From assembly GCA_963556145.1 (NCBI GenBank), contig OY744462.1:434001-498000 (forward strand): 64,000 nucleotides of DNA, given 5' to 3'. This document shows positions 1-64,000 of this stretch, piece by piece. A model generated the notes under the pieces. That model worked only from the letters and a program-made list of their open reading frames with translations, made no database searches and was not told the origin of the DNA. The DNA comes from Hygrocybe punicea. Taxonomy: Eukaryota; Basidiomycota; Agaricomycetes; Agaricales; Hygrophoraceae. Both the position numbers and the translations under genes were made by a program. How positions within the stretch are numbered: the first letter of the stretch is position 1; every line of letters begins with the position of its first letter.

Positions 1-1500
1 GGGAGGAAGGTGGCAGTGGCAGTGGGAGGTGGCAGTGGCAGTGGCAGTGGCAGTGGGAATGGGACAAGGTGTAAGGAGGGAGGGGAGGAGGGAAGGGCAG
101 CAGGGAGTGGGAGAGGGAGAGGGAGAGAGAGGGAAAGAGAGAGGGAGAGGGAGAGGGAGAGGGAGAGGGAGAGGGAGAGGGAGGAGGAGTGGGAGGATGG
201 GTGGGATGTACATACCTCTGTCGTTCCCGTCGTCCTCGCCCTCGTCGTCTGCGTCTCCGCCGTCCTTGTCCTTGTCGTCTTCGTCTGCGTCTCCGCCGTC
301 GTCGTCCCCGCTGTCCCCATCCCTGTCATTCCCGTTCCCATCGTTCTCGTTGTCGTCATGGTCGTCGTTGTCGTCGCCATCCGCGTCTCCATCCCCGTCC
401 TCGTCCTCGTCGTCCCCTGGATGGTTTTCGTCGTCCCCGGGACCGTCGTCGTCATCCCTCTGACGGTCGTCGTCGTCTCCGTCGTCCTGTCGTCCCGTCG
501 CTATCCGTCTTCGTCCCCATCATCGTCCCCTGGCTGGCCGTCTGCGTCCTCGTGGTCTCTGTCCTCGTCGTTGCCACTGTGGTTGTCTCGGCAATCTGTC
601 CTGGCTGGGAGCATCCTCATACCCGGCCTAGCGGCCTTGCGGCCTCGTTTACGCCATCCTCGAGGTGGCCGTTTTCGTCCGCTTCCATTGTGTTTGCTGG
701 CGCGTTGTGTTCTGCTGTTGGGTGTTCGGATTCGCATGTTTGGCGTGGGGTAGCTGCAAAAGGTCAACAATTAGCAAAGAATACAAAAAAGTTAAAGTCA
801 GAAATTTACCTCGGGTGCTCCTCTGCACCCGTCTCCCGTTGTTGACGCGTTGTTGAAAACAACGAGTCGAAGCTTGAACTCGGGCAGGAAAGCCAACCGG
901 CAGTTGCCGCTTTCCCAAACGGGTTCGAGTTGCCAAACATGGAAGTGTGGCTGAAGCTTTTGAATCTTCTGGCATGCACAACAATGCATGCATACCCAAA
1001 GTGAGATCCTCAAAAGATGTAAATATAGTATACCTACTCTCATGTCAATTTTTGTATTTTATTCGGCCCTGCATCAAGAGCTATTCACAATTTATTCCAT
1101 TTCCTCTGCCAGAATTGGACCTTGAATGATATAACTTTGTCTTAAAAATCTGAAATTAATCTAATGAGTACTTATTCAAGTACTCATTGTTGTACACATA
1201 AGTGCCTGGTTGTTGGTGGACCCGGACCTATGTTGCAGCGAGCAAATGCAAAGAATTTTGCATTGTGGCTGACCCATCAACCGAAGTCCAAACTGCTGCT
1301 TTACTTTGAACCTGTCGTTTCTTGGCTACAACACATGTCTGGGACACCACCAAGTGCCAGGCACTGATTATCAATACAATAGATACTTTACATAGTAGTT
1401 TCACGATTATTCTCATATTTTTCAGAGCAATATTGGTAAAGTTGCACTTTAAGGGTCTGAATTTGGCACCGAAGTAGGCCACCATTGAATCAATGATAGG
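1..1500 (+). repeat. Modular repeat family, copy 1 (truncated by window edge)
   Basis: The block runs in a fixed order: a GA-rich tract (about 70-190), a CGTC/GTC-rich tract (about 210-600), a hairpin-and-intron-like block (750-960), then an AT-rich block (970-1500). The same order is seen on the minus strand at 28370-26840, on the plus strand at 60000-61600 and on the minus strand at 62860-61810. Long open frames across the GTC tract give only Val/Pro, Ser or Arg runs and are not convincing genes. Beyond about 1430 the sequence begins to resemble the opposite strand of the block, so this copy appears to be one half of a former head-to-head pair. Confidence 0.75.
754..830 (-). other. Conserved hairpin plus intron-like segment (copy 1)
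   Basis: On the minus strand a perfect 6-bp stem with a 6-nt loop (GGGTGC...GCACCC, 813-830) is followed within a few bases by an intron-like stretch. That stretch starts GTAAAT, has a CTAAT branch-like site and ends TTTTGCAG (754-809, 56 bp). The segment is conserved in the copies at 27451-27523 and 62097-62172. The distance between the hairpin and the upstream conserved word differs by numbers not divisible by three, so conservation looks like nucleotide or RNA structure rather than protein. A spliced non-coding transcript is one reading; no function is known to me. Confidence 0.5.
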
Positions 1501-1665
1501 AACCGGGAGCCATTGTGGCAGAGTACATGCAGTGACCGTTTGATGTGAGCCCGAGACATGGAATTGCAAGTGCTTTGTACCCAACAAAGACTGCAAGTGA
1601 GAACATACAGCGCAGCACGTTTGTGAAATCCCCAAGATATGGTTCAAATACTATGTCATGGGACA

Positions 1666-2783
1666 TCAGAAAGATACAGAGAGTACGTTGGTGACAGTAC
1701 TTACCATAGATTCATCTTGCCCTGAAGCTTCGAGCGAATTGGAACGGTAGATGTGGCTGGCTAGAAAGGCTTGAGGGTGGAGAGCTCCGTAGAAGTTCTT
1801 GCCCACCAACATGCCACCCCTTAAGCGTGTTTCCAAGTTCACATTCCACGATACCGCATTCTCAATCACAACAACCGCATCCTGCAGTGCGCAACTCGAG
1901 GAATCACCAAGCATAGAGGGAGACATGACTTCTGCAAGAACTTCACGCCAGGACCGCAAAGCCATTCCTACATGCTGAGCGACAACCACTTTGAGATAGA
2001 CCCCGTGAAAATAAGAGGCGATTTCAACGAGGTTGTTAACAGCCTCGAAATAAACGGCTTGTAATCGTAGCCAGTCCGCATAAGCATCGTGCATGGAAGT
2101 TACCTCCTCCCCGTATCCAGTCATATGAGCTTGGATGCTGAGCTCCGAATCCAATTCTATGTTCACATTCCCATCCTCCTCTACATTCTCACATTTCCGA
2201 GTGTGAGGATCTGGAGGGTTGATTCTGGTAAGATGTTCCTCAAGAAAAGAGCTATAAATGATGGCCCGAAGAGTAAGACCACATGTAGTGAGGAAATAGA
2301 TGGCAAATTCAAAATCCGCCATCTCGCTATCCAACAAAGGCCTATCGCAGAACTTGTTAAGTGCACGGAGAGCAGCGTCATAGCAATGGAGGAGGTGTAT
2401 CAACAATCTGTGGACTTCCTCACATGTGTCCTGGGTATAAATGGTGGGAAGGTGTGAGCCGCTCTTGTAATCTGCTGCCATCTTTCTCAGGTTAGGAGTC
2501 TCAAGATCAGACAAGTGAAGAAAGGTATCGTTGATGGGCTGCGAAAGCGATTCGAGGAAGGCGGCATTGCGCTTACCCAATGGAGTGGAAATGGGTGACT
2601 GAACCGGAAGGGGGCGTTTCTCATCCATTGCCCGGGATGGTGAAATATCGAGGAGGCAATCATAGAACGATTTGGCATAATCCTTGTGTAAAAAGTTCCG
2701 TATCATCTTAGGCTCGGACATCGCAGTGGTATATGCGAAGATGCCAAGTGCATCACCCTCCTCCTTTCCCACTGCATTGACAA
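1666..2783 (-). pseudogene. Uncharacterised protein gene, 3' part, cut by the hAT element
   Basis: An open frame of about 370 residues with ordinary composition, probably largely alpha-helical, which I do not recognise. It has no ATG at its 5' end. The frame stays open up to the hAT terminus at 2784, so the 5' part is missing. A consensus donor (GTAAGT) begins at 1704, so the real exon probably ends at 1705 and the track's last residues are intron. Relics with protein-like coding in the same direction continue beyond the other end of the hAT element (9704-9935). This suggests, but does not prove, that the transposon split one gene. Confidence 0.45.
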
Positions 2784-2930
2784 TAGTGTTGCCGCGGCCC
2801 GGTTAACCGTGAGCTGGTTATACAAGACCGGCTAATTTGTATATTGTGGCTACACTTGGCAACAGTAACCGTGACCGTAGCCATGGCTTCGGCTATAACC
2901 AAAGTTCCTGGCCGGCCATAGCTGTAATTA
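2784..2930. repeat. hAT left terminal and subterminal repeats
   Basis: The inverted repeat at 2784-2798 is followed by degenerate GGTTA, AGCCGG, TAGCC and GGCT words on both strands up to about 2930. They resemble transposase-binding subterminal repeats and match the right end in style. An A-run follows at 2935-2950. Confidence 0.65.
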
Positions 2931-3108
2931 TGGGGAAAAAAAAAAAAAACTACAACACTACAAAAAATGGCCATAAGATCCATTACACTAGCCAGCAAGT
3001 CGTCTACATGAAAATGGTCCATAAAGTATGAGATATCAGAGGGGTATAAAGCCAGGAATGAACCGTATTCGAGACGTATCGTGACTGGCACTGCGCGATA
3101 ATGAGTTG

Positions 3109-4368
3109 TCACAAGACAGAAGCCCCCAATGGGGACTGACGAGTGTGAGAGCGCAGCCTGTCCAAGTCACAATTAGACATAACTTGAAGATTAAAAAAAT
3201 GGACAAACACTCTTGTGCTGCTGACAGCATCCATATCATGCGCCCTGGAGTGCATCTTCCCATTGATCCTCATGTGATTGTTGGGATTCTGATCATCTGC
3301 ACTTATCATCGGCAGGCACCAATCAAAAATGTCATCGTCTTCATGTCCTTCGTGTATGCGAAGATCATGGAAGAGCTTGCACAGATACGCATAGTTGGGT
3401 TTGCCTTCGAAGTCCAATGCACGAGTATAGTCTAGAAAAATTCTGAATTCATTTGGAATTCCCGTCAGAAGGTCGGGAATCGTATCGACCTTCATCTTCA
3501 TGATCTTGTTGCGCTGGTTACGGGTTGAGGCCTTGGCATCATACCAAGGAAGAGAGCCACAAAGAAAATAGATAAGAATGTAGGCAAGGGATTCTAGATC
3601 ATCACGGCGAGACTGCTCCACACCTAAATGGCTGTTGAGTGAGGCGAATGGGGTGGTGCCTGTGAGGGTATGATGGTCCACTCGAAATGGGACATGAATG
3701 TGAGTCCCAGCATCTCTATACCTTTTGGCAAGACCGAAATCGATGATGTAGGCTTGACTGCAATTTGCACCTGTGCCAATCAAAAAGTTGGTAGGCTTGA
3801 TGTCACGGTGAATGAAGTGGGAAGAGTGGACATGCTCTATGCATGGGATCTATGAAATTGCAGAATTAGCAGTATGATGCTAACTTAGCTCAGTAACGAT
3901 AGATATCATCTGGTCTGCCAAAAGTAGGACCGTCTTCAAGCTAAACTTGCGGTTGCAGCGATTGAAAAGATCTTCAAGTGATGGACCGAGTCGAGTAAGG
4001 ACAAGAGCATTGTAGTCACATTCTGTTCCAAACCAATGAATAGAGGGGATGCTGCTGCTGATGAGATTCTGGTACACCTCGAATTCATGTTGAAGTTGAG
4101 GTAGCGTTACATCAGCAGACTCAAGCTTGATAGCAACTTCCTCTTTGGTTATGATGTTGATTCCAAGGTAGACAATTCCTGAAATGAAATCTAGTGAGTC
4201 ATTGACGACAGTAGAGCAATACGAACCAAAGGACCCTGAGCCTAATCGCTCCTTTATTCTGAATCTGCCGCCAACCCTAACAATGTTCACTCCCTGCCGC
4301 GATTGACCTCCTACACAATCTAGCGCATTTCGTGGCCGTGTAGTAGATGGCCGTGTAGTAAATGGCAT
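3109..4368 (-). CDS. Casein kinase 1-like Ser/Thr protein kinase (hAT cargo)
   Basis: Three exons (4227-4368, 3898-4178, 3109-3849) joined by two 48-bp GT...AG introns give an in-frame product of 387 residues. In order it shows a glycine loop (LGSGSFG), the VAIKLE lysine, an HRDIKPTN catalytic loop, [10 protein letters not shown], and the CK1 signature region around RRDDLESL, which replaces the usual APE, with SLPW after it. These identify the CK1 family; the nearest relatives are cytosolic or nuclear Hrr25/Yck-type kinases. No C-terminal prenylation cysteines are seen. The start (ATG at 4368) follows the splice model. The gene sits between the hAT left terminus and the transposase, in the same orientation. 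All catalytic residues checked are present, so it could encode an active enzyme. Confidence 0.85.
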
Positions 4369-4727
4369 CGTCAGACTAGAGTGTGATGATACCTGTAGAC
4401 GACACAATTCGATGGTCAGTCAGGTTTTTCATGCTATCTATGATAAGGGGCACACAGTGTACAAAAACCTGATATGTATTGAAAAAAAAACTTTGGTACA
4501 AGTTGAACGAACGTTGAGGCCTTTGAGGCATTGAGGCATTTGAAGTTGAGGTTGGGTTGTGGGAAAAGTGGCTGTGGCCACTGACGTGAGTACTCATACT
4601 GACGGTGAACACAGAATTCTAGAACCACAAGGCAGTAGATTACAGAGCAAACAAATTTACATGAGCGTTGAGAACACGGTGAACATAGTACAAAAAGCAC
4701 GAGTAATGATTGGGGATCCAGGACTGT

Positions 4728-7674
4728 TCAGGCCGTATCATTGTCACCTGTCTCCTGAATGATTTGATCGATAACGTCCTCCGTGTCAAGCCTAAGCAGA
4801 TCAGCAAGGAGATCTCTACCAAGCTCGGATTCCTGTTCTTGCAACATTGACTCCGGCGTGAGCCAATGCTTGGTGAAGTTGAGACGTGATCGCTTGAGAG
4901 CGAACTTTAACATCTGTAAGGCCTCCATGAGTACTGGGCTGATGCGGTTTCACTTCTTTGTATCTGTCTCAGCACTTGATGAGAACACACGTTCAGAAGG
5001 TACCGATGATGCTTGAATAGGTAGAAAATCAAGAGACATTGCGTAAAATGTCGGTAGTGTTGACTTGCTGAACTATTGCATGGGGGCGTATATCAGTAAG
5101 TAATATCTACTAATTAGATAGATTACATACCTCCCAGAACCTGAGAATATCAGTCCCTTCGATGGACAGTGGTGCAGTAACGTATGAGTGATACTCCTGT
5201 TCCAGTGTCTGGCCTTCAGCATCCCGCAAAGCTCCCACTCGCATGTCAGCTAAGCCGTACTTCTGTGCCAGATGCGTATATGCAGGAGCCGCAGTTGGTT
5301 TGGCTGGTATCACAATTGTAGATGGGGGAGCTCTAGGTTTGGCTCGTTGGCGGTATTTGATCATCTAAGCCATGACTGCATTAGTAACAAGCTAAGGGAA
5401 TGTTGTCCACAGCTTACCGTTTCCTTGACAATTTGTTCAGCCTTTGCCACATAGTTCTCATCCCAATGCTGTTGAATCCAACTCATGCGGATACATGGAT
5501 TGAGGGCTAGTCTTGTCAATCAAAACAAACAATGCAGAAGTCATTTGTCACTTACCCATTGCGATGATGTAGGCCGTCGTGAGATCCATTCGAGAATAGT
5601 AGGTGGTTGCCCACTTGAGACCAACATCGATCCAGGGTTTAAGTCTTGGATGGCGCTCGCCAAGCCTCTCCCATGCAGTCATGAACATCTCAAAGGCAGG
5701 GATTGTGCCTGAGAGAATAGGATTCCCATCGCTCGACATGACTTGTTGAACTTGATGGGGGATCTAATCTTTTGTTAGGCTAAGCCAAATATTTTTAAAC
5801 CGCCTCTTACCTCTAGGATGACCTCAACATCGGCGAGCACTGACCATTCCATATCGGTCATCTTGTGCTTCATCAAGTCCCTGTTGATCGGGAGACAGAG
5901 GAAATGGTCGATTGCCTATCAATTGAATCATGTCAGCGGAATCAAAGCAGAAATTAATTGACCTACAGGGTGCATTTCTCACAGACGCCTGATCATATAA
6001 TAGACGGTGTCCCATCTTACAACCATGTCACGCAGCAGCTGCACCGATGGCAGTGCATAGGCCTGAGGGGGGTCACTGTCATCCTGGAACCAACCCTTGG
6101 CATTACCGTCGCAAATGATGTCGTCGAATAAATCACGCCTTTGGCCAGAGCTTCGAAGTACGCGCACGATATTGCGTCCCAGTGCCACAGGGTCCCGTTT
6201 TATGGCATCTTCGAATGTTTGCTGGTCAGGCCGACTAGGGGGCAGCGACCCAGCAGACACTTCAGCAGATTCAGTCAAGTCGATATCAGTCAAACTGTCG
6301 ATGACGTGATGGCAACATGTGTTAACAATATGCGGGAAGCACATAATCCGGCGGTCAATTGCATCAAAGTCAATGTCACGAATTTGAAGTAGAATTGCAA
6401 ACTCCTGCATGAATGTGACGTTGTTTGATGCATAATCAAGAGTCCAGTGGCCCATCTGCCGACCCTTATCAGTATCTCCATTGCAGATAGCTATAGAACG
6501 AAACATGTACCTGTGCTGTGATGCCAGCGCGATCCATAAGAGAAAGGGCAGCAATTGCCATTGCCTTCCCATCATGGCTGCCACGGAGGCGATGGAAAGC
6601 AAGCAGTGCTTGCTTGAGTTCTAGCCGTCGAGTGGTCTTATCCCGTGCAATCCAGTGACCCGTTATAGCAAAGTATCCACGACGGTTACTATCAGACCAA
6701 ACATCAGCAGTGCAGCTGATTTTGCCAGGAGCTTCCTAAAAATAAGCTCTGTCATACGGTATTTCACAACTACACAGATACACTTACCGCAAGCTCTTTC
6801 TTTAGGCCAATAAACCATGACTTCCATGCAGTAACAATAGCCTCACGGATTTTGGTGCGGTGAGGGATATCCTTGTCTTGCAAGTTTTCTCGAAGCAGTA
6901 GGAGGAGTTCACAGAATTCGTGACACTCGACAATGTTGATGGACTGAAAATGTAAGATGGTTAGTGGTAAAATATCGATGTAGTACACGACATACTTGAT
7001 CGTCGGCAACAACAAAATTCACAATTGCGCTCACTAAGCGACTCTGCAAGAAGGGTACACGGGCCTGGGATGCACCAGGATTGTCATCATCAATGATGGA
7101 CGCAGCCTCTTTCCTCATCCTCGGAAGCATTATAACCCATCCATTTGCTTCGCACAATTGGAGGTATTCAATCTTGTGGACGCTTTCCAGATGGACTCGG
7201 AGACTGGTGTTGCCTGTGTTTGCTGAAAAAGACCAGTTGCATGTCACGGAGTTAGGGTAAACTGTGTGTTTACGCCTGAAAGCAATAAGTGGGAGGACTG
7301 GAAGACAGAACATCAACTTACTCGCAAAATGTGCAGATAGTTGGTGCGCCCTTTGTCTTCTGAAAAAAATAATTGATATCGTGAGAAGTTTGTGGACGTG
7401 AGCCACCCCGAGATGATGCAGGAGTTCAAACAGGCTGAGAGTTGCTGCTGGTCTGAGGGCGTATAGCAGGAGCTGTCTGAGAGTTTGGCTGGCGATCCCT
7501 GGGTTGGCAAGCTGTACGATGGCCAACCTGTGAGCCCTCAGAAGATTCCTCTGGAGAGGTTGGAGGTGGAGATGACCGTCGTGGGCAAGTATTTTGACAG
7601 CCCATTGTGGCAGTTGGAACTTGGAAGACAGTATTCTCACCTTGCACAATATAACAGCTGGCATGTTCACACAC
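4728..7674 (-). pseudogene. hAT transposase, BED-finger type, broken
   Basis: A multi-exon minus-strand gene. The N-terminal part has a BED-type zinc finger split by an intron: PTICTFCE (C-x2-C, near 7330) and RVHLESVH (H-x4-H, near 7190). Next come FVVADDQ and the INIVECHEF...DIPHRTKIREAI block typical of fungal hAT transposases, the catalytic-Asp segment SCTADVWSD (near 6710), and a C-terminal dimerisation block (SSVPSERVFSS, near 4990). An in-frame TGA at 4950-4952 interrupts the last block just before NRISPVLMEAL, where an Arg codon would be expected, so a CGA-to-TGA change is likely. The 5' start is not certain. This gene would cut and paste the surrounding element, but this copy is probably dead. 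Confidence 0.75.
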
Positions 7675-8159
7675 CTGAGGTCATGGGTTAACGTTCTGTC
7701 AACGGATATGAACCCATCATCCAGGCCTTACCAGTCTGACGGGCTGTATCCAGCCTGGTTGGCCCATGTCATATGTCTGGCCTGCCTGTAGGGGGCTTAT
7801 GTCCAAATTCGGACATATGCTCACTTAGAACGTGCTTGAACCTCAAGCGCTTTGAGTTGTATAATCTGATCATTATCTAATAGCTATGGCCCCTACTGAA
7901 ATCCCACCTCCGCTTCCGAGAATTGATGTTGGTCTTCATGTTGCAGGAACGTCCAGAGTCCTGCACCCATTCTTTGCACCATTTCGAACAATGAACCCAG
8001 TGAAAATTGGACATTTTCATGGTGAAATATAATAATTAGTGCAAATTACATCCCAAACGAGAATTGACCAAGGGCACTAAGGTTTTGCTTTCATATATTT
8101 CTAGTTATAATTACATTTTCAATCCTATCGATTGACATCGTTTGTGATCGTTCTATGTA

Positions 8160-8250
8160 TTGCTGTACAGTTCCCTATCCCCCCCCCCTTCGCTGTTCCT
8201 CCCCTCTTCGCTGTTCCCCTCCCGCTCCCCCACTCCCCGTTCCCTTGATC
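8160..8250. repeat. C-rich low-complexity tract
   Basis: CCCCCTTCGCTGTTCC words repeated within the hAT interior. Nothing else is recognised between about 7700 and 8350. Confidence 0.5.
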
Positions 8251-8359
8251 CTGATAGCGTAGAATCTGTCATTGTGGCATGGAGAGTGTACATCTGTCAT
8301 TGTAGAGTGAGCTGTTCTCGTATTGCTAAAGGATGGTTTGGGTCATAATTCGACAATGC

Positions 8360-8930
8360 AAATTTATGGATGTGCCCACCTGCGAAGATGCTACAAACCG
8401 ACCCATCCTCCAATATTTGAGGGTTGGCAAGGGGGGTACCCAAAATTAGATTTTAGACCCCCTAAGCTCTCACAGAAAACAGACTGTTCCGCAGAAAGTA
8501 ATGTCCATTTATGGCGGAAATGTTGCGGCTGTTGTACAATATATCTGAGTGACAGGTAGAGAATAACAGTACGGTACGCACCCAATATGGCGAAGCATTA
8601 GATACAGCCAGAGGCGCCGTTGGTTGGTGCTGGGCTGTGGACTGATTCGCAGGGAAACTGTAACGATAGAGCCATGAAATTTATCTAGGACATTAGGTAC
8701 TACAACATACATTTCAGCATCCCTCGTTCCGACCAAATGGATGTGTCCACCTTCGAAAATATTGCAGATAGTCCCATCCTCGAGTATTTGAGGATCTGCG
8801 AGAAGATGGCCAAGGCCAGACTTGGTGAATTTTGCAATAGATGAGGAAAGGCGGGTTTCGGAAATCGTACGAGACAAGTTTTCTGGTTGCGAAATGCAGC
8901 GTTTTACCTCCATTTTCATTCTCGGTGAGT
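8360..8930 (-). CDS. Unknown ORF with a duplicated motif, within the hAT element
   Basis: The minus-strand frame contains LADPQILEDGTICNIF near 8750-8810, followed by EGGHIH. A second, shifted frame at 8360-8430 encodes LANPQILEDGSVCSIF followed by AGGHIH. The two 22-residue blocks are about 75% alike. This implies a protein with internal repeats, probably with introns or now frameshifted. I do not recognise the family. It lies upstream of the transposase, so it is either a second cargo gene or a relic. Confidence 0.35.
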
Positions 8931-9544
8931 CCAGGCCAAGTGGCTGGCCATATATCTGCGACTATGAATAAATGTGGAAAGGGGCGGGTAAATGCGCTTT
9001 TTATTGAATTGGTGTGAGCTTCTGGTGACTTACCAGAGGTTTGGGACATGTTGCTTCCCTCGTGGGCCTGCAGATTGCTTGGGAGGCGGCACTTGTGTCC
9101 GTGTCATTCCTGGTTGTCTGAATGCTGGGTGAGAGGATGATCTCGATTGATGAGGACACTGAGAGACTCTTCTCCTGCCAGTGGTAGTTGGGACTGCCGT
9201 CGTGCTGCTCGTGCACAAACATGCACACAGTGTATGTGATGAGCGGGGCCAGTGGATGGTGACGATGATGGAGTTGGAAGTAAGTACTTACAATTAGTGG
9301 CAAGCAGTGTGCGGAGAAAGAGGGGACTTAATGCAAGAAAGGATTACCTGAAATTCCGTCTACTGGTAGTCAGTTCAAAGTCAATTCAAAGGCAGTCAAT
9401 TCAAAGGCAATCAATCCCAGCCAGCACAGGATTTAAACTCAGTTCCAAAATTACCTAGTACAAAATCGCATTCCTACGTAGATCCTACGTAGATATATAT
9501 CATTTAAATTGAGTGGGTACGAAGAATATGACGAGGATGGTACT

Positions 9545-9703
9545 GGCTAGTCAGCTTGATAGCCACAGCTAACGGCTACAGGAAATGCAATAGCTGCAGC
9601 TGTAGCTGGTTTCTAGCTGAGCCAAGCCACTCACAAGCCAAGCCAATGTGGCGGCTCGGCTACAGGTAGAAGCCAGCTATTAGCCATAGCCGCGGCAACA
9701 CTA
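9545..9703. repeat. hAT right terminal and subterminal repeats
   Basis: Dense AGCC/GGCT words (CTAGCTG, AGCCACAGC, GCCAAGCC) lead to the terminal inverted repeat 9689-9703, the mirror of the left end. Confidence 0.65.
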
Positions 9704-9935
9704 ATGTGTAGTTTTGGCCCGGTCCAGAAAAATTCCACCGGTGGACTCTGCAGGAGCTCGTTAAGCTTGGGGAACAAATCTGGCCAATCATTCTCGAAAT
9801 ATCAGCAGACCGCCAGCTCGACAGCTTTCACTGTGCAATATGGGGGTGCCTTCACAATGCCATCCTTGTCCAATTTATACTTGTGCTAGAGGGCCGTTGC
9901 TGTGCACGGCATATCCTCGTCCTCATCAAATCAAA
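9704..9935 (-). pseudogene. Coding relic beyond the hAT right end
   Basis: The minus strand reads as protein-like sequence with two stops: DEDEDMPCTATAL, then KYKLDKDGIVKAPPYCTVK, then LFPKLNELLQSPPVEFFW up to the hAT terminus. It may be the 5' portion of the gene whose remainder is at 1666-2783. I do not recognise the family. Confidence 0.35.
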
Positions 9936-10067
9936 TTAACAGTATATTCAAGCAAAAATTGTACTTACTTTAATTTAATCCATCTTGTAACCCATAAATA
10001 TGAATATATTTCTACATTCAAGATGGTGACATTAATACAAGTTGCAATGAGAGTATTTAGAAAGCAC

Positions 10068-13000
10068 TTATATAGGGATATATATCAAAATACAAGGTTT
10101 TTTTGATTTGCAAACAGTTAAAACAACATCTTCCAACATTCCTTCATATTCTGTAACTCTTCCAGTGATGATACCATCATGAAACCAAACTTGACCTGTC
10201 AAACTGATAATACGAGATGTAAAGTGTTCACTTCCATAATATATGACACCTCTAAGCTGATAAGGTTTTGGTTCTGTATTTCCTTCAACAGTGACTACCA
10301 AATTATGATCCAGAGTAGTGGTGGAAGCAGATGTAGCAAAGGCAAGTAACTGAGGGGCATTCATAAAAGTAAATTTTCGAAGTAGAAAGTCATTGCAGAC
10401 TGTACACTTTGAAGCTAGAGAAATTACAAACAGATCAAGTTCATTCTGAATAGAAACAAAGTCAATCCTACCAATATCTATATGGCAATTTTTTACTGCT
10501 TCCTGCTGTCTGGACACAGGATGACGTTGAGGGCAAAAAATATGAGAGGAAAGAATGGAGATTTCAGTTTGTAACAATGTATCTAATAAGATATTAACAC
10601 TAGTATTCACCCCCCATGCAAAGTTATGATGTAAATGTTGATCTAGATAGTGTCTTATATGATCACGCACTTCTTCCAAAGAGCATTCACCTTCAGAATA
10701 TCTTGAAAATCCATCCACCAACATGCCAAGAAATTGAGGGTTTAAATTTCTGAAAGAATTAGACCAAGTAATCTTATCATCCTGCCAAATGTTATATAAT
10801 ATAGTTATCACAGAGTCATATGCACAGCTGTTGTTACTCCAGAGTGTACCAATTGGAATGTTCATAGAGGTCAATAAAGTATTATTAATATTATGATTTC
10901 TTTTCAATTTCTTTCTCTGAGGGGCAACACAAGACCCACTTATTTTTCTCTTATTAGTAGAATTTTGATAAAACAATGCTGGTGAACTGCCTTGGGCAGG
11001 AACATAATTTGACTTCAGAAGAACATCTTTTTGAACTTTTTGTTTTTTGTCCAGAATTTTCCATGGAAATTTATCCTCTTCGCCTGGAATATATGGATCA
11101 GACTTATTCCATCGAATTGCCTTGTGCACATTTTCTGGAACATAATGCTTGCCTTTCCACAATCTAAAGGTTTCAATCAGAGAATTTCTGCGATCACCAG
11201 TAACAGAACTTGAAAGCTTGCCTCTGTATCTTAATTTGACTATTTCATCTAAAATTTCCAGCTCACGGAATTCCTGATGTAATGCCCCAGATGCGCCCCC
11301 TGTTATCTTTCTTGCATCAAATCCTTGTAAAATAACAGTACCAAGGGCAGATGCACTACGTGATAATGCAGTATAATATGATTGATGAGTTCGACTGTTA
11401 TTTAGATCAACTGGATTATTAGGCCTTGTCTTTCCTTGTGAAGAATAATCAGTCATTGAAAAATTGGGAAGTACCTCTACCTGACTGCGTGATAATGTAA
11501 TAGATGAATCATCTGGTAGTGCACAGTCTACTGTAACACTTGTTCTTGTCAGTGGTACAACATTCTCAGGAAGTCCATTTAACTTCACAACTTGTGGAGG
11601 ATTATATATCATTACAAACAATGTGTCCAACACTCTCTGACCTTGCATACCTTTTGCTGTTTGCCAGCTATGCACTATGCCTTCTTGGCCTCGGGTAATG
11701 CATAGCTCAGTTGCACCATTATTCCGGATCATGACAGGCATACCAACACACAATGAAAGTTTCCCAGGGATACATTTTGAGTTGGAACTATGAGGTTGAT
11801 TCCACAGAACTTCATGAAGACTATCTGATAATGTGTGGTACTTGTGAGTTTTAGCTTGAGATTTTCCCTTTTTTCTATCTTTGGAAACTACTGAATCATC
11901 AGAATAAAATTCAACCAGTGGTTGACCAGTCTCTTTAGAAAATATCAATGACCCCAAGCAATTGATCTCATCTTTGTGAATATTTAAAGCAGAAATTATT
12001 GACACTTGTCTAAAGTTGTCATGCTTCACTGATGTACGACCAGGCAAATTACTTGATATTCGTGATCTCAAAAATACAATATCTTCAGCAGTACAAGCTT
12101 TATATCGCATATTTGTAAGAGCCTGTCTAAGTTGTGCATCTTCTTTTGTTTGAAGTATTTGCCTCATGTTTTCTCGTAGTATTACTACAGTTGTAACCTG
12201 ATGCCACAATGACTTTCCAATAGCAGCTTCTTGATCTTGGTGGTTGGTAGAAAAACTTCCAACAGTTCTGCTATAGAGAGAAGCATTTTCATGACCAATG
12301 GCAGGAGGCAACTGTGCAAAATCCCCTGCAAATATCATGTTTAATCCACCCCAAGGCAACTCAGTTTCATTGAAAATCTTAGCCATCCTTACACTAATCC
12401 TATACATATCTCGACAAGACAACATTGAAACTTCATCAAAAAAAATGTAATTAACACCTAGCAATCTTGATCTTAATTGAGCAAGTTGTTTATTTGATAT
12501 ATGCTCATCAATATTCTCATTTAAACCAAACATATAGTGATATGTAGATCCTGCTAGCAAAGCAGCAGCAGTTCCAGTAGGTGCCACAATAGCAAAACAA
12601 TGAGCTTCTTTTCTTGACTTGAAAAACTTTACTAATGCCTTCAAAACTTGCGTTTTACCAGTTCCACCCATACCACCAATATACATTTTCAATTGTTCAG
12701 AATTTGTATTGGATGCATGATGTGCAACTATGTAAAATGCCCTCTGTTGTTCTTCATTTAAACTAAAGTCTTTCACAATATTGTCTAGTGCTAACAAAGA
12801 TTTTTTAGAATGTGAAACTTTTTCAAGATATGATTTATCAACAACTTTAACTTGGTTATAGCTTAATGGTTGTGTTAGAGAATCACCATTAATATGACTT
12901 GGAAGATTTTCTACACGGTGTTCAAGTATATCTTGTCTACTCTTTTGCACAACAGCTTTCCATTGACTTCCAGATTGGATAATCTCTGGTGGTGGTGGCA

Positions 13001-16000
13001 GAGAAACTGGTATCACTGTGGATAAAGGCTCTGTCCAACCTGTGTTATTCATTATTGAGCGCATAGCTGCCATATCAAGTTGACGTTTCTTCTGCCGTTT
13101 TCCAATATCTTTGAACTCCATGTTGAACTCATCACTTATTTTTTCAGAGGCATCTTCAAATATGTAGTCACTGTCTACTTGCTCCAAATCATCACCATGA
13201 TCCAAAGTATGGTCAGAACCATCCATCCAACTAGGCAAGACAACAGAACCTTTACGAAGCTGGGCATGAAAGTCATCACGAGCATCAAGACATTCATACT
13301 TGATATTAAAGTTGTTCATGAGTTCTCTTTGTCTCAAAGTAAAGTCATAGGATAAAAAAGACTCATCCCAAGATTGATCTTTGGTTTTCAAGTCATACCC
13401 AGAGCGCCAAGGTCTAAACAATGCAAGCATAGTTGAGCAATAATATTCACGATCACCTTGATCACATCGTGGTAATGTGGCTCCTACAAAATTGGGAACT
13501 TTTATGCAGTTTTCATTTACACAACGTGTACCATGTGACTTATAGAGTGGATGACAGTCAAGAAATGCAAACAAACCAACAGGAGAAGACTTAATTGACA
13601 TATTTGAAGATGAAATTTCTCCTGCATCATTATTATCTGGTTCCTCAGGTTTCGAGTTATCCATGGACACAGAAATGTCATTGCAATGATTGTCCATATC
13701 AGATATAAATGACTCATCCTGATGTGTAAAAGATGTATCATAAGTTGCACTCACATCCTTGACACTAGCAAGTTCTTCACTGCAATTTTTATTCATTTTG
13801 GGTTTAGGAAGCTTCTCCCGAGAACATCGACTTATCCAATCATACAAGCACATATCCTTCAGTTCATGGGGGCAATAGATATAATCATAAACAGGGGATA
13901 ATCCAATAATACAACCTCTGTGTTTGATCAAGGCAACCTTTTCAACATGCTCCTTAATTTCATCAATTTCCCAGATCTGTCTTGCCTTGTGGATGTAGTT
14001 CTGCCAATAGAAGGTGGTAAAGTGATGATTTGTATAATGGTCAGGATTTCGCAAAAGGTACATACAGGCCATTGGTGAACCAATTTCCATCTTAGCACTG
14101 AGATTATTCACAATCTTGGTCATGAGTTTTCGTGATTTCTCCTTTTGAGTTTCACTACCACTGATTATCTCACTATTCTTTTGAAACATGGCACGAATAG
14201 TGTCAAATATAACATGTGTTTTCAAAGCAACTTTGGTAATGTAGTCAGACACATAAAGAATAACCCCTTTGATTGCTGTTCCTGATTTTAGAGATGTTAC
14301 ATCTGTGTTGGAGCGAACCAAATAAGTAAGAAGAGGAGTAACTGTGTTAATCATTGGCTCAGCCTTTTTCATATTAAGGGCACCAGTTTCAGAGTCTACT
14401 TCAGTCTGCATAAATACAGGACGAGGAAACCTTGCTTTACATTTCCCCCACTTGTTATCCAAGCATCCAACATATTGGCGTGTTTTATTTTGAGAGCCAT
14501 CTTTATTTATGTTGCTAGAACAGCAATATATGTTGGATTTTGCCAAAAGATCATCTACCACTGTCTCATACTTAATCTGCCAGAGGTTCCAATCATGACA
14601 TAGCTGACAATTCCCACACATTTTATCACAAGAATTAGGGGGTGCTTCAGGCAAAGTTTGTGTTGGATCTATATAATTTGGAGACTGAGAAGCTTCATCA
14701 ATATTTTGGAGTACTTGATCCTTTGTTCCAGTGAGAAATTCACCTACATGTGTACTTTCTAAATATTTGACCATATTTTGCTGGAAATCTGAGGAAGGAT
14801 CCAACATTCGCTTGCGAATCTCTTGTGGTGTAAGACATCCACGAATCCAAAGTAGTATGTGAAGATGCAAAGTGAGTCGACCTTGCTGCTCAACAGTGCC
14901 ATAATAAGCAGATGTCTCTCCATATATTCCTGGATGATCTATATTTACACCCAAAACATGCTTAATAAACAGACTAACCATGAAATGGAAGAAACGTGCA
15001 CCAGCAACTGGATTCCTAGCAATCAGATGCATTCTTTCATCACTTGATCTAATTTTAAGATCAAACTTCTCCTTTGTATCTGCAAAGTACAAACAAATTG
15101 GGTGTTTGTTATCAGATGGGGATAATGTAATATACCAAGAAGGAGCACCACAGTATGAAATCAAAGACCAAATTTCATTTCTCATATACTTCTTGCTTGT
15201 AGTGGATCCACTTACTTTAGCTCCTACATGATCAAGATCACGAACTAATTGGTAGCAATCTTTTTCTTCTTGGCTAACAGGTTTAACCACTTCACCTTCT
15301 GAGAGTCTTTTAGCCAATGAAGACAACACATTTTGATCAACACTCAACAGACAATTGGTTATATCATGGAATTTGGCCTTTTCTGCAAGGAGAAAACCAC
15401 CAGTTGTGCTTGCTTTCACTTGAGCATGGCTGAAAGCAACAAATGGAAAGTATATATCTGTCTGAAAGCGTTTATCATGATACATCAGGAGATGACGCTT
15501 GTGTTCAGCATCAGACAATGATGTAGATCCAATACCACCCATTCCATATGGAAATAGCCATGGGAACATCTGTGGATAAAGCTCAGGATTCTTGTAAATA
15601 GATTCCAATGTATCTGAATGACCAATTGCCAACATCTTACCTCCACTATTGAGATGTTGAAGTGCAATCCCTTTCAGTGAGTTAATGGTCTTAGTACCCA
15701 TGTCCTCACCTGCCAGCCCATGAACAACAAAAGGACAGTCTCCATGTTCTGTACCATCCTCAAGTTCATTATTAAATACACTTGTCCCCTCTGAAACTTT
15801 GTTTGTCTCTTTTTGACGATATTCAACAGAAACAGGTGGGCTATCCTCAGGATATCCAGCAAGATTATCATAAGATATATCTAAATCATGGTAATTAGAG
15901 TGGTTAAGCTTCAGCCATTCAAGTGCTCTTGCTACATAGTTCCTTCGCACCAGTAAGGATGTTCGTTCAAAGTCTTTTTCTGTTGGCTTACAAGGCCCAG

Positions 16001-16412
16001 TGAATAAAATGGCTAAAACATCATCAAGTTCATCAACTGGTGGTGGTAGCACTTGATATACCTTTGGAATAGGTGACTGAAATGCAACAACATGAGATAT
16101 CATCTTCCTCATACCTGAAGCCACTCGCACAAAGCAACAGTTGTGACGTATACGGGCAACAAGGAGTTTTTCAACAAAGTGAAGATCTGTAAGTTCTTTT
16201 GGAACATTTCCAATCCAAAGACCATTTGCTAAGGCAAGTTCAGGGACATTTCCTTTCCTAATACAGCTTCGACACTTATTACAGATTTTGTCACATTGAT
16301 AGTCTAAAACAGGTCCTTTGTATTCTTGAATTTTATTAGTTGCCTTTTTCCGTTCAACTCTTGTAACTCCAGGAGCTTCTAAAATACTAAGTATGCCTTT
16401 TACACTTTTCAA
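10068..16412 (-). CDS. Helitron Rep/helicase with C-terminal USP-like cysteine protease
   Basis: An uninterrupted 2,114-codon frame without introns. Its first codon here is TTG, so the true start lies upstream (see the next entry). Domains: a DUF6570-like region with a CxxC pair (residues about 40-200); Rep nuclease with the HUH motif LHLHILLW (about 514-521) and two tyrosines YVSDY (720, 724) that nick and join DNA; and a Pif1-type SF1B helicase with Walker A GGMGGTGKT (about 1246), DEVSM (about 1326), GDFAQLPP (about 1363), TDYSSQGKT and YTALSRS. The last 250 residues carry a Cys box (NNSCAYDS, Cys about 1863), a His box (GVIYYGSEHFTSR, His about 2063) and WFHDG, an arrangement like ubiquitin-specific proteases. 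It drives rolling-circle transposition. Element termini could not be placed. Confidence 0.9.
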   Translation of the reverse strand: MKSVKGILSILEAPGVTRVERKKATNKIQEYKGPVLDYQCDKICNKCRSCIRKGNVPELALANGLWIGNVPKELTDLHFVEKLLVARIRHNCCFVRVASGMRKMISHVVAFQSPIPKVYQVLPPPVDELDDVLAILFTGPCKPTEKDFERTSLLVRRNYVARALEWLKLNHSNYHDLDISYDNLAGYPEDSPPVSVEYRQKETNKVSEGTSVFNNELEDGTEHGDCPFVVHGLAGEDMGTKTINSLKGIALQHLNSGGKMLAIGHSDTLESIYKNPELYPQMFPWLFPYGMGGIGSTSLSDAEHKRHLLMYHDKRFQTDIYFPFVAFSHAQVKASTTGGFLLAEKAKFHDITNCLLSVDQNVLSSLAKRLSEGEVVKPVSQEEKDCYQLVRDLDHVGAKVSGSTTSKKYMRNEIWSLISYCGAPSWYITLSPSDNKHPICLYFADTKEKFDLKIRSSDERMHLIARNPVAGARFFHFMVSLFIKHVLGVNIDHPGIYGETSAYYGTVEQQGRLTLHLHILLWIRGCLTPQEIRKRMLDPSSDFQQNMVKYLESTHVGEFLTGTKDQVLQNIDEASQSPNYIDPTQTLPEAPPNSCDKMCGNCQLCHDWNLWQIKYETVVDDLLAKSNIYCCSSNINKDGSQNKTRQYVGCLDNKWGKCKARFPRPVFMQTEVDSETGALNMKKAEPMINTVTPLLTYLVRSNTDVTSLKSGTAIKGVILYVSDYITKVALKTHVIFDTIRAMFQKNSEIISGSETQKEKSRKLMTKIVNNLSAKMEIGSPMACMYLLRNPDHYTNHHFTTFYWQNYIHKARQIWEIDEIKEHVEKVALIKHRGCIIGLSPVYDYIYCPHELKDMCLYDWISRCSREKLPKPKMNKNCSEELASVKDVSATYDTSFTHQDESFISDMDNHCNDISVSMDNSKPEEPDNNDAGEISSSNMSIKSSPVGLFAFLDCHPLYKSHGTRCVNENCIKVPNFVGATLPRCDQGDREYYCSTMLALFRPWRSGYDLKTKDQSWDESFLSYDFTLRQRELMNNFNIKYECLDARDDFHAQLRKGSVVLPSWMDGSDHTLDHGDDLEQVDSDYIFEDASEKISDEFNMEFKDIGKRQKKRQLDMAAMRSIMNNTGWTEPLSTVIPVSLPPPPEIIQSGSQWKAVVQKSRQDILEHRVENLPSHINGDSLTQPLSYNQVKVVDKSYLEKVSHSKKSLLALDNIVKDFSLNEEQQRAFYIVAHHASNTNSEQLKMYIGGMGGTGKTQVLKALVKFFKSRKEAHCFAIVAPTGTAAALLAGSTYHYMFGLNENIDEHISNKQLAQLRSRLLGVNYIFFDEVSMLSCRDMYRISVRMAKIFNETELPWGGLNMIFAGDFAQLPPAIGHENASLYSRTVGSFSTNHQDQEAAIGKSLWHQVTTVVILRENMRQILQTKEDAQLRQALTNMRYKACTAEDIVFLRSRISSNLPGRTSVKHDNFRQVSIISALNIHKDEINCLGSLIFSKETGQPLVEFYSDDSVVSKDRKKGKSQAKTHKYHTLSDSLHEVLWNQPHSSNSKCIPGKLSLCVGMPVMIRNNGATELCITRGQEGIVHSWQTAKGMQGQRVLDTLFVMIYNPPQVVKLNGLPENVVPLTRTSVTVDCALPDDSSITLSRSQVEVLPNFSMTDYSSQGKTRPNNPVDLNNSRTHQSYYTALSRSASALGTVILQGFDARKITGGASGALHQEFRELEILDEIVKLRYRGKLSSSVTGDRRNSLIETFRLWKGKHYVPENVHKAIRWNKSDPYIPGEEDKFPWKILDKKQKVQKDVLLKSNYVPAQGSSPALFYQNSTNKRKISGSCVAPQRKKLKRNHNINNTLLTSMNIPIGTLWSNNSCAYDSVITILYNIWQDDKITWSNSFRNLNPQFLGMLVDGFSRYSEGECSLEEVRDHIRHYLDQHLHHNFAWGVNTSVNILLDTLLQTEISILSSHIFCPQRHPVSRQQEAVKNCHIDIGRIDFVSIQNELDLFVISLASKCTVCNDFLLRKFTFMNAPQLLAFATSASTTTLDHNLVVTVEGNTEPKPYQLRGVIYYGSEHFTSRIISLTGQVWFHDGIITGRVTEYEGMLEDVVLTVCKSKKPCILIYIPI

Positions 16413-16445
16413 TCGACTTAGATCATGTAATGGTACCAGTTCTCC

Positions 16446-16952
16446 TCAAACAGCACATCCTGACTCTTCAAATCTATTAGGCATACATTCACTACAAAAA
16501 TCTGACAAAACAGTATGTGAAAGTTGTTGGGATAGAGGAGCAGGAGGAAATGGGCAATGATCAATACTATTTAATTGAACAAGATCTTGATGTTTAGATG
16601 ATGTTTCTGCCTTAGATTTCATCTTTTGCAAGCGGTCTCTGGATTTTCGACATGTTGTAACAGAGAAAACACTAACAAATGATTTGCAATTTACACAGTC
16701 ATGATTTTTAAAATGTGAAGCCAGTTTTTCCTTAGGAACATGAGAGCCAATAGATATATTATGCATGTGAGCAATTTTTTGCACCATCCTAACAGAAATA
16801 TGTGGAATAAGTTCTGTCAATGGAATATTGGTGTGTACAAATAACTGTTCAATTGGAAAAGCTTCTATACCAGCATTGTCAACATGATCAACAAAGTGGA
16901 AAACAGAATCACAATTGAGATTGTCACAACTGTTCTGTGAACAAGGCAGCAC
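16446..16952 (-). CDS. N-terminal segment of the Helitron protein, separated by one TGA
   Basis: This frame is in phase with the 2,114-codon frame downstream. A single TGA (16446-16448, followed by GGA GAA) separates them. It contains cysteine pairs (CVNCKSF and FCSEC) that suggest zinc binding. No ATG precedes it in frame before the TAA at 16986-16988, and the nominal first codon is GTG. The 5' end may therefore have been removed where the LTR-like repeat abuts at 16984, or it lies in an unseen exon. Either the copy is inactive through this stop, or it uses readthrough or a downstream start. Confidence 0.6.
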   Translation of the reverse strand: MLPCSQNSCDNLNCDSVFHFVDHVDNAGIEAFPIEQLFVHTNIPLTELIPHISVRMVQKIAHMHNISIGSHVPKEKLASHFKNHDCVNCKSFVSVFSVTTCRKSRDRLQKMKSKAETSSKHQDLVQLNSIDHCPFPPAPLSQQLSHTVLSDFCSECMPNRFEESGCAV

Positions 16953-16983
16953 AGCAGATGAGGGAAATACATATGATCTACTA

Positions 16984-17381
16984 TGTTACGGATCGCTTCT
17001 GCAGCGGGCTCCGGCAACAATCAACTTAACAGGGGATCGGCTTCCAGAGGGGAGAACAGCGGCTTTCATTGTTGCTTACAGCTAAGACAACACTGCTTAG
17101 AAGGGGGGGTCAAGGTCTAATGTCATTGCGAGCCGTGGGGGTTACCCAAAACAAGATGAGTCTGCCCCAAGAACCAGACTAAACGTAAAGAAAGGAAAAG
17201 AAGAAAAAGTCCGAACCAACAACAAGAACAGTATATATAGTGACTGGTCTTGAGGGGAGGTAAATAGAAATACAACCATGAAGCCACAACATGTCCAACT
17301 CTACCATGTGTTCACCATGAGGCGTACATGAGGCGTCCTCATGTCAATGTTCTCGCGATCCAACTGGAGGCCCAGGTGTCA
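16984..17381 (-). repeat. LTR-like repeat, copy 1
   Basis: About 400 bp with TG...CA ends (TGTTACGG on the left, GTGTCA on the right). It is roughly 90% identical by eye to the reverse complement of 35710-36095, and the conserved stretch includes a TATATA box near 17235. No matching 5-bp duplication is seen around it, and no reverse transcriptase or integrase was found nearby. A solo or truncated LTR is the simplest reading. It abuts the 5' end of the Helitron frame. Confidence 0.6.
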
Positions 17382-19160
17382 TTGAGGAATAGAGGGGGTC
17401 CGGATGACTCCGATGATTTGTCATCGGATCATGTGATGTGCAGAATTGCCTATTCGGGGTCTACACTTGCTGTAACAGGCAAGTGCGCAGTCTGGCAAGT
17501 GCGTTGCACGGTCGGGTCGAAGATGGGTATCGTCCAGTGTGGGGTTGGTGATGAGAGTGTCTTGAGGTGGTGTGGATGTAACGGCAAGGTTGGTATGAAA
17601 GAAAATGAAGGAATGTATAAAGGAAAAAACCAACTAGGACAGTGGGCTAGTCGAGGTCAGACATGTGAACAGCACAAGCTGTACCGGATGACGATGTCTG
17701 TGTTGATGACGTATCGAGGAGCGATGTCTTGTCCTGTTTGTGGAACAAGAAGGTCCACTTGATGTCGGTATTCGTCCAAGAAAGGGTATCATTGTAAACG
17801 AGTGTGGGAGATATCAAGGTTATAGATGGAAAAGGTTAAATGAATGTGGGTCCAGGTTTCGAGTCATGGCACAAGTGACAAGCTGTGGGAACAAGTCGTC
17901 GGGTACTGCATTGAAGCGGTGTCATGCGAACAATATGCGATAGGGGTTGGTTCACTGTTTGGGAAGTCGTATGGTCTGTGGTCAAAGTCCAAAAGAATGT
18001 GCTTCGGCAATGGTCGGATTAGATAGAACAGTGAAATGTCCCGTGATTGAGGATTGTCCAGGGCATGCGTGCAGGTGAGGAATGTCGTCGGATCATCAGG
18101 GAGGATAATGGTAGGCACAGAAGACGAAAGTGGAAACCATATATCCGGGAATGGCAATTGTCAATTACGTGTCGAGATATTGTTGAGGTGGAAGTCAGAA
18201 GTATCAATGGCGGAAGGGTTTCGATGCTGATGCCAAAGATAGATCATAACAAAGTAGAAACCGATCAGGAAGGTGATGGCAATGCTGCCAATAAAAATTA
18301 CGGTAATGAGCTGTGTCGGGAGTACAGCCATTGTGAATCGGTTTGTCGTGGGATGAAGTCAACAATATGTCAGGGCGAGGGAAAAGACAATAGCGATGAT
18401 GTCCGTCGGCAAGGAGACTATTCGGGTACAGCAAGGTAACGTGGGGATGTGTCCATGGTCGGTCTGGATTGTTCTAGAAGAAGAAAGGAAGAAAAGAGAA
18501 CAAGGACAAGAATAAACAACAATGTTCAAAAGAAGACAAAAGGTAAAGGGGAATGAAAAAGGAAGGTATGGTAAAGTGGAATCGTCATCGTGGGTAGTGG
18601 AGTCGGAATCGGAGTTGCGGAGTTGAAAAATGTAACATACTACCTCCAGATGGTCTTGTTGTATATTCACCAATAGACTGCACACTAACATTGGAAATTT
18701 TACAACAGTCAGGAATGATGTAATTGAAATGCCGCATGTATATGTGACTCCACTGGAAATCAGCTGTTAACTGTTTACCAAAGGAAAGTAAATCAACTGT
18801 TATTAACTGTTTACCAAAGGACAGTAAATCATATACAATGAATAGCCAGGATAGATTAACACTCATGGGGAGTTGAAGACCATTTGTGTTACATATTATT
18901 AAGGCAGAAGGAAGGAGAGCTTGTCTGGGCTTGCATAATACTGAGATTTTTACAGGAAGATGTGAAAGTGCTAACAATACTTGAAAGTCATGGCGTAACA
19001 TCAAATGTTGCTGCATACTGAGAGATAGAGAATGGCATATAGTAGCAACATTATGCTTAGGCATGATACAGCATTTAAGTAACCAATCATAAAGCCAAAT
19101 GAAGTAGTAATGCCATATGTGTAGTATTGAAATTTTATAGACATTGCACATCTGCAACAG
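17382..19160. other. Unassigned region with broken minus-strand reading frames
   Basis: No gene is recognised. On the minus strand around 18170-18340 there is a hydrophobic segment (ITVIFIGSIAITFLIGFYF) preceded by a possible ATG and followed by a stop. Proline-rich coding-like sequence continues to 17860. From 18600 to 19160 another minus-strand frame is open but unfamiliar, with a LLSFGKQL duplication near 18770-18840. These could be remnants of the interior of the adjacent retroelement. Confidence 0.3.
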
Positions 19161-19162
19161 AC

Positions 19163-19245
19163 ACCCATCTTGGGCAAAAGACAGACACCCATCTTGGGCA
19201 AAAGACAGACACCCATCTCGGGCAAAAGACAGACACCCATATTGG
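19163..19245. repeat. 24-bp tandem repeat, four units
   Basis: Units of ACAGACACCCATCTTGGGCA followed by AAAG, nearly identical, inside an open minus-strand frame (it would read LLPKMGVC). A minisatellite, possibly within a decayed gene. Confidence 0.75.
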
Positions 19246-19515
19246 TGGCATTGACTTACACAACACACAGACAGCAGTGGAGGTGTAAATGAGCTCACTG
19301 AATATGAATATGAATTTTTCCTATGGATTAGAGGTCAGACAATATAAACAGGAGAGTTGGCACAAGCAACACACATTCCAACAGCAATTTGTGACTCGGA
19401 TATAGGATAATTAGACAAGCACTTAACCATAGATGAAGAAATGGGTGGCTGTAACAGCATAGGTGAAATGAACAATGAATAAATCAAATGAATGCTCACG
19501 AGCAGTGGGGATGAG

Positions 19516-19740
19516 TCAACGAGGTCCACTGCCTCCAAGGGCAAATGAATTGCCATCTGTAACGCAGGCGTGTAGAGGAACGAAGAAATTATGAAAAAAA
19601 TACTCACGGACTGATGGGGCAGTGGTAGTATCATAGTATCCAGAGGCAATAAGTTGACTTGTCTGCCGAAACTGAGGAATAATGAGAGAAACGAGAGCAT
19701 CAAAAACTTCATTATAATTCACCTGGAAACATTCCCAACC
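19516..19740 (-). CDS. Small uncharacterised ORF or exon
   Basis: The minus strand encodes VNYNEVFDALVSLIIPQFRQ and continues to a stop at 19516. The composition is protein-like and could be one exon of a larger gene. I do not recognise the family. The surrounding 19250-19900 shows no other clear exon. Confidence 0.3.
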   Translation of the reverse strand, partial: GWECFQVNYNEVFDALVSLIIPQFRQTSQLIASGYYDTTTAPSVREYFFHNFFVPLHACVTDGNSFALGGSGPR

Positions 19741-19879
19741 CCGAAGAATGGGAACTCAACACTCGGCATAGATGCCAGTGTCAAATGCGAGAGGAGGCAG
19801 GTGAAAAGTCCAAGCAAGTAGGGTAGGTTTAGCTGCATTTTCGCGAGCGTTCAACGAAAAAAAGACCTAATAAGTACAA

Positions 19880-20611
19880 ACATCATTTGCTCTTTTTTTC
19901 CAGCCACGTCACTGTATTACCACGGCTAGGCCATACCCATCTCCACCCACGAAAGCACCAGATACCCTCGCAAACCACGAGAACTGGGGGAATCAGACCA
20001 TGAGATAACAATACAAACCAATTGCCAGGAACCCCATGGCAGGGTGACACCACATCGGCAAGCGCCAATACCACTACCTCACAAACATGCACTCGTGTCA
20101 ATTGATGCAGAGGCTGTGTATGCGAGGTTGTGGGTGTATTGCTGTTGCCATGGCCCGACTTGAGCTCTGTTCGCTGTCAAGAAGGTGGAGGGCCTCAATT
20201 GTCGTGGTCTCTCAGTGTGTGTGAGTGTTCCAGTCACCATTGCAATGGTTACATTGTGCTGCACATTCTTACCTCACAATGGCGCTGCGCACGTCAATTG
20301 ACGTGGCCAGCTCGCTTGCGAGGTGGGAATGGGGCGCTGGCCCAGGTGTGGAGCACCTCGCGTTGACATCCTGACACATCATACATGTCGTAAACACTGG
20401 GTCCATTGTGTGTGGTGGCAGCAGTCAGTGCATCCACCTCCACTGCGCGATCCGTCTTGTCAACTCCACGATTGTCGTTGGGGGTTCATTGCATGTCGTC
20501 TTGGTCATGTTCGTCGTCGTGATCGCGTTCATGGTTGTAGTGATCATGGTCATGCTGGTCATGCTGGGTATTAATGAGGGCGGGGGATTGGCAGCTTGTC
20601 CAGCAATTAAG
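19880..20611. other. Unassigned GC-rich region
   Basis: No gene is recognised. It contains scattered palindromes centred on CAATTG (GTCAATTGATG near 20097, CGTCAATTGACG near 20295) and GTCGT-rich stretches leading into the downstream array. Confidence 0.3.
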
Positions 20612-21400
20612 ACAAAACCTATAGCTAGATAGACATAAATAAATACAGGAACAGAGGGGGTGGGCACACCCGGCTGCGAGTCATGTTGACCTCGCATTTG
20701 ACGGGGCGTGGGTCATTTGAGTCGCCGCGTGGGTCACGGCACCGATGTTCGCGATTGTGGTTGGTGGTGTCATAGTTGTCGCCGGGATTGCGGAGATGGA
20801 AGGGGTCAAGACAAAACCTATAGCGAGATAGAAATAAATAAATACAACAACAGAGGGGGTGGGCACACCGGGCTGCGAGTCTCGCGTTTGACGGGGCATG
20901 GGTCGTTTGAGTTGCCGCGTGGGTCACGGCACCGATGTTCGCGATTGTGGTTGGTGGTGTCATAGTTGTCGCCGGGATTGCGGAGATGGAAGGGGTCAAG
21001 ACAAAACCTATAGCGAGATAGAAATAAATAAATACAACAACAGAGGGGGTGGGCACACCGGGCTGCGAGTCTCGCGTTTGACGGGGCATGGGTCGTTTGA
21101 GTTGCCGCGTGGGTCACGGCACCGATGTTCGCGATTGTGGTTGGTGGTGTCATAGTTGTCGCCGGGATTGCGGAGATGGAAGGGGTTAAGACAAAACCTA
21201 TAGCTAGATAGAAATAAATAAATACAGGAACAGAGGGGGTGGGCACACCGGGCTGCGAGTCATGTTGACCTCGCGTTTGACGGGGCGTCGTTTGAGTCGC
21301 CGCGTGGGTCATGGCGCTGATGTTTGCGATTGCGGTTGGTGGTGTCATAGTTGTGGCCAGGATTGTGGAGATGGAAGGGGTCCTGGAGAAGGTGCTAAAG
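20612..21400. repeat. 190-bp tandem repeat, about four units
   Basis: The word ACAAAACCTATAGC recurs at 20612, 20811, 21001 and 21191. The units at 20811 and 21001 are almost identical over 190 bp; the outer units diverge more. Open frames of 85-176 residues across it repeat with the same period and are not supported as genes. Confidence 0.85.
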
Positions 21401-21997
21401 GGGGGTGGTGGCCGTTAACGCGTTCATCTGGCCACGATTCTGGTGATTTAGTAGTTAATTAGAAGAACAAACTTGAAGAATAAAAATAAAACATACAAGT
21501 TCATGAGCAGCTGGGACTGGGACTTGGTTGAATATCATCGCAGGCAACAATCGAGCTCTACGTGCGGAAATAGAGATATCGAAGCTGGTCGACAGAGACA
21601 AAAGCTGGTGCGCTGGGGCAAATCAGGTTTGAATGCAAACACAGCCAAACCGGCGTTTGCCGCAACGTTAGAGTGGAATTTTGATTTGGGTGGCTCAGGT
21701 CCTATAAGACCGAGCCTAAATAAATTTAGGACTCGGAACCCAACAATTGCTGCAGACAACTCCAGGAGACTGCGTTTAAAAATGTATGAGGAACTGATCC
21801 AGTGTTCTTCCATCAAGACAACGAAACATTCCGCAAACCATGTTTGGAAACATCTATATCTGCACCGGGCAATATTCTGCTCCTCACAAATGTCGGCTGT
21901 CATGGTGTGGTTGTAGAACATCCTGTTAATGATATTGGCAAGCTAAATAAGATTTCCTACCATCACCACGTCGAGGAAGCCATCTTCAGTTGCAATA

Positions 21998-23870
21998 TCA
22001 GGGATATGAGACCTTGTGAAAGCAGTCACTGTGGAGTGAACATTTAGCATTGGGGCACATTGAAAACATTGTCCAAAGTAGCTCACATGATGATTCATGG
22101 TTTCCCATGAAGTAGTCGATCCACACCGTCAGAAGTCGCTGCAGAAATGTGCGTGTCACATTGTGCTCTGTGTTTGTGATGGAATGACTCATCACGAACG
22201 TATGGATAATCCCATAACAGGTATCCCATATAGTGGACATCGCATAGAGATTACGCCCATTCACAATGGAGTGCTCCACACCTAGGACATAATGCGGGGT
22301 GCATGGCCTCATGTAACTGTGTGTTTCAGCATACATCCGAGTCCTCACAGAATATATTCCCACTTACAGCATGGAACCCTTCGTGAGCAGTAATCCTTCT
22401 GCTTTCCACAAGCCTTTCCCACTATGTTTGCTTGGCTTCCACTCCCGAAGATAGGCCTTGTTAGTGGCAAGATTGCCAGCCTTGTGATCCCATTCAGCAT
22501 CCCTTCAAGGCCTCATGATGACCCAGTACTTTGCGCCAGTCCTGACAATAACCACCATGCCAAAGCCATCATCGTCTAATGTGTCCATGAAATAGCACGA
22601 CCTGTCGCCACTGTTCCCCAAGCCAAATCATCATTCAACGGCTGCTCACCATTGGCCGTGGGTTTCGTGCCAAGCAACCTCAGATGATGCAAGCGACCTT
22701 TTCCCAAATAGACAGGTAAATGATGTGTTTCTTGTTCGAGACCCGGTCACTCACCGAAACTTTGGAGGTGGGTCCAACGTCATATGACCCATAGGAAGGT
22801 CAAGGAAGTTGAAAACCCTTTCATTGTCAGGGTCAAGCGAAAGTTGATATAATGTTTCCAATGTGCCAGGTTTGTTCATATTCTTGATGTCAGCCACTAA
22901 TCGCAATTCGGCGACTAACCACTGCAGGTGAACATTGATGCCTAAACAGTGACCCAAAAACGTACCTTGCACTGAATGAATGGAGGACAAAGACTCCAAC
23001 GACTCCAAACCTTCCCTATCAAACCCCACCATCTCTACAGGGGAATTGAGGACGAGGATGTGACAATGACGAAATATTCCTTGAATTGTCGCAGCATCCA
23101 TCGACTTGAAGGTGTTCCATTCCACCACAAAGACACATGATGCTTAAGGATCGTATGCTTGTTCTCATGTAGTAGGCAACCGATGTGGGGGAAGCCCATC
23201 AACATAAGTTGATTGGACCAGGTCATACGTCTCCCGCAACAATGCGTGTTCTACTTTTGCCTGTATCAAGAATAGTCAACGACGAACCAGTACAAAACAT
23301 CAAACATCAACATACAACCACAGATGGTGAATAGTGCACGTGCTGAATGGGTTTGTGGAGGGGGTCACCATCATACATGGTGAGATGAACACCCTCTGCT
23401 GCTCTCTTTTTCAAATTATGAGTGGGTCAGCATGTTATTGAACAACAGGACACAAACCATGGGCACTGGATGGCTGAGTAAATGTGGTTCCCCATAATCC
23501 TGTCGAAAGATTTGCTGTTAACAAATGACATACATCTTCTGTAATAACTCACATCTCCGATAAGGTCAATAATAATGTTGACTTTCTCCGGCGTCTTCTT
23601 GTAGTCATCCTCATCCTCATCCTCATCCTCATGATCATTACATTTCTTCAACTTGGGACGACTTCTTGTTGACGGGCCAGTTGAGCTCCTCTGCTTCCGA
23701 TATGACTTCCCAGGTGCAACCACAATTTTTTCTGCTTTTGGCTTCCCCTTGCCTTTTGCTGAATCACTGCCCTGGCCCAATAATTTTGCCTGGCTCCTCG
23801 TCAACATGGAGCCCTGTCCAGCTGTTTCAGCCACTGCCGATTTTCGAGTCCCCTTCTTCCTGCATCAGGA
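21998..23870 (-). pseudogene. JmjC-like protein of an expanded basidiomycete family (decayed)
   Basis: Coding-like minus-strand segments in several frames. The N-terminal part is basic and acidic (MLTRSQAKLLGQ, an E/D run near 23600). Then come AKVEHALLRETYDLVQSTY (near 23240), EMVGFDREGLESLESL (near 23010), GFGMVVIVRTGAKYWVIMRP (near 22550), and PCTPHYVLGVEHSIVNG with TIWDTCYGIIHTFVM (near 22230). The last two blocks resemble the beta-strands and distal His of a JmjC (Fe(II)/2-oxoglutarate) fold. The first iron-ligand His is not visible (FMDTLDDDG instead of an HxD). Frame changes and a stop after IMRP point to a pseudogene. The family assignment is from general recall and is moderate. Confidence 0.5.
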
Positions 23871-23887
23871 AAAACACTATAGCTCTG

Positions 23888-24085
23888 AGACACTCTAAGA
23901 GTGTGTTAGAGTGTGTTAGAGTGTGTCAGAGTGCTCAGAGCACCAGAGTTCTCAGAGTGACCTGGGATGGTCTGAAAGCACAGTGGCTGACTATTTTGTA
24001 GGGAGAGCATCCTGAGACACTCTGAAATACTCTGAGGGCGGTCCTCAGAGTGTCAGAAAGAGCTCTGGAGCTCTGGGAACTTATT
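23888..24085. repeat. CTCAGAGTGT-word minisatellite
   Basis: Degenerate repetition of GAGTGTGTTAGAGTGTGTCA, CTCAGAGTG and GAGACACTCTGA. A smaller patch of the same word (CAGACACTCT) lies at 31345-31390. Confidence 0.6.
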
Positions 24086-24479
24086 GAATTATTGGTGTTC
24101 TGCAGTGCTCTACAATGTGCTTATTATCCGGAAAGCTGAGATATTCATTCACAAAGTAACAAGAGGATCAAAATGCTCTGAATATTATTAAAAATGCGAG
24201 TAATATAATTCTAATTAATCTCAGTTATATTTGATATACAGAAATAGTAACTATCAATTATTAAATAACACTTCATTCTAAAATTAATTATCAATGACAA
24301 TATAGCTGGTTGACTTACAAAGCAACCTTAAGATAAGTGAGTCAGATAAGCAAAGCATGCCAAGTTATATAGTGTTTGAAGATGTGCACGGACCATTTGT
24401 CTGTGTTTGCAGTAGACCCAGTCATTTTGGTTAACCTGATCACAGATATAGTTACAAAAGGTAGGTACACATAGCACAG

Positions 24480-25260
24480 TTGCTTGCTGGGGGGGTAGGT
24501 TAACCCAAAAGACAGCACTTGCTGGGGAAATGTGGTGTGGTAGGTTTACCCAGGTACAGCTCTTGCTGGTCAAGGGTGGCTGGTTGGGTCAACCTGGTGT
24601 CAGCTCTGCCATGGAGTCGGTTAACCCAGGGCAGTTATTCCAGGATGGTTGGGTTGACCCAGGCCCAGCTGTTCAAGCCATGTGGGTTGACCTGGCTGCA
24701 GTTATTGTTGCAGCACTGGGTTGACCCCAGTCCAGCTCTTGCTGCAGGCTGGGGTTGACCTAGATGCAGCTGTTGCTGCAGAACTGGGTTGACTAGGGCC
24801 CAGCACTTGCTGGAGGGTGGGGTGACTGGGGTCCAGCGATTGCTGCAGCACTGGGTTGACCTGGCCCCAGCTCTTGCTGCAGCACCAGGTCAACCAAGGG
24901 CCAGTTATTGCTGCAGCATGGGGTTGACCTGGCCCCATCTCTTGCTGCAGCACCGGGTCGACCTGGGCCCAGCTATTGCCACAGCATTGGGTTGACCTCA
25001 GCCTAGCTATTGCTGCAGCGCTGGGTTGACCCAGGTCCAGCACTTGCTGCAGGATAGGTTGCCAGGGGCACAGCTCATTCTGCAGCATTGGGTTGATCCT
25101 GGACCCACTGATGGGGCAGGCTTGGGTTCACCAGGGTCTGGCTATTGCTCCAGCACTGCGTTGTCATGCCCAGCTTTTGCTGCAGAAATGGGTTGACCCT
25201 GGCCCAGCTCTCCCTGCAGCATTGGGTTGACCAGCGTCCAGCTCTTGCTGCAACGTGGGC
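24480..25260. repeat. 34-bp satellite (GGTTGACC word), left arm
   Basis: Units such as GGTTGACCTGGCCCAGCTAT followed by TGCTGCAGCACTGG. Each contains the near-palindromes GGTTGACC and CTGCAG. Units degenerate toward the outer end (GGTTAACC, GGTTTACCC). Confidence 0.9.
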
Positions 25261-25749
25261 TCATGTCGGTCGACAGGCTTGCATCACATCCCACTTTGCC
25301 TGCATGTGTTTCATGTTCCAAACATTGCCAGAGCCCACACCAGCTCAAGCCAATATTTATTCAGAAACTGCCATATAAAGTAATCAAAAATTTTCAACCT
25401 GTACATGACATAAATGTACCATGTAATATAATTTGAATGCACTTATTAAAAACACAGGGAATAGCAAAATTAAAAAATTATTATTTTGACAATGCACAAT
25501 CTCTTACTTTTACTATCAGTCAGCCATTACAGGAGCTACTTATCCCCAATGACAATCTATGACAAAATCAGAACTTACCCCACTTGGAATATTGTGCTTT
25601 TCTATTCAATATTGCTCAATTCTCCATTGGAATCAATATATATAACCTCACTATTACTTAAAATAGACACATAAATTTAATGATTATTTTATCCAAATAC
25701 CTAATTAAATAGTGAAGGGCAGAAGGCAGGTGAGAGGAAGATAGGTGGG

Positions 25750-25918
25750 TGTGGAGTGGGAGGAAGGTGGGAGTGGGAGAAGGGAGTGGGAGTGGGAGAA
25801 GAGGGAAGGTGGGAAGGCAGCAGGGAAGGGAGGGAGACAGAGATGAAGACGGAGACGGAGACGGAGACGGAGACGGAGACGGAGATGGAGACGGAGACGG
25901 AGAGAGGGAGGAGAGTGG
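25750..25918. repeat. GA-rich and GGAGAC microsatellite, left arm
   Basis: Purine-rich tract with a run of GGAGAC hexamers at 25850-25905. It is mirrored at 28180-28330. Frames read as Glu/Thr or Asp/Gly repeats and are not supported as genes. Confidence 0.8.
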
Positions 25919-26395
25919 ACTGTACATACGTTCCCGTTGTGCTTGTTGTCTTCGTCTACGTCTTCGCCATCCTCATCCCCCTCATTCCCATCCCCATCCC
26001 CATCGTCCCCATCCACGGCGTTCCAGTCCCTGTCATTCCCGTTTCCGTCATTCCTCTCGTCGTCGTCATCGTTGTCGTTGTCGTCATCATCTCCCATAGT
26101 CCTCATTGTCCGATGGATCGTCGTCGTCGTCTGCATCGTCCTATCGTCCCCTAGCTGGCCATCCCCGTTGTTCCTGTCCCCGTTGTACCCGTTCCCAACG
26201 TTGTCCTCGTTGTCGTCGTCCCCATCTCCGTCCCTGTCCTCATCCTCGTCGATCCCTGGATGGTCGTCGACTGCGTCGTCCTGTCGTATCTTCGCTGGCC
26301 ATCTCCGTCCCCATCGTCTTCCCTGGCTGGCCGTCTGTGCCCTTGTTGCCTCTGTCCTTGTCGTTGCCTGCCATCCACCGTTTCGGCCCTTCAGT

Positions 26396-27639
26396 TGGGC
26401 GTTGACGTGACATGGCGTGGGAATGCGTGTTGCGGTCAATTCCAGGCCCGGCAGTAAGAAAGTCCTTCATAAAAACAATAATATTAGCTAGCATAGTAAT
26501 AGTAATAAATTTTGAGAAATCTACTTACCTTCTACTTGATTTTGCTGCTGTTGCTGTTCTCATGGATGCATTGTGGAGTATGTGACGATTTGAACCCATG
26601 CCGGAGGTTGCCAATTGCCCAGATGGGCACGAGTTGCCTTATATGTAACCAACATCTTACTTTTCTCAGTGTAATTGCATGGAGCACAACAACTGTGTAG
26701 CACATTTAAGACCATGTAGGGATAGAATTAGCCTCTAACTACATCCTCCCCAAATTTTGTATTTTATTATGGCATACATAGAGAGATATCCATGATTCAT
26801 TGATACCTCCCTGCCAATTTCGGACCCTTCAAATGCTACGTTACCAATATTGCTCTGAAAATATGAGAATAATTGTGAAACTACTATGTAAAGTATCTAT
26901 TGTATTGATGATCAGTGCCTGGCACTTGGTAGTCCCAGAATCTGTTGTAGCCAAGAAATGAAAGGTTCAAAGTAAAGCTGAACTTGAAGTTCGGACTTGG
27001 TTGATGGGTCAGCCACAATGCACAATTCTGTGCATTTGCTTGGCTGAAACAAAGGTCCTGGTCCACCAACAATCAGGCACTTATGTGTACCACAATGAGT
27101 ACTCATTCAAGTACTGCTTAGATTAATTTCAGATTTTTAAGACAAAGTTAGATCATTAAGGGTCCAATTCTGGCAGAGGAATGGAATAAATTGTGAATAG
27201 CTCTTGATGCAGGGCTGAATAAACTACAAATTTTGGTATGAGGGTAGATATACCATATTTACACCTTTTGAGGATCTTACTTCTGGTATGCATGCATTGT
27301 TGTGCATGCTAGAAGATTCAAAAGCTTCAGCGACACTTCCATGTTTGGCAACTCGAACACGTTTGGGAAATCGGCAACTGCCAGTTGGCTTTCCTGCGCG
27401 AGTTCAAGCTTCAACTCGTTGTTTTCAACAACGCGTCAACAACGGGAGATGGGTGCAGAGGAGCACCCAAGGTAAATTTCTGATTTTCACTTGTGTTCTT
27501 TACTAATTGTTGACCTTTTGCAGCTACCCCACGCCAAACAGGCGATTCCAAACACCCAACAGTAGAACACAATGCGCCAGCAAACAGAACGGAAGCCGAC
27601 GAAAATGGCCACCATGAGGATGGCGGAAACGAGGCCGCG
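26396..27639. repeat. Central junction of the head-to-head pair
   Basis: From 26396 to about 26830 this is a diverged plus-orientation continuation of copy 2, with a degenerate version of the hairpin block near 26590-26640. From about 26840 to 27639 it is the minus-orientation AT and hairpin blocks of copy 3, similar to copy 1 at 800-1430. The switch falls at a conserved word (ATATTGGTAA on one strand) also present near 1430 in copy 1. Confidence 0.6.
27451..27523 (+). other. Conserved hairpin plus intron-like segment (copy 3)
   Basis: A GGGTGC-loop-GCACCC hairpin at 27451-27468 is followed by a 52-bp intron-like segment. Its donor is GTAAAT at 27472; it has a CTAAT branch-like site and ends TTTTGCAG at 27523. 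It is the same as the minus-strand copy at 754-830 and the plus-strand copy at 62097-62172. Confidence 0.5.
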
Positions 27640-30010
27640 AGGCCAGGTACGAGGATGTGCCAACAACCAGGATGGACGGCCAAGACAACCATGACGGCAA
27701 CAACGAGGACAGTCGATGAGGTCACAGACGGCCGGCAAGGGGACGACGGGGTGGAGAAGGATAGCGACGGGATGACAGGATGACGGAGACGACAACAACC
27801 ATCCGGGGGACGATGACAACCATCCAAGGATTGACGAGGACAAGGACGGGGATGGAGATGGGGACGACGACAACGAGGACAACGTTGGGAATGGGGACAA
27901 CGGGGACAGGAACGATGGGGACGGCCAGCTAAAGGACGACAGGACGATGCAGACGACGACGACGATCCATTGGACGATGAGGACTATGGGAGATGATGAC
28001 GACAACGACAACGATGACGACAACGAGAGGAATGACAGGAACGGGAATGACAGGGACTGGAACGCCGTGGATGGGGACGATGGGGATGGGGATGGGAATG
28101 AGGGGGACGAGGATGGCGGAGACGTAGACGAAGACGACGAGCACAACGGGAACATATGTACAGTCCACTCTCCTCCCTCTCTCCGTCTCCGTCTCCATCT
28201 CCGTCTCCGTCTCCGTCTCCGTCTCCGTCTTCATCTCTGTCTCCCTCCCTTCCCTGCTGCCTTCCCACCTTCCCTCTTCTCCCACTCCCACTCCCTTCTC
28301 CCACTCCCACCTTCCTCCCACTCCACACCCACCTATCTTCCTCTCACCTGCCTTCTGCCCTTCACTATTTAATTAGATATTTGGATAAAATAATCATTAA
28401 ATTTATGTGTCTATTTTAAGTAATAGTGAGGTTATATATATTGATTCCAATGGAGAATTGAGCAATATTGAATAGAAAAGCACAATATTCCAAGTGGGGT
28501 AAGTTCTGATTTTGTCATAGATTGTCATTGGGGATAAGTAGCTCCTGTAATGGCTGACTGATAGTAAAAGTAAGAGATTGTGCATTGTCAAAATAATAAT
28601 TTTTTAATTTTGCTATTCCCTGTGTTTTTAATAAGTGCATTCAAATTATATTACATGGTACATTTATGTCATGTACAGGTTGAAAATTTTTGATTACTTT
28701 ATATGGCAGTTTCTGAATAAATATTGGCTTGAGCTGGTGTGGGCTCTGGCAATGTTTGGAACATGAAACACATGCAGGCAAAGTGGGATGTGATGCAAGC
28801 CTGTCGACCGACATGAGCCCACGTTGCAGCAAGAGCTGGACGCTGGTCAACCCAATGCTGCAGGGAGAGCTGGGCCAGGGTCAACCCATTTCTGCAGCAA
28901 AAGCTGGGCATGACAACGCAGTGCTGGAGCAATAGCCAGACCCTGGTGAACCCAAGCCTGCCCCATCAGTGGGTCCAGGATCAACCCAATGCTGCAGAAT
29001 GAGCTGTGCCCCTGGCAACCTATCCTGCAGCAAGTGCTGGACCTGGGTCAACCCAGCGCTGCAGCAATAGCTAGGCTGAGGTCAACCCAATGCTGTGGCA
29101 ATAGCTGGGCCCAGGTCGACCCGGTGCTGCAGCAAGAGCTGGGGCCAGGTCAACCCAATCCTGCAGCAATAACTGGCCCAGGTCGACCCAATGTTGCAGC
29201 AATAGCTGGGCCCAGGTCGACCTGGTGCTGCAGCAATAGCTGGATCCTGGTCAACCCAAGCCCTGCAGCAGGTGCTGGACCTGGGTTGACCCAATGCTGC
29301 AGCAAGAGCTGGGGCCAGGTCAACCCAATGCTGCAGCAATAACTGGCCCTGGGTTGACCCGGTGCTGCAGCAAGAGCTGGGGCCAGGTCAACCCAGTGCT
29401 GCAGCAATCGCTGGCTCCCGGTCAACCCAAGCCCTGCAGCAGGTGCTGGACCTGGGTCAACCCAGCGCTGCAGCAATAGCTAGGCTGAGGTCAACCCAAT
29501 GCTGTCGCAATAGCTGGGCCCAGGTCGACCCGGTGCTGCAGCAAGAGCTGGGGCCAGGTCAACCCAGTGCTGCAGCAATCGCTGGACCCCAGTCACCCCA
29601 CCCTCCAGCAAGTGCTGGGCCCTAGTCAACCCAGTTCTGCAGCAACAGCTGCATCTAGGTCAACCCCAGCCTGCAGCAAGAGCTGGACTCAGGTCAACCC
29701 AGTGCTGCAACAATAGCTGCAGCCAGGTCAACCCACATGGCTTGAACAGCTGGGCCTGGGTCAACCCAACCATCCTGGAATAACTGCCCTGGGTTAATCG
29801 ACTCCATGGCAGAGCTGACACCAGGTTGACCCAACCAGCCACCCTTGACCAGCAAGAGCTGTACCTGGGTAAACCTACCACACCACATTTCCCCAGCAAG
29901 TGCTGTCTTTTGGGTTAACCTACCCCCCCAGCAAGCAACTGCGCTATGTGTACCTACCTTTTGCAACTATATCTGCAATTGGGTTAACCAAAATGACTGG
30001 GTCTACTGGT
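27640..30010 (-). repeat. Large inverted repeat, right arm (modular family copy 3)
   Basis: Reverse-complement partner of 24411-26395. The AT-rich block (28375-28740) is essentially identical between arms, while the GTC-rich inner part has drifted. The outer ends match up to about 30010 and then differ. Confidence 0.9.
28805..29900. repeat. 34-bp satellite, right arm (expanded)
   Basis: Same units as the left arm in reverse orientation (GCTGCAGCAATAGCTGG, AGGTCAACCCA), with about ten extra copies. Confidence 0.9.
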
Positions 30011-31366
30011 GTTTGATAGAAATACATGCCAAACATTGCCAATGTAGTGGTAAGGTGTCCAAAAAAGGCAATCATTTTATCGCCATAAAATAGACACCTT
30101 TTTAGGACATAGTTTTAAGAGTCCCCAGGTTAGTGATGCCAAATGGAACTAATCCAACCCCAGTTAAAACTGCAAACCACAACCTCTATTTAGCTAGGTA
30201 GATACTGAAATATATATTTTCATGTATGAAATCACGTGAACTTATATCATGTGACCTTACTGTAAACATAGATGCGAAACGTAGATGCAAGATGTAGACA
30301 CGAAACATCAACTCAACATACTCAACAACCCTCAGAAACAAGGTAAGTACTTCTTTTTTTCACTACTTATCCATTTCAACTTCTCTATTTTAGCTACAAC
30401 CACAATTGCAATGCAACCAAACCTGGTACCATGATACATCAAAACTTGCATGCAACAACACAACCACAACAATATCGATGCAACCATGATGGAAAAGATG
30501 CAGCAGGCAGTGGTGCGCCCACTCCTACTGCTATTGCTAAGTTTTTACTCAGTTTATTTATTTTATTTTACTAACAGCGCTGTTAAAACCCAAAATGCAA
30601 AATGCCAGCACCAACATCAATGCCAATGCCAACATCCACACCGGCATCAACATCCATGCCAATGACAACAGCCACAGCCACAGCCACATCATTGCCAATG
30701 CCCACGGCCACACCAACACACCCCTCTCGCCAACACCATGCCAAACACCCCACCAACACCCCAGATCACAGCTTGCCACACCCAAACACCTCACGGAAGT
30801 GCACTGCAACATCAATTGATGTCGGCATTGTACCCATGAGGTACCAGGGTGGGCAGGTGTTCGTGGGCAGGTGTTCGTGTACACACCAACTAACATGAAC
30901 AGACAGACAGTGATGACCATGGTGGTCAGGTTACGGATGGGGCGGGCAGGCATTCATATGCCTGTCCATCTCTATTTTATATTATGTTTACTTACACTGA
31001 CAATCTCGGAACAATGGCAAGGGCTCATGGGCTGCTGCGCTATTGCCAAACAAACCAGCCATGTCAATTGATGTGTGCTGGGTGCTTGCAACAACATTGG
31101 GCATGCGCTGGCTCTGACAAACCAGGGGACCATAGGTTTGAACTGACAGGTATGGGTAACCAGTGGACCACAGCTCAGAATGGACAGGTAGGGGTTATAC
31201 CTATTATATGTGCAGGTTCAGCAGGTACAGGTGTGGTGTTGGCCATGTCACAAACCCATGGTCAACCCTATTAGTACTGTGGGTACAGGTGCAGTGTCCA
31301 GAATGTATTCTCTAACATGTAAACTATATGGGACTCTGAGGTAGTCTGCAGCACTCTCAGACACTC
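30011..31366. other. Unassigned region
   Basis: No gene is recognised. A CA/CCA-rich low-complexity stretch lies at 30590-30780, and CAATTGATG palindromes at about 30812 and 31056. A short CTCAGACACT minisatellite lies at 31345-31390. Confidence 0.3.
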
Positions 31367-31795
31367 TCAGACACTCTCAGACACTCCTGTGACGCCCTGG
31401 GAAAATGCAACATTCCCAGGATAATGTGAGAGCCAAAGTGTTTTTCCTGATGTGGCAATTTTCAAAAGAAGTGGTTCATCATCGCTGGACACAGGCTTTC
31501 CATCTGCCAACTTCTTATTCTCAGCCTTGGTTTCCTGAGGTCCTTCGCCATCTGCTGGTTTTGATTCAACGGTTAGCTGACTTGTGGAGTTGGCGAGATC
31601 CTGCATTTGGGCATCTTGGGTTAACCATCCAGTGTGAGTCCTGGTGATAAATAATATATAGATGCATGGGATAATCTTACTGTCAAAACAAAACCAACTG
31701 AGGTCCTGCTTGTTTTCGTGGAAACTTTCTTCCAACAGGTCATATTCTCGGAGGAACACATTCAACTCCTCCATCGCCGAAGATCCTAAACATAT
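31367..31795 (-). CDS. Unassigned exon or ORF downstream of the 31.9-33.2 kb gene
   Basis: The minus strand encodes MEELNVFLREYDLLEESFHE and, after an intron-like interval, a hydrophilic stretch (QLTVESKPADGEGPQETK). It may be a separate small gene or a 3' exon of the neighbour. I do not recognise it. Confidence 0.3.
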   Translation of the reverse strand: MCLGSSAMEELNVFLREYDLLEESFHENKQDLSWFCFDSKIIPCIYILFITRTHTGWLTQDAQMQDLANSTSQLTVESKPADGEGPQETKAENKKLADGKPVSSDDEPLLLKIATSGKTLWLSHYPGNVAFSQGVTGVSESV

Positions 31796-31887
31796 TTATG
31801 TAATGGCCCTCCAAAGGGCCCTCTCAGTTGCAGCAAGGAATGGAGGCCATGCATTACCCAAGGCAAACGTGACCTATTTGTTATTAT

Positions 31888-33188
31888 TTATATCAACCAC
31901 CTCCATGTCGGCACAGGTAATGGACTTACTGCCAAGAGAGATGGCCATGAGTGAATCTCGTGATTGAAGTGTCGTGGGAGAAGAGCTAGGATGGGTGAGA
32001 GGGTGGGGCTCAGGTGAAACAGGTTTCTCATCCGCTCATATATCATTCCTCCAAAAGATTTCTTGGTGAGGGAGTCGAGAAATGAGTCTTGCAACGGTAG
32101 ACCAATGGCCTTTGATTTCCTGAATCCAGGCAGAGATATTTATTTGGCAAAAATGTTTATGTGATTATAATATAAGTCCAACCTCTGTAATGCCTCCACC
32201 CACGTTGTGAACTCACAGTCGACGTAAGAGTTGCCCTGGTTGCATAAATATGTTTAACATAATTGTCATTGAAGATTTGTCACATACCTGACCAAACCAA
32301 GCAAAAGTGTATGCCAGAAGCTCCATATTGAGGAGGACCTGGTTGATTTCTGAAGATTCGAGGTTGACCGATGCACAATAAAGCATCCGGAGGCTCATTT
32401 CTATCTCTTTTTGGGCTGGTGTGAAGTTTTCTGGGAGGGCGACGGCAAAGATCGGGATGCTGTCCATGCTGGTTGGCAATTTCTGCTGCAGAGCCAAAGC
32501 TGAAACACCATCCACCTCTTGGGCAGGTTCCGTGATCATTATATGTTTGCACATGGTACGAAGTTTTGTGACCGGCTTACTCCAATCTTTGAGGCTTTTG
32601 TAGAGCTGCGAGATGGTTGTAAGACACCATGTCAATGTGAATGGTGAACACACCTTGGTGAATTTCTCGGTCATCTCTGGTTTCACAGACCGCCCAATTA
32701 CTTTGAAACTTGGATGACATGACAACCCAACAGCATCCATGAGCTTATCCAGCAAGGTATAGCGAAGGATTAAGTGAGCTGCTAACAGGAGGTCATTTCG
32801 GATTGAGTTATTCCACCTCGCAACATCACGTCTTGCTGAGCCATCAGCGGACAGGTATTCTTGAACACCTGGTGTTTTACTGGAGAGTTCATCCAGGGGA
32901 TTTGCATTATCTAATTGCTTCACCAGGGCCTAATAGAAAATTAGTGTCCTCATACAACGGTAGAAGTCGATTCACCATGACTGCTAAGGTGGATGGTGTG
33001 TTGCCTAGGGCAGTCTGATTGCCTATCAGGGTAATGATTGCCTTCTCAAGAGAGGCTTCAGACAGTGGCGTGCCATTGACCCAAGGAAAATCCTGGAACA
33101 CGTTCTGGCTCCGGAATAGACAGCCAGATATCCCAGAAGCATCTGGAGGGCCAGACGAGGGTTGGGAGGTGCTAGAAGATGATGACAT
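31888..33188 (-). CDS. Uncharacterised basidiomycete protein, spliced
   Basis: The start is the ATG at 33188 (MSSSSSTSQPSSGP). Exons are 32976-33188, 32288-32929, 32183-32235 and one beginning near 32120. The first two exons are 213 and 642 nt (whole codons) and the third is 53 nt; donors are GTGAAT, GTATGT and GTTGGA. Recognisable phrases are DVARWNNSIRNDLLLAAHLI, FTLTWCLTTISQLYKSLKDW and ENFTPAQKEIEMSLRMLYCA. The product is mostly helical, with no signal peptide or clear membrane segment. It looks like a lineage-restricted, expanded family; no function can be assigned. The 3' end after KKSFGGMIYERMRN is uncertain and may include another intron. Confidence 0.55.
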
Positions 33189-34555
33189 TTGAAAAATATG
33201 GATTTTCAGAACAGTTCCAGAGAGAGGCTAAGCTCAGTGATGATGGGCAGAAGGTGAAAAAAAAAGGGATGCGTCACCGTTTATGGTAATCACATGTTGC
33301 AGTGGGTAACCACCAGTTGGGATCACATGACATCCAGATTCAAGTGTTGACAGTAATTGTACAAAGTTATTACACTGGGAAATGTGGTAGTTTTCAATAC
33401 AAAATTATTTATTCATGTAGTTGGCCAACTCCAGCCCTGTGAGGCCCGAAAGTTTGCATTCATCTCCCTTGCAAACACATTGTGTCTGCTCCAGATTGGC
33501 TCAGTGTCATTGGCATAACTGGTATGTGATTTCCTTGGGATTTGTTGCTCATATTCATTTAGTTCACATGTCTACTTTATTTATTGGGTATGTTCCTTTT
33601 TCCACAGGTAGGTATTGCCTTGGACATATTTGCATCCAGGTAAGTGATTTCCATCACCTGATTACTAACAGTACTCTTTTCAAGGTTTACTTCGCAGTGA
33701 ATATGTTGGCATCTCAGCATGCCCAACCATCGGTGGCTGGTCCTCAGCAATGAGCACTAGCTACTATGGGTCTTCAATTAGGAATTCAGGGAGGGTGAAT
33801 CCACCTGAGTTCCTTGCTAGGCAACCTACTTGTAGCGGGCCTGGTGGCATTGACAAAATTTTATTGGGTAAGTCTCATTTTCATTATTAATCTTTGTATT
33901 AGTGACATTGTACCAACAGGTGATGTCTTTCATTTGTCTCAAGTTTTTGTATTGTGTATTGTTCATATATTTCCATTGTCTGTTCCACAATGGTTGTTCT
34001 GTGTTACAAACATTTTGGACTTTGTCAGTCAGTCTTAATCAAGAAGGAGAAGAGCTTTTCCTTCGAGATTGAGATGGAATGACTTTTCTTTGAAACTTTG
34101 TTTTCTTCAAAGAGTTCTTTTCACACTCAAATCTGTTATTTCAAATTGTTGTACTTTATGCATGTAATGTGAAGTGTTATTAGCCAGCATAGAGTATTTA
34201 TTGAATTTTAACCCTAACCCTAAGTCACTGGCAGAAAAGTTGGGCGGTGCATGGAAATAATATTCAGACATCTGCTGAAGATGAAAATACTTGAGTACAT
34301 AGAAGAATCTTACTTGATTGAACTAGCATCTTGTCATGTATTTGGTTGTCTGAAACTTGACCAGACAAGATAAGTCTCCCAGATTGCCCAGTCACACCTA
34401 TTGGCTAGATGATATGACCACTTCTTGTAAAAACCAGCTCATGTTTGTGGAGCAAAATATTTCCCAGTATGAACAAATTCCCACAAGATGTGGTTCCATG
34501 GTAGGCCAAGGACCATTAGTTGACTGGTCAATGTACCCCATACTGTTGGTCAACC
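33189..34555. other. Unassigned AT-rich region
   Basis: No gene is recognised. Between 33520 and 33660 there are several intron-like GTATGT/GTAAGT...CAG intervals, but the exons between them are too short to judge. Two telomere-like CCCTAA units occur at 34211-34224. Confidence 0.3.
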
Positions 34556-34559
34556 TATG

Positions 34560-34870
34560 CTGACTGGCCAGCCAATGGATTGCTGGTCAATCACATTTCT
34601 CAGCTAATCAGCCAACCTAGGGTGGATGACTAGCCAATATTTGCCAGGGGTTGGCAAACCCATGCTTTCTGGCCAACCCAAATATCCATGCTGGTTGGCA
34701 AAACCATGCTTGATGGGATGCCCATACATGTCAGTAGGTCGGCCAACTCATGCTTGATGGCCAGCCAATATATCCTGTGGGTTGGCCATCCCACATCTGA
34801 TGGGCAGCCAATATATGGCAGACGGTCAGCCAACCCATGCCTGCTGGGGAGCCAATATACTATGCTCATG
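34560..34870. repeat. TTGGCCAACCCATG-word satellite
   Basis: Degenerate units of about 36-45 bp containing TTGGCCAACCCATGC, TGATGGCCAGCCAATAT and variants, built around the palindrome TTGGCCAA. Confidence 0.7.
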
Positions 34871-35169
34871 GCAATAGCTTCCTATAGGATAATCAAGTCT
34901 CTAGTAGTAACTGAACTAACAGTTAATGTAACCTCTCAGCTAATACTAGGTTTAGTATACTGTAATTTCCATTCTCTTGCCCTCTCAAAGTTGATTTATG
35001 TCCTCCCTTTGCCACTTATAAATCTTTATCATTGTGTAGCACAAAATGAAGGGTAAAGTTTGTGTCTGAGCTAATGAAAAGCAAGGAAAATAAATTATAA
35101 TTTAAAACTTAGTAAAAAGTGAGTGATGATCAAGCAGATGGCCTATGTCTGTATTACTAAAAATAAAGA

Positions 35170-35575
35170 GAAAGAACACTCCAAACATCCCTAGTGAGAA
35201 GGAGGCATAGACCTATGTCACCTCACTATAGCAGGAGGCCTGAAACACTCCAAACACTCCTAGTTAGAAGGAAGTATAGATCTATGTTCACCTCACTATA
35301 GCAGGAGGCCTGAAACACTCAGAACACCCCTAGTTAGAAGGAAGCATAGACTTATGTCCACGTCACTATAGCAGGAGGCTTGAAACACTCAGAGTCTCCG
35401 AACACCCCTAGTTAGAAGGAAGCATAAACTTATGTCCACGTCACTATAACAGGAGGCTTGAAACACTCAGAACACCTCTAGTTAGATGGAGGCATAGATC
35501 TATATTCAAAATCTATCTAAGGTGAAAATATATATACCTGAAAAACTCAAAACACCTCTAGTTAGAGGGAAGCTT
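35170..35575. repeat. About 70-bp tandem repeat, five to six units
   Basis: Units contain GAAACACTC, ACCCCTAGTTAGAAGGAAGC, TTATGTCCACGTCACTATAG and CAGGAGG. The spacing is 70-85 bp and some units carry a small insertion. Confidence 0.85.
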
Positions 35576-35709
35576 CGACCTATATCCTCCCTCTAATATG
35601 AGGGGTTAGGTGGGAGTCACTGGTGCAGACGAGGCAAGTAAAACAATGTGAGGACACATTGGGACTCTGGGGGAATTACTCGTTGGAGCCGCACTTGCTA
35701 GATCCTCAA

Positions 35710-36095
35710 TGACACCCGGGCCTCCAGTTGGATCGCGAGAACATCGACATGAGGATGCCTCATGTGCGCCTCATGGTGAACACATGGTGGAGTTGGACAT
35801 GTTGTGGCTTTATGGTTGTATTTCTATTTACCTCCCCTCAAGGCCAGTCACTATATATACTGTTCTTGTTGTTGGTTCGGACTTTTTCTTCTTTTCCTTT
35901 CTTTACGTTTAGTCTGGTTCTTGGGGCAGACCCCCTTATCTTGGGTAACCCCCACGGCTCACAATGACTTTAGACCTCGAACGCCCCCCTTGTAGCAGTG
36001 TTATCTACCAATGAAACTGCTGTTCTCCCCTCTGGAAACCGCCCCCCTGTTAAGTTGATTGTTGCTGGAGCCCGCTGCAGAAGCGATCCGTAACA
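35710..36095 (+). repeat. LTR-like repeat, copy 2
   Basis: Begins TGACACCCGGGCC and ends GATCCGTAACA, with a TATATA box near 35860. It is the inverted counterpart of 16984-17381. No matching flanking duplication is seen. Immediately after it lies a CACTCCCTC tract, so no retroelement interior follows. Confidence 0.6.
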
Positions 36096-36331
36096 CTTGG
36101 TGTCCTCACCCTCACTCCCTCCCTCCTGCCCTCCCTCACTCCGTCTCTGGCTCACTCCCTCACACACTCACTCCCTCCCTCCTGCTCACCCTCACTCCCT
36201 CACTCCTGCCCTCCCTCACTCCCCCGTTCCTTTGTGTCCTCACCCTCACTCCCTCCCTCCTGCCCTCTCTCACTCCATCTCTGGCTCACTCTCTCACCCA
36301 CTCACACCCTCCCTCCTGCTCGCCCTCACTC
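36096..36331. repeat. CACTCCCTC low-complexity tract
   Basis: Pyrimidine-rich CTCACTCCCTCCCTCCTGCC repeats directly outside the left end of the palindrome. The same sequence type lies outside its right end. Confidence 0.85.
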
Positions 36332-38162
36332 CACTTCAGGCTACCCCCAAACCTGAACAACTAGTTACAACTCACCTCTAGTACTGAACCATCTACATGT
36401 TGGTAAAAGTACTGGGCAGCCCTGGGACGAAACCATCGTCCCTGGGATGATACGTTGGGACGTCCCATTGTCCCTGGTCCGGTGTATGGGATGGCCCATG
36501 GGACGACATTTGGTGTTGTGGGGGTGTCTGGGGGCATTTGGGACGTCCCTTCCGTAGCTATTCAATAGAAATCTCAGAGTGATGACAGCATCTAATTATA
36601 AATTTCCAGGCCTTGTCATGGCCACTATGGGTACCATGGGTGCTATGGCATAGTATAAGATTGTATATACTTATTCTTTTGAGAGTCACAGAGCTGATTG
36701 TCCTTCAAGGTCAGTGGCAGGGTGTGGAGATACAGCAGTTGTTTCAACATGTAAAGACAGAAGGAGTGGGAGAGGGAGATGTTGGGTAATGAGATGGGAA
36801 AGAGGGGGAGGATTGAGGGTGTGCTTCTGGTAAACCAATCCCTTGTGCATGTGGCAAGCTGAAGCTTGTAGGGGAGTAAGTGAGCAGAGCATGCATGATA
36901 TACAAAGAAAAGTAGGGCTACATATGCAGAGGAGGCTGAGCTGAAAATTAAACACGTGTATTATGAAGAGCATTTGATCAGGATATCAGTGGTTATTACA
37001 TTATTGGCTGTGCATACAATGGCTGACTGGGAAGCAGATGCAGAGGAGAGATCTGAAATTAGAGTGTGTCTTGAGGACAGAAGGAGACATCTCACAGAGG
37101 CTTTATTGGGACATCCCACAGGCTCGTCTGGGATGTCCCTGTCGCTGAGGCTTTCGGACATCCCTGTCATCTTGTGTGACATCCCACCAAGGCTTTGGGA
37201 CGTCCCACAGCCTTGTCTGGGACATCCCTGCCAGCTTGTGGGACGTCCCACAGCCTTGTTTGAGACATCCCTGTCAGCTTGTGGGACGTCCCAAAGCCTC
37301 GGTGGGACAACCCACAACCTTGTCTGGGACATCCCACAGCCTTGTTTGGGACGTCCCTGCCAGCTTGTGGGATGTCCCACCGAGGCTTTGGGATGTCCCA
37401 CAGCCTTGTCTGGGACGTCCCTGTCAGCTTGTGGGACGTCCCTGCCAGCTTGTGGGACATCCCAACAAGGCTTTGGGACGTCCCACAGCCTTGTCTGGGA
37501 TGTCCCTGTCAGCTTGTGAGATGTCCCACCAAGGCTTTGGGACGTCCCACAGCCTTGTTTGGGACATCCCTGTCAGCTTGTGGGACATCCCACCAAAGCT
37601 TTGGGACGTCCCACAGCCTTGTCTGGGACATCTCTGTCAGCTTGTGGGACATCCCACAACCTTGTCTGGGACATCCCTCTCAGCTTGTGGGACATCCCAC
37701 CAAGGCTTTGGGACGTCCCACAGCCTTGTCTGGGACGTCCCTGTTAGCTTTTGGGATGTCCCACAGTCAGTTTGTGGGATGTCCCACAACCTGGTGTGGA
37801 CATCCCAATGTACAGGCTTTTGGGACTGCCTGCTTGCTCAGCATCTGCTAAGTCATACAATAATAATCATACCCATCCACATCTTACATAATTTTAAATA
37901 ATTTACATTTAGCAACTACTTAAAATAGATACAGCAAATCAAATAATTATTTTACCTAAATACATGGTATTCTACTTATCAGGGGAGAGGCAGGGAGGTG
38001 GAGGTGGAGGAGAGGACAGGAGAGGGAGCAATGGCAGGGGCAATGGCAGGGGGTGGGCAAGGGGAGAAGGACAGGAGGTGGATGGGAGGTGGGGATGGCA
38101 GGGCAGGAGATAGGCAGGGGAGAAGGGGCAGGTTAGGAAGGGACAGACTAGGAGACAGTCAG
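36332..38162 (+). repeat. Giant palindrome, left outer arm (modular family copy 4)
   Basis: Every position x pairs with 78343 - x in 40181-42011 with no length difference, so the 1,831-bp arms are practically identical. Order from outside in: unique sequence, satellite of GGGACGTCCC words, AT block (37800-37980), GA-rich tract (37980-38162). The arm is interrupted at 38163 by an inserted element. Confidence 0.97.
37110..37810. repeat. GGGACGTCCC satellite, left arm
   Basis: Units built from GGGACGTCCC or GGGACATCCC plus CACAGCCTTGTCTGGGA or CTGTCAGCTTGTGGGA. The central decamer is a perfect palindrome. Long frames in all directions (up to 241 codons) only restate the repeat. Confidence 0.95.
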
Positions 38163-38323
38163 TGTCACGACTAGCGGTCGTGTGATGGATCGGCGGTTCA
38201 AACGGTTGCACGATGTCGACAGTAATAGAGGTAGGGTCTTTCAGGGATAAGGTTTAGATGTTGTTTTTGGGTGAAGTTTGTTACGTCTAGTACGACTGCT
38301 AGGAGTAATACAAGAGGTCAAAG

Positions 38324-38731
38324 TTAGGGTAAACTACGTGTAGCGCGATGTCTTTTATACCATCCCTCCCCCTCCGCAGTACCAGTGACGCGTCGTAAAG
38401 GCGACTCGCTCCGTCGTGTTGGTGGGTCTACGTCTCCCCCGGCATTGGGGCGATTTGTGATCATGCCGGGCTGGCGTGCGGATTCGTCACCAGATCCGTA
38501 AGCGTCCGAGTACGCGTCATCACGGCTGTCTCGTTCTTCATGCGGGGATTCGCTGCCATGTGACGTGTCGTTGCTGCGTATCGTGGGGGGTCGGAATGCC
38601 TCGAACGTTGATAGGGGGATCTCGGGATCGGCGGTGATGGGGGTTCGTTGCGCCCCTCGGCATATCGCGGTGAGGATGAAAGTATATACGATAATGATGG
38701 CGATGATGGCGGCGATAACGGATTGGGTCAT
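38324..38731 (-). CDS. Small single-pass membrane protein of the two-gene element
   Basis: 135 residues starting at MTQSVIAAIIAIIIVYTFIL, which gives an N-terminal transmembrane segment (about residues 4-24). A hydrophilic tail rich in Ser, Asp, Arg and Pro follows. The block DPEIPLS...RPPTIRSNDTS is shared with the second copy at 51098-51331 (NPEIPLS...LPPTIRCRDSTS), so it is a conserved gene and not a chance frame. The ATG at 38731 is chosen because the membrane segment follows it at once and the longer frame would run into the shared promoter region. It is divergent from the CCHC gene, 228 bp between start codons. No family is recognised. Confidence 0.65.
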   Translation of the reverse strand: MTQSVIAAIIAIIIVYTFILTAICRGAQRTPITADPEIPLSTFEAFRPPTIRSNDTSHGSESPHEERDSRDDAYSDAYGSGDESARQPGMITNRPNAGGDVDPPTRRSESPLRRVTGTAEGEGWYKRHRATRSLP

Positions 38732-38959
38732 GATTGGAGGGTGTTTGTGCGTGGGTGGTGAAAGTGGGTGTCTTATTGTCCCTGTGCGTGATGAGAGTGG
38801 TCTGTGGTGTTCTGTGAGAGTCGGGGGTTTCAACCTCCGGTCACGTGTCGTTCTCACGGGTTCGTTGATGAAGTGGTAGAGGTTTCTTCCTGATCGGGAG
38901 TGGGCCTCCGTTCGGTATAAAGTGTGGTTGGATTCTTCGTCTCATCTCTCATCAATGCG
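38732..38959. promoter_or_regulatory. Shared divergent promoter region of the two-gene element
   Basis: The 228 bp between the two start codons holds a TATA-like GGTATAAAG at 38915-38923, about 40 bp before the ATG of the CCHC gene. The opposite gene has no clear TATA. Confidence 0.45.
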
Positions 38960-39568
38960 ATGTTTCCCCACTCATGCCATCGTCTCATATTCTTCAAACG
39001 TTCTGCCCTCTTTAACCCGTCCCGCCCTGTCGCGGTTAATTGTATTACGCACGACTTCGCCTGCCGCCTCTCCGACTCTGATCGGGATTTGTATTGGGCT
39101 ACTGGTCGTTGTTTCGCTTGCGGGAAGGCCAAGCATCGTACGGAGTGTTGCCACCTTGTTGCGCGCAACAAGAGGCTTCTGTGCGAGCTTCTGGCCGACC
39201 CGTTCGGTAAGTTCTGTCTTTCTCGGGGTGTTTGGTTATTGTTCTGATGGTTCTTTGTGATAGCGTTGGATGATGCGTTCCCGCCCTCGGACTACTCGTC
39301 CGAGGACTCGATGCCGTCGCTCGCGACGAAGGTTTCCTGGGGGTCCGACTCCGACGAGGACTTCTGGCCCCGGGACGCCTACGTGGACACCGGGGCGCCC
39401 TTCGGGCTGCGTGAGTCCCAGCCTCGTCTTCCCTTCGGCATCGCTGACACGTTTAGGCGCAATTGCCGTGCAGCGATCGAACGGGCGTTGGAAGACCAGA
39501 TTCGTGGCCTCGTTGAGGACGCCGTCCTCCAGGAGGTAATTAAGGAGGAGTATCTCGTAGATGAATAG
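38960..39568 (+). CDS. CCHC zinc-knuckle protein with DTG motif, two exons
   Basis: Exon 1 is 38960-39206 (247 nt) and exon 2 is 39264-39568 (305 nt), with a 57-bp intron (GTAAGT...GATAG). Together they make 183 codons in frame. Residues CFACGKAKHRTECC fit C-x2-C-x4-H-x4-C exactly, the retroviral-type knuckle that binds nucleic acid. Exon 2 is acidic (SDSDEDF), contains YVDTGAPFG, reminiscent of the D-T/S-G-A site of retropepsins, and ends in a predicted helix (IERALEDQIRGLVEDAVLQE). In the second copy (50436-50930) exon 1 has the same length, and knuckle, intron position and VDTG are kept. This suggests a minimal Gag-like protein, by inference only. Confidence 0.75.
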
Positions 39569-39792
39569 ATACTCCTTGATCGTAATAGTCGCACTCCCTT
39601 TCGGGGAGTTGTAGTCGTAGTCTGGTTCGGTCCCGCCCCTTCAAGGGGCTTGTAAATGTAAAAGCTCTTCCCCCTGCTCCGCAGAGTGTGTGAATCGTAA
39701 GGGTTTGTCTGACAATCTGTCAAAGATCGTCATGAAAATAAGTGGTATCTGAGGAAAAATGTATGGGGGTGACGTATTTTCATGACAGTCAG

Positions 39793-40180
39793 GGGGAGAA
39801 TGGAAAGGAGGAGGGAGGAGGGGGAGGGGAAAGGAGGGAAAGGGAGGGCCCAACAAAATTACATACCGGTGTTCCCTGGTCTCTACACCCCTCCTAACCA
39901 ACAACAGCAACAACGGCAACGGCAATGACGAGGACGGGGACAGTGAGGACAGCAAGGACGGCAGGGACGGGGACAGGGACAGGGATGAAAACGACGAGGA
40001 CGAGGGCGACGGGGATGGGGATGAGGACGAGGACGAGGACGGGGACGGGGACGAGGACAGGAACAAGGCCGAGGACACGGAGGGGTGTAGAGACCAGGGA
40101 ACACCGGTATGTAATTTTGTTGGGCCCTCCCTTTCCCTCCTTTCCCCTCCCCCTCCTCCCTCCTCCTTTCCATTCTCCCC
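39793..40180. repeat. Inner arms and loop of the giant palindrome
   Basis: 39793-39895 pairs with 40079-40180 (sum 79973). The loop between (about 39896-40078) is a GACGAGGACGGGGAC-type tract. Before the element was inserted, these arms continued the outer arms without a break. Confidence 0.9.
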
Positions 40181-42011
40181 CTGACTGTCTCCTAGTCTGT
40201 CCCTTCCTAACCTGCCCCTTCTCCCCTGCCTATCTCCTGCCCTGCCATCCCCACCTCCCATCCACCTCCTGTCCTTCTCCCCTTGCCCACCCCCTGCCAT
40301 TGCCCCTGCCATTGCTCCCTCTCCTGTCCTCTCCTCCACCTCCACCTCCCTGCCTCTCCCCTGATAAGTAGAATACCATGTATTTAGGTAAAATAATTAT
40401 TTGATTTGCTGTATCTATTTTAAGTAGTTGCTAAATGTAAATTATTTAAAATTATGTAAGATGTGGATGGGTATGATTATTATTGTATGACTTAGCAGAT
40501 GCTGAGCAAGCAGGCAGTCCCAAAAGCCTGTACATTGGGATGTCCACACCAGGTTGTGGGACATCCCACAAACTGACTGTGGGACATCCCAAAAGCTAAC
40601 AGGGACGTCCCAGACAAGGCTGTGGGACGTCCCAAAGCCTTGGTGGGATGTCCCACAAGCTGAGAGGGATGTCCCAGACAAGGTTGTGGGATGTCCCACA
40701 AGCTGACAGAGATGTCCCAGACAAGGCTGTGGGACGTCCCAAAGCTTTGGTGGGATGTCCCACAAGCTGACAGGGATGTCCCAAACAAGGCTGTGGGACG
40801 TCCCAAAGCCTTGGTGGGACATCTCACAAGCTGACAGGGACATCCCAGACAAGGCTGTGGGACGTCCCAAAGCCTTGTTGGGATGTCCCACAAGCTGGCA
40901 GGGACGTCCCACAAGCTGACAGGGACGTCCCAGACAAGGCTGTGGGACATCCCAAAGCCTCGGTGGGACATCCCACAAGCTGGCAGGGACGTCCCAAACA
41001 AGGCTGTGGGATGTCCCAGACAAGGTTGTGGGTTGTCCCACCGAGGCTTTGGGACGTCCCACAAGCTGACAGGGATGTCTCAAACAAGGCTGTGGGACGT
41101 CCCACAAGCTGGCAGGGATGTCCCAGACAAGGCTGTGGGACGTCCCAAAGCCTTGGTGGGATGTCACACAAGATGACAGGGATGTCCGAAAGCCTCAGCG
41201 ACAGGGACATCCCAGACGAGCCTGTGGGATGTCCCAATAAAGCCTCTGTGAGATGTCTCCTTCTGTCCTCAAGACACACTCTAATTTCAGATCTCTCCTC
41301 TGCATCTGCTTCCCAGTCAGCCATTGTATGCACAGCCAATAATGTAATAACCACTGATATCCTGATCAAATGCTCTTCATAATACACGTGTTTAATTTTC
41401 AGCTCAGCCTCCTCTGCATATGTAGCCCTACTTTTCTTTGTATATCATGCATGCTCTGCTCACTTACTCCCCTACAAGCTTCAGCTTGCCACATGCACAA
41501 GGGATTGGTTTACCAGAAGCACACCCTCAATCCTCCCCCTCTTTCCCATCTCATTACCCAACATCTCCCTCTCCCACTCCTTCTGTCTTTACATGTTGAA
41601 ACAACTGCTGTATCTCCACACCCTGCCACTGACCTTGAAGGACAATCAGCTCTGTGACTCTCAAAAGAATAAGTATATACAATCTTATACTATGCCATAG
41701 CACCCATGGTACCCATAGTGGCCATGACAAGGCCTGGAAATTTATAATTAGATGCTGTCATCACTCTGAGATTTCTATTGAATAGCTACGGAAGGGACGT
41801 CCCAAATGCCCCCAGACACCCCCACAACACCAAATGTCGTCCCATGGGCCATCCCATACACCGGACCAGGGACAATGGGACGTCCCAACGTATCATCCCA
41901 GGGACGATGGTTTCGTCCCAGGGCTGCCCAGTACTTTTACCAACATGTAGATGGTTCAGTACTAGAGGTGAGTTGTAACTAGTTGTTCAGGTTTGGGGGT
42001 AGCCTGAAGTG
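40181..42011 (-). repeat. Giant palindrome, right outer arm
   Basis: Exact reverse complement of 36332-38162 and the uninterrupted version of the insertion site. It contains the satellite in reverse at 40533-41235. Confidence 0.97.
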
Positions 42012-42690
42012 CTCACTCCATCATGCACTCACTCCCTCACTCCCCCGTTCCTTGGTGTCCTCACCCTCACTCCCTCCCTCCTGCTCTCCCTCACTCCGGC
42101 TCTATCTCACTCCCTCACCCTCACTTCCTCCCTCCTGCCCTCCCTCCCTCCATGTCTAACTCACTCCCTCACCCACTCACTCCCTCACCCACCCACTCCT
42201 TCACCCACTCACTCCCTCACTCACTCACTCCTCTCACACTCGCACTCCCTCCCTTACTTCCTCCGTCCGTCCCTCACTCACTCCCCCACTCTCTTACTCC
42301 ATCTCTTCATCACTCCCTCATTCCCTCCAAATCCTTGTCTTCCTCACTCCATCACACTTGCACCCCCTCATTCCCTCCCTCACTCCTTCTCCTCCTCACT
42401 TCATCACATTGCACCCCCTCACTCCCTTCCTCCTTCCCTCCATCACTCCGTTCCTCCCTCTGTCACTTCCTCACTTCCTCACTTCCTCACTTCCTCCTTC
42501 CTTCCCTGCCTCACTCCTTCTCTTTCTCACTCCCTCACTCACTCAATCTCTCCCACTTCCTCACCTCCTCCTTCCCTTCATCTCTCTCTCCTTCTCTTCC
42601 TCTCTTCCTCCATTCCTCCCTCTCTTCCTCAATTCTCTCCATTTCTGTCTCCTTCCCTCATCTGCTTCTCTCCTTCCTTCTGTTCCCAGT
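42012..42690. repeat. CACTCCCTC pyrimidine tract
   Basis: Long CTCACTCCCTC and CTTCCTCACTTCC low complexity. Frames of 150-230 codons are Ser/Leu/Pro/His-rich translations of the repeat and not genes. Confidence 0.9.
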
Positions 42691-42719
42691 GAATACTTAT
42701 CACATATGCCAGCAACACT

Positions 42720-44130
42720 CCTGAACTCTTTGGCTGTCAACTTGGGCTGCTCTGCGTATTTCCATGCAACAAAACTCCTTAGACATTACATGTCATCAGG
42801 TGTACATTTTCCATGATCTGATGTCCACCAAAGCTGTTCACAGTTGGCCATCCCTTGGTGTTTGCACCTTTTGTCTCATATTTTGTTTCAGTATCACAAC
42901 AGTGCTGATCTGATACCAGAGGCCTTTCTCAATGGCAGCCTCCTGGTCATGCACAGTTAATCCAGCAAGAAGTTGCATTGACACCACATTACTACATAGT
43001 GTCTTGCCACACCTACAGGAAGAAGCTGGGCAAAATCACCTACAAATATGAAGTTGATGCCTTCAAATGGTAGTTCATATTTGTCAACACATTGCAACCT
43101 TTCCTTGAGCTGTGCAATGGCCATATTTTCAGACTTTTGTTACAGCTATTTGCAGAACTTAGGGCGGAAATGGTTTTTTTTTTTTTTTTGAAAATTTCTC
43201 AAAACCACCATATCTTATTCCAAACATGTTCAATTGCTCTAATATTTGGAATTTGAGGTCCCACAGAGAATCTCTAGGGGACTGTGTCTTCAGAAATTTC
43301 AAATAGCTGCTTTAATTTTTTTCAAAAAAATAGAGTACTTTCTCTCTGTGACCAACACTATTGGCCAACACAAATGCCTCTGGCTCTGAAAATATTATCT
43401 GCTATACCCATATACATCCTCTAGGAAACTGCCAATTCACTTTGCTCCTGATGTATACAGAACATTTATAATTAAATTTCTTGTGAAACTATTAGATTGA
43501 GTAACAACTATAGTCAAGCCAAAGATTTAATTATAAATGTTCTGTATACATTAGGAGAAAAGTGAATTGGCAGTTCCCTAGAGGATGTATATGGGTATAG
43601 CAGATAATATTTTCAGAGCCAGAGGCATTTGTGTTGGCCAATAGTGTTGGTCACAGAGAGAAAGTACTCTATTTTTTTGAAAAAGATTAAAGCAGCTATT
43701 TGAAATTTCTGAAGACACAGTCCCCTAGAGATTCTCTGTGGGATCTCAAATTCCTATTATTAGAGCAATTGAACATGTTTTGAATAAGATATGGTGGTTT
43801 TGAGAAGTTTTCAAAAAAAAAAAAAACCATTTCCGCCCTAAGTTCCGCAAATAGCTGTAACTACCAACTTGAATTTCTAGAAAAGAGTGATAGCATTATT
43901 TATTGCTGCTGCAGTCCTGTTGGTCCAAGAATAACAAACCTGTGTTGCTCCTTCTGTAGAGTAATGAACTGATTGTGAGAGATTGAATCACCTGAGACTT
44001 TCCTATACCTGCCATGCCTCTAATGTATATCTTTAGCTGCTCAGGGTCATGTTGAGTGGCATGGTTGGCAACAATTCAAAATGTCAATTCTTGCTCTTGT
44101 TTTAATGTCTTGTCCCTGACCATCGAACCT
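42720..44130 (-). pseudogene. Helitron Pif1-helicase relic
   Basis: The minus strand encodes INFIFVGDFAQLLPVG (near 43040) and DQEAAIE-like sequence (near 42940). Across the inserted MITE it encodes a Walker A segment GMAGIGKSQV (near 44010). These match motifs of the intact Helitron at 10068-16412 in the same order. Stops and frameshifts are frequent. It is a second, older Helitron lineage copy. Confidence 0.7.
43143..43857. mobile_element. Foldback MITE, Tc1/mariner-like ends, inserted in the Helitron relic
   Basis: Two arms of about 330 bp form an almost perfect inverted repeat with a central unpaired stretch of about 45 bp. Ends are CAGCTATTTGC and its complement, flanked by TA on both sides (43141-43142, 43858-43859). 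A T-run and the matching A-run lie 30 bp inside the ends. It has no coding capacity. The TA duplication fits mobilisation by a Tc1/mariner transposase. Confidence 0.75.
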
Positions 44131-44139
44131 ATGTGATCA

Positions 44140-44860
44140 GCCATAAAAGAAATGTTTAGGGAGCAATAGATCAACTGTCAAACACAACTGCCCCCTAAAC
44201 AGTATGATAACAATTGACTTATATTTGCTCCACCCTACTTCTCCATGACGTTGTATGCTGCACAACAGATGACAACATGAAGACAGCTATGCTTGGTGAT
44301 TGGGCCAATGTTATATATGGTATAAACAAAGTCTTTTTTCTTTCATTGGATTTTGATTTGTATGATTATTATGAACATTGATAGGTGATTTTGCTTGAAA
44401 TATATAATTAGGATATAAGATAATGTATGTATACAGTGATATCACATTGAATTTTATATTTAAAGTAAAAATATCAGTATATCATCTGAGTTAAGCTCAT
44501 TTCTGCTTATATGGCTGATATTTCCATATATAGTAAAGATAGTCACATGTGAGTATGACTCCTGTGATCAGCTCAACATTTAGCATATATATGTAAAATT
44601 GCCTTATATGCTTAGACTAGTTACATGTGACTATCACTATTGTGATCTTCATAAAATTTGCTATATAGTATCAAAAAATTACCATATGGTTAGATTGGTC
44701 ACATGTGACTATCACACCTGACCTGAAATGATTATATTAGTCAGCAGTTCAATTTTCAGCTGATTCTGGCAAGAATTGATATCAGTATGAATATTTTGAA
44801 TATAATTAGAAGGTAATTTGTTTTGTCTGAGGCAACCCATATTTGGATGCTTATATAAGC
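44140..44860. other. AT-rich region with GTCACATGTGAC palindromes
   Basis: No gene. The 12-bp word GTCACATGTGAC, or close variants, recurs near 44540, 44620 and 44697 at roughly 80-bp spacing, each followed by TATCAC or similar. It may be a degenerate tandem array. Confidence 0.45.
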
Positions 44861-45233
44861 TTGTCCACACATGGCCCCAACTGCATCTTATTTTTCAGTA
44901 TCAGAAGTACAATTATATCTCTTGCCCAAAAATATTTTGTCTATAGGCGATGCACGAACATTAATTACAGTGGTTTTTAAAATGATGTGGAATCCCAACT
45001 TTCAAAAAAGGTTTATTTTGTTCGGAACCCAAGTATCACTCCAGCCAGCATTAGGAGCTATTAGTCCACTACTGTACCTACAAGTATACTGCTTCAGTTG
45101 AATATATATATTGTCTTCATTATCTTCGTCATAGATAACAGCAAAGCCCAGAGGCATCACAGTAGTAGTAGGTCTCATAAGCCGGGGTATGTGCAGACCC
45201 CTCTCTACTGAGCATCCCAGGGCCAAAGAATGT

Positions 45234-47610
45234 CACAGGGTGCACAGTAGCATACCATGTCACACAGTATCTTGAAAGTACTTGACAAGTATACTAAATA
45301 TCATTACCATAACATTCAACATGGTATTGTAACAGTATTCAGACATAAACTACAATACTTGTGCTCAAATTCATCTGAAGGTATGAAGGCAAATGAGACT
45401 TATACCTTTTCAATAACATCAAGCCTTTTGTTTCACTACTTTTACTGTATCTACAGCAAAGTACTGTATAGTTCAGATAGAATACTTGCAGCCTAAGATG
45501 AATCAAAGTATTAAACCAGTAAGGAAGTTGGGGCACTTTTACTATTAGCATACCATTTGAATCCTATCAAGATACAGGATGAAATAGTATAGTACTGTTG
45601 CCATATTTTGGATTTAAGATACTTTGTCAATACTTTTAAGATACTGTTTCAATACATTTAAGATACTGTGTCAATACTTTTAAGATACTATTTCAATACT
45701 TTTAAGGTACTGTTTCAACGCATCTAAGATACTGTTTCAATATCCTTAAAGAACTTTGAAAAATAGAATAGTACTGCTTCAATACTGTTCAGATACTTTG
45801 CAAAATGGTATTGGACAGTTATTTAATGCTAAAACCCAGGGAAATATGGGGCTGGAAATTAGGATTCTGAAGTTCTGGGAATTCGGGGAATTGGAATTCC
45901 AATACTGGGAATGCTAGGAATGGGCATTTCAAAGTGCAGGCTTTGGGATTCTGAGAATTGTAATTCCAAGAGTTTTGAGAAGTTTGGAAAGTAGAATTCT
46001 GAAATTGTGGGAGATTAGGGATTTGGAATTCAACAATTATGAGAATTGAAATCCTGGAAATGGGCATATTAATGAAAATTCCAAGAATGGGAATCCAAAT
46101 TCAGGAAATTGGGAATCCAGATTCTGGAGATTGGGAATCCAGATGCGGGGAATTGGGAATCCATTCCATGCAATTCCATGCAATTCCTCTGTCCTTGAGT
46201 GGCTCAGCAGTATTTGTGATGAGTCGTATGAGCTCGAAAGACAGTTCCGTGCAAATTCCAACCAATTCCAAACAATTCCGTGCAATTCCTCGGTCTACGA
46301 GTGACTCAGCAGTATTTGTGATGTGTCCTGTGAGCTCAAAAGACAATTCCGTGCAAATTCCAACCAATTCCAGACAATTCCGTGCAATTCCTCGGTCTCC
46401 GAGTGGCTCAGCAGTATTTGTGATGTGTCCTGTGAGCTCAAAAGACAATTCCGTGCAAATTCCAACCAATTCCACACAATTCCATGCAATTCCTCAGTCC
46501 ACGAGTGGCTCAGCAGTATTTGTGTCGACTGCAGTGAGCTCAGAAGACAGATCGAGGAATTGCACGGAATTGTTTGGAATTGGTTGGAATTTGCAAGGAA
46601 TTGTCCTTTGAGCTCACACGACTCATCACGAATACTGCTCAGCCACTCGAGGACCGAGGAATTGCATGGAATGGTTTGGAATGGCTTCCCAATTCCCCAC
46701 ATCTGGATTCCCAATCTGCTGAATCTGGATTCCCAATTTCCTGCATTTGGATTCCCATTCTTGGAATTTGCATTAATATGCACATTTTCAGGATTTCAAT
46801 TCTCATCATTGTTGACTTCCAAATCCCTAATCTCCCACAATTTCAGAATTCTACTTTCCAAACTTCTCAAACTCTTGGAATTACAATTCTCAGAATCCCA
46901 AAGCCTGCACTTTGAAATGCTCATTCCTAGCATTCCCAGTATTGGAATTCCAATTCTCAGAATTCCCAGAACTTCAGAATCCTAATTTCCAGCCCCATAT
47001 TTCCCTGGGTTTTAGCATTAAATAACTGTCCAATACCATTTTGCAAAGTATCTGAACAGTATTGAAGCAGTACTATTCTATTTTTCAAAGTTCTTTAAGG
47101 ATATTGAAACAGTATCTTAGATGCGTTGAAACAGTACCTTAAAAGTATTGAAATAGTATCTTAAAAGTATTGACACAGTATCTTAAATGTATTGAAACAG
47201 TATCTTAAAAGTATTGACAAAGTATCTTAAATCCAAAATATGGCAACAGTACTATACTATTTCATCCTGTATCTTGATAGGATTCAAATGGTATGCTAAT
47301 AGTAAAAGTGCCCCAACTTCCTTACTGGTTTAATACTTTGATTCATCTTAGGCTGCAAGTATTCTATCCAAACTATACAGCACTTTGCTGTAAATACAGT
47401 AAAAGTAGTGAAACAAAAGGCTTGATGTTATTGAAAAGGTATAAGTCTCATTTTCCTTCATACTTTCAGATGAATTTGAGCACAAGTATTGTAGTTTATA
47501 TCTGAATACTGTTACAATACCATGCTGAAAGTTCTGGTAATGATATTTAGTATACTTGTCAAGTACTTTCAAGCTACTGTGTGACATGGTATGCTACTGT
47601 GCACCCTGTG
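45234..47610. mobile_element. 2.4-kb foldback element with 3-bp flanking repeat
   Basis: The ends are CACAGGGTGCACAGTAGC and its exact complement. Outer positions pair with x + y = 92844. TGT flanks both ends (45231-45233, 47611-47613). The arms are nearly perfect; the centre (about 46190-46660) is a tandem array. No credible gene. A 3-bp duplication with CAC-type ends would fit a CACTA or related DNA transposon, as a non-autonomous foldback form. Confidence 0.75.
46190..46660. repeat. About 105-bp tandem array, four units plus one inverted
   Basis: Each unit contains CTCAGCAGTATTTGTGATG, GAGCTCAAAAGACAATTCC and CAATTCCGTGCAATTCCTC. Four units run in plus orientation to about 46555, then a single unit in reverse. 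The array forms the loop of the foldback element. Confidence 0.85.
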
Positions 47611-47615
47611 TGTCA

Positions 47616-48101
47616 TCACACCACCCTCCATAAAATGTCTCTCATATCGGATTTTCTTGCTAAAGGTTCTGGCCTGGTCAAGCTGTGTTTGTGCTTTGCA
47701 TCTGGCCCATTCCACCATTTCTGGCTGCTACTCTTGAGATGAATAATATTTCCAGTGCTGAAGCCGATGTCTGCAAGTTCCTTGTTGCTGACCAGATAAA
47801 GAATATCAGGGCCTAAACCCTTAATTTCCATGGGATGCTTATACTGGCAAGCATTTGGGACACCAAGATTCTTTTCAGCATAGGCTAGGAAGTGGCAAAG
47901 CTTGGATGGTGTTGGGATTGGAGGGGGGCCAGCAGTGAGTGCTTTGTCTGCTTTGTCTGGTTGGGTGGGTATTACAGGAGTGGCTGGCACAGCATGGTTT
48001 CCAAGGAGGGCTAACATAACAGCTGACAAGTGTACAACATCACTCCCTCCTTGGGAAGCTGGTCCTGTGGTGTTGCCTGCAGCATGTTGAGGTCGCAACA
48101 C
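47616..48101 (-). CDS. SAM-like domain protein associated with basidiomycete transposons
   Basis: About 160 residues. The N-terminal half is low in structure (Ala/Pro/Thr-rich). The C-terminal half reads LCHFLAYAEKNLGVPNACQY, then GLGPDILYLVSNKELADIGF, then HLKSSSQKWWNGPDAKHKH, a SAM-like helical fold with the WWNGPDAK tail common in mushroom transposon-linked proteins (from general recall). It sits downstream of the DDE relic in the same orientation. The 5' end lacks a sure ATG. Its role in transposition is unknown. Confidence 0.55.
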   Translation of the reverse strand: MLRPQHAAGNTTGPASQGGSDVVHLSAVMLALLGNHAVPATPVIPTQPDKADKALTAGPPPIPTPSKLCHFLAYAEKNLGVPNACQYKHPMEIKGLGPDILYLVSNKELADIGFSTGNIIHLKSSSQKWWNGPDAKHKHSLTRPEPLARKSDMRDILWRVV

Positions 48102-48699
48102 TGCCTAATGCTTCACTGCATCAAATGCTTTGGTATTGGGGGGCTCTTTCACATTGGCTTGACCCTCATAGCAAGTGCAAGACTACTCTTTCATCATTAG
48201 AGGTGTGAGTGGCAATGCCATATCATTACAGGTAACAAATGTATATCTAGTGTCGGACTCGTTGGCATACTTCTTCTCTAGCAAACCATGGAATCTTGCC
48301 AGCTCTCATTCGAGCTTAGTAAGTGAATTGATATCATTGAGACCCTGTGAGACATATCGAGACATAAAAATTCCCCAAGCTGACTTGTGTAGTAACCCAC
48401 CTCCTCCTTGGGAGGTCAATCATCCTCATCATCACTTTCTTGATTACTGCGCTGCCCAGATCAAGGTAAGTCTCTCGTATTTATACCTAAGCTATTTACT
48501 CACCTTACACCATGTTTTTTAGATGTCAACCATATCCACATCCACTGTTATCTTCTTTACGCTTTTGGCACATATGCCTATTACAAGTAAGTTCCTTGTA
48601 ATTACCAAAATTATTAACATCAAGAGCATTTGCTTTGCTGTAAATGAAGGTAAGCTTTATGTATGAGTGTAAAAAAGGATCACAAACACTTTAGATGGG

Positions 48700-49429
48700 G
48701 GGCACAAAACCTTGAATGGATAGTGCTGCAGTACTTTTCTTCTCCATGCTTGCTGAGGATGGCATTGAAAAATACCAAGTAGTTCTCTGGAGTTGGAGAA
48801 ATGCTGAATGTAAGTTCTTTCATCTTCATGTCCTTCTTTTCAGTGTGGAGTGTCAGGCTTCATCAATAACACATAAACTTTCATCACCCGAATGGCGTCA
48901 CAAATATGCCTTGATTGCTGAAAAGGCTTGCTCAATTGGGTTGAGATTGGGAGAGTAGGGTGGTAGAAAAATGAGTTTACATTCTGGGTGGAAAAGATTA
49001 GCTGTATTCATCAAGGAGGGTAGAGGGGTACATATGTGCTTCATCTTCTACAAGTTGTCGGATATCTTCTCCGTGATGTATGCTACAATTGTCAAGAATG
49101 GTGATGCTACATGGGCCAGGATATGGATTCATGAGGGGGAGCTCAAAGGGCATGTCAGAGGCAATGAAGAAGCAGATGAAAAGAATACATACTACAAGTC
49201 CACAGAAGAAATCCAAGAAGTGATTGGCTGTGACTGAGCCAACAATGATATTATGAGCGTTGATTCCATCCAGTGTTAGAACTGGTAAAATGGAGAAGCA
49301 CTGGCCCTGAACAAAACAATGCCATTGGACACATCTTTGGCCCATTAGTGACCAGCCTTTCTTCCTTGCAGATGTATGCTTGTTCTTGGCTGCTTCATTG
49401 GTAAATATAAACATAAACATGGGTTGCAA
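48700..49429 (-). pseudogene. DDE transposase relic (Tc1/mariner superfamily)
   Basis: The minus strand encodes SILPVLTLDGINAHNIIVGS, NPYPGPCSITILDNCSIHHG (LDN corresponds to the second catalytic Asp) and, after a frame change near 49010, [18 protein letters not shown] sequence near 48940. The order and motifs are those of DDE superfamily endonucleases. Frameshifts and a missing N-terminal DNA-binding region make it non-functional. Confidence 0.7.
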
Positions 49430-50416
49430 TCCAATTCATGAATGCTGAATGAAGGAGGTCATTTCATTCCAGAGCTCTTGCAGACACAGTTTTATTTGAG
49501 AATTGAATGCAGCAGAGTGTGAGGGAAACAGTTTGTATGGTACATGAACACCACATTGGCTTGCTAGCAAATCCTGAATTCATCTAAATACATACACTGC
49601 CTCTGTGATAGATCACCCCAGAGGAAGCTAAGGTTGGTAGTTGTAAGAGAGTGATGATGGCCAGACTTCTGAGCGTGTGGGTTGTGTGCTACTCCAAAGA
49701 TATGATGGTAATGGAGGGTTTTATAGACAAGTGACTTTCAGATGCCCAGAAGGATGCATATCTCTTTGACACTATTTTTTTAATTTAATTTAATTTTTGT
49801 CCACATTATAGTCTCTTAGGGAGTACCCTATGTCGGACTTAACATGTGAGGCAGAATCTTTGACACTATTGGGTGAACATCGCATAGGATTGGGATGTGA
49901 GTTTTGAGGTCCCTAGATGCAGTTTGGGCCATGGTGCTGATGTTTGGAATGATACTGGGGTCCTACCAAATCAGAGCCAAATACAACCAATTCCAATTTT
50001 TTTGAAAATCAGGATTCCACATCATTTCAAAAACTGCTATAATTATGCACCCTCACTGAACCAGGTCTGACTTGGGGAAGTGGGCCATCACCAGTGTGGT
50101 ATGAATGAGTTCTTCTGGGCTGCCCTCTCTGAAACTTGTCAGTTGTCATTTTCAGATTGAGATACTTTATATCATAATGTTATCAATATTACTGTCATGA
50201 AAATACATCACCCCCCATACATTTTTCCTTGATACCCCTTATTTTCATGATGATCTTAGACAGATCACTGGATGATCCCTTACAATTCACACATATGCGG
50301 AGTGGAACGATGCAATATTATTACAATCCCCTTGAAGGGGACACAACCAGACCGAACTGAACTATAACTACAACTCCCTGGAGGGGAGTACGACTACAGC
50401 TAATTGGAGGAGCTTT

Positions 50417-50930
50417 CTACACGAGACACTCCTCCCTAACGAAAGTTACCCATAAATGCTCCAACAACACCAAAAGGCAGATGGCGTGACTGAAACTCAC
50501 GGTACTCGAAAGACGACCCAGTGTCCACCCAGCAGGCCTCTTTCGAGTCGGACCCCCACGAGACCTTCGTGAGCACCGGCATTGAGTCGCTGGACAAGTC
50601 GTCTGGCAGGGGGGACGCATCATCCAATTCTACCAAACAGAGCCATCAGAATCATACATCAATAAAACCAGAAGAATACTCACTGAATGGGTCGGCCAGA
50701 AGCTGGCACAGAAGCTTCTTATTAGACCCAACAGATGGGCAACGCTCCATGCGATGCTTCGCCGTCCCGCAAGCAAAACACCAACCAGTAGCCCAATACA
50801 AGTCCTGGTCAGTGTTGCTGAGTAGGGAGGCGTAGTGGTGTGTAAAACAATTAACCGCGATAGGACAGGTCGGGTTGAAGAGGGAAGAGCGTTTAAAGAA
50901 TATAAGATGGTGGCCAGAGTGGTGAGACAT
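50417..50930 (-). pseudogene. CCHC zinc-knuckle protein, second copy (truncated)
   Basis: Exon 1 is 50684-50930 (247 nt, as in the first copy), with a GTGAGT...GGTAG intron; exon 2 starts at 50629. The knuckle CFACGTAKHRMERC again fits C-x2-C-x4-H-x4-C, and WVDTGSSFEYR keeps the DTG. After GAFMGNFR the frame stops where the first copy continues for about 35 residues. The distal codons (EECLV, like EEYLV in copy 1) survive in another frame, so a deletion with frameshift has occurred. Confidence 0.65.
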
Positions 50931-51097
50931 CGCATTGATGAAGAACCAGACGAAGAAACCAACAAGACTTTATACTGAACGAAAACCCTTCCTCGATCCA
51001 GAAGGGCCCCTATCATCTTCATCAATGCACCTGTGAGAATGACATGTGACCGGAGGCTGAAATCTCCAGTTCTCACAAAACTCCACCATCAAGACTC

Positions 51098-51331
51098 TTG
51101 TTCCCACCAACAACAATGACACCCCCATTCAGCAATGACCCATCCCCTATCTCCATCCAAACAATCATCGGCTTGGTGATTCTTCCCATTATCGCCTTCA
51201 TCTTCATGATAATCGCTAGCTTTTGCATGGCGCATCAAATTGTAAACCCCGCCAACCCTGAGATCCCTTTATCTATCATTAAACCATCCCTACCGCCCAC
51301 AATCCGCTGTAGAGACTCAACGTCCCTCTGA
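51098..51331 (+). pseudogene. Small membrane protein, second copy (shortened)
   Basis: About 77 codons: MTPPFSNDPSPISIQTIIGL, a hydrophobic segment (VILPIIAFIFMIIASFCM) and NPEIPLSIIKPSLPPTIR. It matches the membrane protein of the first element in topology and in the PEIPLS...PPTIR block but stops soon after. It is divergent from the CCHC copy, as in the first element. Confidence 0.55.
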
Positions 51332-51340
51332 GGCTGTATC

Positions 51341-53420
51341 ATCGATATATCACGAATCCGGACGAACCTGACACCTCCAACTCCCATTCCAACCCGACCT
51401 AACCCGGCGTGACATGACCGACGTGACCCGATGTATGCCGCTCTGTGACGGCCGCTTTCGGACCAAATCCGGCAGCCTCAAACGCCTCGGAGTTCCAACT
51501 CTAGAAGATGGATCTCATCGGACTCGATTCCCGATGTCGGACTTGCCCAAAATATGCGTCCCCTCATCCTTTTGGAGATACAGTTGACGTTTTACATCTT
51601 TATCTTTTTATATTTGCATTCCTCTCCATTTCCCTGTCACTGTCGCATTGCAACCCCCTCTTCACATCCCCATTCCAAATCCCCTTTGTAGTTTCCATTG
51701 GCCGAAATAGACCATGAACGAAAGTAGACTACCACTCATGTACTATAAAAACGGTCCCCGACGACTGTACAAAAAGAGATACCTTTAGTCCCCATTTCCC
51801 TATAGTCAGAATCGTTTTAATCCCTTCAAATGCTCGTCCTCGTGGACCCTTAGATTGTTATAGTTCACTTCGTCGTCTTTATCTTTGTTTCTGTTATTTG
51901 TTCATCGTTTCCGACTTGACCCGACCTGACCCGCCATACCCAACACCGTCGGCATTGTCGGATTCCTTGTTATTTATCCGTTTTCAGTCCGTTCATCGCC
52001 AGATTCATCATTATTTGTTTAGTTTTACACGGCGGCTTTATTATTACTCTTTTACCACTATCCCTGACACTGATTATCCACAGTCACTTCTACGCTGACA
52101 CCCTTGGTTAGGATCTTCTCTTTTTATAGTTCCAAAGCCACCCCGAACCCGCATTTACAACGATTCGAACAGTGGTGTGTTGAGACCTGTGATAAGGATG
52201 CTCTGATGAAGAAATGGTGTTTGATGTTTGGGTGGTCTGGAAAATATATGTATATCATTTGTTTACGATTTATGTGATGGAACAATATACCTGCTGGTGA
52301 TTGGCGGTAGGTCTTTGGCCACCAATATCGCCTGTAAGCTTAAGACACGTTCTTCATGCTCTGTGGTATCAGTACTTGGCTGTATAAGTTTCCAGCAATT
52401 CGGTGAGTCATTATGAACTACATTGATATTCGAAATCTGCAAATGTAATGAAACACAGCATACATCGTAAAATTTGAACATACATTTGTAGCATTGGCGA
52501 GTTGACTGTCATCATTTTCCATCTGTGTCGATATGAGATTACTTAAATGTTCAGCTGTAAAGTAGAATTGAATATATGAATGCCTTCAGTGGTATATGGA
52601 CTGACATGCACTTTTGAAATCGTAATAGGTGTCCATTTGCAAAGTGGAAGTGGGATTATAATTCAAACGCAATTTTCGACTGTTTTATCATGAATCGTTT
52701 TCGATCGTCATCGAGATTATGGCAGTGCATCATGTTCATCCTCCATGAACTTGTGATGTCTGTATGGTGTTTGCATTCTTGTGTTGCAGATCTTCTCAAT
52801 AGATTCTTATTGTTTTTCTCCATTTTATAGGACAGGATATACATCGACAGCTATCATAATGCTTGACCTCCTTATTGTACAGCATTAAAAGGAAACCCCT
52901 ATCCATTCAGAATGATTTGTTTCTGATGCCACTGTCAGTATAGTTGATCCGATGTTTGTATTTGTTTGGAAATGAGTATATATGTCACATAAATATCTAT
53001 TTCCGATTTGGCTGTGTTATGATCTTATGATCAGTTCCATGTGGTGACAGCTGTTCTACATTCCAAAATCCTAATTAGACTTAGTGTTTGATTATTCTCC
53101 ATACCAGTAATCCATATCCATGTTGTTGGATGATGCTGAGTGTAACAGCTGGTCAATCATTGGTTCTACATCATGGGGATTGTCCCCGATTTTTTTCATT
53201 TTTATGGCGCTATGATCCGAATAGTTCTCCTTCAAACCATCAGCAGATGTAGTTTTCATACCTGCCGGTGTGATCTCCATAAACAAGTTCTTTATTGTAT
53301 TTGATCTGTCTCAGTGTACTTAAATAGCGATGAGAGCGCAATGGTATCGTCCACATCCGACCCTTCATTCATCTACAATATCTCGCACAGATTCATTCCT
53401 CGCCCTAAAGCTCTTATCTT
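51341..53420. other. Unassigned region
   Basis: No confident gene. Degenerate GACCTGACCCG / ACCCGACCTAACCC words occur near 51390-51440 and 51915-51945. Short minus-strand frames at 52263-52481, 52656-52844 and 53092-53286 may be exons of an unknown gene, but splice continuity could not be shown. Confidence 0.3.
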
Positions 53421-53424
53421 TGCA

Positions 53425-55436
53425 ATGGCCCCTAAGAAGTCCGTGAATGCGAAGACTCACTCCAAAGCTCAATCAAGTGCCGTTTCGTATGTATATTGGT
53501 TTTCATGTGTTGCTGTGCGTCCTAACGGAGGCCATACTGTTATTTCTAGGAAGGGTAAGAAGGTCACCACCACCAAGCCTGTCGATGAAGAAGTGTATGT
53601 GTCTATTCCAATATTCTGATTCATATACCATGACTAAACCGCCAGTAGTATTGCCAACTCTGAAGACGAAGATGTTATTAGTGTTCATAGCATCACTAGC
53701 ATTGCCAAACCTGTCTCATCTATGAGGTGTGTCTCATCAATTGTATATACAATTGATTTACTTCAGTAATATAGGCAGTCCAGGAAGACCACCAATAGAG
53801 CAAGGTTTGCAAGTTCAATTTATACCGTTCATGCGATCTAATATTCTTTATATTCAGTGGGAAAAAGCGGTATGCTTCAGAGGAAGACGATGACAGGTCA
53901 GTAGCTCTAAATAATGTTTTTATATTTGTGTATTCTTTAATCATTTTATATAGTAAATTCTCTTCTCCATCGAAGAAGACAAAGTCAAACCAGCATCAAT
54001 CACACGATGAGGATGATAATGGCAACGAAACATTCATGTGAGTTGGAAATCGAATACTTGGTCATATGTTAAACATGTTGTAGGCCAATCACAAAACTTG
54101 AATTCGGTTCTAAGAAAGCAAATGCAGATCATGGTCTTCGGTATGATACTTCATATGATTCATGTCTCTCATATATTAATAAATGATCAGCAACTCTGAT
54201 ATATCCATCAAAACATTGAAGGCGATATCGTCCAAAGTCACAAAGACTACCCGTCTTCGTGATATCAGCGATGACAATGTTTCCAGTAGCGACTCAGAAG
54301 CTGTCACATATGCACAAAACCAAATCACCAGGTACATTACATCTCTATATAATTTTTTAATTGATGTCCTTGCTTTAGCATACGCTCTCCAAACACGGAT
54401 GAGTGCGACATTGGTACAAGAGACCCCCAGTTGGTCGATACATATAAGGACTGTGTCAACATTAAGTAACTATTCAGTTTTATCTTCTGAATCAATGCTA
54501 AATATTGAATAGGGCAGCGACCAGGGTATCTTGGTCTAGTGCCATAGGGAATGGAAATCCTCAGTATAGCAATGTCATCAGCAACATTCACAAGGTCAAC
54601 CAAAAGTAAGCTGTCATCCAGAACTTTACAGTGAAACCAAAGTAACATCGCATAACAGTTTGCTGTTCTCCGGAGTGACCTTTGTTCGATCTGGCAAGTA
54701 CGCGAATCTTTCTCGTGACGATCCCGCCAATATCTCTACTGGAGCATTTGGGCGTAGTTTCTTCCACTCTGTTGCCGGTGCCATCCCAACAATCTTTACC
54801 CCTGTCATCCTAGTCGATTCATGCTTCCTCGACGAGCCAAAAGTCGGTGGGAACACGAAACCCATCAAGGTCATCCAGGGGGCTTTACTTTCAGGAGAAT
54901 GGGAGCGGTATGTTGGCGCCATTGGAATGGTCACTGGTGAGGCAGAATTTCGTGCACAACTATATAAGGACTTTCTGTCCTTCTCGATGACAGCGGCAAG
55001 TGGGACGGATGCATCTCCTAGCAGTGAGTATACATTCAATGCTCTCTTGTCAATCCTTACTCATATTCAATAGAAGCTTCCTCTTCGAAATTCATGCAGT
55101 CTAGTCCTTTTACTCGACGTCCCGCTCCATCTTACCAAAAGACTGCACTGTCATTCCATGACATTGGTTAGTTTTATTCTCTCTCACACAAGGTCCTTGG
55201 TTTCATTTTTGATGCTTGTATTCATAGTCCCAATCTATGATGCCTGGAAAGTTAAAACGGACTTTACTGACACGCTCAAAATACTTCAGCAACTCCCCCA
55301 CTTTCCAGGCGATGTCCCTGCAGAATCCTGCATTGTGGTCGGTCACACGATCAATACCTTCAAATGCTCCGATGATTTGTTGAAGAGTATTTCCCTAAAT
55401 GTGCAGTGGGTGATGGTATTGGGCGTTTCTCATTAA
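53425..55436 (+). CDS. Uncharacterised multi-exon protein, basidiomycete-restricted type
   Basis: The ATG at 53425 (MAPKKSVNAKTHSKAQSS) is followed by about ten short exons divided by 45-60-bp introns with GT...AG ends. The N-terminal half is basic and acidic low complexity (KRYASEEDDDS, SPSKKTKSNQHQSHDEDDNG), suggesting a nuclear protein. The C-terminal half is ordered: FVRSGKYANLSRDDPANIST, GALLSGEWERYVGAIGMVTG, VPIYDAWKVKTDFTDTLKIL and ending VQWVMVLGVSH. Part of this resembles a large unnamed agaricomycete family from general recall. No catalytic motif is visible. It is convergent with the next gene. Confidence 0.6.
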
Positions 55437-55611
55437 CTTGTCGTCTATCTTGTCATGAACCTAGTGTGCCATGCAGCATGGCTTATTGCCCATTCCCTTT
55501 ATGTTGCCCTCAATTTGTAATGTACCTTCCATTGAAATCAAAGTGTTTCGTGCCTCTCTGAGATGAGATCTGATTGGTGACATTTAAAGTTGACTAATGT
55601 ACAAGTGAAGT

Positions 55612-57426
55612 TCAGAAATATGAGTATGCATTTGTAATATCTACAAGCCATTTATAAAATACCGCTGAAAATGTGTCCGCAAAAGATCCGATTGGTGCCC
55701 GAGCAGATTTCGCGCCTTGCTTCATGTTGGACCACAAGCTGCAGGTGTGATACCGTTCGATCTCGTTCACAAAGTAATTGACATTGTTGGTGTTTGAATC
55801 AACAATGAGTGAAATGTCCATGCAACAAAATACACTCATTGAAGGTTTCCCAGCAATCAAAGTCGACTCTATGGCATACAGCCCCTCGTAGGTGTCTCGT
55901 ACGAAGCCGAAGAATTGCTGTCTTGCTTGATCTCCAATTGCAATGGAGCCGTGATCTGGATTGCAAACATCAGTTTTCATGAGCATTCCCTGTGCTTGGA
56001 ACGATCTTGGAAAATGCCAAAAACTCATGAACATGTAATGTGAGATGGAGGGCATCTGCCTACCTCAATTCCTCTAAAGTATAGAAGATCGTCACAATAT
56101 CCCACCTCCACGATTTGCTCTCTTTGTTGTAATGCGTATGGACCGTGTAAATGTCCCTTCCACCTAACAAAAACACTTGCCATTCTCCAATCTTGGCCAG
56201 CGGCTCAACATAGGTTTGACTGAACCAACACGAACTGGGGACCTTGCAGTTCAGGCACATATAGTCCCAATTCCGCCTTGGATCGCCCAGGAACAACACA
56301 TGGTGACCGGTGTCATTATGCGTTCGCTTCAAAACAATGTTTGGTGGAAACGGTTCACCGTCCTTCAGCAGCCTCGATTGTGGTCACATCGTGTGTGTCG
56401 TTGACAATGCAACATGGAGCAGGTTTTGCATCTGCGTCCATTTCGAATGCACAGTGTTCATTTGTTTTGGTGGTGGCCACACCTGAACCGTTCGACACAG
56501 CTCGTCAATTCCGGCCAAGAATGTCAACACATTTTCGACCGTTATACCATATTGATTACCACTATGGATGATATTTGAATTAACTGAATTAAAAACAGGA
56601 AAATTGACAAAAATGTTTGACACGCTCACATATAGGACATTCCCATGTCCACACCACCAAATACGCAATCGGTGGATTTGAACTTATTCCATGTTATATT
56701 CGACCCCAGTGAGTTGAGCATGGCATGGGCAAACTCCGGCCAAAACATGTATTCAACATTGAAGCGGCGTATTGCACCGTTGGGTTCGTCACACCGCCAG
56801 TGGTGCATTCGCATAGCAACATAAACCTGGAATTGGAAGTATTCTTTAGCGATAATTCTCCATACATCTTTAAAAATACAAACCCATTCCTGCATGCAAA
56901 CAAAATATCGCGTCTTGTGTGCCTTGATATTGTGAATATAACCATCGAGGTGCGAGACGGTTTCGTATTCGTCTTGTGAAACTGTAACGTTGATGAATGC
57001 AAGATCATTGGTTGCGGCGGCTTTACTTGTAATACGGGTGGTGGGATCAAGAACAAAGATGATGTGGAAAACGGGATCGTTTCTGACGGACTGTGTAATC
57101 GTGCTCATGGGAGCATCCTCCATCTCTACATCGGAATTTGGTTCTGGTGTATTGGACGCTGTCGATGGCAACAATGCCAGTTCCTCTTCAGTAGGATTTT
57201 GAATACCCATGGAATTGTCTGTGCCCTTCCGTCCAATACAGCTGGATAGAGGACAGGTACCGGATGTGATGCAATTTGGATGCTTGCTTGCGGATCCACA
57301 ATGGCGCTGACAGGAACTTCCTTCCTTTTTCCAGAGGATGGTTTGTGTCTGCATCGAGATGCAGTTTCGTCCTGGACAGATGTGGCAGCACACTTCATAG
57401 CCAACTTCCTTGCGAGATTTGGGCAT
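55612..57426 (-). CDS. Uncharacterised multi-exon protein
   Basis: The ATG at 57426 (MPKSRKEVGYEVCC) is the start. CxxC pairs near the N-terminus (CCHICPGRNC) may bind zinc. An acidic linker (NSDVEMEDAP) follows, then ordered blocks (FHIIFVLDPTTRI, VEYMFWPEFAHAMLNSLGSN). After an intron (GTGAGC..., near 56635) come NQYGITVENVLTFLAGIDEL, HVLFLGDPRRNWDYMCLNCK and DISLIVDSNTNNVNYFVNEI. The frame changes near 56390, so an extra intron or a frameshift exists there. Function unknown; a nucleic-acid-linked role is not established. Confidence 0.5.
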
Positions 57427-57689
57427 ATTGAAAATCTAAAAGATCAGATTATGTTAGTTCGTCAATTCAATGGGGTCCGAAATGGTACTGTAATATACCG
57501 GTATGTATTCTGTAACTCGGGATGTGTTGTGAGATGGTGAGTGTCAAGGAGAAGAAGAGTTAATCAATTTTGGATAATCCTTTTGACTATCAATGATATT
57601 GGATTCGTGTCAGGTGACAACGGCGACAATGATGCTCCCCCGGTTGGATCGGCAAGGGTTTGGTTGTGCACCCATATTTGTCTTTAGAA

Positions 57690-58067
57690 TGAATAACAAT
57701 GTAACGACCTCCGAACATGTGTCGAACACTGTTCGGCAAGTGTTCGGTTAGTCATATGCATATTGATGCGTTAATTAATGTCCGTGTGGCTTGTCGAACA
57801 CTTGTCGAACAGTGTTTGGCCTGTTCGACACGTGTTCAACAAGTCATTGCTACATTAACAAATCAAGTGGAATATATATTAACGTAGATACGGCTTGTCA
57901 AACACTTGTCGAACAGGCCAAACACTGTTCGACAGGTGTTCAACAAGTCATTTCTACGTTAATAAATTAAGTGGAATATATATTAATATAGATACGGCTT
58001 GTCGAACACTTGTCGAACAGTGTTCAGCCTGTTCGACAAGTGTTCGACAAGCCATATCTACGTTACA
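57690..58067. repeat. TGTTCGACAAGTGTTCGACA satellite, left side
   Basis: Near-palindromic words (GTCGAACACTTGTCGAACAG, TGTTCGGCCTGTTCGACA) separated by AT-rich segments at about 115-120-bp spacing. They also appear at 58918-58985 beyond the palindrome. Confidence 0.8.
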
Positions 58068-58068
58068 G

Positions 58069-58876
58069 CTGTTTGCATAAAGCATGACAGTAACTGGGCT
58101 TTTTTTAATTCAATTGAGAAATGTGGACTTAGTGGAATTTTCAATGCTGTTTTGTGTTTCTCATGAAATACTGCATGGAATGATATGGTTATAGAGGGAA
58201 AGTTGTACTATTTTTGAAGGGCTATCAGGCCCTCTAATTACATTTGGACAATATTCAGTGTGTAGTGAGTGGTGGATGAAATAAAAGGTAAACTAGTACT
58301 TTTTGACACCCAAAATGATATTGTCAAATTATGGCATCAAATGAACTCATATGAAGAAGATTGTAGGGAGAAAGTTGTTCATTTTTTCAAGGGCTAGGAG
58401 TACATATACCGTGTTTTTCTTTATTTTTGTCTTCTCAGCCCATAATTATGATTCTTGTGGTATTTCAAATTTAATGCAGGCAAACATGGTACAGATGTAA
58501 TATTGGCTGAGAAGACAGAAATAAAGAAAAACACGGTATATGTACTCCTAGCCCTTGAAAAAATGAACAACTTTCTCCCTACAATCTTCTTCATATGAGT
58601 TCATTTGATGCCATAATTTGACAATATCATTTTGGGTGTCAAAAAGTACTAGTTTACCTTTTATTTCATCCACCACTCACTACACACTGAATATTGTCCA
58701 AATGTAATTAGAGGGCCTGATAGCCCTTCAAAAATAGTACAACTTTCCCTCTATAACCATATCATTCCATGCAGTATTTCATGAGAAACACAAAACAGCA
58801 TTGAAAATTCCACTAAGTCCACATTTCTCAATTGAATTAAAAAAAGCCCAGTTACTGTCATGCTTTATGCAAACAG
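58069..58876. repeat. Palindrome with about 370-bp arms
   Basis: Arms 58069-58437 and 58508-58876 pair with x + y = 116945 and look almost identical. The loop is about 70 bp. Arm ends are ACAGCTGT words. No TA or other clear duplication is visible because satellite continues on both sides. No gene. Confidence 0.9.
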
Positions 58877-59060
58877 CTGTAATAAATATTCCACTTGATT
58901 TATTAATGTAGCAATGATTTGTCGAACACTTGTCGAACAGTGTTCGGCCTGTTTGACAAGTGTTTGACAAGTGTTTGACAATTCATATCTATGTTAATAA
59001 TCATACCAATATATATATTAGCATCAAGCATGTTCGGCCTCTTCGCCGTGTCATAAGTTA
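58877..59060. repeat. TGTTCGACA satellite, right side
   Basis: Short continuation of the satellite outside the right arm, ending near 59040. Confidence 0.7.
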
Positions 59061-59149
59061 AGAATATATTTGTATAGTTCACTTCAGTCAACCACCTAGC
59101 CCCAACTAACTAGATGTAACACAACTCTGTCGGTGTTCCATCTAAGTGC

Positions 59150-59830
59150 TCATATAACCATGGTACTCCCAAGGACAATTTATTGCCCCAGGGACATTCT
59201 CACTGTAGGCAGGCGTAGGGATATATTCTTATCCCTAGGGACAATTTCCAAAGAAGACCAAGGACTGAATAGTTATCCCAAGGGATGATTTTGACAAAGG
59301 ATCATGGCCTGAAATATTGTCCCATGGGACATATTACAATACCATCAGGGAGAATATATATTTTCCTGGGATATATTCTCAACCAGGTGTTGCCTCAGCT
59401 CAAGCTGATGTTTTTTGAAAAATAGCTATAACATTGTAAATAAAATAGGTAAAATTATGGAAATATTTGTGTGCATAGATTAAAAGGCCTAGGGACTGTA
59501 ATTTCATCCCTTGGGATATTTATTTCGTCCCTTGGGATATTTATTTCATCCCTTGGGATATTTATTTTGTCCCTTGGGATATTTATTTCATCTCTTGGGA
59601 TATTTATTTTACCTGAGAAAAGCCCACGGGACATATAGAATATCCCATGGGACACTTATCTTGTCTTAGAAAACCGCCCATGGGACATAGAACATCCCTT
59701 GGGATACTTTCACTCTTATAGAAACAGCCCATGGGACATGAAAAATATTGCTTGGGATATTTACATTAACCAAGACAAAGCCCATAGGACATATAAAATA
59801 TCCCTTGGGATATTTACTTTACTCAAAAAA
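59150..59830. repeat. CCCTTGGGATATTTATTT satellite
   Basis: Four 21-bp units (TCCCTTGGGATATTTATTT...) at about 59510-59610. More degenerate CCATGGGACATATAGAATAT words flank them on both sides. The cores TCCCATGGGA and TCCCTTGGGA are near-palindromes. Confidence 0.85.
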
Positions 59831-59834
59831 GCTC

Positions 59835-61605
59835 CAATCTACAGGCTGGTGGGACTGCCTGCTTGCTCAGCATCTGCCAAGTCACACAATAATAATCATA
59901 GCAATGCCACATGTTACATAATTTTAATTTACCAACCACTCAAAATAGACATAGCAAATTAAATAATTATTTTCACTAAATACATGGTATTCTAATTTAT
60001 AAGGGGAGAGACAGGGAGGTGGAGGAGAGGAGAGGAGAGGGGGAATGGCAGGAGGAATGACAGGGGGTGAACAGGGGGAGAAGGGGCAGGAGGTGGATGG
60101 GAGGTGGGGATGGTGGATGGACAGCATAGGCAGGGGGAGAAGGGGTAGGAGACAGCCAGGGGGAGAATGGAAAGGAGGAGGGAGGAGGGGGAGGGGAAAG
60201 GAGGGAAAGGAAGGACCAACAATACATACCGGTGTTCCCCTGGTGTCCACGCCCCTCCGCATCCTCGCCCTTGTCCCCGTCCCCGTCCTCATCCTCGTCC
60301 TCGTCGTCCCCGTCGTCCTTGTCGTCCCGGTCCCCGTCGTCGTCGTCGTCCTGGTCCCCGTCGTCGTCGTCGTCCCGGTCCCCGTCGTCGTCGTCGTCCT
60401 GGTCCCCGTCGTCCTCGTCGTCCCGGTCCCCGTCGTCCTTGTCGTCCCGGTCCCTGTTGTCCTCGTCGTTGTCCTCGTCCCCGTACCCATCCGCCTTGTC
60501 CTTGTCCTCGTCGTCCCCGTCCCCGTCGTCCTTGTCCTTGTCCTCGTAGTCCCCATCCCCGTCCCCGTCCTCGTCGTTACCGCGTGGCCCTGTTCCCGTT
60601 CACGTTGTCGTTGCCGTCCCGTTTGCCATCCCGTCCTCGCCATTTCAGTCCTCGTCGTCCCTGCTGCCGTTGTCCTCGTTGTCCCGGTCTCCGTTGTCCT
60701 CATCATCGTCCCGGTCGTCCTCGTTTCCGTCGTCCGTTGCTCCCGTCCCCGTTCTCGTGCTCGCTGTCCTCGTCGTCGTTGTCCCCATTGTCGTCGTCGT
60801 CGTTGTCGTCATCCTTGTTGTCCCGGGTTCCGCGGTCCTCGTCGTCCCGTTCCCCCGTCCCGATCGTCTTCATTTCCTCGTCCGTGTCGTGGTTCCCGTT
60901 CCCCTTGCCGTCGTCTTCCCCTTTCGCGCCGTGGTCGCGTTCGTTCGTTTACCCCTCGTCCTCATTCTCGTCGTCCCCGTTCTTGCTGTCGTGGTCGGCC
61001 TGGGTTGTCCCCGTTCTGGGCTGTGTCCTCCCTCCTTGTCGCCCGCATCCGCGTCTGCTTGTTTTGTTCGCGTTCGTTTGGCACGAGGGTGCGTGAAAAA
61101 AAGCCTAAAAGTATTTAAGTAGTTAGTAGAATAAATGAAAAGCATAAATGGACCACTTACCTGGGGTGCTCTGGCATCCGCACCGTTGTCGCGTTGTTGT
61201 TGAAAGCGACAAGTCTTGTTGAACTCGTGCACGAGACTTTCAACCGGAATTTGCCGATGTCCCAAACAGGGTCGAGTTGCCATATAGGGAAGGGTGGCTG
61301 GATTTTCTTATTATTATTACATGTACTACAGCACCTCAATTGCCAGGGCAAGACCCTGAAGAGATATAGGTATGCTATACCTACCCCACAGGGAGTTTTT
61401 GTATTTTATTTCATTTTATATGGGGAGATATTCACAATGCATTCTATGCCTCTGCCAAAAATGGACCCTTAAACACCTAACTTTGCGACTACAGGTCTGA
61501 AAAATCTAAATTTAATTCTACGGGTACTAGGGAAGGTGTACATTGTGTTCCAGACAAGTGCCTGGTAGTTGGTGGTGCGGGGAATGTGTTGTAGCCAAAA
61601 TATTA
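59835..61605 (+). repeat. Modular repeat family, copy 5
   Basis: Order: AT block (59835-60000), closely similar to 37800-37980 (GGGACTGCCTGCTTGCTCAG, AATAATAATCAT); GA-rich tract (60000-60210); long GTC-rich tract (60235-61080); hairpin-block homologue (61150-61290); AT block similar to 970-1470. Frames up to 357 codons across the GTC tract are Val/Pro, Ser or Arg runs and not supported as genes. Confidence 0.85.
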
Positions 61606-61705
61606 TGAACTTGTCACTCACATTCGAATCATGATTATACGGACTTTTGATTGTCTAGCCACAATGCAAAGATCCAAATCCATTTTGGCTACAACACATT
61701 CTCCG
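61577..61705. repeat. Small palindrome abutting the scaffold gap
   Basis: AATGTGTTGTAGCCAAAAT near 61582-61600 is mirrored by ATTTTGGCTACAACACATT near 61683-61701, just before the N run. Confidence 0.7.
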
Positions 61706-61805
61706 NNNNNNNNNNNNNNNNNNNNNNNNNNNNNNNNNNNNNNNNNNNNNNNNNNNNNNNNNNNNNNNNNNNNNNNNNNNNNNNNNNNNNNNNNNNNNNN
61801 NNNNN
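61706..61805. other. Scaffold gap (100 N)
   Basis: Exactly 100 undetermined bases, probably a fixed-size placeholder. It lies where copies 5 and 6 meet head to head. Confidence 0.95.
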
Positions 61806-63140
61806 GGGTGATTAAGGGTCCAATTTTGGCAGAGGAATACAAGACATTGTGAATATCTCTGAATGTAGACATAAATAAAATACACAAATTAATCTAGGAG
61901 TAGGTATTCTACACTTGTATCTCTGGAGAGTGTTACTTTGTTGATATATGCATTATTGTGCATGCCAGAATATTCACAATGTTCCAGGCATAGTTCCATA
62001 TTTAGCAACTCGACCCCATTTAGGCAATCGGCAACTGCCGGTTGGCTTTCCCGCGCGAGTTGAAGCCTCGACTCGTCCTTTTCAACAACGCGAAATGGGT
62101 GCAGAAGAGCACCCAAGGTTTTATTTTAATTTTCAATCTTTGTTTTTTTTGCTAATGTTGAATTTTGTGTAGTTACCCCCGCGCCAAACGCAGGTGAACC
62201 CGAACACCCACCAACCTACCCAGCCCAGACAAGAACGCCACAGCCACCTCAGCAAACCCAACGGGCGCGGACGACAACGGTCCCGGTGAGGATAGCGGAA
62301 ACAGGCCCGCGATGCCGGGGAAGGTGCCAGATGGCAACGACGAGGACATGCCAGATGGGACACGCCAGACGGCAACGGAGGACACAGACGGCCTGCCAGG
62401 GGACGACGAGGACGGAGATGGCCAGCCATGGGAGGACAGGAGGACGGAGACGACAACGACCAGCCAGGGGACGACGGCAAAGGGAACAACGAGTGATGAC
62501 GACAATAGGACGACGACGAGAACGGGGGACAACGACGGGGATGACGTCGACGGGGACGAAGATGAAGACAAAGACAAAGACAAGGATGGAGACGGGGACA
62601 TGGACGAGGACGAGGACGACGGAGACGTAGATGACGAGGACGACGGAGACGTAGATGACGAGGACGACGGAGGTATGTACATGCCACCCCCCTCCTCTCT
62701 CTCCTCCTCTTCCTCTCTCTGCTGCCTGTCCCTCTCCCACTTCCTTCTCCCACTCCTTCTCCCATTCCCCCTCCTCCCTCCTCCCACTCCCTTCTCCCAC
62801 CCTGCCTGCCTCTTCTCACCTTGTCCCCACCCCCATCCTCCTCCCACCACCACCTGCCATATTTAATTATTTAATTATGTATTTAGATAAATAATAATTT
62901 ATTAATAATTTATATTGTCACTCTAAGCAATATTGAGGTATTGGTTTTCATATGAGGTATGTATTTATTTACAATTGAGTAATATTAAACAAAAAAAGCA
63001 CAATGTATCAAGTGGGGTAATTTCTGATTTTGGCATATAAGTAGCTTCTGTAATGGCTGATAGTAAAACTGAGATATTGTGCATTTTCAAAAGAATAAAT
63101 TTGTAATTTTGCTATTCTGTGTACTTTTAATAATTGCATT
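61806..63140 (-). repeat. Modular repeat family, copy 6
   Basis: On the minus strand: AT block (63140-62860), similar to 28375-28740; GA-rich tract (62860-62690); GTC-rich tract (62690-62290, GACGAC on plus); hairpin block (62175-62020); AT block to the gap. It is head to head with copy 5. Confidence 0.85.
62097..62172 (+). other. Conserved hairpin plus intron-like segment (copy 6)
   Basis: A GGGTGC-loop-GCACCC hairpin at 62097-62114 is followed by a 55-bp intron-like segment: GTTTTA at 62118, GCTAAT branch-like site, end GTGTAG at 62172. It is the third clear example of this arrangement. Copy 5 has an imperfect hairpin and a GTAAGT donor at 61160 on the minus strand. Confidence 0.5.
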
Positions 63141-63780
63141 TCAAATTGTATGACAAGGAAATGGGATACAGCAAATGCTACACATAGTTAAACTGAGGGT
63201 ACAGCAAGTGCGGCACCTGGTTAAACTGGAGGTCCAGCAACTGCTGCACCTGGTTAAACTGGACATACAGTAGCTAGTGCTCCGAGTTAAACTGATGGTA
63301 CAGCAACTGCTGCACCTGGTTAAACTGAGGGTACAGCAAGTGCTGCACCTGGTTAAACTGGAGGTAAAGTAGCTGCTGCTCCAAGTTAAACTGGAGGTGC
63401 AGCAAGTGCTGCACCTGGTTAAACTGACCATCCAGCAGCTACTGCTATGAGTTAAACCAGATGTCCAGCAAGTGCTGTATCTGGTTAAACTGAGCAATCA
63501 GTAGCAACTGCTCTGAGTTAAACTAGACATCCAGCAAGTACTGCTTTCAGTTTAACTGCCAATGCAGTAAGTGGTGGGCACAGTTTAACTAAGCTCACAG
63601 TAACAACTGGCTTGGGTTTAACTGAGCTTTACAGTGAACTGCAGGGCTTAGCACTCCTGCCTCAAGTTTAACTGAACCTACCAGTAATTGCTATGCCGAG
63701 TTTAACTGTATCGCAGCAGGCACTGTCTGGGAGTTTAACTTAAGCCCCAGCTACTAGTGCTGATAGTACACCTAACTTTC
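63140..63780. repeat. 33-bp satellite (GGTTAAACTG word)
   Basis: Units such as GGTTAAACTGAGGGTACAGC followed by AAGTGCTGCACCT. Toward the outer end they change to AGTTTAACTG. Length and layout (GGTTxAxC...CAGCAxxTGCTGCA) parallel the 34-bp satellite at 24480-25260, as if both derive from one ancestor. Confidence 0.9.
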
Positions 63781-63840
63781 GTACCTTAACTGGGTTTGAG
63801 TTTAACTGAAACCCCCTGGACTAATGAGGGCATCGACCCT

Positions 63841-64000
63841 GACATCCAACGTTTTCCGTTCCCCTCATTTCTACCCTCAGATGCCCACCAAAAAGGTTCC
63901 ACTACATCTACCATGTCCTTGCCCGTCGTCAAAACCTCGACTCCTGCTGTCAATCCTGTGGCTTTCAAATACTGGCCTGATGCGCTGCCCAAAAAGCTGC
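63841..64000 (+). CDS. Possible 5' end of a gene running off the window
   Basis: The plus frame stays open to the edge: DAHQKGSTTSTMSLPVVKTS, then TPAVNPVAFKYWPDALPKKL. A preceding TTTCTACCCTCAG resembles an acceptor, so this may be an exon after an intron. Too short to identify. Confidence 0.3.

Follow-up and report, generated by a model that had tools for sequence, protein, structure and literature searches.

Chromovirus LTRs of the fungus Hygrocybe punicea likely carry two genes under purifying selection in their U3, in a block that apparently recombines independently of gag-pol

Long terminal repeats (LTRs) are regarded as non-coding DNA with a regulatory role, and those that stand alone (solo LTRs) as dead remnants. 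HBZ of HTLV-1, a bZIP protein encoded mostly outside the LTR, is a spliced antisense regulator that is started from LTR sequence. Among the chromoviruses, Tf1/sushi elements are self-priming and have a chromodomain integrase; to our knowledge, none of their LTRs encodes a protein. The self-priming principle is that LTR-derived sequence beside the 5' LTR serves as the primer-binding site (PMC2864245). LTRs are ordinarily non-coding, but the sag gene of MMTV lies mostly in U3, and most of its surviving copies are solo LTRs (490 of 527 shortlisted contigs) (PMC4667437). In the plant elements Grande, RIRE2, and Retand, extra antisense ORFs lie between pol and the 3' LTR, and the same source mentions the antisense HBZ of HTLV-1 (PMC11963269). 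Self-encoded control in trans is described for Ty1, whose copy number is controlled by p22 (PMC7055915). The available text of a survey of fungal LTRs makes no mention of ORFs within them (PMC3248453), and a literature search, with most subscription journals outside its coverage, returned no report of a fungal LTR with two conserved genes.

The window analyzed here is the whole 64,000-nt stretch of the H. punicea genome (contig OY744462.1, positions 434,001 to 498,000), and the unit at 38163 to 39787 within it is a solo LTR of a Ty3/gypsy chromovirus, whose sense strand is the minus strand of the window. We consider it quite probable that the U3 of this LTR holds two selected frames, one in sense orientation that is predicted to encode a small protein with a membrane anchor and one in antisense, with a predicted intron, that encodes a protein with a CCHC zinc knuckle, and that together they form a regulatory cassette of the element's own. 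The closest parallel is with MMTV and related betaretroviruses, in which a protein gene also lies mostly in U3 and survives mostly as solo LTRs (PMC4667437). This likeness is one of layout, and there are differences: here the host is a fungus, there are two genes, one of them antisense with an intron, and the gene block appears to have been exchanged between elements with nearly the same gag-pol. LTR-encoded genes are already known from MMTV sag, and the fungal two-gene LTR is a variation on that; the transposon itself is of no new kind, and the case is clear and unusual for its coding LTRs, whose gene cassettes are exchangeable.

The 1,625-bp unit begins with TGTCACGACTAG at 38163 and closes with TTTTCATGACA at 39787, giving terminal inverted ends TGTCA...TGACA, and the sequence reads GTCAG on both sides (38158 to 38162 and 39788 to 39792), so that the ends and the target-site duplication reported in the preliminary description are both in place. 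Its claim that the surrounding palindrome preserves the empty site was likewise reproduced by position-wise pairing. The left arm (36332 to 38162, plus strand) pairs with 40181 to 42011 at 1,831 of 1,831 positions with a coordinate sum of 78343; past the element the sum is 79973 (5/5 at 39788 to 39792 and 88/88 at 39793 to 39880), a jump of exactly 1,630, and the opposite (right) arm holds a single GTCAG, the empty site, at 40181 to 40185 on the minus strand. Since the arms match at 1,831/1,831 positions outside the insertion and at 93/93 just inside it, the insertion postdates their last homogenization. A full-length element would have inserted in one arm, after which LTR-LTR recombination would have left the solo copy. 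Both arms contain short-repeat arrays (37100 to 37800 and 40540 to 41250) built on the palindromic word GGGACGTCCC / GGGATGTCCC, and further large near-perfect palindromes lie in the window at 24410 to 30008, 43176 to 43826, 45234 to 47610, and 58063 to 58882.

The identity of the unit follows from an 8.5-kb gag-pol chromovirus elsewhere in the genome (L009), which carries it as paired LTRs: two 100% identical copies (1,627 bp) enclose a 5.2-kb internal region, and the window unit matches both of them on the minus strand, with gag-pol on the plus strand. Gag has 513 aa and is followed by a pol of 1,258 aa in which a Pfam scan found protease, RT, RNase H, and integrase, in the Ty3/gypsy order, with a chromodomain; pol is read from the strand opposite to that of the CCHC gene. 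There is a 5-bp duplication outside the LTRs, and the purine tract AGGAGGGGGG lies ahead of the 3' LTR. Among the fetched elements with paired LTRs around gag-pol, this is the one with the LTR type of the window (type A), and three (L047, L048, and L049) have a relative of it (type B); paired TG...CA LTRs, a purine tract, and a 5-bp target duplication were also found in L047 and L048. With pol as query, 7,554 of 7,972 scored protein database entries matched at E ≤ 0.001. Among the 120 matches listed, the highest-scoring are vertebrate proteins (47 to 54% identity), the most similar are metagenomic proteins (73 to 75%), and the named fungal ones, e.g., from Lyophyllum shimeji and Trametes sanguinea, are about 60% identical. 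One option of the preliminary description, a long solo LTR with captured genes, was therefore right. Its other two, a non-autonomous retroelement of small size that encodes Gag and a DNA element of a new kind, find no support, since the unit is the LTR pair of an 8.5-kb chromovirus. It had also named an ordinary LTR of a longer retrotransposon, without conserved ORFs, as an outcome that would speak against it; the unit is indeed part of a longer element's LTR, but its ORFs are conserved.

As a query, the window unit gave at least 72 DNA matches in the 92-Mb genome, many of them fragments of one copy (40 of 103 candidates scored), and exon 1 of the CCHC gene gave 87 matches in about 85 LTR copies. 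An exact 5-bp duplication flush at the matched ends was found in 21 of 40 type-A rows (39 fetched copies plus the window copy) and in 8 of 22 type-B rows, so that the duplication is not a chance feature; the window copy and 20 of the other 39 type-A rows are directly flanked by the duplication without an internal region. Besides the L009 pair, four type-A rows adjoin an internal region on the purine-tract side and two on the primer-binding side, and the others are truncated, diverged at one end, or without an exact duplication. Genome-wide, nine exact junctions between purine tract and LTR (plus one with a mismatch) and eight between primer site and LTR were found; set against the 87 exon-1 matches, these few junctions indicate that unattached LTRs dominate. 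Two solo LTRs on different contigs (L035, G000:C2:8440644; L036, G000:C1:9399355), each less than 150 kb from a contig end, have identical target duplications and the same flanking sequence, which points to segmental duplication as their probable origin.

Directly 3' of the 5' LTR lies TTAGGTCAAAGTT, and the complement of its 11-nt core AGGTCAAAGTT sits near the sense-strand 3' end of the LTR in all five LTRs examined; in the window this is AACTTTGACCT at 38315 to 38325 (minus strand), a putative self-primer and RNA start. A primer site of this LTR-derived kind would be the layout of self-priming chromoviruses, with the genomic RNA putatively starting at about 38325. Tf1/sushi elements resemble the present family in the chromodomain integrase and, if the putative self-primer is real, in this primer site adjoining the 5' LTR. 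The sole TATAAA on the minus strand of the window LTR (38354 to 38359) is 34 nt upstream of the putative start and overlaps the last codons of the sense ORF. Taking self-primer and TATA box together, we place R-U5 at 38163 to 38325 and U3 at 38326 to 39787 (both minus strand). Because the inferred RNA start coincides with the end of the sense ORF (38731 to 38324, minus strand), U3 would contain both genes, neither of them a leader ORF of the genomic RNA, and the U3 as delimited here holds coding frames under selection. The genomic RNA would start at the self-primer (~38325, minus strand), and each gene would have its own promoter. The indel-rich divergent intergenic region (38732 to 38959) is a putative two-way promoter, in which the sole TATAAA on the plus strand of the window LTR (38916 to 38921) stands 44 nt ahead of the ATG of the antisense gene. 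Since the CCHC gene is antisense, its intron would not be spliced from genomic RNA and would survive reverse transcription, which fits its presence in the 53 copies examined. HBZ of HTLV-1 is a parallel to the arrangement predicted here, being a spliced antisense gene that starts in LTR sequence, and it differs in being a bZIP gene mostly outside the LTR.

The divergent pair, the GTAAGT...TAG intron signals, and the CCHC motif reported in the preliminary description are all present. Exon 1 (38960 to 39206, plus strand) includes a zinc-knuckle motif CX2CX4HX4C (residues 51 to 64; 39110 to 39151, plus strand) that occurs in types A and B; its C, C, H, and C are invariant in five of five aligned sequences, with a 2-residue insertion between the first two in L066. 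The predicted 57-nt intron (39207 to 39263, plus strand) keeps its splice signals across copies (GT donor in 31/31 type-A and 20/22 type-B copies, TAG acceptor in 53/53), and its place and phase are identical in A, B, and a decayed copy at 50 kb. Exon 2 (39264 to 39568, plus strand) is acidic. The protein has 183 aa in A and 178 in B, with a basic stretch in the first 82 residues (net +6 and +5 in A and B) and an acidic remainder (−13 and −9); A and B are 51% identical overall, and exon 1 retains 61 to 68% amino acid identity between LTR types. The DTG triplet, noted in the preliminary description, is missing from the type-B protein and is thus no conserved protease signature, and an aspartic protease identity was rejected. 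Neither the spliced CCHC protein nor the sense ORF matched a Pfam family at E ≤ 0.1; a Pfam comparison of five members gave weak matches to an AIR2-like knuckle (E 0.006, two of five) and zf-CCHC_4 (E 0.21, one of five), and a PDB profile search gave AIR2 alone, weakly (E 0.26). The probable zinc-knuckle assignment rests on the motif, and these weak matches point to AIR2-type knuckles. AlphaFold modelling of exon 1, based on two sequences, proved uninformative (mean pLDDT 38.9). Grande, RIRE2, and Retand offer a likeness, in that a Ty3/gypsy lineage there conserves an antisense gene whose product putatively binds nucleic acid; their ORFs, however, lie outside the LTR, and Retand, in which most of them carry TRP28, does not belong to the chromoviruses (PMC11963269).

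The sense ORF (38324 to 38731, minus strand) encodes 135 aa with an N-terminal hydrophobic segment at residues 5 to 23 (hydropathy 2.9 in A, similar in B and in a third LTR type), and the hydropathy scan revealed no second hydrophobic stretch; a membrane-anchored product is predicted from hydropathy alone. It is free of internal stops in 13 of 31 type-A and 18 of 22 type-B copies, the other 18 type-A copies bearing stops. Both LTRs of L009 carry TGA at codon 67, as do L014 and L015; since L009, with its identical LTRs, has recently transposed, the full-length sense protein is not strictly needed. The conserved part is the first ~60 residues. Read from the stops, these copies show that the C-terminal half would be dispensable at least at times. 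TGA recurs in type-A copies at codons 29, 47, 67, and 113, as expected of CGA to TGA changes at CpG.

Judged by their substitution patterns, both LTR frames are under purifying selection as protein genes. Within type A (31 of 40 rows, after nine short, interrupted, or duplicate rows were dropped), the CCHC gene had a dN/dS of 0.34 and the sense ORF one of 0.31, against 0.65 to 0.99 in eight control frames. Within type B (22 rows of ~42 in the genome, with L066 and unfetched copies left out), the values were 0.16 and 0.51. Between types, exon 1 of L009 versus L047 gave 0.49 in frame and 0.83 to 1.08 in the five other frames (gaps excluded), and the first 62 codons of the sense ORF, window versus L047, gave 0.54 in frame versus 0.90 and 0.97. 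The CCHC gene is free of internal stops in 28/31 type-A and 22/22 type-B copies. Indels, counted per copy so that inherited events enter repeatedly, numbered 4 in the 552 nt of exon and 7 in the 408 nt of sense ORF, and elsewhere 46 in the 228 nt of intergenic region and 74 in the 161 nt of R-U5. A test corrected for the mutation spectrum, which also dropped L036 and four type-B rows, gave 0.71 (CCHC) and 0.77 (sense) for shared polymorphisms in A, a weaker signal than by the plain method, and 0.31 and 0.67 in B. For private (single-copy) mutations, the omega-like values were 0.86 (CCHC) and 1.03 (sense) in A and 0.73 and 0.90 in B. Since shared polymorphisms are constrained and private ones near neutral, it was the replicating lineage that came under selection, and once inserted, most copies mainly drift.

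The type-B set, found with exon 1 as query, comprises 42 LTRs with about 60% protein identity to type A. The LTR pairs of the three type-B elements are 99.94% (L047), 100% (L048), and 99.88% (L049) identical; L047 has open frames for gag (519 aa) and pol (1,199 aa), and in L048 the frame around RT is shorter (683 aa). A third, decayed LTR type is represented by L066 and, in the window itself, by a relative at 50193 to 51086 (plus strand; 76.5% identity over 566 nt of the central part), in which CCHC exon 1 is recognizable by sequence match at 50684 to 50930 (minus strand).

Across the genes, A and B LTRs are 53 to 75% identical per 150-nt window and at best 69% over 679 nt; their first 178 nt (86%) and last 217 nt (91%) are more alike, and B-type LTRs agree with one another at 98 to 99%. 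In its internal region, the type-A element shares 97.2%, 97.7%, and 96.0% identity with the three type-B elements (B, C, and D), which are 99.0%, 96.0% (B-D), and 96.7% identical to one another. These A-B distances overlap the B-B distances; the type-A body therefore falls within B-type diversity. Pol of A and B is 98% identical in amino acids, and the synonymous difference (pS) rises from 0.048 in pol to 0.445 in exon 1. Fast protein evolution cannot account for this tenfold gap at synonymous sites, which argues that recombination replaced the LTR gene block. Judging from these comparisons, the block apparently recombines independently of gag-pol; the cassettes may be exchanged when packaged RNAs of two types recombine. 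One solo LTR (L045, G000:C41:2801813-2803449; duplication GAGAA) is an A/B hybrid: in 100-nt windows it is of type A (88 to 93%) through the sense ORF and the greater part of the intergenic region, then switches near the CCHC start to type B (85 to 99%), which it remains up to its end. It can be taken as a direct sign of A/B recombination, with direction and mechanism inferred. Because it joins an A sense gene and a mostly A intergenic region to a B CCHC gene, the two genes are separable, and a CCHC gene is not bound to move with its own promoter. When all type-A rows were scanned for more hybrids, none was listed, but that scan is uninformative, since it also missed L045 itself.

As for function, we tentatively favor an autoregulatory pair borne by U3, in which the CCHC protein would bind nucleic acid and act on the transcription or RNA of elements with its own kind of U3. 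This would fit two observations: (i) the gene block moves apart from gag-pol, which suggests that neither Gag nor Pol is the partner and that the simplest candidate is the element's own LTR DNA or RNA, and (ii) Gag and Pol hardly differ between types, which would place the CCHC target on its own U3 kind rather than on either of them. Solo LTRs may keep expressing both genes. For most of the ~85 LTR copies no adjoining full element was detected, but the antisense gene is still open in the majority, so that "dead" copies could still make a protein influencing live ones. The cassette swap, with near-identical gag-pol and different LTR genes, amounts to a natural experiment on what the proteins recognize.

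The main rival to the autoregulatory pair, which we hold to be possible but doubtful, is a self-encoded restriction factor: the CCHC protein would hinder particle assembly of its own family, as p22 does for Ty1, and solo LTRs would help set the dose in a form of copy number control. Each LTR holds a gene for a small knuckle protein, so the dose could climb with copy number, and over 31 residues spanning the knuckle the protein is similar to the Gag knuckle of its own element (10/31 identical, E 6e-4 in a single comparison). Ty1 provides the precedent for a self-encoded trans-acting role (PMC7055915). There is, however, no convincing match between the CCHC protein and Gag beyond the knuckle, and a CCHC protein only 51% identical between types while pol is 98% identical in amino acids and the internal DNA 96 to 98% is unexpected for a partner of Gag. 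The p22 protein is itself a piece of Gag from the internal region, unlike the present gene, which lies in the LTR.

We regard it as unlikely that U3 is a swappable, immunity-like module consisting of a protein pair and the sequences it acts on, exchanged as a block among elements with common replication machinery. The ~85 dispersed LTR copies would then act in trans, and resident elements of one U3 type would control incoming elements of the same type and not of the other.

It is very improbable that the frames are untranslated chance openings in G+C-rich DNA. No database homologue was found at E ≤ 0.001, either for the spliced CCHC protein (none of 121 candidates, in the database that lists many pol relatives but where small spliced genes may be split or missing) or for a five-sequence exon-1 alignment (none of six), and the sense ORF is often broken in type A. 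This absence is probably weak evidence, and against chance stand the frame-specific selection within two LTR types and between them, the scarcity of exon indels, the conserved splice sites, and the exon-1 identity across types. There is also only a slight chance that the host keeps the genes, the solo LTRs being domesticated copies selected at their own loci. Exon 1 is stop-free in 84 of the 87 genome matches, some of them partial, and the private value of 0.73 for the type-B CCHC gene leaves some room for retention; the near-neutral private values as a whole indicate that selection acted mainly before insertion. An independent non-autonomous two-gene element, whether DNA or a small retroelement with integrase-type ends, was rejected and can hardly be right, even though 21 of the 40 type-A rows occur by themselves between 5-bp duplications, because the unit occurs as paired chromovirus LTRs around gag-pol, flanked inward by the primer-binding site and the purine tract.

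Two further chromovirus families occur in the genome. The third (L068:1144-8150; RT ~50% identical) has LTRs of ~0.52 kb, which in the one element examined matched neither the CCHC nor the sense gene, so that not every chromovirus family of this host carries the cassette. In the second, abundant family (RT ~53% identical), pol is followed by a third ORF (253 aa), which apparently enters the 3' LTR (L067:3727-4488, plus strand, and G000:C3:5035226-5035984). Many matches to this ORF are full (residues 1 to 253), and partial ones, starting from residue ~122 to 128, lie about one element length away; matches are mostly without stops (150 of 392 candidates scored). The partial matches appear as expected of a 5' LTR, in what would be a nef-like layout. 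An ORF apparently running into the LTR in this second family suggests that coding LTRs may be under-noticed.
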